Positions 1 through 64,000 of a DNA stretch of 64,000 bases are shown in pieces. The notes beneath the pieces were generated by a model. That model saw nothing but the letters and a program-made list of their open reading frames with translations. It had not been told where the DNA came from and searched no databases. The stretch is taken from positions 1-64,000 of the forward strand of contig JALSJN010000032.1 of NCBI GenBank assembly GCA_026989335.1, in the 5' to 3' direction. The translations under genes were made by a program, and so were the position numbers. Source of the DNA: Thiotrichaceae bacterium (GTDB taxonomy: Bacteria > Pseudomonadota > Gammaproteobacteria > Thiotrichales > Thiotrichaceae). The stretch's first letter is position 1. Each line of letters opens with the position of its first letter.

Positions 1-195
1 TGTGAATGTGACTACTGTATTGAGAATGAGGAATTCCATGTTATGGAATGCGTAGGTTAAAATATATGAGAAATTTACAGCTATAAAAATAAAAATAATT
101 ATTTCATGCAGTTTATTTTTTTTAGGTGCAGCTATCATTTTTCTTAAGCCTAACAGATTAGTTATTGATTTTTTTAAATCACTTAAGTTTGCCAT
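1..195 (-). CDS. N-terminal part of a membrane protein (partial, runs off the left edge; possibly polysaccharide polymerase/flippase-like)
   Basis: Not in the ORF track. The reverse strand is open from ATG at 195 to the window edge: MANLSDLKKSITNLLGLRKMIAAPKKNKLHEIIIFIFIAVNFSYILTYAFHNMEFLILNTVVTFT; hydrophobic helices; next to EPS genes. Confidence 0.45.
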   Translation of the reverse strand, partial: MANLSDLKKSITNLLGLRKMIAAPKKNKLHEIIIFIFIAVNFSYILTYAFHNMEFLILNTVVTFT

Positions 196-492
196 TAACA
201 AAGAAAAACTTAGGGATTTTATCCATGATAATAACGGATAAGAGTGGTTTTTAATATAACCATTGGTCTTATTTAAATATACTTTTGTAGCAGAAGCATT
301 TAACCTATTTGTGCTTGATACTTCCTTTTAATCGAATGTGCCGGTAAATAAAAATAACAATAAACAAGCCCGAAAGCTCGAATAAACTACAACCTATTTC
401 AATTTCTAATGCTTGAATTCACTCTACCTTATAGCGGTTACGTGTTTAGTTAAATAGTCATTGAATAATAATTAAAATAAAGGATAATTAAA

Positions 493-2292
493 ATGTACCC
501 CCTTAATAAACACCTAAGGCTATCTATGTCTATTTCTGTATTCTGTATGTTTCTTTCTGCTTGTGGTGGTCAAGGTGATCAAGTTACGCCAAAACCACCT
601 GAGCTTGCCAATAAAACAGAAGTTTCAACAGTGCCGAACAAAAAGTCCTCTGTAATTACTCTTGGTACTTTAAAAGCATTTCCAACAGCAGAAGGAGCTG
701 GGGCAGGTGCAACGGGTGGACGTGGTGGTAAAGTAGTTTACGTAACTAACACGAATGAAAAAGGGGCTGGCTCATTATTTGAAGCGGTGACGGGGTATGG
801 AAATGAAAAAAGAACAATCGCCTTTGCTGTAGGTGGGCGTTTTAATGTATCAACATGGGAATGGACTGAAAATGTAGGAAATTTTACCTTGGCAGGACAA
901 ACAGCGAATGATTTAGGTGGAGTGCATATTGTATCAATTCCTTATCATGAAAACTCGCAAGGCATTCAGTATAAGTACTATCAAGGTGCAATTTGGAGCT
1001 ATCTCAACCAAGACTTTGATCGTTCAATTCCTGCTAATGGTAGTTTGTATTTGACTCATAGTGATAATATGGCAATCCGATATATTTCTGCAAAAGGAGG
1101 GTGGGAATCAGGTATACACCATGAGGCAAGGTTTAATGCCTTTGGAACGAAGAATTGTACAAATCTTATCTATGATCATTATTCTTCTGGTTTTAGCTCT
1201 TACTTAGGCAAACTTGGCGGGACCAATAGAAATACTGGAAAAGAGGGGGGTATCACAATGCAATACTCTCTAGGGCATGAAGGAGTTGCAAAGCATGGTG
1301 TTGGATTTGTTTTAGGCGCTTACTTTAAAAATGTGGTTGGAGCAAGGTCTGAGAAAGAGCAAATTGACAAGTGGCGTACTGCCGCGGGAGCAACTGATTT
1401 TCATCATAATGCTTTTATTTTGAATACCCATCGTCATACGGGAAATATAGTAGCGGGAGATTCTGGGCGTTATAAAAGAATATCTAATTATATTTATGGT
1501 GTAGGAAGTCGGTTAGATAGCTTTAATGGAAATATGCAGATAGATTACGTGAACAATGTCTATGAGGCATCTAACGTTAATGATGTTCATTTGGGTTATT
1601 TACATAAGTTTGAAATAGCAAACTCTATAGCGGCACCAGGAATAGCGATACAGCCGTCGCTATATCTCAATGGTAATAAAGTGGTTAAACAAGATGGCTC
1701 TTTACTGATCTCAGCTGCTAATCAATGGTCCATGATTTCAATGAAGCCTGATGAGTCAATGGGTGAAGAATATAGAAACACACCTCTATGGGGAAAACGT
1801 CACCATGAGCAAGTACCTGATAGTCCTTTGTATCATCGTACGTCTGCGATAAAAAAAGGAAAGTATCCAATCACAGTAACACCTACAGATGAAGTGAAAA
1901 ACTATGTGCTCAATAATGCAGGGGCTGGAGTAAGATTTAACTTGGATGGTACTACATATAATGATGATCAAATTGACTTGAAGTATATTTCAATTGCGAA
2001 AGAAAAGTCAGGGCCGAGTAATGACGATGAGCTAGGGAATAAGTCACGGTTAGTCATTCCAAATTATGTAACTACAAAAAGAAACTTAACAAAATTTGAC
2101 TCTGATAGAGATGGTATGGCCGATTCTTGGGAGAAAAAGCATGGTTTAAAGGTGGGTGCTAAAGATAATAACGCAGTAAAAAGAGACTGGACTATTCAGG
2201 GATACTCTATTAAAAATAATGCAGGATATACTAATCTTGAAATTTACTTGGCTGAACTAGCTGGCGACTTTCATTTGTTGGCAAAAAAATAA
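493..2292 (+). CDS. Secreted lipoprotein, pectate/polysaccharide lyase-like (PL1-type N-terminus, calcium-binding-like C-terminus)
   Basis: Lipobox LSAC-GG; 'FPTAEGAGAGATGGRGGKVVYVTNTNEKGAGSLFEAV' is typical of PL1-type pectate lyases; C-terminal 'DSDRDGMADSWEKKHGL'. Confidence 0.75.
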   Translation: MYPLNKHLRLSMSISVFCMFLSACGGQGDQVTPKPPELANKTEVSTVPNKKSSVITLGTLKAFPTAEGAGAGATGGRGGKVVYVTNTNEKGAGSLFEAVTGYGNEKRTIAFAVGGRFNVSTWEWTENVGNFTLAGQTANDLGGVHIVSIPYHENSQGIQYKYYQGAIWSYLNQDFDRSIPANGSLYLTHSDNMAIRYISAKGGWESGIHHEARFNAFGTKNCTNLIYDHYSSGFSSYLGKLGGTNRNTGKEGGITMQYSLGHEGVAKHGVGFVLGAYFKNVVGARSEKEQIDKWRTAAGATDFHHNAFILNTHRHTGNIVAGDSGRYKRISNYIYGVGSRLDSFNGNMQIDYVNNVYEASNVNDVHLGYLHKFEIANSIAAPGIAIQPSLYLNGNKVVKQDGSLLISAANQWSMISMKPDESMGEEYRNTPLWGKRHHEQVPDSPLYHRTSAIKKGKYPITVTPTDEVKNYVLNNAGAGVRFNLDGTTYNDDQIDLKYISIAKEKSGPSNDDELGNKSRLVIPNYVTTKRNLTKFDSDRDGMADSWEKKHGLKVGAKDNNAVKRDWTIQGYSIKNNAGYTNLEIYLAELAGDFHLLAKK

Positions 2293-2331
2293 TGATAGGA
2301 AGTTTAACTACTGAAAAACGTCACCAATTAT

Positions 2332-2356
2332 AAACTACTTGTAAAGTAGTTTTTGG
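2332..2356 (+). terminator. Rho-independent terminator-like hairpin
   Basis: AAACTACTT-GT-AAAGTAGTTTTT inverted repeat followed by T-run, just after the 493..2292 CDS. Confidence 0.6.
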
Positions 2357-2426
2357 GATTTTGGCCCCATGTTCAAGTTGATTTAATTCTAAAAATAAAA
2401 AAGCTCTTCAGCCAAGGTTGTAATTA

Positions 2427-3425
2427 ATGGTACATTCAATTCAATATATGAGAGCAATAGCTGCTTTATTAGTTGTAGTTGCTCATGCTGTTTGGAAAGG
2501 TTCGCAGTATAGTTCCTCACCGATGAGTTGGTTTAATGTTGGTGGTATAGGCGTAGACCTATTCTTTGTTATATCTGGTTTTATAATGTGTCATGTTACT
2601 TATAAGCGAGAAGTTTCTTTTTTATCATTCATGAAGGCTCGTTTCATACGAATATTGCCTTTGTATTGGCTGTTAACAAGTATGGCACTTTTAATTTACC
2701 TGTTCTTTCCAGAGAAAATCAACAGTTCTAGGGGGGAGACGGGTATATTAGCATCATATTTTTTGTTTCCAAATGAAAGTCGTTTTTTAGTTTCAAATGG
2801 CTGGACATTAAGTTATGAGTTCTATTTTTATGTCATATTTGCAATAGGGCTATTTTTTTCGAATAGTTTAAAGTATCTCCTTCCTGTTGTATTGATGCTA
2901 ATTTTGGTTATTTCAGGATTTATTGTAGAGTCAGATAATATACAGTTTGAATTTTTAACCAATACCCGTTTATTAGAGTTTATTTGCGGGATTTGTATAT
3001 TCTTTTTCTTTATTAAATACACGATAAAAAAAACATATTCGTTAATTCTAATAGCCCTCTCTTTGGTGGTTTTAATATTTATTAATTTTATGGGCAATGA
3101 GAATGACCAAATGTTTTATTATCTATTGCCCGTTCTTCTGTTTTTTGTGGGGATGCGAGGCTTAGAAGATACTGTTTTTTCTAAACAACCTCAAGGCAAG
3201 GCTCTTAGAATATTAAGTAAAATTGGTGACTCGTCATACTCTTTGTATTTATTTCACCCTTTTGCTTTGGTTCTAGCTTCTATTGTGTTGAATAAGTTAG
3301 GTATTACAGCGTACGGGTATTTGTTTGTCGGGCTACTCGTCTTTATTAGTGTTGCAACTGGTTGGCTAGTTTATGTGTATCTTGAGTTGAAAATAAACAA
3401 AGTAGTAAAAAGAAAATTCACTTAG
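2427..3425 (+). CDS. Acyltransferase 3 family membrane protein
   Basis: 'RAIAALLVVVAHAVW...GGIGVDLFFVISGFIM...ILPLYWLLT' typical of acyltransferase-3. Confidence 0.85.
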   Translation: MVHSIQYMRAIAALLVVVAHAVWKGSQYSSSPMSWFNVGGIGVDLFFVISGFIMCHVTYKREVSFLSFMKARFIRILPLYWLLTSMALLIYLFFPEKINSSRGETGILASYFLFPNESRFLVSNGWTLSYEFYFYVIFAIGLFFSNSLKYLLPVVLMLILVISGFIVESDNIQFEFLTNTRLLEFICGICIFFFFIKYTIKKTYSLILIALSLVVLIFINFMGNENDQMFYYLLPVLLFFVGMRGLEDTVFSKQPQGKALRILSKIGDSSYSLYLFHPFALVLASIVLNKLGITAYGYLFVGLLVFISVATGWLVYVYLELKINKVVKRKFT

Positions 3426-3437
3426 GGTGCTTGGTAT

Positions 3438-5363
3438 ATGTCAAATATGAAATATAGGGCTGATATTGATGGGTTGCGTGCCGTATCTGTAATTGCTGTT
3501 ATATTATTTCACTCTGGCTTTGAATTTATTTCTGGAGGGTATATAGGTGTAGATATCTTTTTCGTTATTAGTGGTTACCTAATAACAGGGCTTGTTTATG
3601 ATGAAGTAAAAACAGGGCAGTTTACAATTTCAGGTTTTTATAAAAGACGAATAGCGAGGCTTTTTCCTGCATTAATTATTACATTATTGTTAGTTTTAAT
3701 TTTTGGTTTCTTTTTCTACGATAACAACGCTTTTGACAACCTTGGAAAAGAGATATTTTTTTCTGCAATAGGCGCCGCAAATATACTTTTTGCTCAAGGG
3801 ATTAACTACTTTGCACAAGAAGAAGCTGTTCGACCACTGATTCATTTATGGTCGCTAGGAGTTGAAGAACAGTTTTACCTTGTTTGGCCAACAATTATAC
3901 TGCTCCTCGCATCTATCTCTCCTAAGAAAATACTAATTATATTCGCAGGGTTGTTTTTGATTTCTTTCGTGTTGGCCGTTTCATCAGTCGATGAAGCTCC
4001 AATAAGTACTTACTTTTATCCGCAATATAGAGCCTTTGAATTAATTGTAGGAGCTATGACCGCGATCTGGATGAGAAGCACATTTTTTCAGCAGAGCGAA
4101 TTAAAAAGACCAGTAAAAGAACTATTGGTTTATTTTTCGGTAGGAGTCATTTTTCTTTCAATGATAATGTTAGATAAGAATTCTACATTTCCTGGTTTTA
4201 ATTCTTTGTATGCTTGTTTTGCCGCAGCACTAATAATTATCTATTCCCCTGGAACAACGCTATTTAAGGTTTTAAGCGTCCCCCCATTAGTACTGATAGG
4301 GCTTATTTCTTATCCTCTTTACTTATATCACCAACCCGTTATATCGTATATTTATTTCTTTAACCTGACTTCAAATAACGTGGTTACGTTTTTAATAGTT
4401 ATATTGAGCGCACTTCCAATGGCGTGGTTAACGTACAAATATATAGAGAAACCGATAAGAAAGGCCGCTCACAAAAAAAATAAGGTACATTATTTTTATT
4501 ATATAGCTCCTTTGGTGCTCGTACTTATATCAATATCTGGGTTGTATATTGCTAAAAATAATGGATTAGGGGAAAGGTTTCAAGTGTTAAACGCCTTTGC
4601 TTATGATGTTTCAAAGCATAGTGAATCTACTTTTGAAAATCGCTTTGAACGAGGAATCAGTTTAACCAGTGGCGAGGGAGAAAAAATCTTGTTTGTAGGT
4701 GATTCTTTGGTACAGCAATATGTGTACCCAATCAGTCAGGCTCTTGGTTTTGATGTTAATAACATTGATGTAGCTACTAGAGGAGGTTGTGTATTATTAA
4801 AGGATATTAAATTTCTAGATGTATTCTCAGACATATCATGCAATGATTTACGAAAAGACCTTTATCAACTAAAAGACAGGAAGTATAAGTATGTGGTTAT
4901 TACACAAAACTGGCATTCTGATTCATATGATAAGAGTGTTTTAAATTTTAAAACGATAGATAAAGATAATTTAAATAACTGGAGTCCTTTTATTAAGGCT
5001 ACTCTTGATCATTTTAAATTAGTGTCTGATACGGTTATTCTTATTGGAGGGCATGTGGAAGTTGAAGGGACGGAGGAACTTAAGCCAACAATATTTTTAT
5101 CACAAGCTGCTTATGATATTTCATTAAACAAATTAAAAGTTATTAATGCGGCGCATTTATCTGAGGCAAATAATTATTTTAATCAATGGCAGTCTGAGAA
5201 AGTATTTATTTTGCAATCGAAAGATCTGTGGTTAGACCAAAATAAAGACTATAAATTACACGATGATAATTGGGCATACTTTATGGACTCGCTTCATGTA
5301 TCAAATGCAAGTACACAATTTGTTATAGAGAAGTTTAAAAAATTGTTTAAAACCCTGCAATAG
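3438..5363 (+). CDS. Acyltransferase 3 with C-terminal SGNH-like domain (OafA/OatA-like)
   Basis: 'YRADIDGLRAVSVIAVILFHSGFEFISGGYIGVDIFFVISGYLIT'; C-terminal 'ILFVGDSLVQQY' resembles SGNH block I. Confidence 0.9.
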   Translation: MSNMKYRADIDGLRAVSVIAVILFHSGFEFISGGYIGVDIFFVISGYLITGLVYDEVKTGQFTISGFYKRRIARLFPALIITLLLVLIFGFFFYDNNAFDNLGKEIFFSAIGAANILFAQGINYFAQEEAVRPLIHLWSLGVEEQFYLVWPTIILLLASISPKKILIIFAGLFLISFVLAVSSVDEAPISTYFYPQYRAFELIVGAMTAIWMRSTFFQQSELKRPVKELLVYFSVGVIFLSMIMLDKNSTFPGFNSLYACFAAALIIIYSPGTTLFKVLSVPPLVLIGLISYPLYLYHQPVISYIYFFNLTSNNVVTFLIVILSALPMAWLTYKYIEKPIRKAAHKKNKVHYFYYIAPLVLVLISISGLYIAKNNGLGERFQVLNAFAYDVSKHSESTFENRFERGISLTSGEGEKILFVGDSLVQQYVYPISQALGFDVNNIDVATRGGCVLLKDIKFLDVFSDISCNDLRKDLYQLKDRKYKYVVITQNWHSDSYDKSVLNFKTIDKDNLNNWSPFIKATLDHFKLVSDTVILIGGHVEVEGTEELKPTIFLSQAAYDISLNKLKVINAAHLSEANNYFNQWQSEKVFILQSKDLWLDQNKDYKLHDDNWAYFMDSLHVSNASTQFVIEKFKKLFKTLQ

Positions 5364-5396
5364 GTAAAAACTAACACTTGGTAAATTAAAAACAAT

Positions 5397-6500
5397 CTAT
5401 TGAGATAATTTTTTTCCTATTGCCTGACCTTTTAGTTCAATGTACTTATATGTGAAGTGTGAAACAAAAATAACAGTTCCTAAAACGGCTAAAATTGCTA
5501 AATTATTATAAAGCGGGCTTCCTAAGTCGATAAAACGCTGCCCATCTATGGTTTGACTGGTTTTTATTCTTAAAAATTTTTCTATGATCATGTACGTAGA
5601 TAGGGAGCCAAAAATTATGATTGTGTGTGTTAAGTAGATTGAATAAGAGAGTTTTCCTAGGTATAGAAAAACGTTACTGCGAAAAAAATTAGAAATATAT
5701 CCTTTTTGGAAAGCAAAAATAAAGATCTGAATGATGAATAAAGCTGTGGCTACTAATGATTTATAAGGTATAGAAGATGAAATGGTCAAAATAACAAGGG
5801 CGATGACTATTAGCTCTAGTATCGTGAATAGATTTTTACCCAAGGTAACAATAGGGTAAATTTTTCTGAATAGAAAATAGATTAGCCCTCCTGCAAAAAA
5901 ACTAGAGAACCCTCTTGCTATGGCTAGTTCTCCAATTGGGGTGTCTTGTTTCATGATAATAGTAATGAAAGCGATAATAGAAAGAATTGACCAAACTATA
6001 AATAAATAAGGTCTTTTAATAAAAAGTGATACAAAAAATAAGAGGTACATGTAAAACTCTATACTGATACTCCAAGATGGAGAGTTCCAGCCAAATGTTT
6101 CAACGTTTGGTAGCCAAGCTTGCAAAAGAAGGGCTGAGGGAATTATATCGTGAGGGTTTTGGGTGTTTGTAAAAGGTATGGCATTAAAACTGAATCCTTT
6201 ATTGTAAGCATAAAGTTTCCCAAATTCTAATAACACAATGATGGTTAAAGTAAAAAGGTGTAGTGGAAATAAACGAAAAGACCGAGATATAATAAATGTT
6301 TTAAAGTTGAGATCTTTTTTTAAGGCGTACCCGTGTGCTAAAACAAAGCCACTTAAAACAAAAAAGAACTCTACAAATAAGAAACTTTCTCTGAAAAATT
6401 CTGGTTCAATAAAACTGCCAACATAATGCATATGAACCACAACTACTAAAATTGCAGCTAAGCCTCTAAAGCTATCTAAAACATCAAATCTACGGGGCAT
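5397..6500 (-). CDS. Acyltransferase 3 family membrane protein
   Basis: 'FDVLDSFRGLAAILVVVVHMHY...FFFVLSGFVLAHGY'. Confidence 0.88.
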   Translation of the reverse strand: MPRRFDVLDSFRGLAAILVVVVHMHYVGSFIEPEFFRESFLFVEFFFVLSGFVLAHGYALKKDLNFKTFIISRSFRLFPLHLFTLTIIVLLEFGKLYAYNKGFSFNAIPFTNTQNPHDIIPSALLLQAWLPNVETFGWNSPSWSISIEFYMYLLFFVSLFIKRPYLFIVWSILSIIAFITIIMKQDTPIGELAIARGFSSFFAGGLIYFLFRKIYPIVTLGKNLFTILELIVIALVILTISSSIPYKSLVATALFIIQIFIFAFQKGYISNFFRSNVFLYLGKLSYSIYLTHTIIIFGSLSTYMIIEKFLRIKTSQTIDGQRFIDLGSPLYNNLAILAVLGTVIFVSHFTYKYIELKGQAIGKKLSQ

Positions 6501-6743
6501 AAACGTTCTCTTTTCTTGAGTAGGTGTTTTTTTATCAAAAATAATAGCACAACTTATTGTTTGTTACTCATCGGTGTTCGAGGAGCATTTATTCTACGCT
6601 TTTTCAGGTTCAGTCATCTGATCTTTTGCTGAGCCCATCCTGTAATTGGTGAAAAATTAATCACAATCAGATAAGCTTCCTGTTCAAGGATCATTATTGT
6701 CTTTTATAAAAAGTGATCTGATTAAATTTTTTAAGGTTTTTAT

Positions 6744-7913
6744 ATGAAAATTGCTATTGCTGGCACGGGCTATGTAGGCCTCTCAAACGCGATGTTACTG
6801 TCGCAAAACCATCAGGTTACAGCGCTTGATGTTATTCCAGAAAAAGTTGAGATGCTTAATAATAAGCAGTCACCTATTGCGGATGTTGAAATCGAAGATT
6901 TTCTTGCGAATAAAGCATTAAATTTTACGGCTACTTTAGATAAGTATGAGGCTTATGAAGGGGCTGAGTTTATTGTTATCGCTACACCGACTGATTATGA
7001 TACTGAACATAACCACTTTAACACCGATACGGTTGAGGCTGTTATTAAAGATGTCATGGCGATTAACCCCGATGCGGTAATGGTGATTAAATCGACTGTT
7101 CCTGTTGGTTATACCGCAGAAATTAAAGCTAAGTTTGGCACTGATAATATTATTTTTTCGCCTGAGTTTTTACGTGAAGGTCATGCGCTTTATGATAATT
7201 TATATCCTTCGCGTATTATCGTTGGTGAGCGTTCAGAGCGTGCTGAAAAGTTTGCTAATTTATTAGTCGAGGGTGCGATTAAAGAAGATATTGCGGTACT
7301 TTTTGTGGATTCTACTGAAGCTGAAGCGGTTAAACTTTTCTCAAATACCTACCTAGCGATGCGAGTGGCTTACTTTAATGAGCTAGACACCTATGCGCAG
7401 GTTCATGGGCTTAATACGAAACAGATTATAGAAGGTGTTGGTTTAGACCCGCGAATTGGTGATCACTATAATAATCCATCATTTGGTTATGGTGGTTATT
7501 GCTTGCCAAAAGATACCAAACAGCTACGAGCTAACTATAAAGATGTACCTAGTAATTTGATTAATGCGATTGTTGAATCAAATACAACGCGTAAAGATTT
7601 TATTGCTGATAGGATTATTCAACAACAGCCCAAAATTGTGGGTGTTTATCGTTTAATTATGAAAAGTGGATCTGATAATTTTAGAGCATCTTCGATTCAA
7701 GGCATTATGAAGCGTGTAAAGGCGAAAGGTATTGAGGTTGTCGTTTTTGAGCCAGAGTTAAAAGATGATGAATTTTTTAAGTCTCGTGTAATCCGTGATC
7801 TTAATGAGTTTAAGGCGATGTCAGATATCATTGTCGCTAATCGTTTATCCGATGATATTACTGATGTGCGAGATAAAGTAGTAACCAGTGATTTATTTGG
7901 TCGAGATAGTTAG
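6744..7913 (+). CDS. ugd: UDP-glucose 6-dehydrogenase
   Basis: '[23 protein letters not shown]', '[23 protein letters not shown]', '[18 protein letters not shown]'. Confidence 0.95.
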
Positions 7914-7958
7914 AGGGTGGCTCAGTCGGGCTAAATAATAAAAATTAGAGGTTTATAA

Positions 7959-8966
7959 ATGAAGGTTTTAGTTACAGGTGCGGCAGGCTTTATTGGTTCT
8001 GCGCTATCCATTCGTTTGTTAGAACGTGGTGATGAGGTTGTGGGAATTGACAATCATAACGATTACTATGATCAAGATTTAAAAGAGGCGCGTCTTGCAC
8101 GCCACGCTGTCCACCCTAACTATACGCATATTCGTATGAACCTTGAAGATCGTGAAGGCATGGCTGAGTTATTTAAAACGCAGCAGTTTGAAGGTGTTGT
8201 TAACCTCGCTGCGCAAGCAGGGGTTCGATATTCATTGGAAAACCCTTTAGCTTATATTGATACTAATTTGGTTGGTTTTGGGCATATTTTAGAAGGTTGT
8301 CGTCACAATAAAGTCGGTCATTTGGTCTATGCTTCATCAAGCTCGGTTTATGGTTCTAATACTAAAATGCCATTCTCAACGCATGATAACGTCAATCACC
8401 CTGTTAGTTTGTATGCAGCAACTAAAAAAGCCAATGAGTTAATGTCGCATACATATAGTCATTTATATGATTTACCAACAACCGGTTTACGTTTCTTTAC
8501 TGTTTACGGCCCGTGGGATCGTCCTGATATGGCGCTACAGAAGTTTACTCGCCGTATACTTCGTGGTGACGAAATTCAAATTTATAATTATGGAAAGCAT
8601 CGCCGAGACTTTACTTATATCGATGATATTGTTGAAGGTGTGATTCGCATTCTTGATCGACCAGCAATGGGTAACCCTGACTGGAGTGGTGATGCGCCTG
8701 ATTCGGCTACCAGTAAAGCGCCTTGGCGTATTTATAACATTGGAAACAATAATCCTGTCGAGCTATTAGATTATATTGATGCCTTGGAAGAATCTTTAGG
8801 TGTTGAAGTGAAGAAGGAATTACTGCCGCTACAGCCTGGCGATGTACCCGATACCTATGCAGATGTTGATGATTTGGTCAGCGAGTTTGGCTATAAGCCA
8901 TCAATGTCAGTGAAGGAAGGGGTTAAGAACTTTGCAGATTGGTATAAGGAATACCATAACGTTTAG
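7959..8966 (+). CDS. NAD-dependent epimerase, UDP-glucuronate 4-epimerase-like
   Basis: '[38 protein letters not shown]', '[43 protein letters not shown]', '[12 protein letters not shown]'; adjacent to ugd. Confidence 0.92.
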
Positions 8967-8984
8967 GCTGTAAATAGATAAATA

Positions 8985-9142
8985 GAGACCTTTGCAGGAA
9001 TCGGATGACGAGTAAAAATGGCTGAAATTCCACTGATTTTCGTTGGAAAACTTGCTAATAACTCGTTATTAGCTTCATTTTCTGCCTCAATCAGTGAAAT
9101 TTCATCCGGTTTTTCTTTCGCGACAAACTAGTGCAAAGGTCC
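8985..9142. repeat. MITE-like repeat, copy A (full length, ~158 bp)
   Basis: Termini GAGACCTTTGCA...TGCAAAGGTCC inverted; central palindrome GCTAATAACTCGTTATTAGC; same layout as the copies at 45344 and 62320. Confidence 0.85.
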
Positions 9143-9180
9143 CCAATAAAAAGCCAGCATTTAGCTGGCTTTTTATTGGG
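9143..9180 (-). terminator. Bidirectional terminator for trxA
   Basis: CCAATAAAAAGCCAGC-ATTTA-GCTGGCTTTTTATTGG perfect inverted repeat with T-run. Confidence 0.85.
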
Positions 9181-9188
9181 TTATTCAT

Positions 9189-9509
9189 TTATATGTTTTG
9201 ATCTAAAAATGCCGTCAACTGTGATTTATTCAAAGCACCAACTTTAGTCGCTTCTACTTCGCCATTTTTAAATAGCATTAAGGTAGGAATCCCGCGAATG
9301 CCGTATTTAGGCGGTGTATCACCGTTATCATCAATATTTAATTTGCCGACAATGACTTTGCCTTCATATTCTGTGGCAATTTCTTCTAAAATTGGGGCGA
9401 TTGATTTACACGGGCCACACCATTCTGCCCAGTAATCTACTAGTACAGGTGTGTCGTTTTTGATAACGTCTTCTTCAAATGTTGCGTCGGTTAGTGTCAC
9501 TATGCTCAC
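9189..9509 (-). CDS. trxA: Thioredoxin
   Basis: '[25 protein letters not shown]', '[16 protein letters not shown]'. Confidence 0.97.
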
Positions 9510-9568
9510 GATATGCTTCTCCAGCTTGGTTGATGGTAAATGTTATTATCAGGTTGAAATGAAATAAT

Positions 9569-10738
9569 TCAAGCGAATAATGCGCTTATTTCTAAGCGTT
9601 CAATAAACCAATATAAAGCAATCATAGAAATCATTAAAGAAAGCGGATTCGTGATACGTGTTTTGTACCAAGGTTTGCCTTTAAACCAAAGGCCTAGCAA
9701 TAAAAAAGCGCTAAGAATAACCGTTAGTTGACCAAGCTCAACGCCGATATTAAAGCTAATAAGTGCAGTTCCAAAGGCGTAGTCGGGTAGGCCAAAGTCA
9801 GCAAGCACACTGGCAAAACCCAGACCATGTAATAAGCCGAAGGCGAAGACTAAAAATAAGCGCCAGTTGTGAAGGCGCTTTGCAAATATATTCTCGATGC
9901 CAATATAAGCAATAGAAAGCGCTATTAAAGGCTCTACAATAACCGAAGGCAGATTAATAATGCCATTCATGGCAAGCCCTAGCGTAATAGTGTGTGCTAC
10001 CGTAAACATGGTAATTTGCCAGAGTAATGGCTTCAATGCGGTAGAAAATAGAAATAAACCCAGAATAAATAAAATATGGTCGATACCTTTTGGTAGGATA
10101 TGTTCAAATCCCAATACAATGTAGTTAAGTACTGTCTTATAGAAAGGCTTGCGGGCAACAACCTCAGTTAAAGAAAGTGCTTCACTCGATTGGTTGTTTT
10201 TTAACCATTGCCACTCAGACCAGTGGTATTTTTGATTGGTTTTATCTACTTGGCGTAAGCGTACTGCGTTATCACCAAAGGTCATTGGATAAAACCACGT
10301 TACAGAGTTTGCGTATAAGTCCACTTTACCGGATAGTTTTATAACGCTAATACGAGGAACTTTTGTGTAACCAGCTTCAGGGATGGTCACTTGCTTTACT
10401 TTTAGTTGGATTGTCTTTTTATTATCATTATCATTAAGTTTTATCGTCTTGAGAAATTGTTTCTCAAAGGCGTCAAATTTTTTTGATAAAACGTTCGGTT
10501 GCATTTTCCTTAATAAATCATATTTTGCGGCGTTGGGGGAGTCCTTAGTATTTTTGTACCTCCCATCTATTTCAGTTAATAATGCCTCAATACTGGCACG
10601 AATTTCTATATCTATGACTCCTTGCCTGTTCACCGTAATTTCAACAAGAGCGGGCTTAACTACATCTGCAAAAGCTTGTGTTGATAAAAAAAATAAGACG
10701 AGTAAAAAGAGTTTTTTAACTGCTGAAAATAAAGGCAT
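9569..10738 (-). CDS. HupE/UreJ-family membrane protein
   Basis: Signal peptide MPLFSAVKKLFLLVLFFLSTQAFA; C-terminal 'VLGFEHILPKGIDHILFILGLFLFS...FTVAHTITLGLA...FGLLHGLGFASVL...FNIGVELGQL' is HupE/UreJ-like. Start moved to the internal Met before the signal peptide. Confidence 0.8.
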   Translation of the reverse strand: MPLFSAVKKLFLLVLFFLSTQAFADVVKPALVEITVNRQGVIDIEIRASIEALLTEIDGRYKNTKDSPNAAKYDLLRKMQPNVLSKKFDAFEKQFLKTIKLNDNDNKKTIQLKVKQVTIPEAGYTKVPRISVIKLSGKVDLYANSVTWFYPMTFGDNAVRLRQVDKTNQKYHWSEWQWLKNNQSSEALSLTEVVARKPFYKTVLNYIVLGFEHILPKGIDHILFILGLFLFSTALKPLLWQITMFTVAHTITLGLAMNGIINLPSVIVEPLIALSIAYIGIENIFAKRLHNWRLFLVFAFGLLHGLGFASVLADFGLPDYAFGTALISFNIGVELGQLTVILSAFLLLGLWFKGKPWYKTRITNPLSLMISMIALYWFIERLEISALFA

Positions 10739-10882
10739 AAGAAGGTAAATTAAATTCCACAAAAAGTGTGTAGTATACTAAACTTGCTTCGTGTTCTTTG
10801 CAATTAAGAAGAACTCAAGAATTAATTCAACCAGTTTGAAATTTTAATTAGTCGAATCAGAAAGCCGTAGGAGAGTTGTAAC

Positions 10883-12823
10883 ATGGCCAATAAGCCAAAC
10901 AGAACAGAGATGAATAAACGTACTTTTTTAACGATTATGGCAGCAGGGTCTGCGGGTGCAGGCAGCTTGCCTTGGTTGATCGAAAATGCGTTAGCCGAAG
11001 ATAAAAAATCAGCGGCAACAATGCCAAAAGATTTTTACAGTGTCCCCAAAAAAGGCCAAGCACGAATCCTACACACAACCGATGTGCATGGGCAGTTATT
11101 GCCAGTTTACTTTCGTGAGCCGAATGTGAATTTGGGTGTCGGCCCTGCATTAGGCCGCCCGCCTCATATCGTAGGTAAGAAACTCCTAGAAAAAATGGAC
11201 TTACCTCTTGATGGCCCTGAGGCTTATGCATACACCTATTTAGATTTTTTCAATGCGGCTAAAAAGTATGGTAAAACAGGTGGCTATTCCCACATGAAAA
11301 CATTGCTTGATATGCTACGTAAAGATGCCGGAGGTATTGAAAATACCATTACACTTGATGGCGGTGATTTATGGCAAGGTTCGGGCACTTCCCTTTGGAC
11401 GCGTGGCGTAGACATGGTTGAAGCATCGAATATTTTAGGTGTCAACGTGATGATTGGTCATTGGGAGTTTACCTACAACGAAGCAGAAGTGCTTAGCAAT
11501 GTCGCTTTATTTAAAGGTGATTTCATCGGGCAAAATGTGCGTGTTAAAGAAGATTCTTTAATGGATGATAATTATGCTGAGTTAGTTGAAAAGAATGATG
11601 GCCGTGGTTTATTTGATGAAGATGCAGGCTATGCTTTCCAACCTTATGTTATGAAAAAGATTGGTGGCAAGCGTATTGCAGTTGTTGGTCAAGCTTTCCC
11701 TCGAACTGCTAACGCTAACCCACCAGAGTTTTTCCCTGACTGGTCATTTGGCTTGCGTGAAGAAGATATGTCGAACCTCGTTAAAAAGATTCGTGCTGAT
11801 GAAAAGCCAGATGCTGTCGTATTACTTTCACATAATGGCATGGACGTTGATGTGAAGATGGGCGAAAACGTCCCTGGTATTGATGCTATATTTGGCGGTC
11901 ACACGCATGACGGTATGCCAAAGCCGATCGAAGTTAAAAGCAAAGGTGGCAACCGATGTTTAGTCACTAATGCAGGATCAAACGGAAAGTTTGTTGGTAT
12001 TATGGACTTTGACTTCACCGATAATAAAGTCAATATGCACTACTCAATGAAGCCTGTTATTACCAATTGGCTACCTGCGGATAAAGAGATGGAAGCTTAT
12101 CTGTCTCAAATGCGTAGTAAAAAATACGATGAGAAAATTAATGAAGCGCGTAATGAAAAGTACAAGTTTAATAAATCACGTGTAGGTAAAACCTATGATG
12201 AAATCCTGACTGAAAAGCTGGCGATTGCAGATCGTACCTTATACCGCCGTGGTAATTTTATGGGTACATGGGATCAAGTTATGTGTAACGCCTTGCGCCA
12301 TGAATACAAAGCTGATATTTCATTCTCAGCAGGTGTTCGCTGGGGAACAAGCACCCTGAAAGGCGACTGGATAACCATGGAAGATGTGATGACACAATGT
12401 TCCATGACTTATGCAGAAACCTATACCAGTGAGATTACGGGTAAAGACTTGTTAGAGACCTTAGAGCAAATTGCCGATAACTTATTCGACCCAGACCCTT
12501 ACTTACAATCAGGGGGTGATATGGTGCGTGTGGGTGGTTTAGATTACACCATTGACCCTAGTAAAAAGTTATACAGCCGTATCACTGATGCGCGCCTCGA
12601 TAACGGCGACAAAATCGATCCTAAGAAAACCTATAAGCTAGCAGGTTGGGCAACTGTCAATCGTACACCAGATGGTCGTTTAATGTGGGATGTGGTGCGT
12701 GATTATATTGTTGCAACTAAAGGTAAAGATGATGTGCTTAAATTGCCGAAAATGAATCGCCCGAAGCTTGTTGGTGTTGGAGATAACCCTGGTATTGCTG
12801 ATTATGCAGGTGAAACTGCTTAG
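10883..12823 (+). CDS. soxB: Thiosulfohydrolase SoxB
   Basis: 'GQARILHTTDVHGQLLPVYFREPNVNLG', 'ENTITLDGGDLWQGSGTSLWTRG', 'GHWEFTYNEAEV', 'DMVRVGGLDYTIDP'; Tat-like leader. Confidence 0.95.
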   Translation: MANKPNRTEMNKRTFLTIMAAGSAGAGSLPWLIENALAEDKKSAATMPKDFYSVPKKGQARILHTTDVHGQLLPVYFREPNVNLGVGPALGRPPHIVGKKLLEKMDLPLDGPEAYAYTYLDFFNAAKKYGKTGGYSHMKTLLDMLRKDAGGIENTITLDGGDLWQGSGTSLWTRGVDMVEASNILGVNVMIGHWEFTYNEAEVLSNVALFKGDFIGQNVRVKEDSLMDDNYAELVEKNDGRGLFDEDAGYAFQPYVMKKIGGKRIAVVGQAFPRTANANPPEFFPDWSFGLREEDMSNLVKKIRADEKPDAVVLLSHNGMDVDVKMGENVPGIDAIFGGHTHDGMPKPIEVKSKGGNRCLVTNAGSNGKFVGIMDFDFTDNKVNMHYSMKPVITNWLPADKEMEAYLSQMRSKKYDEKINEARNEKYKFNKSRVGKTYDEILTEKLAIADRTLYRRGNFMGTWDQVMCNALRHEYKADISFSAGVRWGTSTLKGDWITMEDVMTQCSMTYAETYTSEITGKDLLETLEQIADNLFDPDPYLQSGGDMVRVGGLDYTIDPSKKLYSRITDARLDNGDKIDPKKTYKLAGWATVNRTPDGRLMWDVVRDYIVATKGKDDVLKLPKMNRPKLVGVGDNPGIADYAGETA

Positions 12824-12860
12824 TTTTAATTAGAATAAATAGTAGCTAATATGTCATTAT

Positions 12861-12886
12861 AAACCCTCTTCGTGAGGGTTTATTTT
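12861..12886 (+). terminator. Rho-independent terminator after soxB
   Basis: AAACCCTC-TTCG-TGAGGGTTTATTTTT. Confidence 0.85.
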
Positions 12887-12947
12887 TGTGTATGAACTTT
12901 TATAAACTGACTCTGTCTTATACCTATCGTACATTGAGATAATAACC

Positions 12948-13664
12948 ATGAATTTTACATTTTTTACTAAGACGTTTTTTCAAGCTGTAAGTGTAATTAC
13001 CTTTTTGTTACTGGCTCAATCTACAATGGCTCTACCTAAGGCTTTTCAAGCAAACTATAAAGTGTCAAAAGGGAGTTTAACCTTAGGTAATTTACATACC
13101 TCGCTAAAGTATTCCGGTAATAACTATTCTTACCATAAATATACTAAAGCAACTGGTTTTGCGGCCTTACTTACAGGGATAAGGATTACTGAAAATACGG
13201 ATGGACAGGTTTCAGGGCATATAATCACTCCTAAAAAATACTTGTTTAATCAGTCTAAAAGAGGTGGTGGAAAGGTCGATAATATTAACTTTTCACGAAA
13301 CACTGCAACGGGTAATTACAAGAAAAAATATTTTTCGGTTAAGACATCCGCAGATATTCAAGATAAAGCGTCTATGGAGTTACTTTTAGCCCATGACTTA
13401 AGCCAAAATAAATCTCAGCTTACGTATAATATTGTTACTCAGGGTGAGAAAACTCAGTACCGCTTTCAAAAGCTTGGAAATGAAAAATTAAAAACCCCAG
13501 CGGGTATTTTTAATACCGTTAAAGTCAAGGTCGTACGTTCTACCAATGCACGTGAAACAATCTTTTGGATGGCAAAAGAGCTAGATTACATGCCGGTAAA
13601 AATACGCCACCGAGAGAAGAAAGATGTTATTACTACGGTTATAAAAAACTATAAGAAATTATAA
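12948..13664 (+). CDS. DUF3108-like secreted protein
   Basis: Signal peptide; 'FQANYKVSKGSLTLGNLHTSLKYSGNNYSYHKYTKATGFAALLTG'; 'TPAGIFNTVKVKVVR...IFWMAKELDYMPVKIRHREK'. Confidence 0.7.
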   Translation: MNFTFFTKTFFQAVSVITFLLLAQSTMALPKAFQANYKVSKGSLTLGNLHTSLKYSGNNYSYHKYTKATGFAALLTGIRITENTDGQVSGHIITPKKYLFNQSKRGGGKVDNINFSRNTATGNYKKKYFSVKTSADIQDKASMELLLAHDLSQNKSQLTYNIVTQGEKTQYRFQKLGNEKLKTPAGIFNTVKVKVVRSTNARETIFWMAKELDYMPVKIRHREKKDVITTVIKNYKKL

Positions 13665-13719
13665 GAGACTTTTTACTCGTCAGTTTAAAAATAGAAATCA
13701 CATCGAAGGATTCTATTTT

Positions 13720-13745
13720 AGCCCCTATTTAGGGGCTTTTTTGTT
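13720..13745 (+). terminator. Terminator between DUF3108 gene and selO
   Basis: AGCCCCTA-TT-TAGGGGCTTTTTT. Confidence 0.8.
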
Positions 13746-13767
13746 TTTGAGAATTATGAGTACTTAT

Positions 13768-15258
13768 TTAAGTTCCACAAAACGTCTGATGCACAACTTC
13801 CTCTGCCTTTGGGGGTAACATATAAGCTTCTTTGCCAGCCTGCAACTCATAAGGTTTTTGTAAAACAGCCTGTAGTTCATGAAATACCGTAAAATCATTA
13901 TTATCTTCAGCAGCGCGTATAGCGCGTTCGATTTGGTGATTTCGTGGAATATAAACAGGGTTAACTTGTCTCATCTTTATCATTCGTTGCGAATCAGTTA
14001 AGGCTTCAAGGTCAAGGCGTTTTTTCCATTTTTTCAACCAAGCGTTTGATTGCTTACTTTGTTTAAATATCCCTTGGAGTTGATTTTCTGCTTCTATGTT
14101 CTCTTTATAGTGAGGCAATTGAGATAAATAGAAAAAGGTAAGCGTAAAATCAGCTTGATTATCTTCCATGCAGTTGAGTAACTCATTGGCTAAATCTGCA
14201 TCAGTGTCATCTTTTAACTCAAGCCCTAGCTTATTTCGCATCCCGTTCAACCAATAGTTTTGGTATTGTTGTTGGTAGTTTTTTAGCAAACTTTCAGCAA
14301 TTGCCACGGCGACTTTCCCGTCTTCTTTTTCATCGATAAACAGTGGGAGCAATGTTTCGGCAAGGCGAGTTAAATTCCATTGTCCAATTTGAGGTTGGTT
14401 GTTATAAGCGTAACGCCCATTTCGGTCAATAGAGCTGTAAACTCGCTTGTATGAAAACTCATCCATAAATGCACAGGGCCCGTAATCTATCGTTTCCCCT
14501 GAAATTGCCATATTGTCGGTATTCATCACGCCGTGAATAAAGCCAAGATTCATCCATTGGGCGATTAGCTTTGCTTGTTTATCAATAACAGCTGCGAGAA
14601 ATGCAACATAAGGATTATCAGCATTTTTGGCTTGCGGGAAATGTCTGTCAATTTCATAGTTAGCGAGTTCTTTGACAGCTTCTTGATTACCTTGGGATGA
14701 GAAATATTCAAAGCTACCGACTCTTACAAAGCCTTTGGCGACACGGGTGATTACGCCACCAGCGACTAAACGTTCACGAGCGACTTCTTCCCCTGTGGTA
14801 ACAGCTGCGAGCGCACGGGTGGTTTCAACGCCTAGCTTGTACATAGTTTCACTGACTAAATACTCGCGCAAGACAGGCCCCAACGCAGAGCGCCCGTCAC
14901 CATTACGGGAGTAGGGGGTTGGGCCAGCGCCTTTGAGTTGGATATCGAATCGCTCGCCTTGCTTGGTGACTGTTTCCCCGAGTAGCAATGCCCTCCCATC
15001 ACCGAGTTGTGGGGAAAAGCCGCCAAATTGGTGTCCTGCATAAACGGTTGCCAGTGGTTCTGCACCTGTGGGTGTGAGGTTACCAGCAAAAACTTGCGCA
15101 AGTTTTTGCTGGTCAGACAAGTCTTCTGATACGCCTAACTGTTCAGCCAGCTCATGGTTAAAGATAATAAGTTTAGGATCTTTAACCTGTGTTGCTTGAG
15201 TGCGGCTGTAAAAATAATCAGGTAGTTGGGCGAATGTATTGTTAAATGTAAACTCCAT
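13768..15258 (-). CDS. selO: SelO/YdiU family protein adenylyltransferase
   Basis: 'ATVYAGHQFGGFSPQLGDGRALLLGE', 'IQLKGAGPTPYSRNGDGRSALGPVLREYLVSE', 'IHGVMNTDNMAISGETIDYGPCAFMDE'; cysteine at the third-last residue (FCGT). Confidence 0.95.
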   Translation of the reverse strand: MEFTFNNTFAQLPDYFYSRTQATQVKDPKLIIFNHELAEQLGVSEDLSDQQKLAQVFAGNLTPTGAEPLATVYAGHQFGGFSPQLGDGRALLLGETVTKQGERFDIQLKGAGPTPYSRNGDGRSALGPVLREYLVSETMYKLGVETTRALAAVTTGEEVARERLVAGGVITRVAKGFVRVGSFEYFSSQGNQEAVKELANYEIDRHFPQAKNADNPYVAFLAAVIDKQAKLIAQWMNLGFIHGVMNTDNMAISGETIDYGPCAFMDEFSYKRVYSSIDRNGRYAYNNQPQIGQWNLTRLAETLLPLFIDEKEDGKVAVAIAESLLKNYQQQYQNYWLNGMRNKLGLELKDDTDADLANELLNCMEDNQADFTLTFFYLSQLPHYKENIEAENQLQGIFKQSKQSNAWLKKWKKRLDLEALTDSQRMIKMRQVNPVYIPRNHQIERAIRAAEDNNDFTVFHELQAVLQKPYELQAGKEAYMLPPKAEEVVHQTFCGT

Positions 15259-16658
15259 TATTTAATCTCCCGTGCCTTAACATGGCGTCCTTTTATTTTA
15301 CCTTTGCCTTGGCGAAAATAACCAAGTGCTTTTGGGAGTGCCTCTTGCGCTATGGCAACATAACTGAGTTGTTCAAAAATATTTATTTTGCCAATTTGAG
15401 CGCTTGCTAAACCAGCGTCCTTCGTGAGTGCGCCTAACAGGTCACCGGGACGTATTTTATTTTTTTTGCCGGCATCAATTTGTAAGGTGGATACGTTTGA
15501 GTGGAGCGAAAAATCTAAAGCTTTGGTTAAAGAGTCGGTCGATTCATTGTGACAAGGTTTGCCCAAATAATCTTCAAGTGAAATGATTCGGGCTATTTCT
15601 GCTTCCGTATAAAGGCTTAGGGCTAAGCCTGTTTCGCCAGCGCGACCCGTGCGACCAATACGATGTGTGTAAATTTCTGCATCATGGGGAAGCTCATAAT
15701 TAATAACCGCTTGAAGTGACTTGATGTCTAGCCCGCGTGCAGCCACATCGGTAGCCACTAAAACAGGGCAACTGTTATTGCTAAAACGCACCAAAACTTG
15801 GTCGCGGTCACGTTGATCTAAATCACCATTTAGCGCTAGTGCCTGCACTTTGTTATGCTGTAAAAATTCTGCAATTTCATGGCACTGTACTTTGGTGTGA
15901 CAAAAAATCACGGTGCTTTTTAATTGGTAATGCGCTAGTAGATTAAGCAGTGTTTCTTTTCGTTGATAGTTATTGGTTTGGAAAAAGGCTTCTTCAATGG
16001 TGCTTTCTTCGTGTTTTTCATCCACTTTAATCACTACGGGGTCACGCTGGATAGAGCGACACATTTTTTTAATGGTATTCGGGTAAGTTGCGGAGAACAG
16101 AAGTGTTTGACGATTGTTTGGGGTTTGGTTGATTATATTCATAATCTCATCATAAAAGCCCATATCCAACATGCGGTCGGCTTCATCCAAGACTAAAGTT
16201 TCGACACTGCTTAAATCAAGGGTTGAACGACTCAGGTGATCTTTAATTCTACCAGGTGTGCCCACCGCAATATGTGCGCCATGTTCTAAGGAGTCTGCCT
16301 GGGGGCCTAGCGGCTTACCACCACATAAAACCACCAGTTTAATATTAGGAATACAACGCGCTAGCTGCCTAATTTCTTGGGCAACTTGGTCGGCAAGCTC
16401 ACGGGTAGGGCATAATACAAGTGATTGTAAGCCGAAAAATTTGGGGGTTATTTTTTGTAACACGCCGAGCCCAAACGCAACTGTTTTACCACTGCCAGTC
16501 TTGGCTTGCACAATGAGGTCCTTCTCCTCTAGGATTGAGGGTAAGCTGGATGACTGCACCGGCGTCATTGTTTGGTAGCCCAGTGAGTCTAAATTATCTA
16601 ACAATGTTTTAGAAAAGGGTAGGGATGAGAAGGAGTCGTCAGGCATGGCAGTGCTCAT
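15258..16658 (-). CDS. dbpA: ATP-dependent RNA helicase DbpA
   Basis: DEAD-box motifs 'AKTGSGKT', 'VLDEADRMLDMGF', 'SAT', 'HRIGRTGR'; C-terminal 'KIRPGDLLGALTKDAGLASAQIGKINIFEQLSYVAI' DbpA RNA-binding domain. Confidence 0.93.
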   Translation of the reverse strand: MSTAMPDDSFSSLPFSKTLLDNLDSLGYQTMTPVQSSSLPSILEEKDLIVQAKTGSGKTVAFGLGVLQKITPKFFGLQSLVLCPTRELADQVAQEIRQLARCIPNIKLVVLCGGKPLGPQADSLEHGAHIAVGTPGRIKDHLSRSTLDLSSVETLVLDEADRMLDMGFYDEIMNIINQTPNNRQTLLFSATYPNTIKKMCRSIQRDPVVIKVDEKHEESTIEEAFFQTNNYQRKETLLNLLAHYQLKSTVIFCHTKVQCHEIAEFLQHNKVQALALNGDLDQRDRDQVLVRFSNNSCPVLVATDVAARGLDIKSLQAVINYELPHDAEIYTHRIGRTGRAGETGLALSLYTEAEIARIISLEDYLGKPCHNESTDSLTKALDFSLHSNVSTLQIDAGKKNKIRPGDLLGALTKDAGLASAQIGKINIFEQLSYVAIAQEALPKALGYFRQGKGKIKGRHVKAREIK

Positions 16659-16785
16659 AATGTATCAAAAGCTGTATTAAAGCACTCGGTGCGAGCTTTG
16701 AACAGAATCCTGTGTGCTAATATCTTAGATATAAACGTGGAGCCAAATTCGTGCTCATCGCGGTGTTTCAATATGAGAATTAGAG

Positions 16786-17739
16786 CTAGGGCTTAAAACG
16801 ATCTAAATCATTCGGAAAACTAACTGCACCGTGGTAATTGTTTTTAATGAGTCTTAGTGTTTCAGCTTCGAGATTGATGCTGCGCGCCATTAAATGCGTG
16901 AGTAAAAGATTTTTAACGTTAGCACGTTTGGCAATTTTTCCAATCGTTGTTGGTGTCATGTGCAGCAGGGCGGCTACACCTGTAGCATCTTCTGGGATAG
17001 CATTGTGCGCTACAAAAATATCGGTATTCTTAGCAAACTCAGGCATAGCGCCGAGTCGTCCACTCATATCACCAGAAAATGTAATGGAGCAACCTGCGAG
17101 CTCAACCCGATAACCTTGTGAAGGAAACGGCCCGTGGTGGGTTGATACTGTTTTCACGCGAATATTATTTTTGTTGTAGATAGTTTTGATCGTTAAATCA
17201 CTGTATGACCATTCGATATTTGCCACTTTAATTTTATAAGCACCGCGGGCTTCATTATCTAAAACATTCCCCAAATAAGGGTACATGCCTGCTTCACTGC
17301 CAATGGCTCGTTCGACAAATTGCTCCGCAGATGCTACAAATTTTGTTCCCGTTGGACCATAAACAAACAATGGTTTGGAGCGTTTGGTAAAAAAGGCACC
17401 TTTGATATAAGCAGGAAAGTCACTGCTGTGATCTACATGAAAATGGCTAAATAAAAATAAATCCACATCTTCAAAACTGGCTTTGCTCTGTTTAAAACGT
17501 TGCAAGCTACCTGCACCTGCATCAACTATCACACGGGCTTTATTATCCAGCCAGATAAGGTAGCCTGTAGAGGCTTGATCATCTAATAGTTCAGGGCCAC
17601 GAGAGCCCAGTATTTGGAGTTGTACTCGATTTGATTGGCATTTTGAAGGAATCACCTGAGTGGATGCGCTGAGAGCTGGGCTGGGTAAAAAAACAGAAGT
17701 AAACAACATTGCGAATGAAGAAGGTAGAAACAGATTCAT
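16786..17739 (-). CDS. Secreted MBL-fold metallo-hydrolase (RNase Z/arylsulfatase-like)
   Basis: 'FLFSHFHVDHSSDFPAYIKG', 'ITFSGDMSG', 'LLLTHLMAR'; N-terminal signal sequence. Confidence 0.85.
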   Translation of the reverse strand: MNLFLPSSFAMLFTSVFLPSPALSASTQVIPSKCQSNRVQLQILGSRGPELLDDQASTGYLIWLDNKARVIVDAGAGSLQRFKQSKASFEDVDLFLFSHFHVDHSSDFPAYIKGAFFTKRSKPLFVYGPTGTKFVASAEQFVERAIGSEAGMYPYLGNVLDNEARGAYKIKVANIEWSYSDLTIKTIYNKNNIRVKTVSTHHGPFPSQGYRVELAGCSITFSGDMSGRLGAMPEFAKNTDIFVAHNAIPEDATGVAALLHMTPTTIGKIAKRANVKNLLLTHLMARSINLEAETLRLIKNNYHGAVSFPNDLDRFKP

Positions 17740-18198
17740 TTATTTTGCCTTCTTTAAGACTAAAGTAACCTGCTTAATTTCTTTTGTTTGCAGATTAATT
17801 TCAGCCGCTTTATGCGATAAGCCATGCACCGTATCTTTGGCAATTACACGTATCGTTTTAATATCAGTGGGAATTTTCACACCTGATAAGTTACGTGTAA
17901 AAGGTTGTTCATTCACATGTGGATGGTACAAGGTACGTGTTCCAAATATTTTATTGTCTGCACCTATCACTTGCCATTCATTGGCATAATGATCCCAGCC
18001 TTTATCATCGTGCTTTAACGTTACTGCAAAAGTCCACGTTTTATCATTTTGTTGGTGAATCTTCACATCAACAACTTCAACTTCATTGGCATTAACTGTT
18101 GTTACATTAGCAGTAGTTAACAGAAGTGCCGAAAAGAGTAGAGCAATTGTTTTTTGTGGGAGGTGTAGGTGTTGAAATAGTTTCTTAACCATCGTCAA
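17740..18198 (-). CDS. Hypothetical secreted protein
   Basis: Signal peptide ending near 'TTVNANEVE'; start adjacent to MBL gene on the same strand; family not recognised. Confidence 0.6.
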   Translation of the reverse strand: MTMVKKLFQHLHLPQKTIALLFSALLLTTANVTTVNANEVEVVDVKIHQQNDKTWTFAVTLKHDDKGWDHYANEWQVIGADNKIFGTRTLYHPHVNEQPFTRNLSGVKIPTDIKTIRVIAKDTVHGLSHKAAEINLQTKEIKQVTLVLKKAK

Positions 18199-18254
18199 AG
18201 ATTCCTGTCATGTTAATATAGGCATAACATAACCATTACGAGTGATAAATACAA

Positions 18255-19436
18255 ATGGATTCAACGGTTACAAAAACGGTAAAAAAGTTGCGTAAGTTTT
18301 TAACGACACATCTTAGTAATAGTTTAGAGAAACTGGTACTAGAGTTGCCCCCAATTTTGAATAATCCCGATAAATTAAATGATCATTTAAGTAAAGCAAT
18401 TAATAAATTGCCCTATTGTAAATACATCTATGTGTTGGATGTAAAGGGGATACAAATTAGCGCTACCGTCTCGCATGAGGAGAAAAATACTTATTCAATG
18501 GGGCGTGATCGATCGCCACGACCTTATATGAAAAACTTATTTAAACCGCGTGAAGGCGAGGATTTTGAGCTATCCAAGGCTTATATAACAAAAAACACCA
18601 AGCGGCCCTCCGTAACAGGAATTCAATTAATTCGTGATCAGCAGGGTAACCGTCTGGGTTTTTTAGGCGTAGATTATGATTTAAGAGAGCTTCCTCGCGA
18701 TGACACAATGTACGAAGAACCACGCCAATGGAGGCAGATTAAAGGTGATCCTGCAATACGCAGTGGCTTGTTTTTACAGCAACGCGCTGAAAGTCAAATG
18801 GATAAAAAGCTCAGTGATGTGATGACGATACTTGAAGAGCTGATGCTTGAGCATGGCGTGTATCACTGCCAAGTTCATTATTCTAGTAGCCGAGTGACGA
18901 TCTGGCATGTGGATGACCCGTATACCTACCGTATCTTAACCATGGATGAGTTATCGGATTCTGAAATTTGTTTGGCATACCCGCAGCGCCCATATTTTGA
19001 GAGAAATATTGTTCCTAAAAAAGATATTTGTAATGTATTTAAACAATTTAGTGCGTTACGTTTTGCGGATGAAACTGTTTATTTGCGTTCGGGTTCTTTA
19101 AATTTGGTTAATGGTTTTACGGGCTTAAATTTTTCCTGTGATGGTACACACTACTTAACTTATGATGAGTTTTTAAGTCGTGGTTTAGAATTTTGGTTTG
19201 GTGCAGATACTGAGTATGAAGAAGCTGAGAAAAAACTGAATATGACAGACCTTGATGAACTGTTAGAAAAAGTTGCACAACGTGGATGCTTGGAAGTGAA
19301 TCAAATATTGGCTCAGTTGGATGCTGGTAAAACACCAGAACTTCTGTCTGAATTGACGAGCGATGAACAAGAATATATCCATCAAGAATTGGCATCAGTA
19401 ATGGCTATTTATGAGGGTGGGGTTTGTTCGATTTAA
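18255..19436 (+). CDS. Soluble PDC/Cache sensor-domain-like protein
   Basis: 'NKLPYCKYIYVLDVKGIQISATVS...RDRSPRPYMKNLF...YITKNTKRPSVTGIQLIRDQQGNRLGFLGVDYDLRELP' Cache-like; no obvious TM segment or HK/GGDEF output domain. Confidence 0.6.
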   Translation: MDSTVTKTVKKLRKFLTTHLSNSLEKLVLELPPILNNPDKLNDHLSKAINKLPYCKYIYVLDVKGIQISATVSHEEKNTYSMGRDRSPRPYMKNLFKPREGEDFELSKAYITKNTKRPSVTGIQLIRDQQGNRLGFLGVDYDLRELPRDDTMYEEPRQWRQIKGDPAIRSGLFLQQRAESQMDKKLSDVMTILEELMLEHGVYHCQVHYSSSRVTIWHVDDPYTYRILTMDELSDSEICLAYPQRPYFERNIVPKKDICNVFKQFSALRFADETVYLRSGSLNLVNGFTGLNFSCDGTHYLTYDEFLSRGLEFWFGADTEYEEAEKKLNMTDLDELLEKVAQRGCLEVNQILAQLDAGKTPELLSELTSDEQEYIHQELASVMAIYEGGVCSI

Positions 19437-19449
19437 TAGGACAAGGCTT
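19251..19449. repeat. Direct repeat DR1, copy 1 (199 bp)
   Basis: Near-identical (2 mismatches by eye, no indels) to 22232..22430; covers the 3' end of the Cache-like gene plus a few bp after its stop. Confidence 0.95.
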
Positions 19450-19518
19450 ATACTTGACATTATTTTTTCGCGTTATTATTAATAGGTCGATTAATTCAAC
19501 TCATGGAAGAGATAGATA

Positions 19519-19707
19519 ATGATCACCAAAAAACAGCTAACTTCTCAGTTTTATAGCGTAGCTCAAGGCTCTAAAAACAGAGCTGCATATTTTGCAAATA
19601 ATGAACAATACATGGTGAAATACTGGGAAGACCCTGCAATGACACCTATAGATAGATATGTAAGAGGAAATTACTCAAATAGTTCTAATAATAAATGGTG
19701 TGGTTAA
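19519..19707 (+). CDS. Small hypothetical protein (62 aa)
   Basis: Purine-rich sequence upstream of ATG (GGAAGAGATAGATA); no recognised family. Confidence 0.35.
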   Translation: MITKKQLTSQFYSVAQGSKNRAAYFANNEQYMVKYWEDPAMTPIDRYVRGNYSNSSNNKWCG

Positions 19708-19727
19708 CAATGTTTATCTAAAGGATA

Positions 19728-19910
19728 ATGCGCACATTTATTTTCAGTTGTATATGTTTTTTTCTAGTGTCTTGTGAACAACACACTTTCTTGTTGAAAA
19801 AAAGTAATAATATTCATATACACCCTGCTAACCCTTGTAGACAAGAAGTAACTCATGATCATCCTTATGTTAATACCAAGCATGATCATGCATATCACCC
19901 TTGCAAGTAA
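19728..19910 (+). CDS. Small putative His-rich lipoprotein (60 aa)
   Basis: 'MRTFIFSCICFFLVSCEQHTF' lipobox-like; His-rich C-terminus. Confidence 0.35.
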   Translation: MRTFIFSCICFFLVSCEQHTFLLKKSNNIHIHPANPCRQEVTHDHPYVNTKHDHAYHPCK

Positions 19911-19986
19911 GTTCTAGTGGAAATGGTGTAATCGTGGATATCCATCCAAAATCGGTATAAAAACAGCGATAAACGGTTGATCAACC

Positions 19987-21255
19987 ATGAATCAAATTAA
20001 CCACGAAGGACACGAAGGACACGAAGGACACGAAGGACACGAAGGACACGAAGGACACGAAGGACACGAAGCGCACGAAGCGCACGAAGGGAAACATCCA
20101 AATCTTTGTGTTCTCTGTGTCCTTCGTGGCGAGAACAATGTTTTCAGCTACGATGCCAACGGCAACCGCCTGAATCTCACCGAAAACAAGGACAGCAACG
20201 AAGAAATCCAGACAATCTACAGCATACTGGGAAACTCAAACCGCCTGACCAAAGTCGCCGACACCGACTACCAGTACGACAACAACGGCAATATCATCAA
20301 CGGCGGCGAGCATAGCTACACCTACGATGCCAGAAACCGTTTGGTCAGCATCGACAACGGTACAAGCACAAGCTATCTCTACAACGCCAATAATATGCGG
20401 GTTAAGAAAACCACCGTCAATGAAACGACAAACTACGGCTGGGACAACGACCGAATATTCGCCGAATACGATGCCAGCGGTAATCCCATACAGGAAACCG
20501 TTTACTTTGGTAGTACACCCATCGCACTGCTCAAAGACGGTAACATCTACCGTATCTTTGCCGATCAGATTGATACACCGCGAGTCATCACCGATCACAC
20601 AAACAACACACTCTGGGCGTGGGACAGCAAACCGTTTGGTGAAAGCCAGCCTGATGAAGATGCGGATAAGGACAGTACTGTACTAAGCTATAATCTTCGA
20701 TTCCCTGGGCAGTATTATGATGTAGAGACGCAGAAGCACTACAACTTCAATAGAGATTATAATCCTGTTACTGGACGATATATTCAGAGTGACCCGATTG
20801 GGTTGGATGGGGGGATGAATGGATATGGCTATGTACTAGAAAATCCATTAATCACTTCTGATTATAAAGGTCTGAAAGGACTTCGTATTACAAACCCAAA
20901 TACAGCTTCGTATTCAAACCTAGACTATGCAATTGATAAATGGATGGGTTGGGCATGCTCTCAATGTTCAATGCAACTCTTTCGTACTGTACGCTCTCAA
21001 ATAGATTATTATCAACGTACTTCTTCAATTAATGCCACATGGTATTTTATGTTATATATTAAACTGGCAGATAAACCTGCGTGGGCAGGACGACCAAACT
21101 GCGCTATAGGAACAAAAATAAACTTTGCTACATCATATTATAGCTATAATATTGCAGCACCTTACATACCACAAAACGGTTATGGGTATCCACTAGCAGC
21201 ATACAAAAAAGGACAATTCAATGGCACTAATAGATATGGGCCAGTGCCTTACTAA
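19987..21255 (+). CDS. 5'-truncated Rhs repeat-associated core protein with variable C-terminal tip; N-terminus supplied by a (CACGAAGGA)n repeat
   Basis: 'FSYDANGNRLNLTENK', 'YDNNGNIINGGEHSYTYDARNRLVSID', 'YIFADQIDTPRVIT'-type YD repeats and Rhs core 'FPGQYYDVETQKHYNFNRDYNPVTGRYIQSDPIGLDGGMNGYGYVLENPL'; unrelated ~125 aa tip. Confidence 0.8.
   Translation: MNQINHEGHEGHEGHEGHEGHEGHEGHEAHEAHEGKHPNLCVLCVLRGENNVFSYDANGNRLNLTENKDSNEEIQTIYSILGNSNRLTKVADTDYQYDNNGNIINGGEHSYTYDARNRLVSIDNGTSTSYLYNANNMRVKKTTVNETTNYGWDNDRIFAEYDASGNPIQETVYFGSTPIALLKDGNIYRIFADQIDTPRVITDHTNNTLWAWDSKPFGESQPDEDADKDSTVLSYNLRFPGQYYDVETQKHYNFNRDYNPVTGRYIQSDPIGLDGGMNGYGYVLENPLITSDYKGLKGLRITNPNTASYSNLDYAIDKWMGWACSQCSMQLFRTVRSQIDYYQRTSSINATWYFMLYIKLADKPAWAGRPNCAIGTKINFATSYYSYNIAAPYIPQNGYGYPLAAYKKGQFNGTNRYGPVPY
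20002..20091 (+). repeat. Tandem 9-bp repeat, 10 units (7x CACGAAGGA, 2x CACGAAGCG, 1x CACGAAGGG)
   Basis: Read directly. A downstream inverted counterpart at 20105..20131 (TTTGTGTTCTCTGTGTCCTTCGTGGCG) makes the whole unit palindrome-like. Confidence 0.95.
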
Positions 21256-21697
21256 AATAGTTCTAATGTTAGGAGTCTCAATAATTGCTTCTTTATCTGG
21301 AATATTTTTTCTTCTTCTCATCGAAGAGTACGATAAGTTAAACACTGCGACCTCAACGTTGATTCTTCTAAGTAATGGAGATATTGAAGCAACAGTAAAT
21401 ACAGCTATTATTTTTGTAAGATTACTGTTCACAACATTTGTCGGGGTTTTTCTAATCATTTGTCTGGAAATTACGAAAGCTGGTAGGGTTCTACATTGGC
21501 TAGCTATAGGTTTTATATTAGCAACCCTTGTTAATTTCATTAGTCCGCTACCATCATATTTTGGTTCTTTGTCTGAAACTAAAGGTGCGGGAGTACTTGG
21601 TCAATATTTACTTCATAATTTTATATATATTGCATTTCCCGTTTTTGCATCATCTGTTTTCGGAAATTGGTTGTATTTTAGAATAAAGAACAAATAA
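21221..21697 (+). CDS. Hypothetical multi-TM protein, candidate immunity protein for the Rhs tip
   Basis: Overlaps the end of the Rhs ORF; several hydrophobic helices; same strand. Confidence 0.5.
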   Translation: MALIDMGQCLTKIVLMLGVSIIASLSGIFFLLLIEEYDKLNTATSTLILLSNGDIEATVNTAIIFVRLLFTTFVGVFLIICLEITKAGRVLHWLAIGFILATLVNFISPLPSYFGSLSETKGAGVLGQYLLHNFIYIAFPVFASSVFGNWLYFRIKNK

Positions 21698-21738
21698 AAG
21701 CGCAACCGGGGACAGTCATCAAATAGTGGTAATTTAAA

Positions 21739-22116
21739 ATGGATAAAGACAAGTATAAAGTAGTGGTGGTAGCGGAACGTATCTTAATAAACAAGATTAC
21801 TAATGCTCAGGTTTCAGTAAAATTACATCAACCTCTGCAGGAGAATGATGATTGGAGTTGCGCCTTTTCTATAGATGGCAAAATAGAAAAAGTTGTTGGT
21901 ATAGATTCTATGCAAGCACTCATATTGGCATTAGATGTAATAAGAACACAATTAAATGAATATATTAATGAGCTATATTGGCTTGATGATCTTGAGTTCT
22001 TAGGTTTTCCATTATTTGTACCTATGTATTTCCCTGATAAAGAAAGGAAAAAAATTGAGCTTTTGGTGGATAAAGAAAGCAATAACTTATTACGAATCAC
22101 CGAGGACGATCGATGA
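21739..22116 (+). CDS. DUF6968-like small protein, candidate immunity protein
   Basis: 'VVGIDSMQALILALDVIRTQLNEYINELYWLDDLEFLGFPLFVPMYF' resembles DUF6968-type proteins found near polymorphic toxins (from memory); same strand as the Rhs gene. Confidence 0.5.
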   Translation: MDKDKYKVVVVAERILINKITNAQVSVKLHQPLQENDDWSCAFSIDGKIEKVVGIDSMQALILALDVIRTQLNEYINELYWLDDLEFLGFPLFVPMYFPDKERKKIELLVDKESNNLLRITEDDR

Positions 22117-22136
22117 ACAAGAATATATTCATCAAG
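22105..22136. repeat. Short third partial copy of the DR1 duplicated sequence
   Basis: GACGATCGATGAACAAGAATATATTCATCAAG vs GACGAGCGATGAACAAGAATATATCCATCAAG within DR1. Confidence 0.75.
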
Positions 22137-22231
22137 CATACAGCTAATAGACGGCAGATAAAAATTATTTCTTGGGGCGCGTAGAGGGTGTTCAAAACTC
22201 TGCAAAATCTTAAGGACAGCCATAATTTTAT

Positions 22232-22430
22232 CTTGATGAACTGTTAGAAAAAGTTGCACAACGTGGATGCTTGGAAGTGAATCAAATATTGGCTCAGTTG
22301 GATGCTGGTAAAACACCAGAACTACTATCTGAATTGACGAGCGATGAACAAGAATATATCCATCAAGAATTGGCATCAGTAATGGCTATTTATGAGGGTG
22401 GGGTTTGTTCGATTTAATAGGACAAGGCTT
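22232..22430. repeat. Direct repeat DR1, copy 2 (199 bp)
   Basis: Matches 19251..19449; an orphan 3' end of the Cache-like gene. Confidence 0.95.
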
Positions 22431-22622
22431 GTGTCACTCTCTCAAATACTGTTAAACTCTCGATCATGCAAATTCTTCATCTTATAATTTCACTGAAACT
22501 CTGGCTGATTATTCAATCACACACAGCCAGCGAATTATTGTAAGTTAAATTTTTCTAACGCTGTGGGAATCTCCCTCAGCAAGCTTGATTCCCACTGTTT
22601 ATTATTAAATCAAGGAATCAAA

Positions 22623-23537
22623 ATGCCAATCACGACCAATCAAAAAGACTTTCGATTAGGAATATTCTTTGCTATCGCAGGCACGGCTTTATTTTCCCTA
22701 AAATCCATTTTTATTAAACTCGCTTTTCAAGAGGGGGTAGATGCAACCACGTTTCTTGCGTTACGCATGATCATTGCGTTTCCTTTTTATGTGTTGGTGC
22801 TTCTTTATGCGATTAAAACACGTCCAGAAAAAGCTGCTTCATTTACTAAGAAAGATGGCTTAGCTATTTTTGGTCTGGGGTTTTTAGGCTATTATTTGGC
22901 GTCCTATCTGGACTTTGAAGGGCTATCCTATATTTCGGCACAGCTAGAGCGCTTAACTTTATTTACTTATCCTATTATGGTGGCGCTATTAAGTTGGTTC
23001 TTTTTTAAAGAAAAAATAACACTCAAAGTATTGGCTTCATTAGTGGTGAGTTATATTGGGGTGAGCTTTCTATTTTTTAATGAGTCGCCGGCAAGAACCT
23101 CACTGGTTGATGATAATGTCGCGTTAGGAACAGCCTTGGTGGCTATGGCGGCATTCAGCTTTTCTATTTATGTGATTTTCAGTAAAGCCTTTATTTCTCG
23201 CTTAGGTAGTTTGATTTTTACCAGTGTGGCGATGTCATCCTCATTGGTCTTTATACTCATCCATTTTTTTGTGATACATACAATGAGTGACTTATATGTC
23301 TCGACAAGGTTGTGGAGTTTAGCCATTTTGTTAGCGATATTTAGTACATTAATCCCCAGTTTTTTCATCAGCGAGGCAATCAACCGCATTGGTGCGACAC
23401 GTACTAGTATAATGGGAACACTGGGGCCCGTTATGACTATATTGCTAGCTGTGAACCTATTGGGTGAGCCTTTTGGCTGGGCACAAATTGTTGGACTATT
23501 GTTGGTTTTATTCGGTGTTAGTTTATTGCGTAAATAG
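22623..23537 (+). CDS. EamA/DMT-family transporter
   Basis: 'AIAGTALFSLKSIFIKLAFQEGVDATTFLALRMIIAFPFYVLVLL', repeated EamA halves; start moved to MPITTNQ preceded by AAGGAATC. Confidence 0.88.
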   Translation: MPITTNQKDFRLGIFFAIAGTALFSLKSIFIKLAFQEGVDATTFLALRMIIAFPFYVLVLLYAIKTRPEKAASFTKKDGLAIFGLGFLGYYLASYLDFEGLSYISAQLERLTLFTYPIMVALLSWFFFKEKITLKVLASLVVSYIGVSFLFFNESPARTSLVDDNVALGTALVAMAAFSFSIYVIFSKAFISRLGSLIFTSVAMSSSLVFILIHFFVIHTMSDLYVSTRLWSLAILLAIFSTLIPSFFISEAINRIGATRTSIMGTLGPVMTILLAVNLLGEPFGWAQIVGLLLVLFGVSLLRK

Positions 23538-23541
23538 AGAG

Positions 23542-25443
23542 TTAGCTAATTGAAATGGCTGCTTTAGCAATTTGTAAGTGTGGCTTAAGCATATCGGTTA
23601 GCGGCTTTGGTTTTGATATATGGTAGCCTTGTCCGTAATCAATACCCATTTCTTGGAGTATTTCAACAATTTCGGCATTTTCGACATACTCTGCGATTAT
23701 TTTCAGGTTCATCGTATGCCCTACTTGACTGATTGATTGTACCATCGCTTTGGCAACATCATCGGTAGCAATGTTTTTAACAAAAATACCGTCAATTTTA
23801 AGGTAATCAATGTCGAGAGTTCTTAAAAAACCATAAGAACTCATACCCGTGCCAAAATCATCTAAAGAGAAGGTGCTACCTAAGTCTTTTAAACGTGCAA
23901 TAAAGCTATTGACCAGCTCCATATCCTCAACAGCCACTTGCTCTGTGATTTCAAAACAGAGCATTTGTGGGTCGACTTTAGAGCGTTTTACTTCATCAAT
24001 CACATAGTCAAGGAAGCGCGCATCGTTTAAGCTTTGCCCCGATAAGTTTATTGCAAATACAGGTAAAGGTGTTGTCTGCTTGGGTATTTTATTAATTTGG
24101 TTTAAAACATTGTGAACGACCCAGCGATCAATCGCAGGCATCATAGAATAATATTCGGCGGCGGAAATAAACTCATCGGGTGAAATGAAGTTTCCTTCCT
24201 CGTCGAATAGTCGTATTAATAACTCATAATGTGAAAAAGGCTTTTTGTACTCATCCGCGGTAAGGCGGTGAATCGGTTGTGCGTACATTTCGAATAAATT
24301 ATTTTGAATGGCATTTTTAAGTACAATGACCCACTTTAGATTGCCTTCTTGCTCATTTTGTTTATCTTTCTCTTCAAGATAAGCTGAGACACGATTCCCA
24401 CCCGTTTTACTGGCCAATCTGCACGCTCTTGTTGCTTCTGAGATTGCACGTAAATGAGACGTGGTTTGGCTATCTATAATAATGAAACCTGCGCTTAGGG
24501 TGACAGGGTATTGCTTTCCTGCCGACATAAACTTATGGTCATTGATAGTGTCGATAATACTTTCAACGTCTTTAATGCAGCTAGTGAGTTTACGATCACG
24601 GAATAAAACAGCAAAGGAGCTTCCCCCCATTCTGCCTGTAAAGTCTCTGTTTTTAGCGGTAAAATCCTCAATAATACTACCAACGGTTGTTATTAGAGAG
24701 TCACCACCCGTATGACCAATCGTTTCATTAAGCAGCTGGAATTGATCAATGGAGAAATATACAAGCACATGACTCGCATTATGCTTGTGCGAGTTATCAA
24801 CCAGTTGTTTAACCGAGGCTTCAAAAGAACGACGATTTAACATACGTGTTATTGCATCATAATGTTCTATATCTGACAGTTTTGATTGTAATGCCTTTGT
24901 TTCTGAGATGTTGTTTATCACTAAAAGTGATTGTACTTCCGCATCGTTAGTATGGCTCCCTAGCAATAAAGGGATGTGATTTAGTCTAATGGGAAAAGTC
25001 TGTTTGGTGGATGTTTGTAATAGGCACTCTCGTTCTGATTCCTGAGCTTTGCTGCTTAGCACGTTTTGAAGAGTCCTAGAAGTTTTACTGTGTAAGAGCT
25101 CGAAGGCCGTTTTTTGGTTTTTACCCATTACGCTGCGTAATTTACAGCTCAACATTTTTTCAGCAGCAGGGTTTAGATAAACGATATTATTATCATCATT
25201 AAGTATAATTATTGATTCGGGTAATAATTTATAAGCATCTTCATGGCAATTATACAGTGGTGTGCTGGGAGTAGGCACTTCGATTGGTGTATTAAGTGAG
25301 CTGAGAAGATTTTTTTTGCTAAAGTACATGATAACGATTGTGGCGACTAAAAATAGTAGCACAATAAAGATTATGATGTCGTAAAGGCTTATAGAATCTA
25401 TCACGGTTTTCCTAAAGGTGGTAATAATATTGTTTGAGACCAA
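23542..25443 (-). CDS. PAS-GGDEF-EAL protein
   Basis: EAL motifs 'YAQPI', 'ELLIRLFDEEG', 'DDFGTGMSSYGFLRTLDIDYLKIDG', 'IIAEYVEN'; degenerate GGDEF signature (GRMGGSSFAVLF); PAS-like 'PESIIILNDDNNIVYLNPAAEKML'. Confidence 0.92.
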   Translation of the reverse strand: MVSNNIITTFRKTVIDSISLYDIIIFIVLLFLVATIVIMYFSKKNLLSSLNTPIEVPTPSTPLYNCHEDAYKLLPESIIILNDDNNIVYLNPAAEKMLSCKLRSVMGKNQKTAFELLHSKTSRTLQNVLSSKAQESERECLLQTSTKQTFPIRLNHIPLLLGSHTNDAEVQSLLVINNISETKALQSKLSDIEHYDAITRMLNRRSFEASVKQLVDNSHKHNASHVLVYFSIDQFQLLNETIGHTGGDSLITTVGSIIEDFTAKNRDFTGRMGGSSFAVLFRDRKLTSCIKDVESIIDTINDHKFMSAGKQYPVTLSAGFIIIDSQTTSHLRAISEATRACRLASKTGGNRVSAYLEEKDKQNEQEGNLKWVIVLKNAIQNNLFEMYAQPIHRLTADEYKKPFSHYELLIRLFDEEGNFISPDEFISAAEYYSMMPAIDRWVVHNVLNQINKIPKQTTPLPVFAINLSGQSLNDARFLDYVIDEVKRSKVDPQMLCFEITEQVAVEDMELVNSFIARLKDLGSTFSLDDFGTGMSSYGFLRTLDIDYLKIDGIFVKNIATDDVAKAMVQSISQVGHTMNLKIIAEYVENAEIVEILQEMGIDYGQGYHISKPKPLTDMLKPHLQIAKAAISIS

Positions 25444-25519
25444 GGTCTCTATAAAACAAGCTATTTTCTCATACCGAGTGTGAACTTTAGCTGAACATCA
25501 TAAAGCGTTTTTCGCACCC

Positions 25520-25557
25520 AATAAAAAAGCCACAAAAATGTGGCTTTTTTATTGTTG
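25520..25557 (-). terminator. Terminator of rplS operon
   Basis: AATAAAAAAGCCACA-AAAA-TGTGGCTTTTTTATT. Confidence 0.85.
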
Positions 25558-25571
25558 AAAGTTTTTAACGT

Positions 25572-25916
25572 TTAAACTTTCTCTTTAATTCTCGCTGCCT
25601 TACCTGTTAAACCACGTAGGTAATATAACTTTGCTCTACGAACCGCGCCTTTACGCTTAACTTCAATGTCTGCAATAGCGTGGCTGTAGGTTTGGAATAC
25701 ACGCTCAACACCCTCACCGTAAGAGATTTTACGCACCGTGAATGCCGAGTTAAGACCACGGTTACGAATAGCAATAACAACACCTTCAAAAACCTGGATA
25801 CGCTCGCGATCGCCTTCTTTAATTTTTAGTGAAACGGCAACCGTGTCACCAGGGTTAAACTCAGGAATTTCCTTCGTCATTTGCTCAGCTTCTAATGCTT
25901 GAATAATCGTGCTCAT
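25572..25916 (-). CDS. rplS: 50S ribosomal protein L19
   Basis: '[54 protein letters not shown]'; start moved to internal Met. Confidence 0.97.
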
Positions 25917-25926
25917 AATAAATCCT

Positions 25927-26730
25927 CTAAATATCTTTCTTATGTTCTGGCAGATCTTGTTCTTGCGAACAATGATCTTGTAAATATTCATCAAGCAACT
26001 TTTTATCGTCATTGCTCAATGCTTTAATGTCTGTTGTCTTTGTTGAAGGCGTTGCGTTAAGTAAGTCAGGGCGTCGTTGCCATGTTTTACCTAAGGATTG
26101 CTTTCGTCTCCAGCGTGCTATTGATGGGTGATTTCCACTCATCAAAACAGCGGGTACTACCAAACTTTCTACGACTTCAGGCCTTGTATAATGTTCGCAG
26201 TCTAACAGGTTTTCTGTAAAAGAATCCTGTAGTGCTGATTCATTATGACCTAAAGCCTCTGGTTGTAAGCGGGTGATGGCATCTATCATGACCATCGCAC
26301 CTAACTCACCACCACTTAATACATAATCTCCGAGTGACCATTCGTCGTCAACTTCGAGTTGTATTACACGTTCATCAATACCTTCATAACGACCGCATAA
26401 TAAAATTAAACCTTTGCTTTGCGACATTTCTCGCACGGAACTTTGGTCTAACTTTTTCCCTTGTGGGCTAAGATAAATGACCTTAGTTCCTTCAGGTGCT
26501 TGTAGCTTTGCATGGCGTATCGTTTTAAGTAAAACGTCGGCCTTCATCACCATCCCAGGGCCACCGCCATAAGGACGATCATCCACCGTGCGGTGATTAT
26601 CATTGCTAAAATCACGTGGATTCCAACAATGTAAGTCAATTAAGCCTCGGTCTTTGGCTCGACCGGTTACGCCAACTTTCGTAACGGCTTCAACTAATTG
26701 GGGTAGTAGTGTTATTACGTCAAAACGCAT
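25927..26730 (-). CDS. trmD: tRNA (guanine37-N1)-methyltransferase
   Basis: '[16 protein letters not shown]', '[18 protein letters not shown]', '[11 protein letters not shown]', '[20 protein letters not shown]'; start moved to internal Met. Confidence 0.97.
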
Positions 26731-26746
26731 TGAACTATTACCTGCC

Positions 26747-27268
26747 TTAAAATTCCGGATCCCAATCAACAATCATTAAATCTGTGTCAAAATCTATTGA
26801 AATGACAACATTACCCATTAGGTAAGGTACCATTCGCTCTTTCTTTTCTTTAGTATCTTCTTTGATTATTAATACGTTATTACTGCCAGTATTAAAAATC
26901 CAATCTATTTTACCAAGGTTTATGCCTTCGGTAGTTTCTACTTTTAAGCCAATTAGGTCTTTCCAGTAGTATTCATTTTTACCCAGTGGTTCAAGTTGAT
27001 CCGTATGGATAGCAATTTGAGTACCTTTGAGTGCTTCAGCTTGTTCGCGTGTGTTAATGCCCTCTAATTGAGCGACAATATTTTTGCCTTGTTTTCTACC
27101 GTTTAAAATTTTGACGGTTTGCCAATCATCCCCTTTATTTTGTAAAAACCATTGTTTATAAGCAATAATTTTTTCTCTCGGGTCGGTATGTGAGAAAACT
27201 TTAACCCAGCCTTTAACACCTGATACGCCTGATATTTCACCCAGCAGTATATAGTCAGACTGGCTCAT
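26747..27268 (-). CDS. rimM: Ribosome maturation factor RimM
   Basis: '[28 protein letters not shown]'; rpsP-rimM-trmD-rplS order. Confidence 0.95.
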
Positions 27269-27283
27269 GCGGCCTAAATAATA

Positions 27284-27541
27284 TTAAGCAGCAGCGGCTG
27301 TTTTAGCAGCATCTTTAAATAAAGTGTTTACGCGAGTTGAAACTTGTGCACCCTGTGCAATCCAGTAGTCGATACGCTCTTGCTTAAGTTCTAGGCGAAC
27401 TTCTTGGCCTTTTGCGCGCGGGTTGTAAAAACCTAAACGCTCAATATAACCACTGTCACGCGGCTTGCGTGAATCAGTAACAACAATTTTGTAAAAAGGG
27501 CGTTTTTTAGAACCGCCACGAGCCATGCGAATAGTAACCAT
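27284..27541 (-). CDS. rpsP: 30S ribosomal protein S16
   Basis: '[41 protein letters not shown]'. Confidence 0.98.
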
Positions 27542-27807
27542 AATGTTTTTCCTAATGCGGCATTCTTAATTGGAGAATACCTAATGCTTTTAATAGTTTA
27601 TTTTATCTACACGTTTCAATAGTTATAGTGAAACGTATATTTGAGATGCGTATTTTAATACTTAAATTGATTACTAAAATAATCATCTCGGCAAAATCAG
27701 TCGCGCAATTCTACGCTTTTTAAATAAAAAAGAAAGGCTCTTTTTAACTTAATCAGCGCTATTAGTACACAATTCGGTTTTTTTTTGATTTTGGCGGTCT
27801 CTTTGGT

Positions 27808-29190
27808 CTACATTCCAGGGAAACCACCACCGCCACCACCCATTCCTGGAGGCATTTGACCTTTCATGCCGCGCATCATCTTTTTGAGTCCGCCACCTTT
27901 GAATTTTTTCATCATTTTACTCATTTGTTTGTGCTGTTTGAGTAAACGATTAACATCTTGGATTTGTAAGCCAGAGCCTGCAGCAATACGTTTTTTTCGC
28001 GAGCCTTTAATCACCGCCGGAAAACGTCTTTCTTGCGGTGTCATTGAGTTGATAATTGCCACCATACGATCGACTTCTTTGTCACCCGCACCATCTTGCA
28101 CGGCTTGCGACATTTTACCCATGCCGGGCATTTTATCCATTAAGCCACCCATGCCGCCCATTTTTTTCATGGTGAGCATTTGAGAACGCAAGTCCTCTAA
28201 ATCAAAGCCTTTGCCTTTATTGAGTTTTTTAGCGAGCTTCTGCGCATCTTTGTGATCGACATTGCGTTGTGCTTCTTCAACCAGGGTAAGTACATCGCCC
28301 ATTCCCAAGATGCGGGATGCCATGCGATCAGGGTGAAAAGGCTCAAGCTCATCAATCTTCTCGCCCATGCCGATAAACTTAATCGGTTTGCCCGTTATTT
28401 CGCGCACCGATAACGCTGCTCCACCACGTGCATCACCATCAGCTTTTGTTAGAACTACGCCGGTTAAAGGGAGCGCATCACCAAACGCCTTGGCAGTGTT
28501 GGCGGCATCTTGCCCTGTCATTGCATCAACTATAAACAGTGTTTCAACGGGAGTGACGGCATTATGGATGGCTTTAATTTCATCCATCATGTCAGCATCA
28601 ACGTGCAAACGTCCTGCGGTATCAACTAATAATACGTCAATATGTTTTTTCTTCGCAAAATCTAAAGCATGCTTGGCAATATCAACCGGCGTTTGCCCGA
28701 TTTCGCTGTGTATAAATGTCACGTCAACTTGGTTGGCGAGAGTTTCAAGCTGTTTGATTGCCGCAGGTCGGTAAACGTCACAACTGACCATGGCGACTGA
28801 TTTTTTCTCACGTTCTTTCAGTAGCTTTGCAAGTTTACCTGCGGTGGTTGTTTTACCCGCACCTTGCAAACCCGCCATTAAGATTACGGCAGGCGGCTGT
28901 GCATTCAGTTCAAGCGTTTCATTCGCTTGCCCCATGATGTCAACCAATTCATCATTAACGATTTTCACCAGAACTTGGCCTGGGGACAGGCTGTTTAGGA
29001 CTTCTTCGCCGACTGCACGTTGTTTAACTTTGTCGATAAAGGTGCGTACAACAGGCAGCGCAACATCCGCTTCAAGCAACGCCATACGCACTTCACGCAT
29101 CGCATCTTTAATATTTTCGTCAGTAAGGCGCGCCTGTCCTTTTAATTTTTTTATGGTACTGGAAAGGCGGTCGCTAAGATTCTCAAACAT
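27808..29190 (-). CDS. ffh: Signal recognition particle protein Ffh
   Basis: 'MFENLSDRLSSTIKKLKGQARLTDENIKDAMREVRMALLEADVAL', 'GLQGAGKTTTAGKLA', Met/Gly-rich M domain. Confidence 0.98.
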   Translation of the reverse strand: MFENLSDRLSSTIKKLKGQARLTDENIKDAMREVRMALLEADVALPVVRTFIDKVKQRAVGEEVLNSLSPGQVLVKIVNDELVDIMGQANETLELNAQPPAVILMAGLQGAGKTTTAGKLAKLLKEREKKSVAMVSCDVYRPAAIKQLETLANQVDVTFIHSEIGQTPVDIAKHALDFAKKKHIDVLLVDTAGRLHVDADMMDEIKAIHNAVTPVETLFIVDAMTGQDAANTAKAFGDALPLTGVVLTKADGDARGGAALSVREITGKPIKFIGMGEKIDELEPFHPDRMASRILGMGDVLTLVEEAQRNVDHKDAQKLAKKLNKGKGFDLEDLRSQMLTMKKMGGMGGLMDKMPGMGKMSQAVQDGAGDKEVDRMVAIINSMTPQERRFPAVIKGSRKKRIAAGSGLQIQDVNRLLKQHKQMSKMMKKFKGGGLKKMMRGMKGQMPPGMGGGGGGFPGM

Positions 29191-29293
29191 GGGTTGACTC
29201 TAAAATGAGGTTAAAAGAAGAAAAGTATAACATTACCTTGCATTACTCTATAATAAAAATCGACTGTAATTAATTAAGAAAACCACTGCAAAT

Positions 29294-30100
29294 ATGACAG
29301 CTTCGACATTGAGCTACTTAGCCATTGCACTTTACGTTATCACCTGGGTGATGATCACAATGCGCGTCCGTTCTCAAATAAAATCAGGACAATTCACCCG
29401 ATCAAAAAACTACTTGGCGGTTTGGGTTGTGGCCTTAATTGTCCATCTTTTAGTGCTGCATTACCCTTTATTGGTGGGTAAGCCGTTAAGTTTAAGCTTT
29501 TTCTCGCTCGCATCTTATGTGACTTGGTTTATTAGTTTGATTTTGTTTATTACTACGTTGGCTAGAAAAATAGAGTCATTAGCCATTTTTGTAATACCGT
29601 TTTCCATTCTAGCGATAATACTTGAGCTATCCCTAGGGCGTGACAACGGGCAGTTAATTGATATGAAGAGCGGCTTGGGCTTGCATATATTCACCTCATT
29701 ATTGGCCTATAGCTTGCTTATGCTGGCATCTTTTCAAGCGTTATTGCTGGCTTTTCAAAACAAACAATTACGCAACCATCAAGTTTCTGGCTTAATGAAA
29801 AGTTTGCCATCGTTAGAGGATATGGAATATTTATTGTTTCGCTTTATTACTATTGGTGTGGTGGTTTTGAGTCTTGCTCTATTAATCGGTTTTTATTATT
29901 TAGAGAATTTATTTGGTTCGCATATTGCACACAAAACCATTCTTTCGATTATCTCTTGGTTTATCTTCACGGCTTTATTACTCGGCCGTTGGAAATATGG
30001 CTGGCGTGGGCGCAAAGCCATTAATTTCACCTTGGTTGGTTTTGCTGTATTGATGCTGGCTTTTTTTGGTACCAAGTTTGTTCAAGAATTCATTCTCTAG
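29294..30100 (+). CDS. CcsA/YpjD-like inner membrane protein
   Basis: Eight-TM pattern with 'LGLHIFTSLLAYSLLMLASFQALLLAFQNKQLR', divergent from ffh as in many Gammaproteobacteria. Confidence 0.85.
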   Translation: MTASTLSYLAIALYVITWVMITMRVRSQIKSGQFTRSKNYLAVWVVALIVHLLVLHYPLLVGKPLSLSFFSLASYVTWFISLILFITTLARKIESLAIFVIPFSILAIILELSLGRDNGQLIDMKSGLGLHIFTSLLAYSLLMLASFQALLLAFQNKQLRNHQVSGLMKSLPSLEDMEYLLFRFITIGVVVLSLALLIGFYYLENLFGSHIAHKTILSIISWFIFTALLLGRWKYGWRGRKAINFTLVGFAVLMLAFFGTKFVQEFIL

Positions 30101-30115
30101 GCCTTTATTTAAGTC

Positions 30116-31417
30116 ATGAATATTAGTGAAATTTCGATAACGTGGTTGTTCTTTCTCCTGTTTATCTTATTTTTATTTTCGGCGTTTTTTTCTGGTACTG
30201 AAACCGCGTTAATGGCACTTAATCGCTATAAGCTTAAACACCTTGCGAAAAAAAATAAGGGCGCTCATTATGCCGTGCAGTTATTAGAAAAGCCCGATCG
30301 CCTTATCGGTGTCATCCTGCTGGGTAATAATCTGGTTAATATTATTATTACCCAGCTAGCGACCTATATAGGTTTTCGACTCGGCGGCAATATGGGGGTT
30401 GCGATTGCAACCGGTGTGCTGACTCTGTTGTTGCTAGTATTTGCTGAAATCACACCAAAAACTATCGCCGCATTAAAAGCAGAAAAAATCGCATTTCCTG
30501 CATCTTATGTTTATATCGTGCTATTAAAAGTTGCCTACCCCTTAGTGTGGTTGATCAACTTATTTTCAAATGCGTTAATCCGTATGCTCGGTATTGATCC
30601 TAGTAAAAATACGCTGCAATCATTAAACCATGAAGAGCTAAAATCAGTGGTAAATGAGGCCGGTGGGTTAATCCCTGATAGCCATCAAGATATGCTGCTA
30701 CGGGTGTTGGATATGGAAACCATTACGGTCGACGATATAATGATTCCACGTACTGATATAAATGGTATCGACTTAGATGATGATTGGAATGATATTGAAG
30801 AGCAAGTTTTAAACAGTAACTTTACACGTTTGATTATCAGCAAAGGCGGTATTAATAATGTCAAAGGTTTTGTGCATTTGCGGAAGCTTTTACCACTCTT
30901 TCATGATAATAAAATGGAGCGTCAGCATTTAGAAAATGCGATGCACCCTGCCTACTTTACCCCTGAAGGTATTCCTCTAACTCAGCAGATGGTCAATTTT
31001 CAAGAAGATAAGCGCCGTATGGCATTGGTGGTTGATGAGTATGGTGATGTGCAGGGTTTGGTTACTCTGGAAGATATTTTAGAAGAAATAGTCGGTCAGT
31101 TTTCCACCTCACCTGCTAACTTCGATTACGAAGTTCGCACCCATGAAGATGGCAGTGTATGGGTAGATGGGGCGATGCATATTCGTGATATTAACCGTCA
31201 ACTAGGGTTGCAACTTGACACCAGTGGGCCGAAAACAATCAACGGTTTAGTAACCGATCATTTAGGGCGAATCCCTGTGCCGGGGCTTTCTATTTTGATT
31301 GAAAGCTACCCCATGGAAATTAGAAAAACACAGAACAATGCTGTTAAAACGTTAATTATTCATCCGTCCATTAACGATAAAAATAGCACCCAAAAGGAAC
31401 AAAATGGCAAAAGTTAA
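30116..31417 (+). CDS. CNNM/CorC-HlyC family transporter (YfjD/CorB-like)
   Basis: 'FFSGTETALMALNRYKLKHL', CBS region 'VDDIMIPRTDINGID', 'LVVDEYGDVQGLVTLEDILEEIVG'. Confidence 0.92.
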   Translation: MNISEISITWLFFLLFILFLFSAFFSGTETALMALNRYKLKHLAKKNKGAHYAVQLLEKPDRLIGVILLGNNLVNIIITQLATYIGFRLGGNMGVAIATGVLTLLLLVFAEITPKTIAALKAEKIAFPASYVYIVLLKVAYPLVWLINLFSNALIRMLGIDPSKNTLQSLNHEELKSVVNEAGGLIPDSHQDMLLRVLDMETITVDDIMIPRTDINGIDLDDDWNDIEEQVLNSNFTRLIISKGGINNVKGFVHLRKLLPLFHDNKMERQHLENAMHPAYFTPEGIPLTQQMVNFQEDKRRMALVVDEYGDVQGLVTLEDILEEIVGQFSTSPANFDYEVRTHEDGSVWVDGAMHIRDINRQLGLQLDTSGPKTINGLVTDHLGRIPVPGLSILIESYPMEIRKTQNNAVKTLIIHPSINDKNSTQKEQNGKS

Positions 31418-32780
31418 AACCCAGTATGTTTGTAGGGATTGTGGTGCGGTACATAACAAGTGGAATGGCCAATGCAGTGATTGCGAGGCATGGAATACCC
31501 TTGAGGAGAGTGTAGCAAAAAGCACCTCGGCTAACGCTAAAGCGAATTCTCAAACCAGTCGTTTTCGAAATTATTCAGGTGACGTGAGCCAAATTAAATC
31601 AATTAGTGAGATTGACTTAAAGCAGATTCCACGTGCTACTACGGGTATTTCTGAATTAGATCGAGTACTGGGTGGTGGTCTGGTGCAAGGCTCGGTTACG
31701 CTGATTGGTGGTGACCCTGGTATTGGAAAATCCACCATTTTGATACAAACTATGGCGAGTTTAGTTGATATGCGCTCACTCTATGTAACAGGAGAAGAAT
31801 CTTTACAACAAGTTTCTATGCGCGCCAAACGCTTACAGTTAAAGACGGAATCATTGCGTTTACTGACCGAGACCTGCGTCGAACGTATCATCGAGCACGC
31901 CAGCCATGAAAAGCCTGATGTGATGGTGATTGACTCGATCCAAACGATACATACCGAAGAGCTTACTTCAGCCCCGGGGTCCGTTAGCCAAGTGCGTGAG
32001 GCGACCGCACGTTTAACGCGCTTTGCCAAGCAAACCAATACTTCTTTATTTATTGCTGGGCATGTAACTAAAGAAGGTACGCTGGCAGGACCTAGAGTAC
32101 TTGAGCACATGGTTGATACCGTACTTTATTTTGAAGGCGACCCCGGCGGGCGCTATCGAATATTACGTGCAGTTAAAAATCGTTTTGGTGCAGTCAATGA
32201 ACTGGGTGTTTTTGCGATGACAGAAGCAGGGCTGATTGGCGTCAACAACCCCTCAGCGATTTTCTTATCACGTCATGAAGAACCTGTGCCGGGCAGTATT
32301 ATTATGGTCACCCGAGAAGGGACGCGGCCTTTGTTAGTAGAGGTGCAAGCGCTGGTTGATGATAGCCACGGGCAACAAGCAAGGCGGGTGGTGCTGGGGC
32401 TAGAGCAAAACCGAATCGCTATGTTGTTAGCGGTTTTGCATCGTCATGGCGGAGTTTCAATGTTCGATCAAGATGTGTTTTTAAACGTTGTAGGTGGTAT
32501 GAAAATCACCGAAACAGCCGCAGATTTGCCGATGATATTGGCGGCGCTCTCCAGTTTTAGAGGAAGGCCGCATCCGGCTGACCTAATCGTATTCGGTGAA
32601 ATAGGCTTAGCAGGGGAAATTCGTCCTGTTCCAAATGGTGAAGAACGCCTGAAAGAAGCTTTTAAACATGGCTTCAAACGCGCCATTATTCCCCAAGGTA
32701 ATATGCCACAACAACCCATAAAGGGGATGAAGATAATGACTGCGCAGCGCTTAGAGCAGGCTTTGGAATATTTGGATTAG
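31404..32780 (+). CDS. radA: DNA repair protein RadA
   Basis: N-terminal C4 zinc motif 'YVCRDCGAVHNKWNGQCSDCEAWNT'; 'LIGGDPGIGKSTI'; 'KNRFG'. Confidence 0.97.
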   Translation: MAKVKTQYVCRDCGAVHNKWNGQCSDCEAWNTLEESVAKSTSANAKANSQTSRFRNYSGDVSQIKSISEIDLKQIPRATTGISELDRVLGGGLVQGSVTLIGGDPGIGKSTILIQTMASLVDMRSLYVTGEESLQQVSMRAKRLQLKTESLRLLTETCVERIIEHASHEKPDVMVIDSIQTIHTEELTSAPGSVSQVREATARLTRFAKQTNTSLFIAGHVTKEGTLAGPRVLEHMVDTVLYFEGDPGGRYRILRAVKNRFGAVNELGVFAMTEAGLIGVNNPSAIFLSRHEEPVPGSIIMVTREGTRPLLVEVQALVDDSHGQQARRVVLGLEQNRIAMLLAVLHRHGGVSMFDQDVFLNVVGGMKITETAADLPMILAALSSFRGRPHPADLIVFGEIGLAGEIRPVPNGEERLKEAFKHGFKRAIIPQGNMPQQPIKGMKIMTAQRLEQALEYLD

Positions 32781-32810
32781 TAAAAGCCTTTGATTTACTT
32801 GTACATGAAA

Positions 32811-33377
32811 TCAAGCTAGTTTGGCAATTGCCTTCTTCAAAAAGGCAATCGCGCTATCGGGGCTGATGCTGAAATCATTATATAAAACTTTTCCGTCAGG
32901 AGATATGAGGACGGCCCAAGGTGTGCCACCTGAACGGTAGGATCTCATAGTATATGGGGGCTTTTCTTCGCTTCCTTCATCGTGCCCGAATATCATATCC
33001 AAATCATAACGCATTTGAATTGCGCGCATTTGCTGGGCATTGTTGATAGAAAAACCTTCGAATGTGGTTTGTATAGCGATAGAGACAAAGTGTCTACTAT
33101 CTTTAAATTCATCCGATATTTTTTTTAGTGAGGGAAACCCATGTGAGTGGCAACCGGGGCACCATGCTTGCCAGAATTCCATAAAGACAAACTTACCCTT
33201 ATGCTCAGCTAGTTTAAAAATAGTGGGTTTGCCGGAGCCGTCAATCCACTGGCCAACTTTTAGTTCGGGCGCTTGCTGACCTGCAATTCCGTAGCTGTTT
33301 GATGTCGATTGTGAGGTTTTAGGGAGTAGTAGCGCTGCTGTTCCTGCCAGTAAAAATTCTCTACGTTTGCTATTCAT
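32811..33377 (-). CDS. TlpA-like periplasmic thioredoxin with Tat-type leader
   Basis: 'MNSKRREFLLAGTAALLLP' leader; active-site-like 'FWQAWCPGCHSHGFPSL'. Confidence 0.8.
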   Translation of the reverse strand: MNSKRREFLLAGTAALLLPKTSQSTSNSYGIAGQQAPELKVGQWIDGSGKPTIFKLAEHKGKFVFMEFWQAWCPGCHSHGFPSLKKISDEFKDSRHFVSIAIQTTFEGFSINNAQQMRAIQMRYDLDMIFGHDEGSEEKPPYTMRSYRSGGTPWAVLISPDGKVLYNDFSISPDSAIAFLKKAIAKLA

Positions 33378-33402
33378 GGGTTTATTTATACTCTTTCGAA
33401 AA

Positions 33403-33900
33403 TTAGTCTATTACTATCAAGGTATACCCTAGCTCTTGGTATTGTTTGATTTGGGCTGGTCCTTGAGCAGCTACACTAATATATTCAGGAAAATCTTCTG
33501 CGGATACATCACGCCAGCTTGCATGTGTTTCGCAAATGTAAACTGGTATATCACTAGCAACTAATCGCTTAACGCTGTTATGTGCTTTTTTAAATTTTGT
33601 GGCATTGTTTTTAGTTAGCGAAAATTGCTCTGAGCCATGCGAAACAATAGCTATATCTAGTTTGGGGAATTTAGTGTGTAGTTGCTCTTTGTAGGCTTGG
33701 ATTTTTGTTAATGCGCTTTCTAAGTACTTTCCATCACTACCGATAATTTCAAATACAATCCCGTCAGGCGTTTCATTTTTCGCCATTACTTTTGCAGTAT
33801 CATCTTTATCGCTGGCAAATAGCGAAGCACTAAGAAGCATCAATAATGTGGACAGTAGCCCAAAAAAGTACAGTTTTAAAATTTTTTTATTGTTTAGCAT
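33403..33900 (-). CDS. Secreted DsrE-family-like protein
   Basis: Signal peptide then 'IGSDGKYLESALTKIQAYKEQLHTKFPKLDIAIVSHGSEQFSL...IPVYICETHASWRDVS'. Confidence 0.65.
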   Translation of the reverse strand: MLNNKKILKLYFFGLLSTLLMLLSASLFASDKDDTAKVMAKNETPDGIVFEIIGSDGKYLESALTKIQAYKEQLHTKFPKLDIAIVSHGSEQFSLTKNNATKFKKAHNSVKRLVASDIPVYICETHASWRDVSAEDFPEYISVAAQGPAQIKQYQELGYTLIVID

Positions 33901-34000
33901 GGTCTTTCTCGCTTATTGTTTGGGGTTAAAAACGCTCATGAGTCAATATATTACGGGTAGAGTTAGCTTTTAGATGCTGACTTACAAGGCATTACTTCCG

Positions 34001-34049
34001 TAGGCACAACTTTTTTGAAGGGAGCGACCCTTCAAAAAAGTTGTGCCTA
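34001..34049. repeat. Perfect 22-bp inverted repeat (hairpin) in a divergent intergenic region
   Basis: TAGGCACAACTTTTTTGAAGGG-AGCGA-CCCTTCAAAAAAGTTGTGCCTA. Confidence 0.9.
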
Positions 34050-34177
34050 GGATCTGACACCTTGGAAGTTCGCAGACGAAATGTTTAATTAATAGAGTGT
34101 CCTAAAGCCTTTTGTCTATTTACTCAAATATGAATAAGGTATAATTGGACGTATCATAAACATTAAAATTAAAACCT

Positions 34178-35008
34178 ATGTTATTTTTGTCTAATAATAA
34201 AACGACTCAAGGGCTAACTTTTTGTAGCTTACTCAGCTTAGTGATAAGCCTTTCTGCTTGCAGTACCCCCATAAAAAACATTACTAAAAAAACAGTAATG
34301 GTAAGTGATAATGCAATAAATTCAGGAAGTACAAATAACCGTGTTGCGCATGATCGTTTCGAATACCTAAACCGTAAAATATACTACGCTAATATTGCTA
34401 TAGATAGCGTCTTATTAAAGCCAGTCGCTAAGGTGTATAAACGTTTTACACCTCAAATCCTTGATGACTCAATTACTAATGTGTTTGCTAATTTCGATGA
34501 TGTTGGTAACGCGATTAATAATTTACTGCAATTTAAAATAGGCGATGCACTTAAAGATACCGAGCGAGTTATCTTTAACACATCCTTCGGTATCGGGGGT
34601 ATTTTTGATATAGCAACGGAAATGGGTTTGCCGAAACACCATGAAGATTTTGGTCAAACCTTAGCGTGGTGGGGCGTACCTGCTGGTCCTTACATTATGT
34701 TGCCGATACTTGGACCATCAACTTTGCGAGATGCTACGGCTAAGTTAACGATTGATCAGTTAACAAAACCCGAAGCGTATAGCAAATATCCTTATCAGCT
34801 TTTAGTGGTGGATAAATTGGATGAGCGTGCTGATCTGCTTTCTGCCGAAGATGTCTTAAAAGTGTTTTCAGAAGATCAATACAGTGTATTGCGTGATGCT
34901 TGGTTACAACGCCGAGAAAGTTTAATTCGTGATGGCAAAATCGATAAGAAAGCGGATGATGATATGATTGATGCGCTGGAAGACCTAGAAGACCTAGATT
35001 CGGAGTAA
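34178..35008 (+). CDS. mlaA: MlaA/VacJ-family lipoprotein
   Basis: Lipobox 'LSACSTP'; 'FEYLNRKIYYANIAIDSVLLKPVAKVYKRFTP', 'FNTSFGIGGIFDIATEMGLPKHHEDFGQTLAWWGVPAGPYIMLPILGPSTLRD'. Confidence 0.92.
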   Translation: MLFLSNNKTTQGLTFCSLLSLVISLSACSTPIKNITKKTVMVSDNAINSGSTNNRVAHDRFEYLNRKIYYANIAIDSVLLKPVAKVYKRFTPQILDDSITNVFANFDDVGNAINNLLQFKIGDALKDTERVIFNTSFGIGGIFDIATEMGLPKHHEDFGQTLAWWGVPAGPYIMLPILGPSTLRDATAKLTIDQLTKPEAYSKYPYQLLVVDKLDERADLLSAEDVLKVFSEDQYSVLRDAWLQRRESLIRDGKIDKKADDDMIDALEDLEDLDSE

Positions 35009-35016
35009 CTCTAAGT

Positions 35017-36453
35017 ATGACAAGCAAACAAAACAGCATTCATATTCTCGGAATTTGCGGTACCTTTATGGGCGGCATTGCCTTGTTAGCTCGTGAGGCA
35101 GGGGTGGCTGTTAGCGGTTCAGATGAGAATGTCTACCCGCCTATGAGTACTTTACTGGAAGAGCAATGTGTTGAAATCCTTAAAGGATTTAAGGTTGAAC
35201 ATCTTGAGAACAATGTTGATGAAACTAAAGACAAGGTTGTTGTTGGCAATGTGATGACCCGTGGTAAGCCAGTGGTTGAGCACATGCTTAACCGTAACTT
35301 GCCTTATACCTCAGGCCCGCAGTGGCTGTATGAAAATATCCTTAAAGATCGCTGGGTACTGGCTGTGTCGGGTACGCATGGTAAAACCACAACTGCCAGT
35401 ATTTTAGCGTGGATTTTAGAGTATGCAGGTTTAAAACCCGGCTTTTTAATCGGCGGTGTTCCAGAAAATTTTGGTGTGTCGGCACGCTTAGGCGATAGCC
35501 CTTTTTTCGTGGTGGAAGCGGATGAATATGACACGGCATTTTTTGATAAACGCTCTAAGTTTGTTCATTACCACCCAAAGACGTTGGTGATGAATAATCT
35601 TGAATATGATCATGCAGATGTTTTTCCTAATCTTGATGCCATAAAAACACAGTTTCATCACCTCATGCGTATGGTTCCGGGTGAAGGCTTGGTGATTTCA
35701 AATAGCGAAGAAGCTAATTTAGATGATGTGTTGGAGATGGGCTGTTGGACCCCGGTAGAAAGCTTTAATGCTTCTGCAGTGGAGGAGACAAACACAGGCT
35801 GGTCTGCAAATTACATTAACCCTGATGGTAGTCAGTTTGATGTATTACTTGATGCTAAAGTGGTTGGTAGCGTAAAGTGGGATTTACTCGGCAAGCATAA
35901 TGTCAGTAATGCACTTGCCGCCATAGCCGCAGCGCGTCATGCCGGTGTGCCTGTCGAACATGCCATTGATGCATTGAGTGAATTTAAAGGTATTAAACGC
36001 CGCATGGAATTACGCGGTGAGGTCAATAGCATTCGTGTGTATGATGATTTTGCGCATCACCCAACGGCGATAGAAACCACCCTAAAAGGCTTACGAAAAA
36101 AACTTGCCAGTGACGCTACCGGCAATAAAATACCCGCAAAAAAAATCATCGCCATTTTAGAGCCGCGTTCCAATACCATGCGCTTAGGAACACACAAAAA
36201 AGCCTTAGCTGACTCTTTGCGCGAAGCTGACCACGTTTTTCTTTTTCAGCCAGAGGGTTTGGACTGGGATATGAGCGATGTCCTGGAATCACTTGGCGAT
36301 CATGCAAGCATCACTAGCAACATTGACGCACTTGTCATAAATGCGGTAATGAGCGCGCATCCGGGTGATCAATTATTAGTGATGAGTAATGGTGGCTTTG
36401 GTGGTATTCATGAAAAACTCTTAATTGCACTTGAGCAAAAATATCAAGTATGA
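35017..36453 (+). CDS. mpl: UDP-N-acetylmuramate:L-alanyl-gamma-D-glutamyl-meso-diaminopimelate ligase
   Basis: 'IHILGICGTFMGGIALLAREAG', 'VSGTHGKTTTASILAWILEYAGLKPGFLIGGVPENFGVSARLG'. Confidence 0.95.
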   Translation: MTSKQNSIHILGICGTFMGGIALLAREAGVAVSGSDENVYPPMSTLLEEQCVEILKGFKVEHLENNVDETKDKVVVGNVMTRGKPVVEHMLNRNLPYTSGPQWLYENILKDRWVLAVSGTHGKTTTASILAWILEYAGLKPGFLIGGVPENFGVSARLGDSPFFVVEADEYDTAFFDKRSKFVHYHPKTLVMNNLEYDHADVFPNLDAIKTQFHHLMRMVPGEGLVISNSEEANLDDVLEMGCWTPVESFNASAVEETNTGWSANYINPDGSQFDVLLDAKVVGSVKWDLLGKHNVSNALAAIAAARHAGVPVEHAIDALSEFKGIKRRMELRGEVNSIRVYDDFAHHPTAIETTLKGLRKKLASDATGNKIPAKKIIAILEPRSNTMRLGTHKKALADSLREADHVFLFQPEGLDWDMSDVLESLGDHASITSNIDALVINAVMSAHPGDQLLVMSNGGFGGIHEKLLIALEQKYQV

Positions 36454-37097
36454 ATGCTTCCCCCACAAAAAATAATAAAACTGTTACCTTAATTATGACG
36501 GGCGCATCAGGCGCACAATACGGTCTGCGATTATTAGAAGAGTTAGTTAAGGCAGAAAGACAAATCTACCTGTTGTTGTCACGTCCGGCGCAAATTGTGA
36601 TTAATATGGAGACTGATTTAAAGCTACCTTCACGAGCCAGTGAAGTTGAAGCTTTCTTTACAAAAAAACACTCCGCCAAAGCGGGGCAAATTCAAGTGTT
36701 TGAAAAACAACAATGGATGGCACCTATCGCGAGCGGCAGTGGTGTGGCTGATGCTACGGTAGTCTGCCCTTGTACCACGGGTACATTGTCATCTATCGCG
36801 GTTGGCAGCAGTAAAAACCTGTTAGAGCGCGCTGCAGACGTTGCGATTAAAGAACGAAAAAAGTTAATTTTAGTGGTGCGTGAAACTCCACTATCAGACA
36901 TACATTTAGAAAACATGCTAAAACTATCCCGTATGGGTGTAGTCATTATGCCTGCCAATCCGGGATTTTACTATAAGCCTGGCAGTGTTGAAGATATTAT
37001 TGATTTCATGGTTGCACGGGTTTTAGATCACTTGGATATTAGTCATGATTTGATGCCAACGTGGGGTGATAAGGGGAGTGGTGATGAGAGCGAGTAG
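36450..37097 (+). CDS. ubiX: Flavin prenyltransferase UbiX
   Basis: 'LIMTGASGAQYGLRLLEELV', 'CPCTTGTLSSIAVGSSKNLLERAADVAIKERKKLILVVRETPLSDIHLENMLKLSRMGVVIMPANPGFY'; ATGA overlap with mpl. Confidence 0.96.
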   Translation: MNASPTKNNKTVTLIMTGASGAQYGLRLLEELVKAERQIYLLLSRPAQIVINMETDLKLPSRASEVEAFFTKKHSAKAGQIQVFEKQQWMAPIASGSGVADATVVCPCTTGTLSSIAVGSSKNLLERAADVAIKERKKLILVVRETPLSDIHLENMLKLSRMGVVIMPANPGFYYKPGSVEDIIDFMVARVLDHLDISHDLMPTWGDKGSGDESE

Positions 37098-39294
37098 TAT
37101 CAAAAATGGCGTTCAGCTTTTAATGCTGTTGGCTGTTCTTACAGGTTTGGTTGCATGTGGAGGTAGCTCCAGTAGTAATAGACCAAGTAGGAGTAGTGAT
37201 TTAACGGGGGAGCCTGATAAGGTAAAACCGGTTATTAAGCTAAAAGGCAAAGCCATAATAAACTTGCTAAAGGGGGCTGATTATCAAGATGCAGGGGCAG
37301 TTGCAACTGACAATATAGATGGTGATATTACCCCTACAATTATAGTAACTGGCAAGGTCAATACACACGTCATCGGTACTTATAAACTGCATTACAATGT
37401 TAAAGATAAAGCAGGAAATAGTGCGCTTGAGCTTAGTCGAGTTATACACGTTAGCACGCCTAATCCAGATAATCCGAAGATAAGCACTATCGAATTTGAA
37501 AGCATAGATATTGCAAAAAATAATGTTCAAAAGTCTATGATGAGAATATCACCAAAGCTCACGGTTACCTTTGATAATGGCAAGTCTGCTGAATACCCCC
37601 TTCAATATGATATTTTGGCAGTAATGGGCGATGAAATAGGGAATGAAAAAATTGGCAGAATTACGGATAAAGCGGGTATGCCGATTTTAGATGGGGATGG
37701 TTCAGAGATAATTTCAAATAGCCCTGATGGAAATTCATTGATTCATGTCGGTGATAAAGATTATCTCATTACGAATTTTGAAGCGCGACCTGGAAGTTTG
37801 TACAAAACAGAAGTTCAACTTGTTAATGGTAAATTGAGGCCTATTAACACGATGCCTGTTGACTTAAAGAGTATTGGTGGCACGATTATTAACTGCGCGA
37901 GTACAAAAACCAATTATGGAAGTCACTTAGCAGGAGAAGAAAATTTCGCACTTAACTCCCGTTATGCTGATTCTTCATCACCATTTTATAAAAGCTGTAG
38001 TTTAAATGGCAGTGGTGGCACGACAGGTAATGGCTATAGCAGTTTCTGCTCTTATGTGGACAGCATGGCGAACTATTTAAAGGATACCTCGATTAACGCA
38101 AGTAGCGGTTATAATGGGGCAACATTTAGTCCTTATAATTATGGCAATATCATAGAAGTACAGCCTCAAGCGGATGGGACAACGAAAGTAGCTAAACACC
38201 GCGTTATGGGGCGCTATACACCCGAACTTGCTATCATGATGCCGGATAATAAAACGGTTTATAGTACCGACGACGGCACATTCAAAGGTTTTTGGAAGTT
38301 TGTCTCGGATACTAAAATTACTTCTTTCAAGGCAAATTGGGAAGGGACGCTTTATGCTGCCAAAGTGCAGCAAACTTCGGCAGAAAATGGCGGTAAATTT
38401 AACCTTTCTTGGGTAAAGTTGGGTCATGCCAAAGATAGTGAGATACAGTCTTTAGCCGATTCTAAAATGAAGTTAACTGATATATTCTCAATTGAATCGC
38501 CAAATACTACGAATGTTTGTCCTGATGGTTTTAAAGCAATAAATGAAGATAATGCTTTAGAATGCCTAAAATTAGTTGCGGGTCAAGAAAAGGCCGCAGC
38601 ATTCCTCGAAACACGCAAATATGCAGCATACTTAGGTGCCACAATCGAATTTAGGAAAGAAGAGGGTATCACCTATAATCCTGATAAAAATGTATTGTAT
38701 GTTGCGATGACTGAAATAACGCAAAGTATGGAAGACAACTTTGACGGTAAAGAAAAAAATAATGCGATCAGATTGCCTAAAAATAGCTGCGGAGCCGTCT
38801 ATGAAATAACGCTAGACGATAATTATAGCGGCACAAAAATGGAAGCAGTTATTACCGGTAAGCCGCTCAAAGAAGGAGAGGCATACTCTGATGAATGGTA
38901 CTGCCACCCCAATGCAATCTCAAACCCTGATAACTTACGTTATTTAGGTTATAACACTTTACTCGTTAGTGAAGATACTACTAAGCACGTCAATAATATG
39001 ATGTGGGCTTATAATACAGTAAACAAAACATTAACACGTATTGCTTCATTACCGATTGGAGCTGAAGTGACAGGTGTGGATATGGGCACTGTATCGGGCA
39101 AAGAAATTTTACTCATTAATACCCAGCACCCCTTTCAAGATAATCCGAGAAATAGACTAGGCGATACGCCTAATTCAAGTTTGCTAGACAAAGCATTGAG
39201 CGAACAGCGTAAGGCTAAAATAGGCTATATCACAGGGTTTCCTGAGACATTTTTTAATGTTAAGAGACCTTTGCACGAATCGGATGACGAGTAA
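37084..39294 (+). CDS. Secreted lipoprotein with DUF5011-like Ig domain and PhoX/DUF839-like domain
   Basis: Lipobox 'LVACGG'; 'KPVIKLKGKAIINLLKGADYQDAGAVATDNIDGDITPTIIVTG...GTYKLHYNVKDKAGN'; 'GITYNPDKNVLYVAMTE...WYCHPNAISNPDNLRYLGYNTLLVSEDT' PhoX/DUF839-like. Confidence 0.75.
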   Translation: MRASSIKNGVQLLMLLAVLTGLVACGGSSSSNRPSRSSDLTGEPDKVKPVIKLKGKAIINLLKGADYQDAGAVATDNIDGDITPTIIVTGKVNTHVIGTYKLHYNVKDKAGNSALELSRVIHVSTPNPDNPKISTIEFESIDIAKNNVQKSMMRISPKLTVTFDNGKSAEYPLQYDILAVMGDEIGNEKIGRITDKAGMPILDGDGSEIISNSPDGNSLIHVGDKDYLITNFEARPGSLYKTEVQLVNGKLRPINTMPVDLKSIGGTIINCASTKTNYGSHLAGEENFALNSRYADSSSPFYKSCSLNGSGGTTGNGYSSFCSYVDSMANYLKDTSINASSGYNGATFSPYNYGNIIEVQPQADGTTKVAKHRVMGRYTPELAIMMPDNKTVYSTDDGTFKGFWKFVSDTKITSFKANWEGTLYAAKVQQTSAENGGKFNLSWVKLGHAKDSEIQSLADSKMKLTDIFSIESPNTTNVCPDGFKAINEDNALECLKLVAGQEKAAAFLETRKYAAYLGATIEFRKEEGITYNPDKNVLYVAMTEITQSMEDNFDGKEKNNAIRLPKNSCGAVYEITLDDNYSGTKMEAVITGKPLKEGEAYSDEWYCHPNAISNPDNLRYLGYNTLLVSEDTTKHVNNMMWAYNTVNKTLTRIASLPIGAEVTGVDMGTVSGKEILLINTQHPFQDNPRNRLGDTPNSSLLDKALSEQRKAKIGYITGFPETFFNVKRPLHESDDE

Positions 39295-39308
39295 AAATGA
39301 CTCGTTAA
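39264..39308. repeat. MITE-like repeat, copy B (5' fragment)
   Basis: GAGACCTTTGCACGAATCGGATGACGAGTAAAAATG matches the left end of copy A; overlaps the stop codon of the 37084..39294 CDS. Confidence 0.85.
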
Positions 39309-39358
39309 GTAATATGGGCTTCAAATATTGTAAGCCCATATGTTAAGCCTTTTAGATG

Positions 39359-39613
39359 CTAGAAGAATCCGAGCGGGTCAGGGCTATAGCTAACCAGAAG
39401 GTTCTTTGTTTGTTGATAATGTTCCAACATCATTTTGTGGTTTTCTCGCCCAATTCCTGATTTTTTATAACCGCCAAATGCCGCAATAAGTGATAACAGT
39501 TTGTCCAAACGCGTCCAGCTTGCACTAGCTGACCACTCCCTATTAATATAGTTTTCATAGCGTTTTTTGAATTGAATTTTTGAATCGGGTGTATTTGGGT
39601 TTGGGTAAAGCAT
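39359..39613 (-). pseudogene. Aldehyde dehydrogenase remnant with large in-frame internal deletion
   Basis: N-terminus '[27 protein letters not shown]' and C-terminus '[41 protein letters not shown]' of an ExaC/AldB-type ALDH; only 84 aa, catalytic core missing. Confidence 0.85.
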
Positions 39614-39713
39614 ATAAAACTCCTTAGTTTGTGACTTGATTTGCCTTCTTCAGTGAGACGATTAAAGTCGATTATAATTTAGCGCGGGAAAAGCTCGCTA
39701 AGTTTGTAAAATG

Positions 39714-40540
39714 TTAAACCACGGTTAAAACATCACAGGGGGCATGATTTATCACCCCATTGGTTGCAGAGCCTAGAAGCCGCGAGAGACCACGTCTACC
39801 ATGTGAGCCCATGACAATTAAATCGACATTGTTTTGGCGTGCAAAATTAATGATGTGATCGACTGGGTGGCCAGAGATAACTTTAGTTGAGATGAGCCCT
39901 TTGGGATAATCAATGTCTTCAAGTTGCTGTTCTAGCTGCCTATTTATCTTTTTCAGATTTTTCTTTTTAAGTTCGGGATTGTCGGTGATGATGGGTACGG
40001 CCAATTCGCCTAGTGTCGGGTAAATATCAACAGAAAGTAGCTCAGCAGCATGTAATACTGTAACTTTTGAGTGAAAGGGATTTCCAATTTCAAGGGCTTT
40101 TTTCAATGCATCTTCAGAGTATTTAGAAAAATCATTGGCAACAAGAATATGCCGATAGCCCTTGTACTCATCTCTTTCAGCTTTATTTTTAACTTGGTTT
40201 AACCAAGAAAGGGCATCTGAGCTATTATCAAAGTAGCGCACCTTGGTTGGTAGAAAGAGGTTGCCCAGTTCGCTCATAACCTGCTCCCACAAGTTTTTGC
40301 CCACGATTGCAATACGCAAGAAATCATCAACATGATTTAAACCTATTTTTAGGTCTTCCCATGCGCTTTAGCTGTCCATCCTTCGAAATCATTCAGTTGA
40401 ATTAGTAATGATAAAGGACGCTCGTTCTCAAGTAGGCGATCCAGTTTAGGACGAAACTTAGCATAATCTTCCTCTACCAGTTTACCAGTGACTTCAAAGG
40501 CAAAAATATGGGGTTGATTAATTGGAATTTCAGTGATCAT
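39714..40540 (-). pseudogene. STAS/SpoIIAA-like + universal stress protein fusion, split by one frameshift (ORFs 40349..40540 and 39714..40319)
   Basis: The first ORF ends '..DFEGWTAKAHGKT*'. One frame over, the DNA continues 'AWEDLKIGLNHVDDFLRIAIVGKNLWEQ..', which joins the second ORF and supplies the rest of the STAS-like domain before the Usp domain ('HILVANDFSKYSEDALKKALEIG', 'DLIVMGSHGRRGLSRLLGSATNGVINHAPCDVLTV'). Confidence 0.8.
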
Positions 40541-40589
40541 AACGACCTCCTATTTTTAATATGGTAGCGCTTTTATAACTGATAAAAGG

Positions 40590-41222
40590 TTATTCAACGT
40601 ACTTTGAAACCTTGTTATGAAGTTTTTCAATAGCATCACATGTATCTAAATTTTTTTGAGTGAGTTGGGCGTGTTCTGTTTGTTCGGTGGTATTGTTAAT
40701 AATTGCTCTACTGTATCGAGTAGTCTCACTGATGTTTTGACGAATTGAACCTCTTATTGCATCAAGCTGTTTTAGTGCTTTTTCGTAATCACCTTGCCAT
40801 TGCATAGCATCACTAAACCAGAGTTGTTGTTGCTCTGATTGGTTTGAAGCCTCAGAAGATCTGTGTTCACGGAGTGTATTATTAAACTCTACTAATTCGA
40901 TACGTGTTTGATCAGCAACTTTTGATAAGCTATTCCAAATACTATCGGCTAGGTAGGATGCATCAAGTGATAAACTGTCTTTGAGGCTAAGATTTAATTG
41001 ATGACTCGCCTCACCAATTTCTGATAGGTTTGATTTTATTTCACTGCTAATGTGATCAATTTCTTCACGGCTGAGTTCACGCCACTCACTCAATTTTTCT
41101 TCAGCTTCCTCGAAAGCTTCTTTTAATGGTTTTTTGTCTTTATCAACGAGCTCTTCAATATGCATTAACATGCTCTTGTAAGCTTTTTGCAGAGTCTTCT
41201 GTACGTTACTGGTATTCATCAC
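40590..41222 (-). CDS. Hypothetical coiled-coil protein (N-terminus DUF1451-like)
   Basis: Highly helical, charged; 'YKSMLMHIEELVDKDKKPLKEAFEEAEEKLSEWRELSREEIDHISSEIKSNL'. Confidence 0.5.
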   Translation of the reverse strand: MMNTSNVQKTLQKAYKSMLMHIEELVDKDKKPLKEAFEEAEEKLSEWRELSREEIDHISSEIKSNLSEIGEASHQLNLSLKDSLSLDASYLADSIWNSLSKVADQTRIELVEFNNTLREHRSSEASNQSEQQQLWFSDAMQWQGDYEKALKQLDAIRGSIRQNISETTRYSRAIINNTTEQTEHAQLTQKNLDTCDAIEKLHNKVSKYVE

Positions 41223-41388
41223 GTTACTCCGTTAAATTATTTATTGTTACCTTTAATAATAGGAGTAAATTGGGGAAAAACATAAGATATGTATCAAGAA
41301 ATTCTTGCAGCGGCCAGGTGACGGGTAAAAATGACTTAAGTAAAGGTCTCATCAAGAATTACCAATCGGTACTATGGTGTTAAGGAAG

Positions 41389-41462
41389 GATTAAGTCGAT
41401 TAGAATGTAGTGTAGAGAAATTCGTCGCTATTTTTCTGCGCTACATTCTAATCGACTTAATC
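41389..41462. repeat. Long hairpin with perfect 22-bp arms
   Basis: GATTAAGTCGATTAGAATGTAG ... CTACATTCTAATCGACTTAATC. Confidence 0.92.
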
Positions 41463-41590
41463 AGGTTCTCCTTTAATAAACCCCTATAGCTTAAAGCTCC
41501 AAATAACCTAGAAAGCAAACCGACTATCTAACCTTTACCCTCTTAGGTGTAGAATAAATTTATACTATTTATCACTCAAAAAAGGTGAGA

Positions 41591-43363
41591 ATGATCGTGG
41601 TAAATAGTAAAATTTTCAGTTTAAAGGTTAGCGTATTAGTTGTTGTCGTTTTATCGTTAGGTTTAAGTGCCTGTGGTGGAAATACTTCAAATGATGAGCA
41701 AACCAGTGATTCTCACCCTGATTTTATATGGGAAAAAGTAGCTACATCAAATAACTATGCGCCCTCAGGAGATATTAGTGAAACACTGCCTACGTTTAAA
41801 TGGGCTTTAGTAGCGAATGCGACGATTTATCAATTAGGTCATGAAGATGTCAATGCATCCACCCGTTGGCATGATTATATTCTGGGTAATCATCAATTTA
41901 ATTGTAATGCTAATACTTGTTCATTTAAACCAACGGATGTCACTTTTACCGTGGGTGATCAAAAAGCATGGTGGATTAGAGCGAAAGTATCAGGAACATG
42001 GGGGGCATGGTCTAATCCACATGTTTTCAAAGTAGTTAATACGACGACAATACCAAATACTGATGCTAAAACGATTAGCCCTAAAGGTTTGATTACCTCC
42101 CAATCTCCAATATTTAAATGGACTCCAGGTAATGGAGCTACAGATTATCAAATAGGTTACGAAAGCCAAAATGGAACAAACTGGCAACAGAGGCAGCTCA
42201 CGGCAACCCAAGCAAATTGCCAGTCATCATCCTGTTTATTTAGCTCAAGCAATATAAGCTTTAAAAAAGGAGATAAAAAAACATGGTGGGTTAGAGCAAA
42301 AATAAATAATACGTGGGGAATGTGGAGTAATGGCAGTAATTTCACTATCAAAAATGTAGTTACGCCGCCTGCAGATACAGCTTTTAAAATCAAAGTAGAT
42401 ACGCGTAAAACAAATCTTGTTATAACGGCTAGTAATAAATTTTTAATTGGCACGAAAGGTAGAGGATATAACTATCATGTTGATTGTGATAATGACGGTA
42501 TTGCTGAAGCTACAGGTGTTACGGCTAATTATATTTGTATTTATCCTATGGCAGGTGAATACACCATCAGTATTACAGGTAGATTTCCTCAAATTTATTA
42601 TGATGCGCCACCTTCAGGCATACCTAATTACAATACAGATGCGAGAAAGATAACTGAAGTTGTACAATGGGGAAATAACCAATGGCGAGCAATGGATAAT
42701 GCGTTTGCGGGTGCTGAAAATATGATTATAACAGCATCTGATAAACCAGACTTAAGAAATGTTAGCACGATGTATCGCATGTTTTGGCTTGCAAGTAAAC
42801 TTAATCAATATATAGGTGACTGGGATGTAAGTGGTGTCACTAATATGAGTGATATGTTTGGTTTAGCAAAAGTCTTTAATCAAGATGTTACCGGCTGGGA
42901 TGTCAGTAATGTGACTAATATGGCTTATATGTTTGATGAGGCGGAAAAGTTTAATCAAGATATTAGTGTTTGGGATATGAGCAAGGTCACTAATACTTCT
43001 GAAATGTTTTGGGGGGCTAAGGTCTTTAATCAGCCGATAGGCAGATGGGATATGAGCAAAGTAGATAATATGTACAATATGTTCTACAAAGCAGAGCGCT
43101 TTAATCAAGATGTTAGTCAGTGGGATATAACGAGTGTTAAGCCATCTATAGTACATTATTACGGTATGGAGGGACTGTTTCGTGGGGCAAATTTATCGAC
43201 AACGAATTACGATAAATTATTGATTAGTTGGAGTAGGCAAAGTGTTCAGCAGAATATTATTCTAGATGCTCCAACAGTTAAGTACAGCGCAATAGCGGCT
43301 TCTGCAAGAAATAAGCTGATCAATACTTATGGTTGGATTATTCGCGATGCGGGTCAGCTTTAA
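41591..43363 (+). CDS. BspA-family (DUF285) repeat surface lipoprotein with two N-terminal Fn3/Ig-like repeats
   Basis: Lipobox 'LSACGG'; tandem 'FNQDVTGWDVSNVTNMAYMFDEAEKFNQDISVWDMSKVTNTSEMFWGAKVFNQPIGRWDMSKVDNMYNMF'. GTG start at 41585 is also possible. Confidence 0.9.
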   Translation: MIVVNSKIFSLKVSVLVVVVLSLGLSACGGNTSNDEQTSDSHPDFIWEKVATSNNYAPSGDISETLPTFKWALVANATIYQLGHEDVNASTRWHDYILGNHQFNCNANTCSFKPTDVTFTVGDQKAWWIRAKVSGTWGAWSNPHVFKVVNTTTIPNTDAKTISPKGLITSQSPIFKWTPGNGATDYQIGYESQNGTNWQQRQLTATQANCQSSSCLFSSSNISFKKGDKKTWWVRAKINNTWGMWSNGSNFTIKNVVTPPADTAFKIKVDTRKTNLVITASNKFLIGTKGRGYNYHVDCDNDGIAEATGVTANYICIYPMAGEYTISITGRFPQIYYDAPPSGIPNYNTDARKITEVVQWGNNQWRAMDNAFAGAENMIITASDKPDLRNVSTMYRMFWLASKLNQYIGDWDVSGVTNMSDMFGLAKVFNQDVTGWDVSNVTNMAYMFDEAEKFNQDISVWDMSKVTNTSEMFWGAKVFNQPIGRWDMSKVDNMYNMFYKAERFNQDVSQWDITSVKPSIVHYYGMEGLFRGANLSTTNYDKLLISWSRQSVQQNIILDAPTVKYSAIAASARNKLINTYGWIIRDAGQL

Positions 43364-43477
43364 TTTTTTATAGTTGAATTGTTTGGATAAAGAATTGTCA
43401 GAGTTAAAAACCCTGAATTAGATCGACATGAGTTAAACTCTTTTTTAAGGAAGATCTAATTCTTCACAAGGACGACT

Positions 43478-45337
43478 ATGAAAAATAATATATTTATTAC
43501 GCTACTCTTAACGTCAGGGGTTTTATTTGGCTGTGGTGGTGGAGATGCCGGTGAGGGTGAAGACCCTATTAATTCAGAAGTTTTTCCTAAGCGCTTAGTG
43601 GATAGTAGCAGCCCTAATTTATTAAGCGGGAGAAATCCAAAATTTATTAAGTTAACCTCTTATATTAATGCAGATAAGCACAGTTTTTCAGAAGATTCTC
43701 ATACTAAAGACGGTAGTGGTAGCTTTGAGTTAACAACACACCACTGGGAGAATGCTTTAGTCTCACCAGAGTTTCCTGTTGAAAAAGGTAAAAAATATTT
43801 ACTCAGTGCTTATGTGAAAATGCTTTTTAATAACGGTGAAGAAGCATTTGGGCAAAATATTTCAATCGACTTATCACCTAAGATAATTTCAGGCTCAGCG
43901 GGTATTAATTGGAATGTCTCTAAAAGTAACGAGTGGCAAGAAATTCTACTGCCTTTTATACCCTTAGAGACAGGTAACATCAGTTGGCGTGCATTTACAA
44001 CGACCCGTGCGTTTAGTACTGATATTGAGAAGTATAGGGATGTACCCGTTGATGGTCGTCAACCTATCGCACTTTATAGGCCTAAGGCTGTTGAAGTGGA
44101 TGGCTCTAACTTGAAGCGTGTTGCGCGTGTATTTTTGGATGACTTTAAAATAATTGAAATAAAAAATGAAATTACTCCCAGAGAAAACGTCGTAGATAAA
44201 AGTTTCTTCAGTAGTGATTATATCCGTGTCGATAAACTGGGTAATTTCAGCGTTAAAAAGAATGGAAGCTGGACAGCAATTATTCCAAAGCTAATTTCAC
44301 GTGGCAGTGTCGATAATGATGCTTACTTTAAGTCACAGCTAAGCCAATATAAAGCGCATGGGTTTAATGGTGTGATTGGTATGTATGATCGTAGCCATGT
44401 AATCAAAGCTTTTGATGCGGGCCTAGAGTACTTAGTGGGAATGGGAGCATCCAGTAATACGCAACCCAATGGTAAAGAAGGCCCCTATAGTTCAGTGGTG
44501 GGTGATGAAATAACCCGCATGAAAGATATGCACAGCTATGTTAAATCTAAGGGTAAACCCTACGCATTTTTATTTCATTATCTCGACAATGAGAATGCAA
44601 AATTGCAAGAGTACACCTTTAAAAAAGTGTGGGCAGACTACATTAATGCCAATGATATAGATGCTAGCGGCAGACGTGCTCGACCGATTTTTTATCTTAA
44701 TGGTCAATTTGGTTTAGCCCGAATGTACAATAAACACCTAATGGATATGACAGGTGCTTATATCGGTTTGGGGAGTGCGGGGTCACCAGCACTTGGTGCG
44801 CCAAAGCAAACGCTGGGTATTATGGGTGTTACACAGGGGGAGCATGCGCCTGCCAATGTAATACAGCTACAAACTTATTTGGGTGAGAAATTTATCCCCT
44901 CATTATGGTTTGGTATTATTCAAGGCGGTAAAGTAATTTCTGTTTGGCGTGATGGTAATGGTGACGGCAGTAGTATCCTTGATCCGAAGCCTTTTCAAAA
45001 TCAAGCTTGGGCACCTGAGATCAAACGCGTTTTTGATGAGTTAGATACCATTGCTCCCATTATTAAGCGCCCACATTGGACAACATGGAAAGCTAATTTT
45101 ACGGGTAGCGAATATGTCAATGTAGGTACTCGAGACTATAAGGATTTCTCTTATCTGATTATCTCTAACCATAGCGATAATGATGAAACAATTACCGTTA
45201 ACTTTGAAGGTATAAAACCTAAAAAAGTTAACTCAATATTGGGTGCATCGTTTGAAGGTAGCGTTAACAACGGTCAGGTTGATATTACGATTGGCAATGG
45301 CAATGCAGGTTATATGATGCTGAAGATTGAGAAATAA
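43478..45337 (+). CDS. Secreted lipoprotein, putative glycosidase-like (TIM-barrel-like)
   Basis: Lipobox 'LFGCGGG'; N-terminal carbohydrate-binding-like region; 'YKAHGFNGVIGMYDRSHVIKAFDAGLEYLVGMGAS', 'YVKSKGKPYAFLFHYLDNENAK'. Confidence 0.6.
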   Translation: MKNNIFITLLLTSGVLFGCGGGDAGEGEDPINSEVFPKRLVDSSSPNLLSGRNPKFIKLTSYINADKHSFSEDSHTKDGSGSFELTTHHWENALVSPEFPVEKGKKYLLSAYVKMLFNNGEEAFGQNISIDLSPKIISGSAGINWNVSKSNEWQEILLPFIPLETGNISWRAFTTTRAFSTDIEKYRDVPVDGRQPIALYRPKAVEVDGSNLKRVARVFLDDFKIIEIKNEITPRENVVDKSFFSSDYIRVDKLGNFSVKKNGSWTAIIPKLISRGSVDNDAYFKSQLSQYKAHGFNGVIGMYDRSHVIKAFDAGLEYLVGMGASSNTQPNGKEGPYSSVVGDEITRMKDMHSYVKSKGKPYAFLFHYLDNENAKLQEYTFKKVWADYINANDIDASGRRARPIFYLNGQFGLARMYNKHLMDMTGAYIGLGSAGSPALGAPKQTLGIMGVTQGEHAPANVIQLQTYLGEKFIPSLWFGIIQGGKVISVWRDGNGDGSSILDPKPFQNQAWAPEIKRVFDELDTIAPIIKRPHWTTWKANFTGSEYVNVGTRDYKDFSYLIISNHSDNDETITVNFEGIKPKKVNSILGASFEGSVNNGQVDITIGNGNAGYMMLKIEK

Positions 45338-45343
45338 TTACTT

Positions 45344-45502
45344 GAGACCTTTATAGGAGTCAGATGACGAATAAAAATGACTTAAATCCCATTGTTTTTC
45401 GTTGAAAAACTTACTGATAAGCAGTTATTAGCTTTATTTTCCGCCTCAATCAGTAAAATTTCAGCCTATTTCCTTTTCACCACTGACTTCTGAAAATGTC
45501 TC
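45344..45502. repeat. MITE-like repeat, copy C (full length, diverged)
   Basis: GAGACCTTTATAGGAGTCAGATGACGAATAAAAATG...GCCTCAATCAGTAAAATTTCAG...AAAATGTCTC aligns end-to-end with copy A. Confidence 0.85.
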
Positions 45503-45505
45503 TAT

Positions 45506-46861
45506 TTATTTGAGCATATTAAACTTATCGAGTTGTTTTTGATCTAACAAGTTTTTATCAACCTTTAAATAAGCAACACCTTCATCTAATGAAATTGCCA
45601 CTTGTTTTATTCCATTAATTTCTAACAGCTGTTGTTGCGTTTTTTGGGGTTCTGCTAATAAATTAGTTTTTAATTTAATGAGCTGATTCTTGAAAAAATC
45701 AGGTTGTGGTAAGCCTATTGCTACGACTAACAATAAAACCGCCATAAGCGCACTAAAGATAAACACACCAGAAATCCCCCAGTTTTGTAGTACAAAGCCG
45801 CCAATCATACCACCTACAAAAATACCTAAAAACTGTGAAGTAGAATAGACCCCCATCGCAGTGCCTTTGTTATTAACGTCAGAGTATTTAGCAACCAATG
45901 ATGGCTGTACTGCTTCTAAAAAATTAAAGCCGATAAAAAATAATAAAAATGCACCTAATAAAGGGTAAAAACTAAACGGAAAAAGGGCTAAAACAATCTG
46001 AGAAATAATCAGTAAGAGCACCGCAATAATAAAGACAGTTTTTATCTTCCGGTATTTTTCAGAAATGATAATCATGGGTAGTGAGAAAAGTAACGACGCT
46101 ACCAAAATAGGTAAATAGATTTTCCAATGTTGTGCTGACTCTAGTTTCAAATGATCTCTAAATATAAGCGGCAAGACACTAAAATTAGCGGTCATTAATA
46201 GGTGCAAAATAAACACACTGGCGTTCATACGCAGCAAAGTACTTTGCTGTAAAACAGGCTTAATATAATCGCTCATAACCCCGGCATCGCGGTGTAATTT
46301 GGTATGTTTGGGTGTTGGAACGGCGAATAGTATCAGGGCAATACCCATGCACGCGAGTAATGCTGTCGTCCAAAATACGCCAGACAACCCCGCAAGGTGG
46401 CTAATTATAGGGCCAACTACCATAGCAACCGCGAAGGCAATGCCAATACTCATACCAATAAAGCCCATTACTTTAGCACGGTGGTCTTCGCGGGTTAAGT
46501 CAGCGGCCAATGCCATCGTAGTTGCGGCTATTGCACCACTGCCTTGAATAGCTCGACCGATTAATACGATATAGATATTGTCACTACTTGCAGCAACAAT
46601 GCTACCAATGGCAAAAACGATTAAGCCGCCAATAATCACCGGCTTACGGCCAATTTTATCGGATAATAAACCCAGTGGTATTTGAAAAACAGCCTGCATA
46701 AGGCCATAAATACCAATTGCCAGACCAATCAAAAAAGGTGTGGCATGTTCTAGATTCTCCGTAAATAACGGTAGGATTGGCAACACCATAAACAGCCCAA
46801 GCATCCGCACGGCAAAGACAGCCGATAAAGAAAATGCAGTGCGGATTTCAAGTGAGTTCAT
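45506..46861 (-). CDS. MFS transporter, YajR-like with C-terminal ferredoxin-like domain
   Basis: 'MLGLFMVLPILPLFTENLEHATPFLIGLAIGIYGLMQAVFQIPLGLLSDKIGRKPVI'; C-terminal 'LLEINGIKQVAISLDEGVAYLKVDKNLLDQKQLDKF' resembles the YAM domain. Confidence 0.9.
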   Translation of the reverse strand: MNSLEIRTAFSLSAVFAVRMLGLFMVLPILPLFTENLEHATPFLIGLAIGIYGLMQAVFQIPLGLLSDKIGRKPVIIGGLIVFAIGSIVAASSDNIYIVLIGRAIQGSGAIAATTMALAADLTREDHRAKVMGFIGMSIGIAFAVAMVVGPIISHLAGLSGVFWTTALLACMGIALILFAVPTPKHTKLHRDAGVMSDYIKPVLQQSTLLRMNASVFILHLLMTANFSVLPLIFRDHLKLESAQHWKIYLPILVASLLFSLPMIIISEKYRKIKTVFIIAVLLLIISQIVLALFPFSFYPLLGAFLLFFIGFNFLEAVQPSLVAKYSDVNNKGTAMGVYSTSQFLGIFVGGMIGGFVLQNWGISGVFIFSALMAVLLLVVAIGLPQPDFFKNQLIKLKTNLLAEPQKTQQQLLEINGIKQVAISLDEGVAYLKVDKNLLDQKQLDKFNMLK

Positions 46862-46890
46862 GGTTTAACGAATGTTGTAAATGTAATAAG

Positions 46891-47364
46891 TTACTGCTGA
46901 TTTTTTTCTTCAGGCAAGCGATAAGTGACATGACAAGCGATACAGTTTTGCATAAGTGTATCTAACTGCTTACGAGCAGCAAGAGCATCCTTGCTTGTAG
47001 TGGCAATTTCAGAAATCGCGTCAAACTGCTTTCGGGTGTCAAAGCCTAACTTTTTCATACCGATAGGGAGCTTTTGCATTAAGGAACCTGGGTTGTTAGC
47101 CTCGGCAGCCATGCCTGCCTTGTGGGAAAGTTCTGCGACTTTGTTCATATCTTTTTCGGTTATTGCTTGGCTCACTGCTTGTACGCTAACTAAAAAGGCA
47201 CGCATTTCATCAAGTACAAAGTTACGTTCATCTTTTGTTAAAATCACGGCCGTTCGTCCATCATCAGAAGGCTCGACAGAACCACTGATAAACTTGTTGA
47301 CTAAAAAGCCAGACAAGCCAAGCAGAAGAATAATTACAGTCCAAAGTACTTTAACGTTTTTCAT
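46891..47364 (-). CDS. c-type cytochrome (class II-like, C-terminal CxxCH)
   Basis: N-terminal anchor 'MKNVKVLWTVIILLLGLSGFL'; 'LMQNCIACHVTYRLPEE' near the C-terminus. Start moved to internal Met. Confidence 0.8.
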   Translation of the reverse strand: MKNVKVLWTVIILLLGLSGFLVNKFISGSVEPSDDGRTAVILTKDERNFVLDEMRAFLVSVQAVSQAITEKDMNKVAELSHKAGMAAEANNPGSLMQKLPIGMKKLGFDTRKQFDAISEIATTSKDALAARKQLDTLMQNCIACHVTYRLPEEKNQQ

Positions 47365-47389
47365 GTTTTCTCCATTTATTAGGGTTTTT

Positions 47390-47552
47390 AAGGAAATCCT
47401 GAACAAGTCTCATAAAATTCTGCGGCCTTACAAGGCATCAAATTCTAGGCGTGGATTTTGAGAATGGTCGCTCCCTTCACAAAATCACAACAACGAAGTT
47501 GGTGCCTTGTAAGATTGCCAGAAGTTATGGGACTTGTTCAGGACTTCCTTAA
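47390..47552. repeat. MITE-like element with ~27-bp terminal inverted repeats and nested inner IR
   Basis: TAAGGAAATCCTGAACAAGTCTCATAA ... TTATGGGACTTGTTCAGGACTTCCTTA (2 mismatches by eye); inner CCTTACAAGGCA / TGCCTTGTAAG. Confidence 0.88.
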
Positions 47553-47641
47553 GTATTCATTGGTTTTTCACCGTAGGACGGGGATAATATCAGATTCTAT
47601 TTTCTAGCGAATTGCTTTCTGTTAATTATCGGTAATATTCT

Positions 47642-50473
47642 GTGAATAAAATATCTCTACGTGGTGCACGTACGCATAATCTTAAAAATATTGATCTTGA
47701 TTTACCTCGTGACAAGTTGATTGTCATTACAGGCTTATCGGGTTCTGGAAAGTCATCATTAGCTTTTGATACTATTTTTGCAGAAGGTCAGCGCCGTTAT
47801 GTAGAGTCACTTTCAGCTTATGCACGACAGTTCTTGTCCATGATGGAAAAGCCTGATTTAGATCATATCGAAGGCTTATCACCCGCAATATCTATTGAGC
47901 AAAAAACCACCTCTCATAACCCACGATCCACCGTAGGAACAATCACTGAAATCTACGACTACTTACGCCTACTCTATGCCAGAGCTGGTGAACCCCGCTG
48001 CCCAGAACATGGTACTGAGTTAAATGCGCAAACCGTCAGCGAGATGGTAGACCAAGTGATGGCATTGCCAGAAGGCAGTAAAATCATGTTACTGGCTCCT
48101 GTTGTGCGTAACCGTAAGGGCGAGCATGTACAACTGTTCGAAGAGCTAAAAGGGCAAGGATTTTTGCGGGTTCGTATTGACGGTTTGGTTTATGATTTAG
48201 ATGATATTCCTGAGCTTAAACTGCGTATCAAACACACCATTGAAGTGGTGGTTGACCGCTTAAAAGTGCGCGATGATTTACAACTGCGCCTAGCGGAGTC
48301 CTTTGAAACGACACTGCGCCTATCTGATGGCTTGGCAGTAGTAGCATGGATGGATGAAGATGCAGCCAAGAAAAATGATGAGCTGGTTTTTTCAGCTAAC
48401 TATGCTTGTAAGCAATGTGGTTATTCATTACAAGAACTAGAGCCGCGTTTATTCTCCTTTAATAGCCCATCTGGGGCTTGCCCAACTTGTGATGGCTTGG
48501 GGGCGGAGCAAGTGTTTGATGAGGCGCAAGTCGTATCCAAGCCACAAAATAGTTTAGCAGATGGTGCAATTCGTGGCTGGGATAAGCGTAACTTCTATTA
48601 TTTTCACATGATTACCTCATTGGCAGATCACTATGATTTTGATGTCGATACGCCTTTTCAAGACTTGCCGAAAAAAATCCAAAAAGTACTGTTGTACGGT
48701 AGTGGCAGAAAGAAAATTCATTTTACCTATGAAGGCAAAAAAGGGCAGGTCTTTCAGCGTACACATGCTTTTGAAGGGATTATTCACAATCTAGAGCGCC
48801 GCTATAAAGAAACAGATTCAAACTCAGTGCGAGAAGAAATGGTTAAATACATGACGATTCGCCACTGTACCAGCTGTGATGGACAGCGCCTAAATGAGGC
48901 CGCGCGCCATGTTTTTATCACCGACTTAAATCTATCCAGTATTACCGATATGGCGATTGGAGAATGTTTCAACTTCTTCGAAACGATTGCTTTAAAAGGC
49001 AAGCAGGCCAAAATTGCCGATAAAATTATTCGTGAAATAAAACTGCGTTTAGAATTTTTAGTCAATGTCGGATTGGATTATTTAACCTTAAGCAGAAGCT
49101 CAGAAACTTTATCAGGCGGTGAGGCGCAGCGGATTCGCCTGGCCTCACAAATAGGTGCAGGCTTAGTCGGCGTAATGTATGTGTTGGATGAGCCATCCAT
49201 CGGTTTGCATCAGCGTGATAATGATCGCTTATTAAAAACACTCAAACATTTACGTGATTTGGGTAATACGGTCATCGTGGTAGAGCATGATGAAGATGCC
49301 ATTCGCATGGCGGATTATGTGGTCGATATCGGCCCAGGTGCAGGAGAACACGGCGGTTATATCACCGCACAAGGTACACCAAAAGATATTGAGAAAGTGG
49401 CAGATTCAATGACGGGTCAGTTTTTATCCGGCAGGCGTAGAATTGAAATCCCTAAAAAACGCGTTAAGATTAATAAGAAAAAAATGCTCAAAATTATCGG
49501 TGCAACCGGTAATAACTTACAGGGCGTAACCGCAGAAATTCCTGTAGGATTAATGACCTGTATTACAGGTGTTTCTGGTTCAGGTAAATCAACCCTAATC
49601 AACGCCACACTGTATCCCAACATCGCGCATCATTTACACAACTCAGCCTTAAAAATGGCACCGCTAGAAAAAATCGAAGGCTTAGATTATTTTGATAAAG
49701 TTGTTGATGTAAACCAAAGCCCGATAGGGCGTACACCGCGCTCTAACCCTGCTACCTACACGGGCGTATTCACACCGATTAGAGAACTTTTTGCGGCAAC
49801 GGCAGAGGCACGATCGCGTGGCTATTTACCGGGACGTTTTAGTTTTAATGTCAAAGGCGGGCGCTGTGAAGCGTGTCGGGGCGACGGTGTTATTAAAGTA
49901 GAAATGCACTTCTTGCCGGATGTTTATGTCACCTGTGATGTCTGTGATGGTAAACGCTATAATCGCGAAACACTCAATGCTTTGTACAAAGGAAAAAATA
50001 TTTACGAAGTCTTAGATATGACGGTAGAAGAGGGCTTAGACTTTTTCCAAAAAATCCCTGGAATTAAACAAAAACTACAAACGCTGGTGGATGTGGGCTT
50101 GTCGTACATAACACTCGGTCAAAAAGCCACCACCATATCTGGCGGAGAAGCCCAGCGTATCAAACTGGCTAAAGAACTATCTAAGCGCAGTACAGGAAAA
50201 ACAATTTATATCCTAGATGAACCCACAACAGGTTTACATTTTCATGATGTTGATGTGCTGCTCACCGTATTGCATCGTCTGCGTGATGAAGGTAATACCA
50301 TTATCGTCATTGAGCACAACTTAGACGTGGTGAAAACAGCCGATTGGATTATAGATTTAGGCCCAGAAGGGGGCAGTGGTGGCGGTAAAATAATCGCCAC
50401 AGGTACACCAGAGGACGTTGCTAAAACTAAAGGCTCGTTTACGGGCGAGTATTTGAAGGCAATATTAAACTAG
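47642..50473 (+). CDS. uvrA: Excinuclease ABC subunit A
   Basis: '[62 protein letters not shown]', two ABC cassettes and zinc motifs; GTG start. Confidence 0.98.
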
Positions 50474-50640
50474 ATTTTATTACAGAATACTTACCTTAGA
50501 TTGGGCTGTTTTCCATCTGCTATCACAGATGGCAAGCTCACTCAACACACGCTAAGCCCTAGTATCGCCTTAGCAGGGGAGCTAGTACTAAGTTTTGGCA
50601 TAATCGAGTTATCCATTTTTGACAACAAATGGTAAGCTCG

Positions 50641-52227
50641 CTAAAAAAATCGCTTCAAAGCGCGATACTTCGGCGCTTTATTATCAGGTTCATTAATATA
50701 TTCTTTAACCCCCCAGCAGCCATAAAACTGGCAGGTTCTGGGTGCGGAGAATGCAACAAACAACGAGCCACCAGTAATTCGATCCCAGTTTTGTAAAAAC
50801 TCGACGTAGAATTGTTCCATAGTGCGTACACGGTTTGCGCCGATTAAATATTGATTGGGCATACTTTTGGTGGAGCGGGCTTTAGGATCAGTCAGATGTT
50901 GCCCGCCTTCGTAGGCGATTAGCTTTACCTTGTATTTTTTGGCGTATTCCATTTGCTGGTCAATCATTTTGTAAACATTGTTCATCGAATACGGGTTCTT
51001 TTTATCATCTTTCATTAATGCAAATACGCTGGGTACGCTGTTAACAAAACCAAGCGCTTTGGCATGCACGAAAAAGTACGGCGCTATCGCCATTGCATCT
51101 ACGTGCTGGTAAGCATTTTTATGCTCCATTACCACGGGGGTCATATAGCGGTTAGCTGACCATACGCCCATAACCCGCACTAATCGCTGCTTACCACCGA
51201 AGGCTTGTTCAAATATTTTAAAAATTTCTACAGCACGTTGTGAATAGTATTTATAACCCGCCTGATTCGGGTCTTTATCTAACCCTAGTTTATGCCCCAT
51301 TTGCTTGCTGTAGTGGGTTTGCATAAACACCGTATTCCACGTTTCATTAGTGTATTCGATATAGGCTTTTAGATTAGGTCGCAAGTGTTGACGTAAATAA
51401 CGCGCGTATTGCTGCACATAATTATTATCAGCCGCATGTGGGATGTTAAACCACGCATCACGGTTGAGTACATTCGCCAGCTTAACCATAACCTCCAGCG
51501 GAGCACCACGAACGCCTTCTTTTCCCGCCCATGTGGCTTTGCTCATTTGATTCATCTGATTCCAACGGCGAATCGGGTTACGCGTAATGCCGGCTAAATT
51601 CATCATGCGTATAACTTTAAAGTCTTTCATGAACTTTAAATAGTCAGGGTTAAAGACGATACGCTCATGGTACTTCTCAAATGATTGATAATTGCCACGG
51701 CACAGGTTTGCCCCATTGACACGTTTAAAAGGGTTGTTGGCGCAAATACCACCGGGGAGTAGCACGCGGATATTACGTAAATAATTGCGTGGCTCCGAGC
51801 GTTTGATAATTAGCGCCACTTGCATAAACCTATCCCCACCGGAGCGAATATCAATCACATCTTTACCCGATGATGAGCTAATGACTTTGACATCATGACC
51901 CTTGCTTTCATAAGCCAGCTGACCTTCACCATCATAAAGCACCGTATATTGCCCTTCTGGAAGCGTGCCCTGTGGTAGCCAATGGATTAGATAAGTACCC
52001 GCTTTACCACCGTGTAAATCACGCGGCCAACCGTCTTTATCATAAACCACATTGCCGCTGGTAAGCTTTTTAGCTTCTTTAAATGGCATCGCCATTTTGA
52101 ATACATTAACAAACGGCACACTAGAATCAACATGCTGAATTTCATTGGTGTTGATGCCTATGGGTGGGCGCGCTTGGACGGTGATGCTTACGACTAATAA
52201 CAGCACCAAACTGATAATTTTCTGCAT
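50641..52227 (-). CDS. Secreted putative glycoside-hydrolase/cellulose-binding-like protein
   Basis: Signal peptide MQKIISLVLLLVVSITVQA; 'IRMMNLAGITRNPIRRWNQ', 'NIPHAADNNYVQQYARYLRQHLRPNLKAYIEYTNETWN'. Start moved to internal Met. Confidence 0.65.
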   Translation of the reverse strand: MQKIISLVLLLVVSITVQARPPIGINTNEIQHVDSSVPFVNVFKMAMPFKEAKKLTSGNVVYDKDGWPRDLHGGKAGTYLIHWLPQGTLPEGQYTVLYDGEGQLAYESKGHDVKVISSSSGKDVIDIRSGGDRFMQVALIIKRSEPRNYLRNIRVLLPGGICANNPFKRVNGANLCRGNYQSFEKYHERIVFNPDYLKFMKDFKVIRMMNLAGITRNPIRRWNQMNQMSKATWAGKEGVRGAPLEVMVKLANVLNRDAWFNIPHAADNNYVQQYARYLRQHLRPNLKAYIEYTNETWNTVFMQTHYSKQMGHKLGLDKDPNQAGYKYYSQRAVEIFKIFEQAFGGKQRLVRVMGVWSANRYMTPVVMEHKNAYQHVDAMAIAPYFFVHAKALGFVNSVPSVFALMKDDKKNPYSMNNVYKMIDQQMEYAKKYKVKLIAYEGGQHLTDPKARSTKSMPNQYLIGANRVRTMEQFYVEFLQNWDRITGGSLFVAFSAPRTCQFYGCWGVKEYINEPDNKAPKYRALKRFF

Positions 52228-52344
52228 GATTTCCCCTTGTTTTTTTACCATGAAGCGCATGAAGTTCATGAAGAAAAACAAGGCTTGTAGCAAGTAATAC
52301 TTAGTACCTATTTTTCTTTATTAGTTCTACTTTTAGCCAATGTT

Positions 52345-52968
52345 TTATACGATATCCAAAATCTTTCGCAAGTCTTTCACATCAACACTATGCGTAGCAG
52401 CTTTTTTTAAAATTGGTTTTGCGCAAAAAGCGATGCGGGTATCAGCCTGCGCAAACATGCTTAAATCATTCGCACCATCGCCGACGACTAAAGTATCTTC
52501 CCGACCCACATTAAGTAAGGATTGCAAGCGTGTGATCAGTTCACCTTTGGCATCTGAATGCATCATTTCGCCACCGACAGCACCTGTTAAAAACCCATCT
52601 CCAACATGCAAAAAATTGGCAAAATCAGCATCAATACCCAGCTTTTTACAGGCAGGCTGCGTGGCATCACGAAAACCACCAGAGAAGCACACCACCGTAT
52701 AACCACGCTCTTTTAAGCCAGCGACAACCTCAGCCGCACCTGGCATCATTGGTAGCTTTGCACACAGTTCGGTAACTTTTGAATAAGGCAAACCTTTTAG
52801 CAAAGCAACCCGCTCAACCAGCGAGGTGTAAAAGTCTAACTCCCCGCGCATAGCACGCTCAGTAACTGCTACGACTTGCTCTTTAAAGCCCAGTTCATCA
52901 GCAAAAAAGTCGATGGTCTCACCATCCATTAAGGTTGAGTCAAAATCAAAAACGGCTAGTTTGCTCAT
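52345..52968 (-). CDS. serB: Phosphoserine phosphatase
   Basis: HAD motifs 'VFDFDSTLMDGETID', 'CFSGGFRDATQPACKKLGID', 'VVGDGANDLSMFAQA'. Confidence 0.92.
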   Translation of the reverse strand: MSKLAVFDFDSTLMDGETIDFFADELGFKEQVVAVTERAMRGELDFYTSLVERVALLKGLPYSKVTELCAKLPMMPGAAEVVAGLKERGYTVVCFSGGFRDATQPACKKLGIDADFANFLHVGDGFLTGAVGGEMMHSDAKGELITRLQSLLNVGREDTLVVGDGANDLSMFAQADTRIAFCAKPILKKAATHSVDVKDLRKILDIV

Positions 52969-53156
52969 CTACGCTCTCGTCTTTTTAATAAAGTTTATAT
53001 TATATACGATTGCTACTTGGCTTTATAAGCTATATACAGCTTGTATTATCAAAGAGGTTCTTAACTGAAAGATTTCTAGTAAGAGGTTACTAATTTTAGA
53101 GGGGCGATTTTATGTTATATTATTGAATATAATGATGATTCAAGGCTCTTAAGATA

Positions 53157-53687
53157 ATGGATGCAAAAAATATTACACTAACACCCTCGGTACCACATAT
53201 TACCAACCATGAATATTTTGACCACTTTGATAATACCCATGAGGTTCACGCACTGCTAAAAGCTAGAAAGTACCAAGAGGCTCTACCTAAAATTAAAGCA
53301 CTTTGTGAAGAAGCAAAAGATATGGACTTTGAACTAAACAAGGGCGGTTACACTAGAAATATTTTATCTAAAAAAGATGGGTATTGGCTATCCTTTTTAA
53401 AGTGGGATAAAGGTGTCACAACTCCTGCGCATGGTCACCCTGCTCAAGCGTTTGTTTACACGGTTAAAGGCAGCATTGCAGTAACTAATTACCGCCATGA
53501 TGATGAGGATTTCATTGAGTCCGTTAGCAGTGATGAGCAAGGCGAAGGAGAGTTTTTCTATAGCCATGGCGATACCAATAAATTTGATAATGCCGTACAC
53601 CAAATTTCAACACAAGAAGAATGTATAACATTACACTTCTATTCTGATGACCCTAGAAAGGGAAAAATGTATAAAGAAAAAGCTTAA
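53157..53687 (+). CDS. Cysteine dioxygenase-like cupin
   Basis: 'GGYTRNILSKKDGYWLSFLKWDKGVTTPAHGHPAQAFVYTVKGSIAVTNY', 'NAVHQISTQEECITLHFYSDDP'. Confidence 0.75.
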   Translation: MDAKNITLTPSVPHITNHEYFDHFDNTHEVHALLKARKYQEALPKIKALCEEAKDMDFELNKGGYTRNILSKKDGYWLSFLKWDKGVTTPAHGHPAQAFVYTVKGSIAVTNYRHDDEDFIESVSSDEQGEGEFFYSHGDTNKFDNAVHQISTQEECITLHFYSDDPRKGKMYKEKA

Positions 53688-53694
53688 GTTTTTT

Positions 53695-53751
53695 CTGATC
53701 AGTAAAATTTCATCCGATTTTTCTTTCGTCACTGACTCGCGCAAAGCTCTC
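53695..53751. repeat. MITE-like repeat, copy D (3' fragment)
   Basis: GATCAGTAAAATTTCATCCGATTTTTCTTTCGTCACTGACTCGCGCAAAGCTCTC matches the right half of copies A and E. Confidence 0.8.
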
Positions 53752-53760
53752 AAAGCTAGA

Positions 53761-55137
53761 TTATTTTTTATTCTCCACAAAATCCTCTATAACTTTAAAA
53801 AACGCGAGTGTATCTTCGGTATTATTACTGGTATTAACTGTTACCGAACGTATAAAAGTTGTATCACCCTGCGCACCATAACCCACCATGATTTTTTGTT
53901 GCTCATAAAGCTCTGTGCATAACTTTACGGGGTCTATATCTTTATAGTTAAAACATACGGTGACGGAAGGTGTTTTACTGTAAACGGTATAATCAGGGTG
54001 CTTTTCAATATAGTCATGCGCGACTTTTGATTGCTCAAACTGATAATCAACAATCTCTTCCAAGCCTTTAGTGCCAACTGATTTCCATAGCGTCCAAAAT
54101 TTTAAAGCATCATTTCTACGCCCACACTGTAAAGACATTTTCCCCAAATTATAATCATCGCTATGCCCTTGGTATAAATAATCAGCATCATTGCTAAATG
54201 ACTGATACAAATACTTTTTATCGCGTGCGAAGATCATGCTGCTACTTAAAGGTACGCCTAACATCTTGTGTGCGTTAAACGCAAACGAGTCTGACTTTTC
54301 AATACCCCCCAACAAATATTTATACCTTTCACTAAACATTGCGGCACCACCTAACGCACCATCAACATGCAACCAAAGATTGTACTTATTACAAATAACA
54401 GATAAATTATCAATAGGATCATAGGTTCCTAAAACGGTTGTACCTGCTGTAGCATTAACAAAAAATGGACTTAAGCCCTTTTCTAAATCCGCCTTAATTT
54501 GTTGTTCAAGTGCATCCAGCTTTATTTTTCCATCACTGTCGGCAGGTATATAACGTACATTGTCACGCCCGATACCCGCAAAAGAAGCATTTTTAGCCAT
54601 TGAGTAATGTGACTCTTCGGAAGAATAAGCAATTAAGGTTTGCCGTACACCTTTATGACTAATCTCAGTATCGAACTTATCGCGTGCCATAAGCAACGCC
54701 ATAAAATTAGCCATTGAGCCACCTGTGGGAAAGGTTCCACCACTCTCTTCACTATAGCCAATTTTTGAACAAATCTGCCGAATAATCTCACGCTCCACAC
54801 AGATTTGTGGCCCACCAACCTTGTAAGTGTACATACTATTGTTTAGCACAACTGCCAGTAAATCACCCAAAACAGCACGGCCTTTTCGGCCCGCAAATAG
54901 TTGGTTAAAAAAACGGTTGCTAGATGTTTTGGGTGTTTTTAGCACCAATGCTTTTAGGTTTTCATTAAAAGCATCATCAGGCATTGGCTCATCACGAAGA
55001 CCGATATCAAGTTGTTTAAAGATGTCTTCTGGCTCTCCAGCTTCAGTCATTGGATGATCTATTTCATCTTGCAGCAACGCATCAAAAATATGATTAAAGG
55101 TTGCTATATCTTGCTTTATATTTGTCTCTGTACTCAT
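53761..55137 (-). CDS. PLP-dependent group II decarboxylase (cysteine sulfinate/glutamate decarboxylase-like)
   Basis: 'FPTGGSMANFMALLMARDKF', 'FFVNATAGTTVLGTYDPIDNLSVICNKYNLWLHVDGALGGAAMFS', 'SFAFNAHKMLGVPL', 'LQCGRRNDALKFWTLWKSVG'. Start moved to internal Met. Confidence 0.88.
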   Translation of the reverse strand: MSTETNIKQDIATFNHIFDALLQDEIDHPMTEAGEPEDIFKQLDIGLRDEPMPDDAFNENLKALVLKTPKTSSNRFFNQLFAGRKGRAVLGDLLAVVLNNSMYTYKVGGPQICVEREIIRQICSKIGYSEESGGTFPTGGSMANFMALLMARDKFDTEISHKGVRQTLIAYSSEESHYSMAKNASFAGIGRDNVRYIPADSDGKIKLDALEQQIKADLEKGLSPFFVNATAGTTVLGTYDPIDNLSVICNKYNLWLHVDGALGGAAMFSERYKYLLGGIEKSDSFAFNAHKMLGVPLSSSMIFARDKKYLYQSFSNDADYLYQGHSDDYNLGKMSLQCGRRNDALKFWTLWKSVGTKGLEEIVDYQFEQSKVAHDYIEKHPDYTVYSKTPSVTVCFNYKDIDPVKLCTELYEQQKIMVGYGAQGDTTFIRSVTVNTSNNTEDTLAFFKVIEDFVENKK

Positions 55138-55184
55138 TAATTTTCTTTTGTTATTTGTATTCTCATTACTTATATTATTTTGAT

Positions 55185-56324
55185 TTACCAAGGGCTATTG
55201 CTTAATTTTCCAGAGCATTCAAATTTTCTATATCTTTTAGGTATCTGGTAGGTTTTTAATTTACCTAATTTAAGTGCTTCGATATTTTGAATCATTTTTA
55301 CTTTAAATTCTTCTAATTTTTCTAGTTGTGTGTTGCACTTGGTAATTGCCTGCTTATAACCGTTCTCCTTAAGAAAACGCCATTCTTTACCTTGAAGTAT
55401 AAATGATTTTTTAGAGCCATCTTCTAATTTAGTAGACCTTATATAAGGTTTAATAGTGTAAGCATCAATAGACATAGGAAAGTTAAACTTTACATTGTCA
55501 CTACGAATTGGAATAAAAATATTATTAAAAGTGAAAGTACGTTGTTCATTTGGTTTTATTTTTTTTATGTCAAATGTAGCATACCCCTGTGTTCCTTTGA
55601 CTAATGGATCGCTTTTGACAGAAACATCCATACCTACCTCTGGCGGCATGATGTTTTTATCAAATAAGTTTTTAACAGTAACAGAAACACTTCCAATAAC
55701 AGTATGGTTGGTCTTATTATATTTTAACTTTGAAAAATCAACACTTTTGATATAGTTTTTTCCTTCAGCCCTCAACTTATTTGATTTTTCTTTAAGCTCC
55801 TCTTTTAATTTTTCTAAGTTAACAATGCTTTTATTAATTTTTTCTTTTTCTTGTTCTAGCTTAGAAAACTCACTCTCAGATTGACTTATTGCTTCAAGTT
55901 TTAATTTTTCATTAGCTTCTTTTTCTGTTTTTGTTGCTGAATCAATGCTTTTAGCTAAAAAATTAATAAAGTCTTGCCTATTTTTACCATCTAGACGTCC
56001 ATTAGATTGGATAATTAAATCACCTATGATTTTTGATAGTTGGGTATTCTTTGGAGATTCTTGGTTACTAGCAATTAAATATTCAGCATCTCTTTTTGAA
56101 GATGATATTTCACTTAATTTAATAGCACCTGGGCTATCGTGAGTTGCCATTAACAAAAGGCCTGTTCCAACTTTTCGTCGATCTCCCTCGCTTAAGTCCT
56201 TAATCATATTTTTGAAAGTAGTTTGAAAAGTATCAGCATTCTTAGCATTAAGGCTTGAATCGCCACATCCTGTTATAAACAGTGAGAAGAGTACAAATAT
56301 TGCTAATTTGGTTAAAATATTCAT
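55185..56324 (-). CDS. Hypothetical lipoprotein (DUF6694-like N-terminus, coiled coil)
   Basis: 'MNILTKLAIFVLFSLFITGCGDSSLNAKNADTFQTTFKNMIKDLSEGDRRKV'; central coiled coil. Confidence 0.6.
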   Translation of the reverse strand: MNILTKLAIFVLFSLFITGCGDSSLNAKNADTFQTTFKNMIKDLSEGDRRKVGTGLLLMATHDSPGAIKLSEISSSKRDAEYLIASNQESPKNTQLSKIIGDLIIQSNGRLDGKNRQDFINFLAKSIDSATKTEKEANEKLKLEAISQSESEFSKLEQEKEKINKSIVNLEKLKEELKEKSNKLRAEGKNYIKSVDFSKLKYNKTNHTVIGSVSVTVKNLFDKNIMPPEVGMDVSVKSDPLVKGTQGYATFDIKKIKPNEQRTFTFNNIFIPIRSDNVKFNFPMSIDAYTIKPYIRSTKLEDGSKKSFILQGKEWRFLKENGYKQAITKCNTQLEKLEEFKVKMIQNIEALKLGKLKTYQIPKRYRKFECSGKLSNSPW

Positions 56325-56484
56325 TTTTTTACTCTGGTAGATTCGCAATTAATACAACAGTCTTAGTTGACACTAAAGTGGGATATTATTCCATTTATGG
56401 ATAGTAATCCATAATTTCAACTTTCTCATAAGGTATTTACTAATTTCTACCTAGATAGTCCAAAGCCACTCGATTGACACGCTA

Positions 56485-56715
56485 TTATAACCAGCTATCA
56501 ATCTTCACCTTATCAGGGATTCCGCCAGCATGTACTACGGCTTCATCAATGACCACACCGGGTGTTGACATAACGCCATAGCCCATGATTTGCGCCATGT
56601 CTTCGACTTTTTCGATCTGCACATCAACACCTTTGGCTTTGGCGGCTTCGCTGATGAGTTTGGCGGTATTTTCACAATTTGCGCAGCCACTGCCTAATAC
56701 TTTTATAACTTTCAT
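56485..56715 (-). CDS. Small thioredoxin-family protein (redox-active disulfide)
   Basis: 'MKVIKVLGSGCANCENTAKLISEAAKAKGVDVQIEKVEDMAQIMGYGVMSTPGVVIDEAVVHAGG'. Confidence 0.9.
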   Translation of the reverse strand: MKVIKVLGSGCANCENTAKLISEAAKAKGVDVQIEKVEDMAQIMGYGVMSTPGVVIDEAVVHAGGIPDKVKIDSWL

Positions 56716-56755
56716 AATTTATATTCCTTCTAAGATTTTTTGTAAAAACAAGTAA

Positions 56756-57094
56756 TTAACAACACGATTGACCGCTAGGCGTACTTGAGCAGCAGCTTTC
56801 TTCTTTTGCTTCCTGTTTCGTTTCTGTGGTAGATGATCCACAACAGCCTTTTGAGGCTTCGTTGGCAATGGCTAGGCTTGCCTTTTCATCAAAAGCCGCA
56901 TCTATTTTTTCGGCGGCTTCATCACGAATATGTCGGGCAATTTCAATTGCGGTGTTGATTTGTGATTCAGGGATTCCCATGTGGCGTAACTTATCAAGCT
57001 GACACATGCCCATTGCGGGGTGTTTTGCGGCAATCCCTGAAGCCAATGAAATCAGTGCAACGATGGATGAATGTAATTGTGGATCATTTGACAT
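56756..57094 (-). CDS. Small helical (AhpD/carboxymuconolactone-decarboxylase-like?) protein with Cys-rich C-terminal tail
   Basis: 'GIPESQINTAIEIARHIRDEAAEKIDAAF' then 'KGCCGSSTTETKQEAKEESCCSSTPSGQSCC'. Confidence 0.6.
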   Translation of the reverse strand: MSNDPQLHSSIVALISLASGIAAKHPAMGMCQLDKLRHMGIPESQINTAIEIARHIRDEAAEKIDAAFDEKASLAIANEASKGCCGSSTTETKQEAKEESCCSSTPSGQSCC

Positions 57095-57139
57095 GGTGGA
57101 TAAAACTCCTCTCTATTTTCTTGATTCGATTGGCCTAGT

Positions 57140-58096
57140 TTACAACGCTAAAAAGTTAAACGCCCAGCCGACAAGGGTAAATGACACAGCCAATACCGAG
57201 GCATAAATAGCCAAGGCAGGCCATTGAATCACTTTGCGTAAAATTAACATCTCTGGGAGTGAAAGTGCGGCGATGCTCATCATAAATGCCAGCGTTGTAC
57301 CAATTGCAACACCTTTGCTCATCATAGCTTCCGCGATAGGTATAACACCCGTTGCATTTGAATACAAAGGTACGCCCATTAATACCGCCAAGGGTGTGGC
57401 TAGCCAGTTATCCCCACCGAGGTTTTCAACCACCCATGCCTCTGGCACAAAGCCATGAAAAGCTGCACCAACGGCGATGCCGATAACTACCCACTTCCAA
57501 ATACGTTTAACAATTTCTTTGACCTCGCCCCAAGCATAGCGGTGTCTGCCAAGCAATGATGTATCTTCTTCGATTTGCGCCATTTCACCCATCTGGATTT
57601 TCCAGACGTATTCTTCGACCCACTTTTCGGGCTTGAACATTTCCATAATCACACCGCCAACATAAGCAACAAAAAGCCCTGCCATCACATAAAACGCCGT
57701 CAGCTTCCAACCCAACACACCCACTAATATCACCACAGCAACTTCATTGATCATCGGGCTAGCAATTAAAAAGGAAAACGTTACCCCCAGTGGTATCCCA
57801 GCTTCTACAAAACCAATAAATAAAGGCACCGATGAACATGAGCAAAAAGGCGTAACTGCACCGAGTAAAATAGCCAAGGTCCGTGCCAACCATTTCGGCT
57901 TGCCGCGTACATAAGCTCTAACTTTTTCAGGGGTAAGCAAGGCTCGAAGCAAGCCCATTAAATAAATAATCAGCACCAACATAAGAAATATTTTGCTGAT
58001 ATCCATGACAAAAAACTGCACCGCGGCGCCTAGCTTTGTCGATGCATCAAGCCCTAACCATTGATAGGCGATGAGATTTCCGAGTTGTTCAAACAT
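57140..58096 (-). CDS. ArsP/DUF318-type permease
   Basis: 'GAVTPFCSCSSVPLFIGFVEAGIPLGVTFSFLIASPMINEVAVVILVGVLG', 'GVPLYSNATGVIPIAEAMMSKGVAIGTTLAFMMSIAALSLPE'. Confidence 0.92.
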   Translation of the reverse strand: MFEQLGNLIAYQWLGLDASTKLGAAVQFFVMDISKIFLMLVLIIYLMGLLRALLTPEKVRAYVRGKPKWLARTLAILLGAVTPFCSCSSVPLFIGFVEAGIPLGVTFSFLIASPMINEVAVVILVGVLGWKLTAFYVMAGLFVAYVGGVIMEMFKPEKWVEEYVWKIQMGEMAQIEEDTSLLGRHRYAWGEVKEIVKRIWKWVVIGIAVGAAFHGFVPEAWVVENLGGDNWLATPLAVLMGVPLYSNATGVIPIAEAMMSKGVAIGTTLAFMMSIAALSLPEMLILRKVIQWPALAIYASVLAVSFTLVGWAFNFLAL

Positions 58097-58140
58097 GGTT
58101 TTGGATCTGATTTAAGGTGGGATTTATTATATTCACAAAA

Positions 58141-58152
58141 ACATATATATGT
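58141..58152. promoter_or_regulatory. Candidate ArsR operator, perfect 12-bp palindrome
   Basis: ACATATATATGT between divergent permease (58096) and arsR-like gene (58199). Confidence 0.5.
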
Positions 58153-58198
58153 CAAAACGAATGTACTATTGTTTTTTTTCTCGTGCTAAAATACAGCC

Positions 58199-58543
58199 AT
58201 GTTAACACCCGAAGAATTTACCAAAGCATTATCTGACGAGACTCGCCTACGTATCTTGGTTTTATTAACTCAGATGGATGAGCTTTGTGTTTGTCAGCTT
58301 ACTGAAGCGCTGGATATTATTCAGCCAAAAATCTCCCGACACCTGGCGGTGCTACGTGAGAAAGAGATTTTGCTTGATCAACGTAAAGGGCAGTGGATTT
58401 TTTATCGCCTACACCCTGGGCTTGAAAAATGGTGTCACACGACCTTAAACGGATTAGCTAGGGGCTGTGAAAATCGGCAACCTTATACTTGTGATTTGGA
58501 AAAAACAAACCGTTCAAATTTACCAGAAGGCTTATGTAGTTAA
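58199..58543 (+). CDS. ArsR/SmtB-family regulator
   Basis: wHTH 'ALSDETRLRILVLLTQMDELCVCQLTEALDIIQPKISRHLAVLREKEIL'; keeps CxC of ELCVCxL. Confidence 0.93.
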   Translation: MLTPEEFTKALSDETRLRILVLLTQMDELCVCQLTEALDIIQPKISRHLAVLREKEILLDQRKGQWIFYRLHPGLEKWCHTTLNGLARGCENRQPYTCDLEKTNRSNLPEGLCS

Positions 58544-59010
58544 TGGCTTTTTAGTTCATTTACTTTGCTAATAACTTCTTCTGGCTTTACTACTTTTCTT
58601 TTTACCTTATCATAAATAACACCTTCAGATGTTCCTTCGGCAACGACTTTCCCTTTGAGAATAAAGGTATGAATCATGAAGATATACTTTTCATCCCAGT
58701 GAGTAACTTCCATTTTAACTTGATATTTTTCAAATAAACCTAGTGGTTTTTTGTAAGTCATGGTGTGCTCTGCTATGAGGGGTAACCACTTATTTTTAAA
58801 CATTGTTTTAGCGAGCCCAGAGCGAATAAACATATCAAGTCGAGTTAAGTCACAAATAGTCAGGTAACGACCATTATTCATATGCATATTGATATCAATA
58901 TCGTTAGGAAGTACTCGCAAATTTAACGAATTAACAGGCTTTATAATAGGAAGCTTTGGTTTAAAGTATGAGGCTATTAACAACGTTAGCATTCTGAAAA
59001 TAAGATTCAT
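58540..59010 (-). CDS. Acyl-CoA thioesterase-like (hotdog fold)
   Basis: 'LRVLPNDIDINMHMNNGRYLTICDLTRLDMFIRSGL...YKKPLGLFEKYQVKMEVTHWDEKYIFMIHTF'. Confidence 0.82.
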   Translation of the reverse strand: MNLIFRMLTLLIASYFKPKLPIIKPVNSLNLRVLPNDIDINMHMNNGRYLTICDLTRLDMFIRSGLAKTMFKNKWLPLIAEHTMTYKKPLGLFEKYQVKMEVTHWDEKYIFMIHTFILKGKVVAEGTSEGVIYDKVKRKVVKPEEVISKVNELKSH

Positions 59011-59100
59011 ACGTTATTCCTTATCTAATCAATTTGATTTTTTAAAATATCTATATTTAAACGATATTTAATAATTTGTTAGATGCTGCTAAAAGTACCT

Positions 59101-60555
59101 CTACTTTCTTTTTTTACTCAGTTTATCAGACACCTTATGCGGATTCTTTTTCTTTTTCCGATACATTTGCGAGGGTGATAATTTTGCACGTTTATCGCCT
59201 TTGCCTTCAAACGGGTTGTCGCCTGTTTTAAATTGAATGCGTACTTGCGTGCCCTTTAATTTTAATGTGTCACGAAAATAATTCATCAAATAACGTTTAT
59301 AACTCCCTGGAATACGCTTGGTTTGGTTGCCATGAATAATCACGGTAAATGGATTATTGCCACCTTGGTGGGCGTAACGGAGTTTGATTCGACTTGCGGC
59401 TACGACAGGTAATTGGTGCGCACTGGTTGCTGTTTGTAGCATACGCGTCATGCGCGAGGTTGATACATCCAGCATGGCTGAGTCGTACGCTTCATGCACG
59501 GATTTATACAAATGCCCTACGCCTGTTCCGTGCAGTGCAGAAATGAAATGCTTATCGGCAAAGTCTAAAAAGGGCAGCTTTACTTCAAGCTGAACCTTAA
59601 TGCGATCCCTTTCGTATTTGCTCATGCCATCCCATTTGTTGATGGCGAGCACTAAGGATCGACCTGCATCTAACACTAAGCCAAGCAAATGCGCATCTTG
59701 ATCGGTGATGCTTTCGTGGGCATCCAAAATCATGATAACAACGTGGGAGTTTTCAATCGCTGAGAGCGTTTTGATAATACTAAAGGTCTCTATCGCCTCT
59801 TTTACCTTGGCCCGACGGCGAACACCGGCGGTATCTATTAAGGTATATTTTTGACCATCACGCTCAAAAGGCACGTAAATACTGTCGCGTGTGGTGCCGG
59901 GTTTATCAAAAGCGACTACCCGTTCTTCACCCATAATACGATTGATTAAGGTTGATTTACCCACATTTGGGCGGCCGACAAAGGCGATGCGAATACTGTC
60001 TTTGTATTCAATAGGGACTTCATCTTCCTCATCTTCACCTTCGGGAAAGGTCTTTAATAAAGCGCTAATCATTTGGGTCACGCCACGGCCATGTGCCGCT
60101 GCAATCGCAAATACGTCTTTAAAGCCCAGTTGATAAAAATCTGCTTTAGCTTGCTCTGGGTCGACCGTATCGGTTTTATTGACGACTAAAAATACCGACT
60201 TTCCGGCTTTGCGTAATCGATCTGCAACCAAATGGTCGGCAGACGTTAAACCCTCGCGACCATCGACGATAAACAGTACCGTGTTAGCCTCATCCACCGC
60301 CAACCATGTTTGATTCGCCATGTATTCATCAATACCTGCGTCACCACCACTTAACCCTCCTGTGTCAATTACAAGATAGCTTCTGCCTTCTTCGTTATAT
60401 TCATCATCCGCACCTAGCACCCCTTGGCCATATTTTCGGTCACGGGTTAACCCAGGAAAGTCAGCCACCAGCGCATCACGCGATTTTGTTAAGCGATTAA
60501 ATAAGGTCGATTTACCCACATTTGGGCGACCGACTAGAGCGAATACGGGTTTCAT
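59101..60555 (-). CDS. der: Ribosome biogenesis GTPase Der (EngA)
   Basis: Two G domains: '[38 protein letters not shown]' and '[36 protein letters not shown]'. Confidence 0.98.
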
Positions 60556-60677
60556 AAGTTACACAACGTTAAAGCAAGGTCGCTAGAATAACAAATTGTG
60601 CTGGTTTTTAATATGCTAGTCACAACTAAATAAAGCGGTTAAAATCGCTCTTTCTAAAAAATCATAAGAAGATATTA

Positions 60678-62303
60678 ATGCCTCGATTTTCAGTTTCATC
60701 AATTAAGCTCATTTTATTAGTGGCACTGTTTATAACAGTGGCAGGTAACCAAGTTTTATTTTTCAAATTAACCGATCGTTTAGACTTGTTAACACTTCAA
60801 GGTGGCGGATATGCCATTACCTTATTTTCAATTATTTTTCTTATTCTGGTGTTAATCCAATTGATTTTCGGGGTACGTTATTTACTCAAGCCAGTGATGA
60901 TATTTTTATTGTTAGTGTCAGCTTCACTGAGTTATTTTAGCCAGCAATTAGGCGTTATTTTTGATGTTGATATGGTGCGTAATGTTGTTGAAACAATTAA
61001 GGATAATAACAAACAAGAAGCGACTGAATTATTATCTCCTCCCCTGATTAAGCATGTTTTGATCTATGGAGTATTACCTAGTATTTTAGTTTTATTCGCA
61101 AAGGTCTCATTTAAACCTTTCTTTAAAGAGTCCTTTAGGCGCATTGCGGCCTTCTTGGGTGTAGCGGCTGTGGTTGTTGCTTTAGTTATGATGAACTTCA
61201 AATACACGACCTATTTTTCACGAGAAAATAGAGATTTAAGGGTTTATATTACGCCATTGTATGCTATTGATTCTATCAAGGGATACATTCGTAGCGAGCG
61301 AGCAAAAATAAAAGTGCCGCTTACTGTGCTAGGTAAAGATGCTAAACAACAAAAAGTTAGCAAGCAACGTACAGTGGGTATTATGGTGGTGGGTGAAACG
61401 GCACGAGGCGATCATTTTTCGTTAAATGGGTATTCTCGCGAAACAAATCCGAAACTTAAAAATGAAGCCATCATTAATTATCAAAATGTTAGTTCTTGTG
61501 GAACATCGACCGCATTTTCAGTCCCCTGTATGTTCTCATTTTTAAATCGTGAAGACTATTCACCCAGCAAGGCAGCCCTACAAAGCAATAGCCTTGATGT
61601 GTTAGTTAAAGCTGGCGTAGAAGTTATTTGGTTGGATAATAACTCTAGCTGCAAAGGCGTATGTGAGCGTATCGGTGAGATTAATCTACGCAAAAATCCA
61701 GATGAGAAATCCGCCTATTATTCTGAGGGAGAAGTGTTTGATGAGGCTTTAATTGGAAAGATGGACGCTTTACTCAAAGAAAACAATAATAATAAAGATA
61801 TTTTGTTTGTACTACACACACTCGGTAGCCACGGCCCTAAATACTACAAACGCTATCCTGACGAGTTTTCTCAATTTGAGCCAGCTTGTAAAAAAGCCAC
61901 GCCACAATCGTGCACCGATACAGAAAATATCAATGCCTACGACAATACCATCTTATATACCGATTATGTTTTAAGCCAAACTATTGCGTTTTTAAAAGCA
62001 CAACAAGACAGCCAAAGTTTTATGCTTTATGCCTCTGATCATGGTGAATCATTGGGCGAAAACGGTGTTTACTTACACGGCTTACCGTACTTTCTAGCGC
62101 CTTCTGCTCAAACACATGTGCCCATGTTGATTTGGTTGTCCGATGATTACATTAGCGCCCAATCACTTAATGTTGAGCAACTTAAACAGCAGCAAACATC
62201 TAAAAATATTTCACACGATAATTTATCGCATTCTTTATTGGGTGCATTCAATGTTAAGTCGCGGGTTTACAAACAAGAATATGATTTATTAAAATCTAAT
62301 TAG
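60678..62303 (+). CDS. Phosphoethanolamine transferase (EptA-like)
   Basis: 'VGIMVVGETARGDHFSLNGYSRETNPKLKNEAIINYQNVSSCGTSTAFSVPCMFS', 'LHTLGSHGPKYYKRYP', 'YASDHGESLGENGVYLHGLPY'. Confidence 0.95.
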   Translation: MPRFSVSSIKLILLVALFITVAGNQVLFFKLTDRLDLLTLQGGGYAITLFSIIFLILVLIQLIFGVRYLLKPVMIFLLLVSASLSYFSQQLGVIFDVDMVRNVVETIKDNNKQEATELLSPPLIKHVLIYGVLPSILVLFAKVSFKPFFKESFRRIAAFLGVAAVVVALVMMNFKYTTYFSRENRDLRVYITPLYAIDSIKGYIRSERAKIKVPLTVLGKDAKQQKVSKQRTVGIMVVGETARGDHFSLNGYSRETNPKLKNEAIINYQNVSSCGTSTAFSVPCMFSFLNREDYSPSKAALQSNSLDVLVKAGVEVIWLDNNSSCKGVCERIGEINLRKNPDEKSAYYSEGEVFDEALIGKMDALLKENNNNKDILFVLHTLGSHGPKYYKRYPDEFSQFEPACKKATPQSCTDTENINAYDNTILYTDYVLSQTIAFLKAQQDSQSFMLYASDHGESLGENGVYLHGLPYFLAPSAQTHVPMLIWLSDDYISAQSLNVEQLKQQQTSKNISHDNLSHSLLGAFNVKSRVYKQEYDLLKSN

Positions 62304-62319
62304 CAGTCAAATATGGCTT

Positions 62320-62473
62320 GAGAGCTTTGCACGACTCGGTGGCGAAAGAAAAATCGGGGAGGCACTGATTGAGGTGGAAAGTGAAGCTAATAATGAGTTA
62401 TTAGCAAATTTTTCAAGGAAAAGCAGCGGGATATCGGCCATTTTTACGCGTCATCCGAGTCGTGCAAAGGTCC
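62320..62473. repeat. MITE-like repeat, copy E (full length, opposite orientation to copy A)
   Basis: GAGAGCTTTGCACGACTCGG...GCTAATAATGAGTTATTAGC...CGTCATCCGAGTCGTGCAAAGGTCC; reverse complement aligns along copy A. Confidence 0.9.
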
Positions 62474-62481
62474 CGATTTAC

Positions 62482-63120
62482 CTACTTTATTGTAAATGAA
62501 CCTGTCTGTAAAAAATGCGCGGTGAGTTTTACAACCTGTTTAGAAAACAACAAACCCGTATGTGAGTTATTCACGATCACATGTGCCGTTTGTTTGAGGT
62601 GTTTGGTTTCTTCAATTAGCACCGTTCCATCACCGTCTTCTGGTAAACCACCAGTTAATAGACCTAGCCCTGAATTTTTCGAACCAGCAATCATGCCCCA
62701 GTCGCGTTGATTTTCCCACGCTGGAATATCTTCACCTGATAAAGCGCTAGGCATACTATTAGCTAATAATGGTGAAATGACAGGCCAATCTTGCACTTTT
62801 TGAGCAATCCAACTTCCGTTTACTGGCGATCCTAGCATTACAACACGTCCGTCTGGAATTTCATCAAACTGATTTAATAAGTGCATAGTGATAATGCCAC
62901 CTAAACTATGGCCTACAATATGCAAATTAGGGAGATTAAGAGATTGAATTTTTTGGTGAATAGCTGGGGCATTTTCAGCCGCTGTTTTAAGCACTGATTG
63001 GTAGAAAATGTAATGAACCTTAAAGCCTGATTTTTCGAGCTGACTACCTAGGTAGCGCATCTCAATTGGATTCATTAAAATCCCGTGAATAAGAAGAATA
63101 TGCTGGCTAGGTTCTGTCAC
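62482..63120 (-). CDS. Alpha/beta hydrolase (esterase/lipase-like)
   Basis: 'ILLIHGILMNPIEMRYLGSQLEKSGFKVHYIFY', 'LHIVGHSLGGIITMHLL'. Confidence 0.85.
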   Translation of the reverse strand: MTEPSQHILLIHGILMNPIEMRYLGSQLEKSGFKVHYIFYQSVLKTAAENAPAIHQKIQSLNLPNLHIVGHSLGGIITMHLLNQFDEIPDGRVVMLGSPVNGSWIAQKVQDWPVISPLLANSMPSALSGEDIPAWENQRDWGMIAGSKNSGLGLLTGGLPEDGDGTVLIEETKHLKQTAHVIVNNSHTGLLFSKQVVKLTAHFLQTGSFTIK

Positions 63121-63147
63121 AGGTGTTTGCTGTTGTAAATACTATAG

Positions 63148-64000
63148 CTAACTGTCGTCGACAGTATAGGGCAAATCAAGCAATGTAATAGGTGCTTCAT
63201 TACCCATGAGTTTTAGCTCAGTTTCAGCTTCTGCTATTTTCATCACAGCCAGTGCTTCGATCTTACCATCTTGGTTTATTGCAGTATTAAGAATTTTCCC
63301 TGCAGCTTTATCATTAGCAGAGGTAATCGAATCATTTACCGCGGGCAACTGATCGGTGTCTATCAATAAACGATACATACGACGCTTAGTTTTACCCAGA
63401 TAATTAAGCCGAGCGACAATTTCTTGGCCGGGGTAACAGCCTTTTTTGAAATCAACACCGTTAACTTGAATAAAGTTAACCATCTGCGGAATCCACGCTT
63501 CTGAACTTGCTTGGTCAATGTTTGGGATTCCTGCAACAATATTCAAATATTGCCAATGATTGTCAGGAGCCGCTGTAATACTTTTTATTAAAACTTTACT
63601 GCTTTCCGCATCAGCAAAAATCTCGTAACGAGATACGGTATCAGCAAGCTTTAATACGGTTAAACCGTTGATGGTTGTGGTGCTATCGGCTTCGCTAGGT
63701 AAGTCATCACCTAGTAAATTTGTTAAATCTTGATTAATAACACCAGAAACACCTAAATGCACAAAAGACTCGGTAACATCTTCCAGCGTTACCTTAGACA
63801 TCATTACATACATACTGAGCTTTTTTAAAACATGCTCAAGCAAGTCTTCTGATAAAGATAAGTAAAACGCACCATCGCGCTTAAACAGCCTGAATGTGGC
63901 GATAATACGCCCTTTAGGAGAGCACCATGCGGTAATTTGATGGGATGTTTCAGTGACATTTGAGACTTCATTGGTCAGCTGATTCTGTAAAAAGGATTCA
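63148..64000 (-). CDS. ygfZ: Folate-binding Fe-S repair protein YgfZ (partial, 5' end beyond the window)
   Basis: 'VNFIQVNGVDFKKGCYPGQEIVARLNYLGKTKRRMYRL'. The frame stays open upstream of the tracked Met to the window end: 'ESFLQNQLTNEVSNVTETSHQITAWCSPKGRIIATFRLFKRDGAFYLSLSEDLLEHV...'. Confidence 0.93.
   Translation of the reverse strand, partial: ESFLQNQLTNEVSNVTETSHQITAWCSPKGRIIATFRLFKRDGAFYLSLSEDLLEHVLKKLSMYVMMSKVTLEDVTESFVHLGVSGVINQDLTNLLGDDLPSEADSTTTINGLTVLKLADTVSRYEIFADAESSKVLIKSITAAPDNHWQYLNIVAGIPNIDQASSEAWIPQMVNFIQVNGVDFKKGCYPGQEIVARLNYLGKTKRRMYRLLIDTDQLPAVNDSITSANDKAAGKILNTAINQDGKIEALAVMKIAEAETELKLMGNEAPITLLDLPYTVDDS

Follow-up and report, generated by a model that had tools for sequence, protein, structure and literature searches.

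Organization of the Locus

The window analyzed here, the whole stretch of 64,000 nucleotides, contains a gene for a Cache-like protein that is separated from its native neighbor, an EamA-type transporter gene, by a cargo of 2.8 kb bracketed by two copies of the end of the first gene. The source genome is a 2.46-Mb draft in 86 contigs (94.9% complete, 4.2% estimated contamination), and its nearest relative is genome G001, in which the corresponding locus is L024. The framework of the locus consists of the following features:

18255..19436, + strand: intact gene for a Cache-like protein of 393 aa, the target of the insertion, with a 97% identical orthologue in G001
19251..19449, + strand: copy 1 of the repeat, formed by the 3' end of the intact gene and 13 bp after its stop, with the ancestral base at both mismatch sites
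19450..22231, + strand: cargo (insert), missing from the empty-site relatives
22105..22139, + strand: a third copy of the gene end, incomplete and more diverged, matching 19355-19389 at 32/35 positions
22232..22430, + strand: copy 2 of the repeat, start-less in frame and abutting native downstream DNA
22563..23537, + strand: EamA-type transporter gene, the native downstream neighbor, in the same place in L024 and in L025 of genome G006

The Cache-like protein gives only a weak, sub-threshold match to dCache_1 (E 0.016). Its duplicated C-terminal part of 61 residues (window 19242-19436) occurs in other genera of the family as a stand-alone protein of about 66–79 aa, encoded near a hemB-like gene or right after a shorter Cache-like ORF (L080-L082, L084, and L085), and the fused Cache-like gene looks like a case of fission or fusion of two genes.

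The Repeated Gene End

The direct repeat is 199 nt long and 99% identical between 19251-19449 and 22232-22430 (within-genome match E about 1e-97), and it spans the last 61 codons of the Cache-like gene, the stop codon and 13 bp beyond. The first-pass annotation had described this repeat with two mismatches and had placed it in a protein-coding gene, and its coordinates, its mismatch count and the nature of the duplicated end are all exact. The two mismatches (19343/22324, T>A; 19346/22327, G>A) both fall in third codon positions and are silent. Copy 1 belongs to the intact gene, while the frame of copy 2 is without a start codon ahead of the domain core and is preceded closely by a TAA at 22223-22225; from copy 2, the native sequence GGCTTGTGTC continues. 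Comparison of the flanks finds no homology past the 199 bp at either junction.

Near the right end of the cargo lies the third, 35-bp piece of the same gene end. Its origin by chance can be rejected, as it scores 26, whereas 60 first-order Markov simulations of the cargo did not exceed 12. It is more diverged than copy 2 (3/35 against 2/199, p 0.025), and at all three sites informative against G001 it carries the bases of its own species. This combination suggests that the gene end was probably copied here before the 199-bp event, and the own-species bases indicate that the cargo already lay beside its own species' gene end at an earlier time. Given this third piece, the gene end thus appears, from the sequence, to have been copied into the locus more than once.

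Content of the Cargo

The cargo is made up of the following features, the listing of ORFs agreeing with the earlier description of two small ORFs, a truncated rhs gene and two downstream genes:

19450..19521, + strand: Rhs-type leader, with TTGACA at 19454-19459
19519..19707, + strand: 62-aa ORF immediately behind the leader, probably what remains of a gene
19728..19910, + strand: lipoprotein-like 60-aa ORF that has a His-rich end similar to modules of other family members
19936..19983, + strand: incomplete small inverted-repeat (MITE-like) element of a dispersed type
19987..21255, + strand: Rhs fragment, in which a 9-bp tandem repeat is in frame with the end of the Rhs core and a C-terminal tip
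21221..21697, + strand: hydrophobic ORF of 158 aa that overlaps the end of rhs, a candidate immunity gene by position
21739..22116, + strand: DUF6968 protein (PF22302, E 3.7e-15), a candidate immunity gene by position
22214..22231, + strand: first 18 bp of the end of a REP-transposase-type element, cut at the copy 2 junction

The left end of the cargo lies four bases ahead of the -35-like TTGACA of the leader. A counterpart of the leader is present in genome G002 (84% over 74 bp), and in G006 and G001 weaker matches are situated directly 5' of rhs genes that are full-length, the parts common to these upstream regions being TTGACAT, a T-rich stretch and AACTCATGG. The reading of the leader as a promoter is drawn from this conservation upstream of rhs genes and not from the consensus promoter scan, in which its TTGACA was not listed. 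In G002, an rhs leader (L076 4102-4436, contig C98) precedes an ORF of 88 aa that has a HEAAH motif of zincin-like type and lacks an Rhs core; the occurrence of an rhs leader before a short non-core ORF both there and here suggests Rhs operons that have been internally deleted. The 62-aa ORF behind the leader has no family match in Pfam/NCBIfam.

Small inverted-repeat elements with GGACANCCATAA ends are found across the genus (e.g., L075 6775-6845 and L073 4600-5890), and pieces of them are included in the cargo; elements with GGACANCCATAA ends also flank a gene for a Y1-type (REP-associated) transposase in G006. A second kind of repeat occupies window 19984-20129, where an array of the 9-bp tandem repeat CACGAAGGA and its inverted partner form a long hairpin-like repeat. 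Dispersed copies of the CACGAAGGA array also occur in G001 and in further relatives; in the cargo it is read in frame as HEGHEGHEG at the beginning of the Rhs ORF, the called start of which falls inside it.

The Rhs fragment matches the profiles RHS_repeat (E 2e-8) and TIGR03696 (core, E 7e-20) and ends in a C-terminal tip of about 128 aa that belongs to no known family; it is the sole RHS-repeat match in the genome. The hydrophobic 158-aa ORF has no family match in Pfam/NCBIfam, and among the genes downstream of the Rhs fragment no known immunity family was matched in the same libraries. Toxin and immunity functions of the cargo genes are putative, being inferred from position only. At the right end, the cut 18-bp piece recalls the arrangement in G006, where a REP-transposase-type element is placed directly downstream of an rhs gene and its next gene. 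Judged by its sequence features, the cargo is the remnant of an Rhs operon. In the nearest relative, the rhs gene is full-length (L072, contig C67 of G001) and is carried on a 16-kb contig that also has a ParA-like gene and a pair resembling a toxin-antitoxin system, and it may reside on a plasmid or island.

Relatives of the Cargo

At the DNA level, the cargo has no relative in genomes of the genus beyond the Rhs core and the small repeats. The leader and the DUF6968 gene were also searched across 63 genomes of the family, which contained no relatives of DUF6968, and when the cargo ORFs were searched against proteins of the whole class, only weak matches were obtained. No relatives of DUF6968 or the toxin tip were found on plasmids, and none of DUF6968, the toxin tip or the leader on viral contigs; in a library of solved structures, neither the toxin tip nor DUF6968 had a convincing relative. 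A phage or plasmid origin was considered, and only the generic Rhs core was matched. Copying from another rhs locus of the same genome is likewise unsupported, the genome having no second RHS match and no further long stretch of DNA that matches the cargo.

The Empty Site and the Age of the Duplication

Two congeneric Thiotrichaceae genomes (L024 and L025) possess the gene end in single copy and without cargo, the Cache-like gene leading straight into the EamA gene. In the alignment with L024, window 16787-19443 corresponds to 6565-9189 and window 22232-23537 to 8997-10312; the two window stretches overlap in the coordinates of L024, which therefore has one copy of the gene end. L025 of G006 likewise has the EamA gene after the Cache-like gene and lacks the cargo. 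Relatives with a single 199-bp copy and an empty site, which the first-pass annotation had proposed to look for, thus exist, and together with the position of copy 2 on the native flank they support its view of an insertion accompanied by duplication of the gene's 3' end.

The polarity of the event can also be read. Copy 1 agrees with L024 at both sites at which copies 1 and 2 differ, and since copy 1 is ancestral and copy 2 adjoins the native flank, the gene was left intact and the duplicate was placed on the far side of the insert. Copy 1 differs from L024 at 6/186 coding positions and from copy 2 at 2/199, which probably places the duplication after the divergence from G001, barring later homogenization of the copies. 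It is unlikely that the duplication predates the cargo. None of the seven relatives checked (0/7) has a second copy of the gene end. Repeated occupation of the site by related elements was not found, and some relatives have other downstream genes without a gene-end repeat. In L056 (contig C4 of G005), for example, the Cache-like gene is followed by what read as a DNA cytosine methyltransferase, a GIY-YIG protein and a Vsr-like protein, and the downstream flank accordingly varies among species.

Origin of the Insertion

The insert is placed between direct repeats of its target without any loss of target sequence, which is the arrangement of an insertion-duplication. No integrase or transposase gene is present in or adjoining the cargo (ORFs, Pfam/NCBIfam searches of the cargo and reading of the flanking ORFs), as the first-pass annotation had stated of integrases. 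The explanation that we favor, at about even odds (roughly 0.5), is an integrase-free insertion-duplication in which a circularized cargo carrying the gene end was inserted by a single crossover. The donor would have been another strain of the same species, with the cargo already in place behind the Cache-like gene. A fragment reaching from 199 bp inside that gene to 22231 would have come free and circularized, with 22231|22232 as the illegitimate junction of circle closure, and one homologous crossover between the circle and the single gene end of an empty-site chromosome would then have yielded the intact gene, the cargo, a start-less second copy and the native flank. The observed arrangement is exactly what would result if a circle of cargo plus 199 bp of the gene end underwent a single crossover with a chromosome having one gene end.

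A bacterial precedent for such events is provided by an E. coli conjugation study, in which most of the recombinants that were expected to be illegitimate proved to be duplications; the target duplications in 14 sequenced clones measured 109–950 bp and were ascribed to recircularized molecules with a degraded homologous arm that had integrated by a single crossover (PMC3240628). The silent third-position mismatches are weakly suggestive of copy 2 having come from a working allele of another strain, there being only two of them. ComEC is present in the source genome and Ku is absent, a combination that fits, weakly as ComEC is common, DNA uptake with homologous recombination. The absence of Ku also speaks against the crossover, as circularization requires end joining; no donor strain or circle came to light, and the crossover does not explain the history of the 35-bp piece in full.

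Identical junctions would be produced by replication-based template switching, in which the polymerase would leave the gene end, copy foreign or ectopic cargo and re-enter 199 bp upstream, with need of neither a circle nor a donor copy of the gene end. This route is possible but doubtful. In its favor, the joins at both cargo ends are non-homologous, and serial switching typically leaves a second short patch such as that of the gene end within the cargo; however, the greater divergence of that patch (3/35 against 2/199, p 0.025) indicates that the two were probably separate events, and the bacterial precedent (PMC3240628) concerns crossover.

The first-pass annotation had left a choice between an integration that regenerates the 3' end of its target gene and recombination-mediated capture of a cassette. 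Capture is the better fit, and the gene-end fragment inside the cargo argues for it. Site-specific integration would here have involved an element with a replacement 3' end, of which only the cargo was left after loss of the integrase gene. The intact gene, the displaced 3' end on the far side and the empty site in relatives are what such an element would leave, but it is an unlikely source given that there is no integrase in or beside the cargo, that similar cargo is lacking in the searched family genomes (no genus DNA relative beyond the Rhs core and small repeats; DUF6968 in 0/63), that none of seven relatives has the gene-end repeat, and that the cargo ends are an rhs leader and the cut end of a transposase-type element rather than the ends of an element.

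An assembly artifact, whereby the repeat let the assembler splice in cargo from another place, strain or circle, is improbable to a similar degree. The genome is a metagenome-assembled draft with many contigs and some estimated contamination, and the repeat is about as long as one short read, but its copies differ at two bases and are both flanked by unique DNA, the cargo is found nowhere else in the assembly, and copy 2 is joined on its left without homology, a junction for which real spanning reads would be required. It is very unlikely, in turn, that toxin-immunity cassettes of these bacteria carry the 3' end of a neighboring host gene as a homologous landing strip that is reused between strains without an integrase, the 35-bp piece being the trace of an earlier round. 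Target duplication by a transposon is rejected, as the repeat is 199 bp long and the cargo ends are not paired as inverted repeats.

Significance and Comparison With Known Systems

The single-crossover reading describes what looks like ordinary integrase-free recombination, an event of a known kind and not a new type of mobile element. Having an empty site and a polarity that can be read, the locus is of value as a clean example from nature of how a competition module can come to lie behind an intact gene with no dedicated integrase involved. If strains of the same species were found to have other cargos behind the same repeat, this would count as evidence for the spread of Rhs modules by plain homology.

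Regeneration of a protein-coding gene's 3' end is known from integrative elements such as e14 at icd and SXT at prfC. As in these cases, the gene's 3' end is present here on both sides of the insert, the gene is intact and empty sites exist; unlike them, no integrase, phage or conjugation genes or recurrent use of the site were found. In content, the cargo resembles the orphan rhs-CT/immunity modules of Salmonella, which likewise consist of a truncated rhs with the core end and C-terminal tip, are followed by candidate immunity genes and are missing the export part (PMC3967940); unlike those modules, it is not downstream of a main rhs gene, the genome having no other RHS-repeat match.

With regard to mechanism, homology-facilitated illegitimate recombination during transformation also gives one homologous and one illegitimate junction without an integrase, as here, but it usually deletes recipient DNA of similar size, whereas the present event is a duplication in which none was lost (PMC3240628). 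Campbell-type insertion by a single crossover comes closest. The E. coli cases were laboratory-selected and had duplications of 109–950 bp, whereas here the repeat is 199 bp and the circle and donor are ones that we infer; in both, the insert is bounded by direct repeats of the target, the length of which is set by the homologous arm, and no integrase takes part (PMC3240628).
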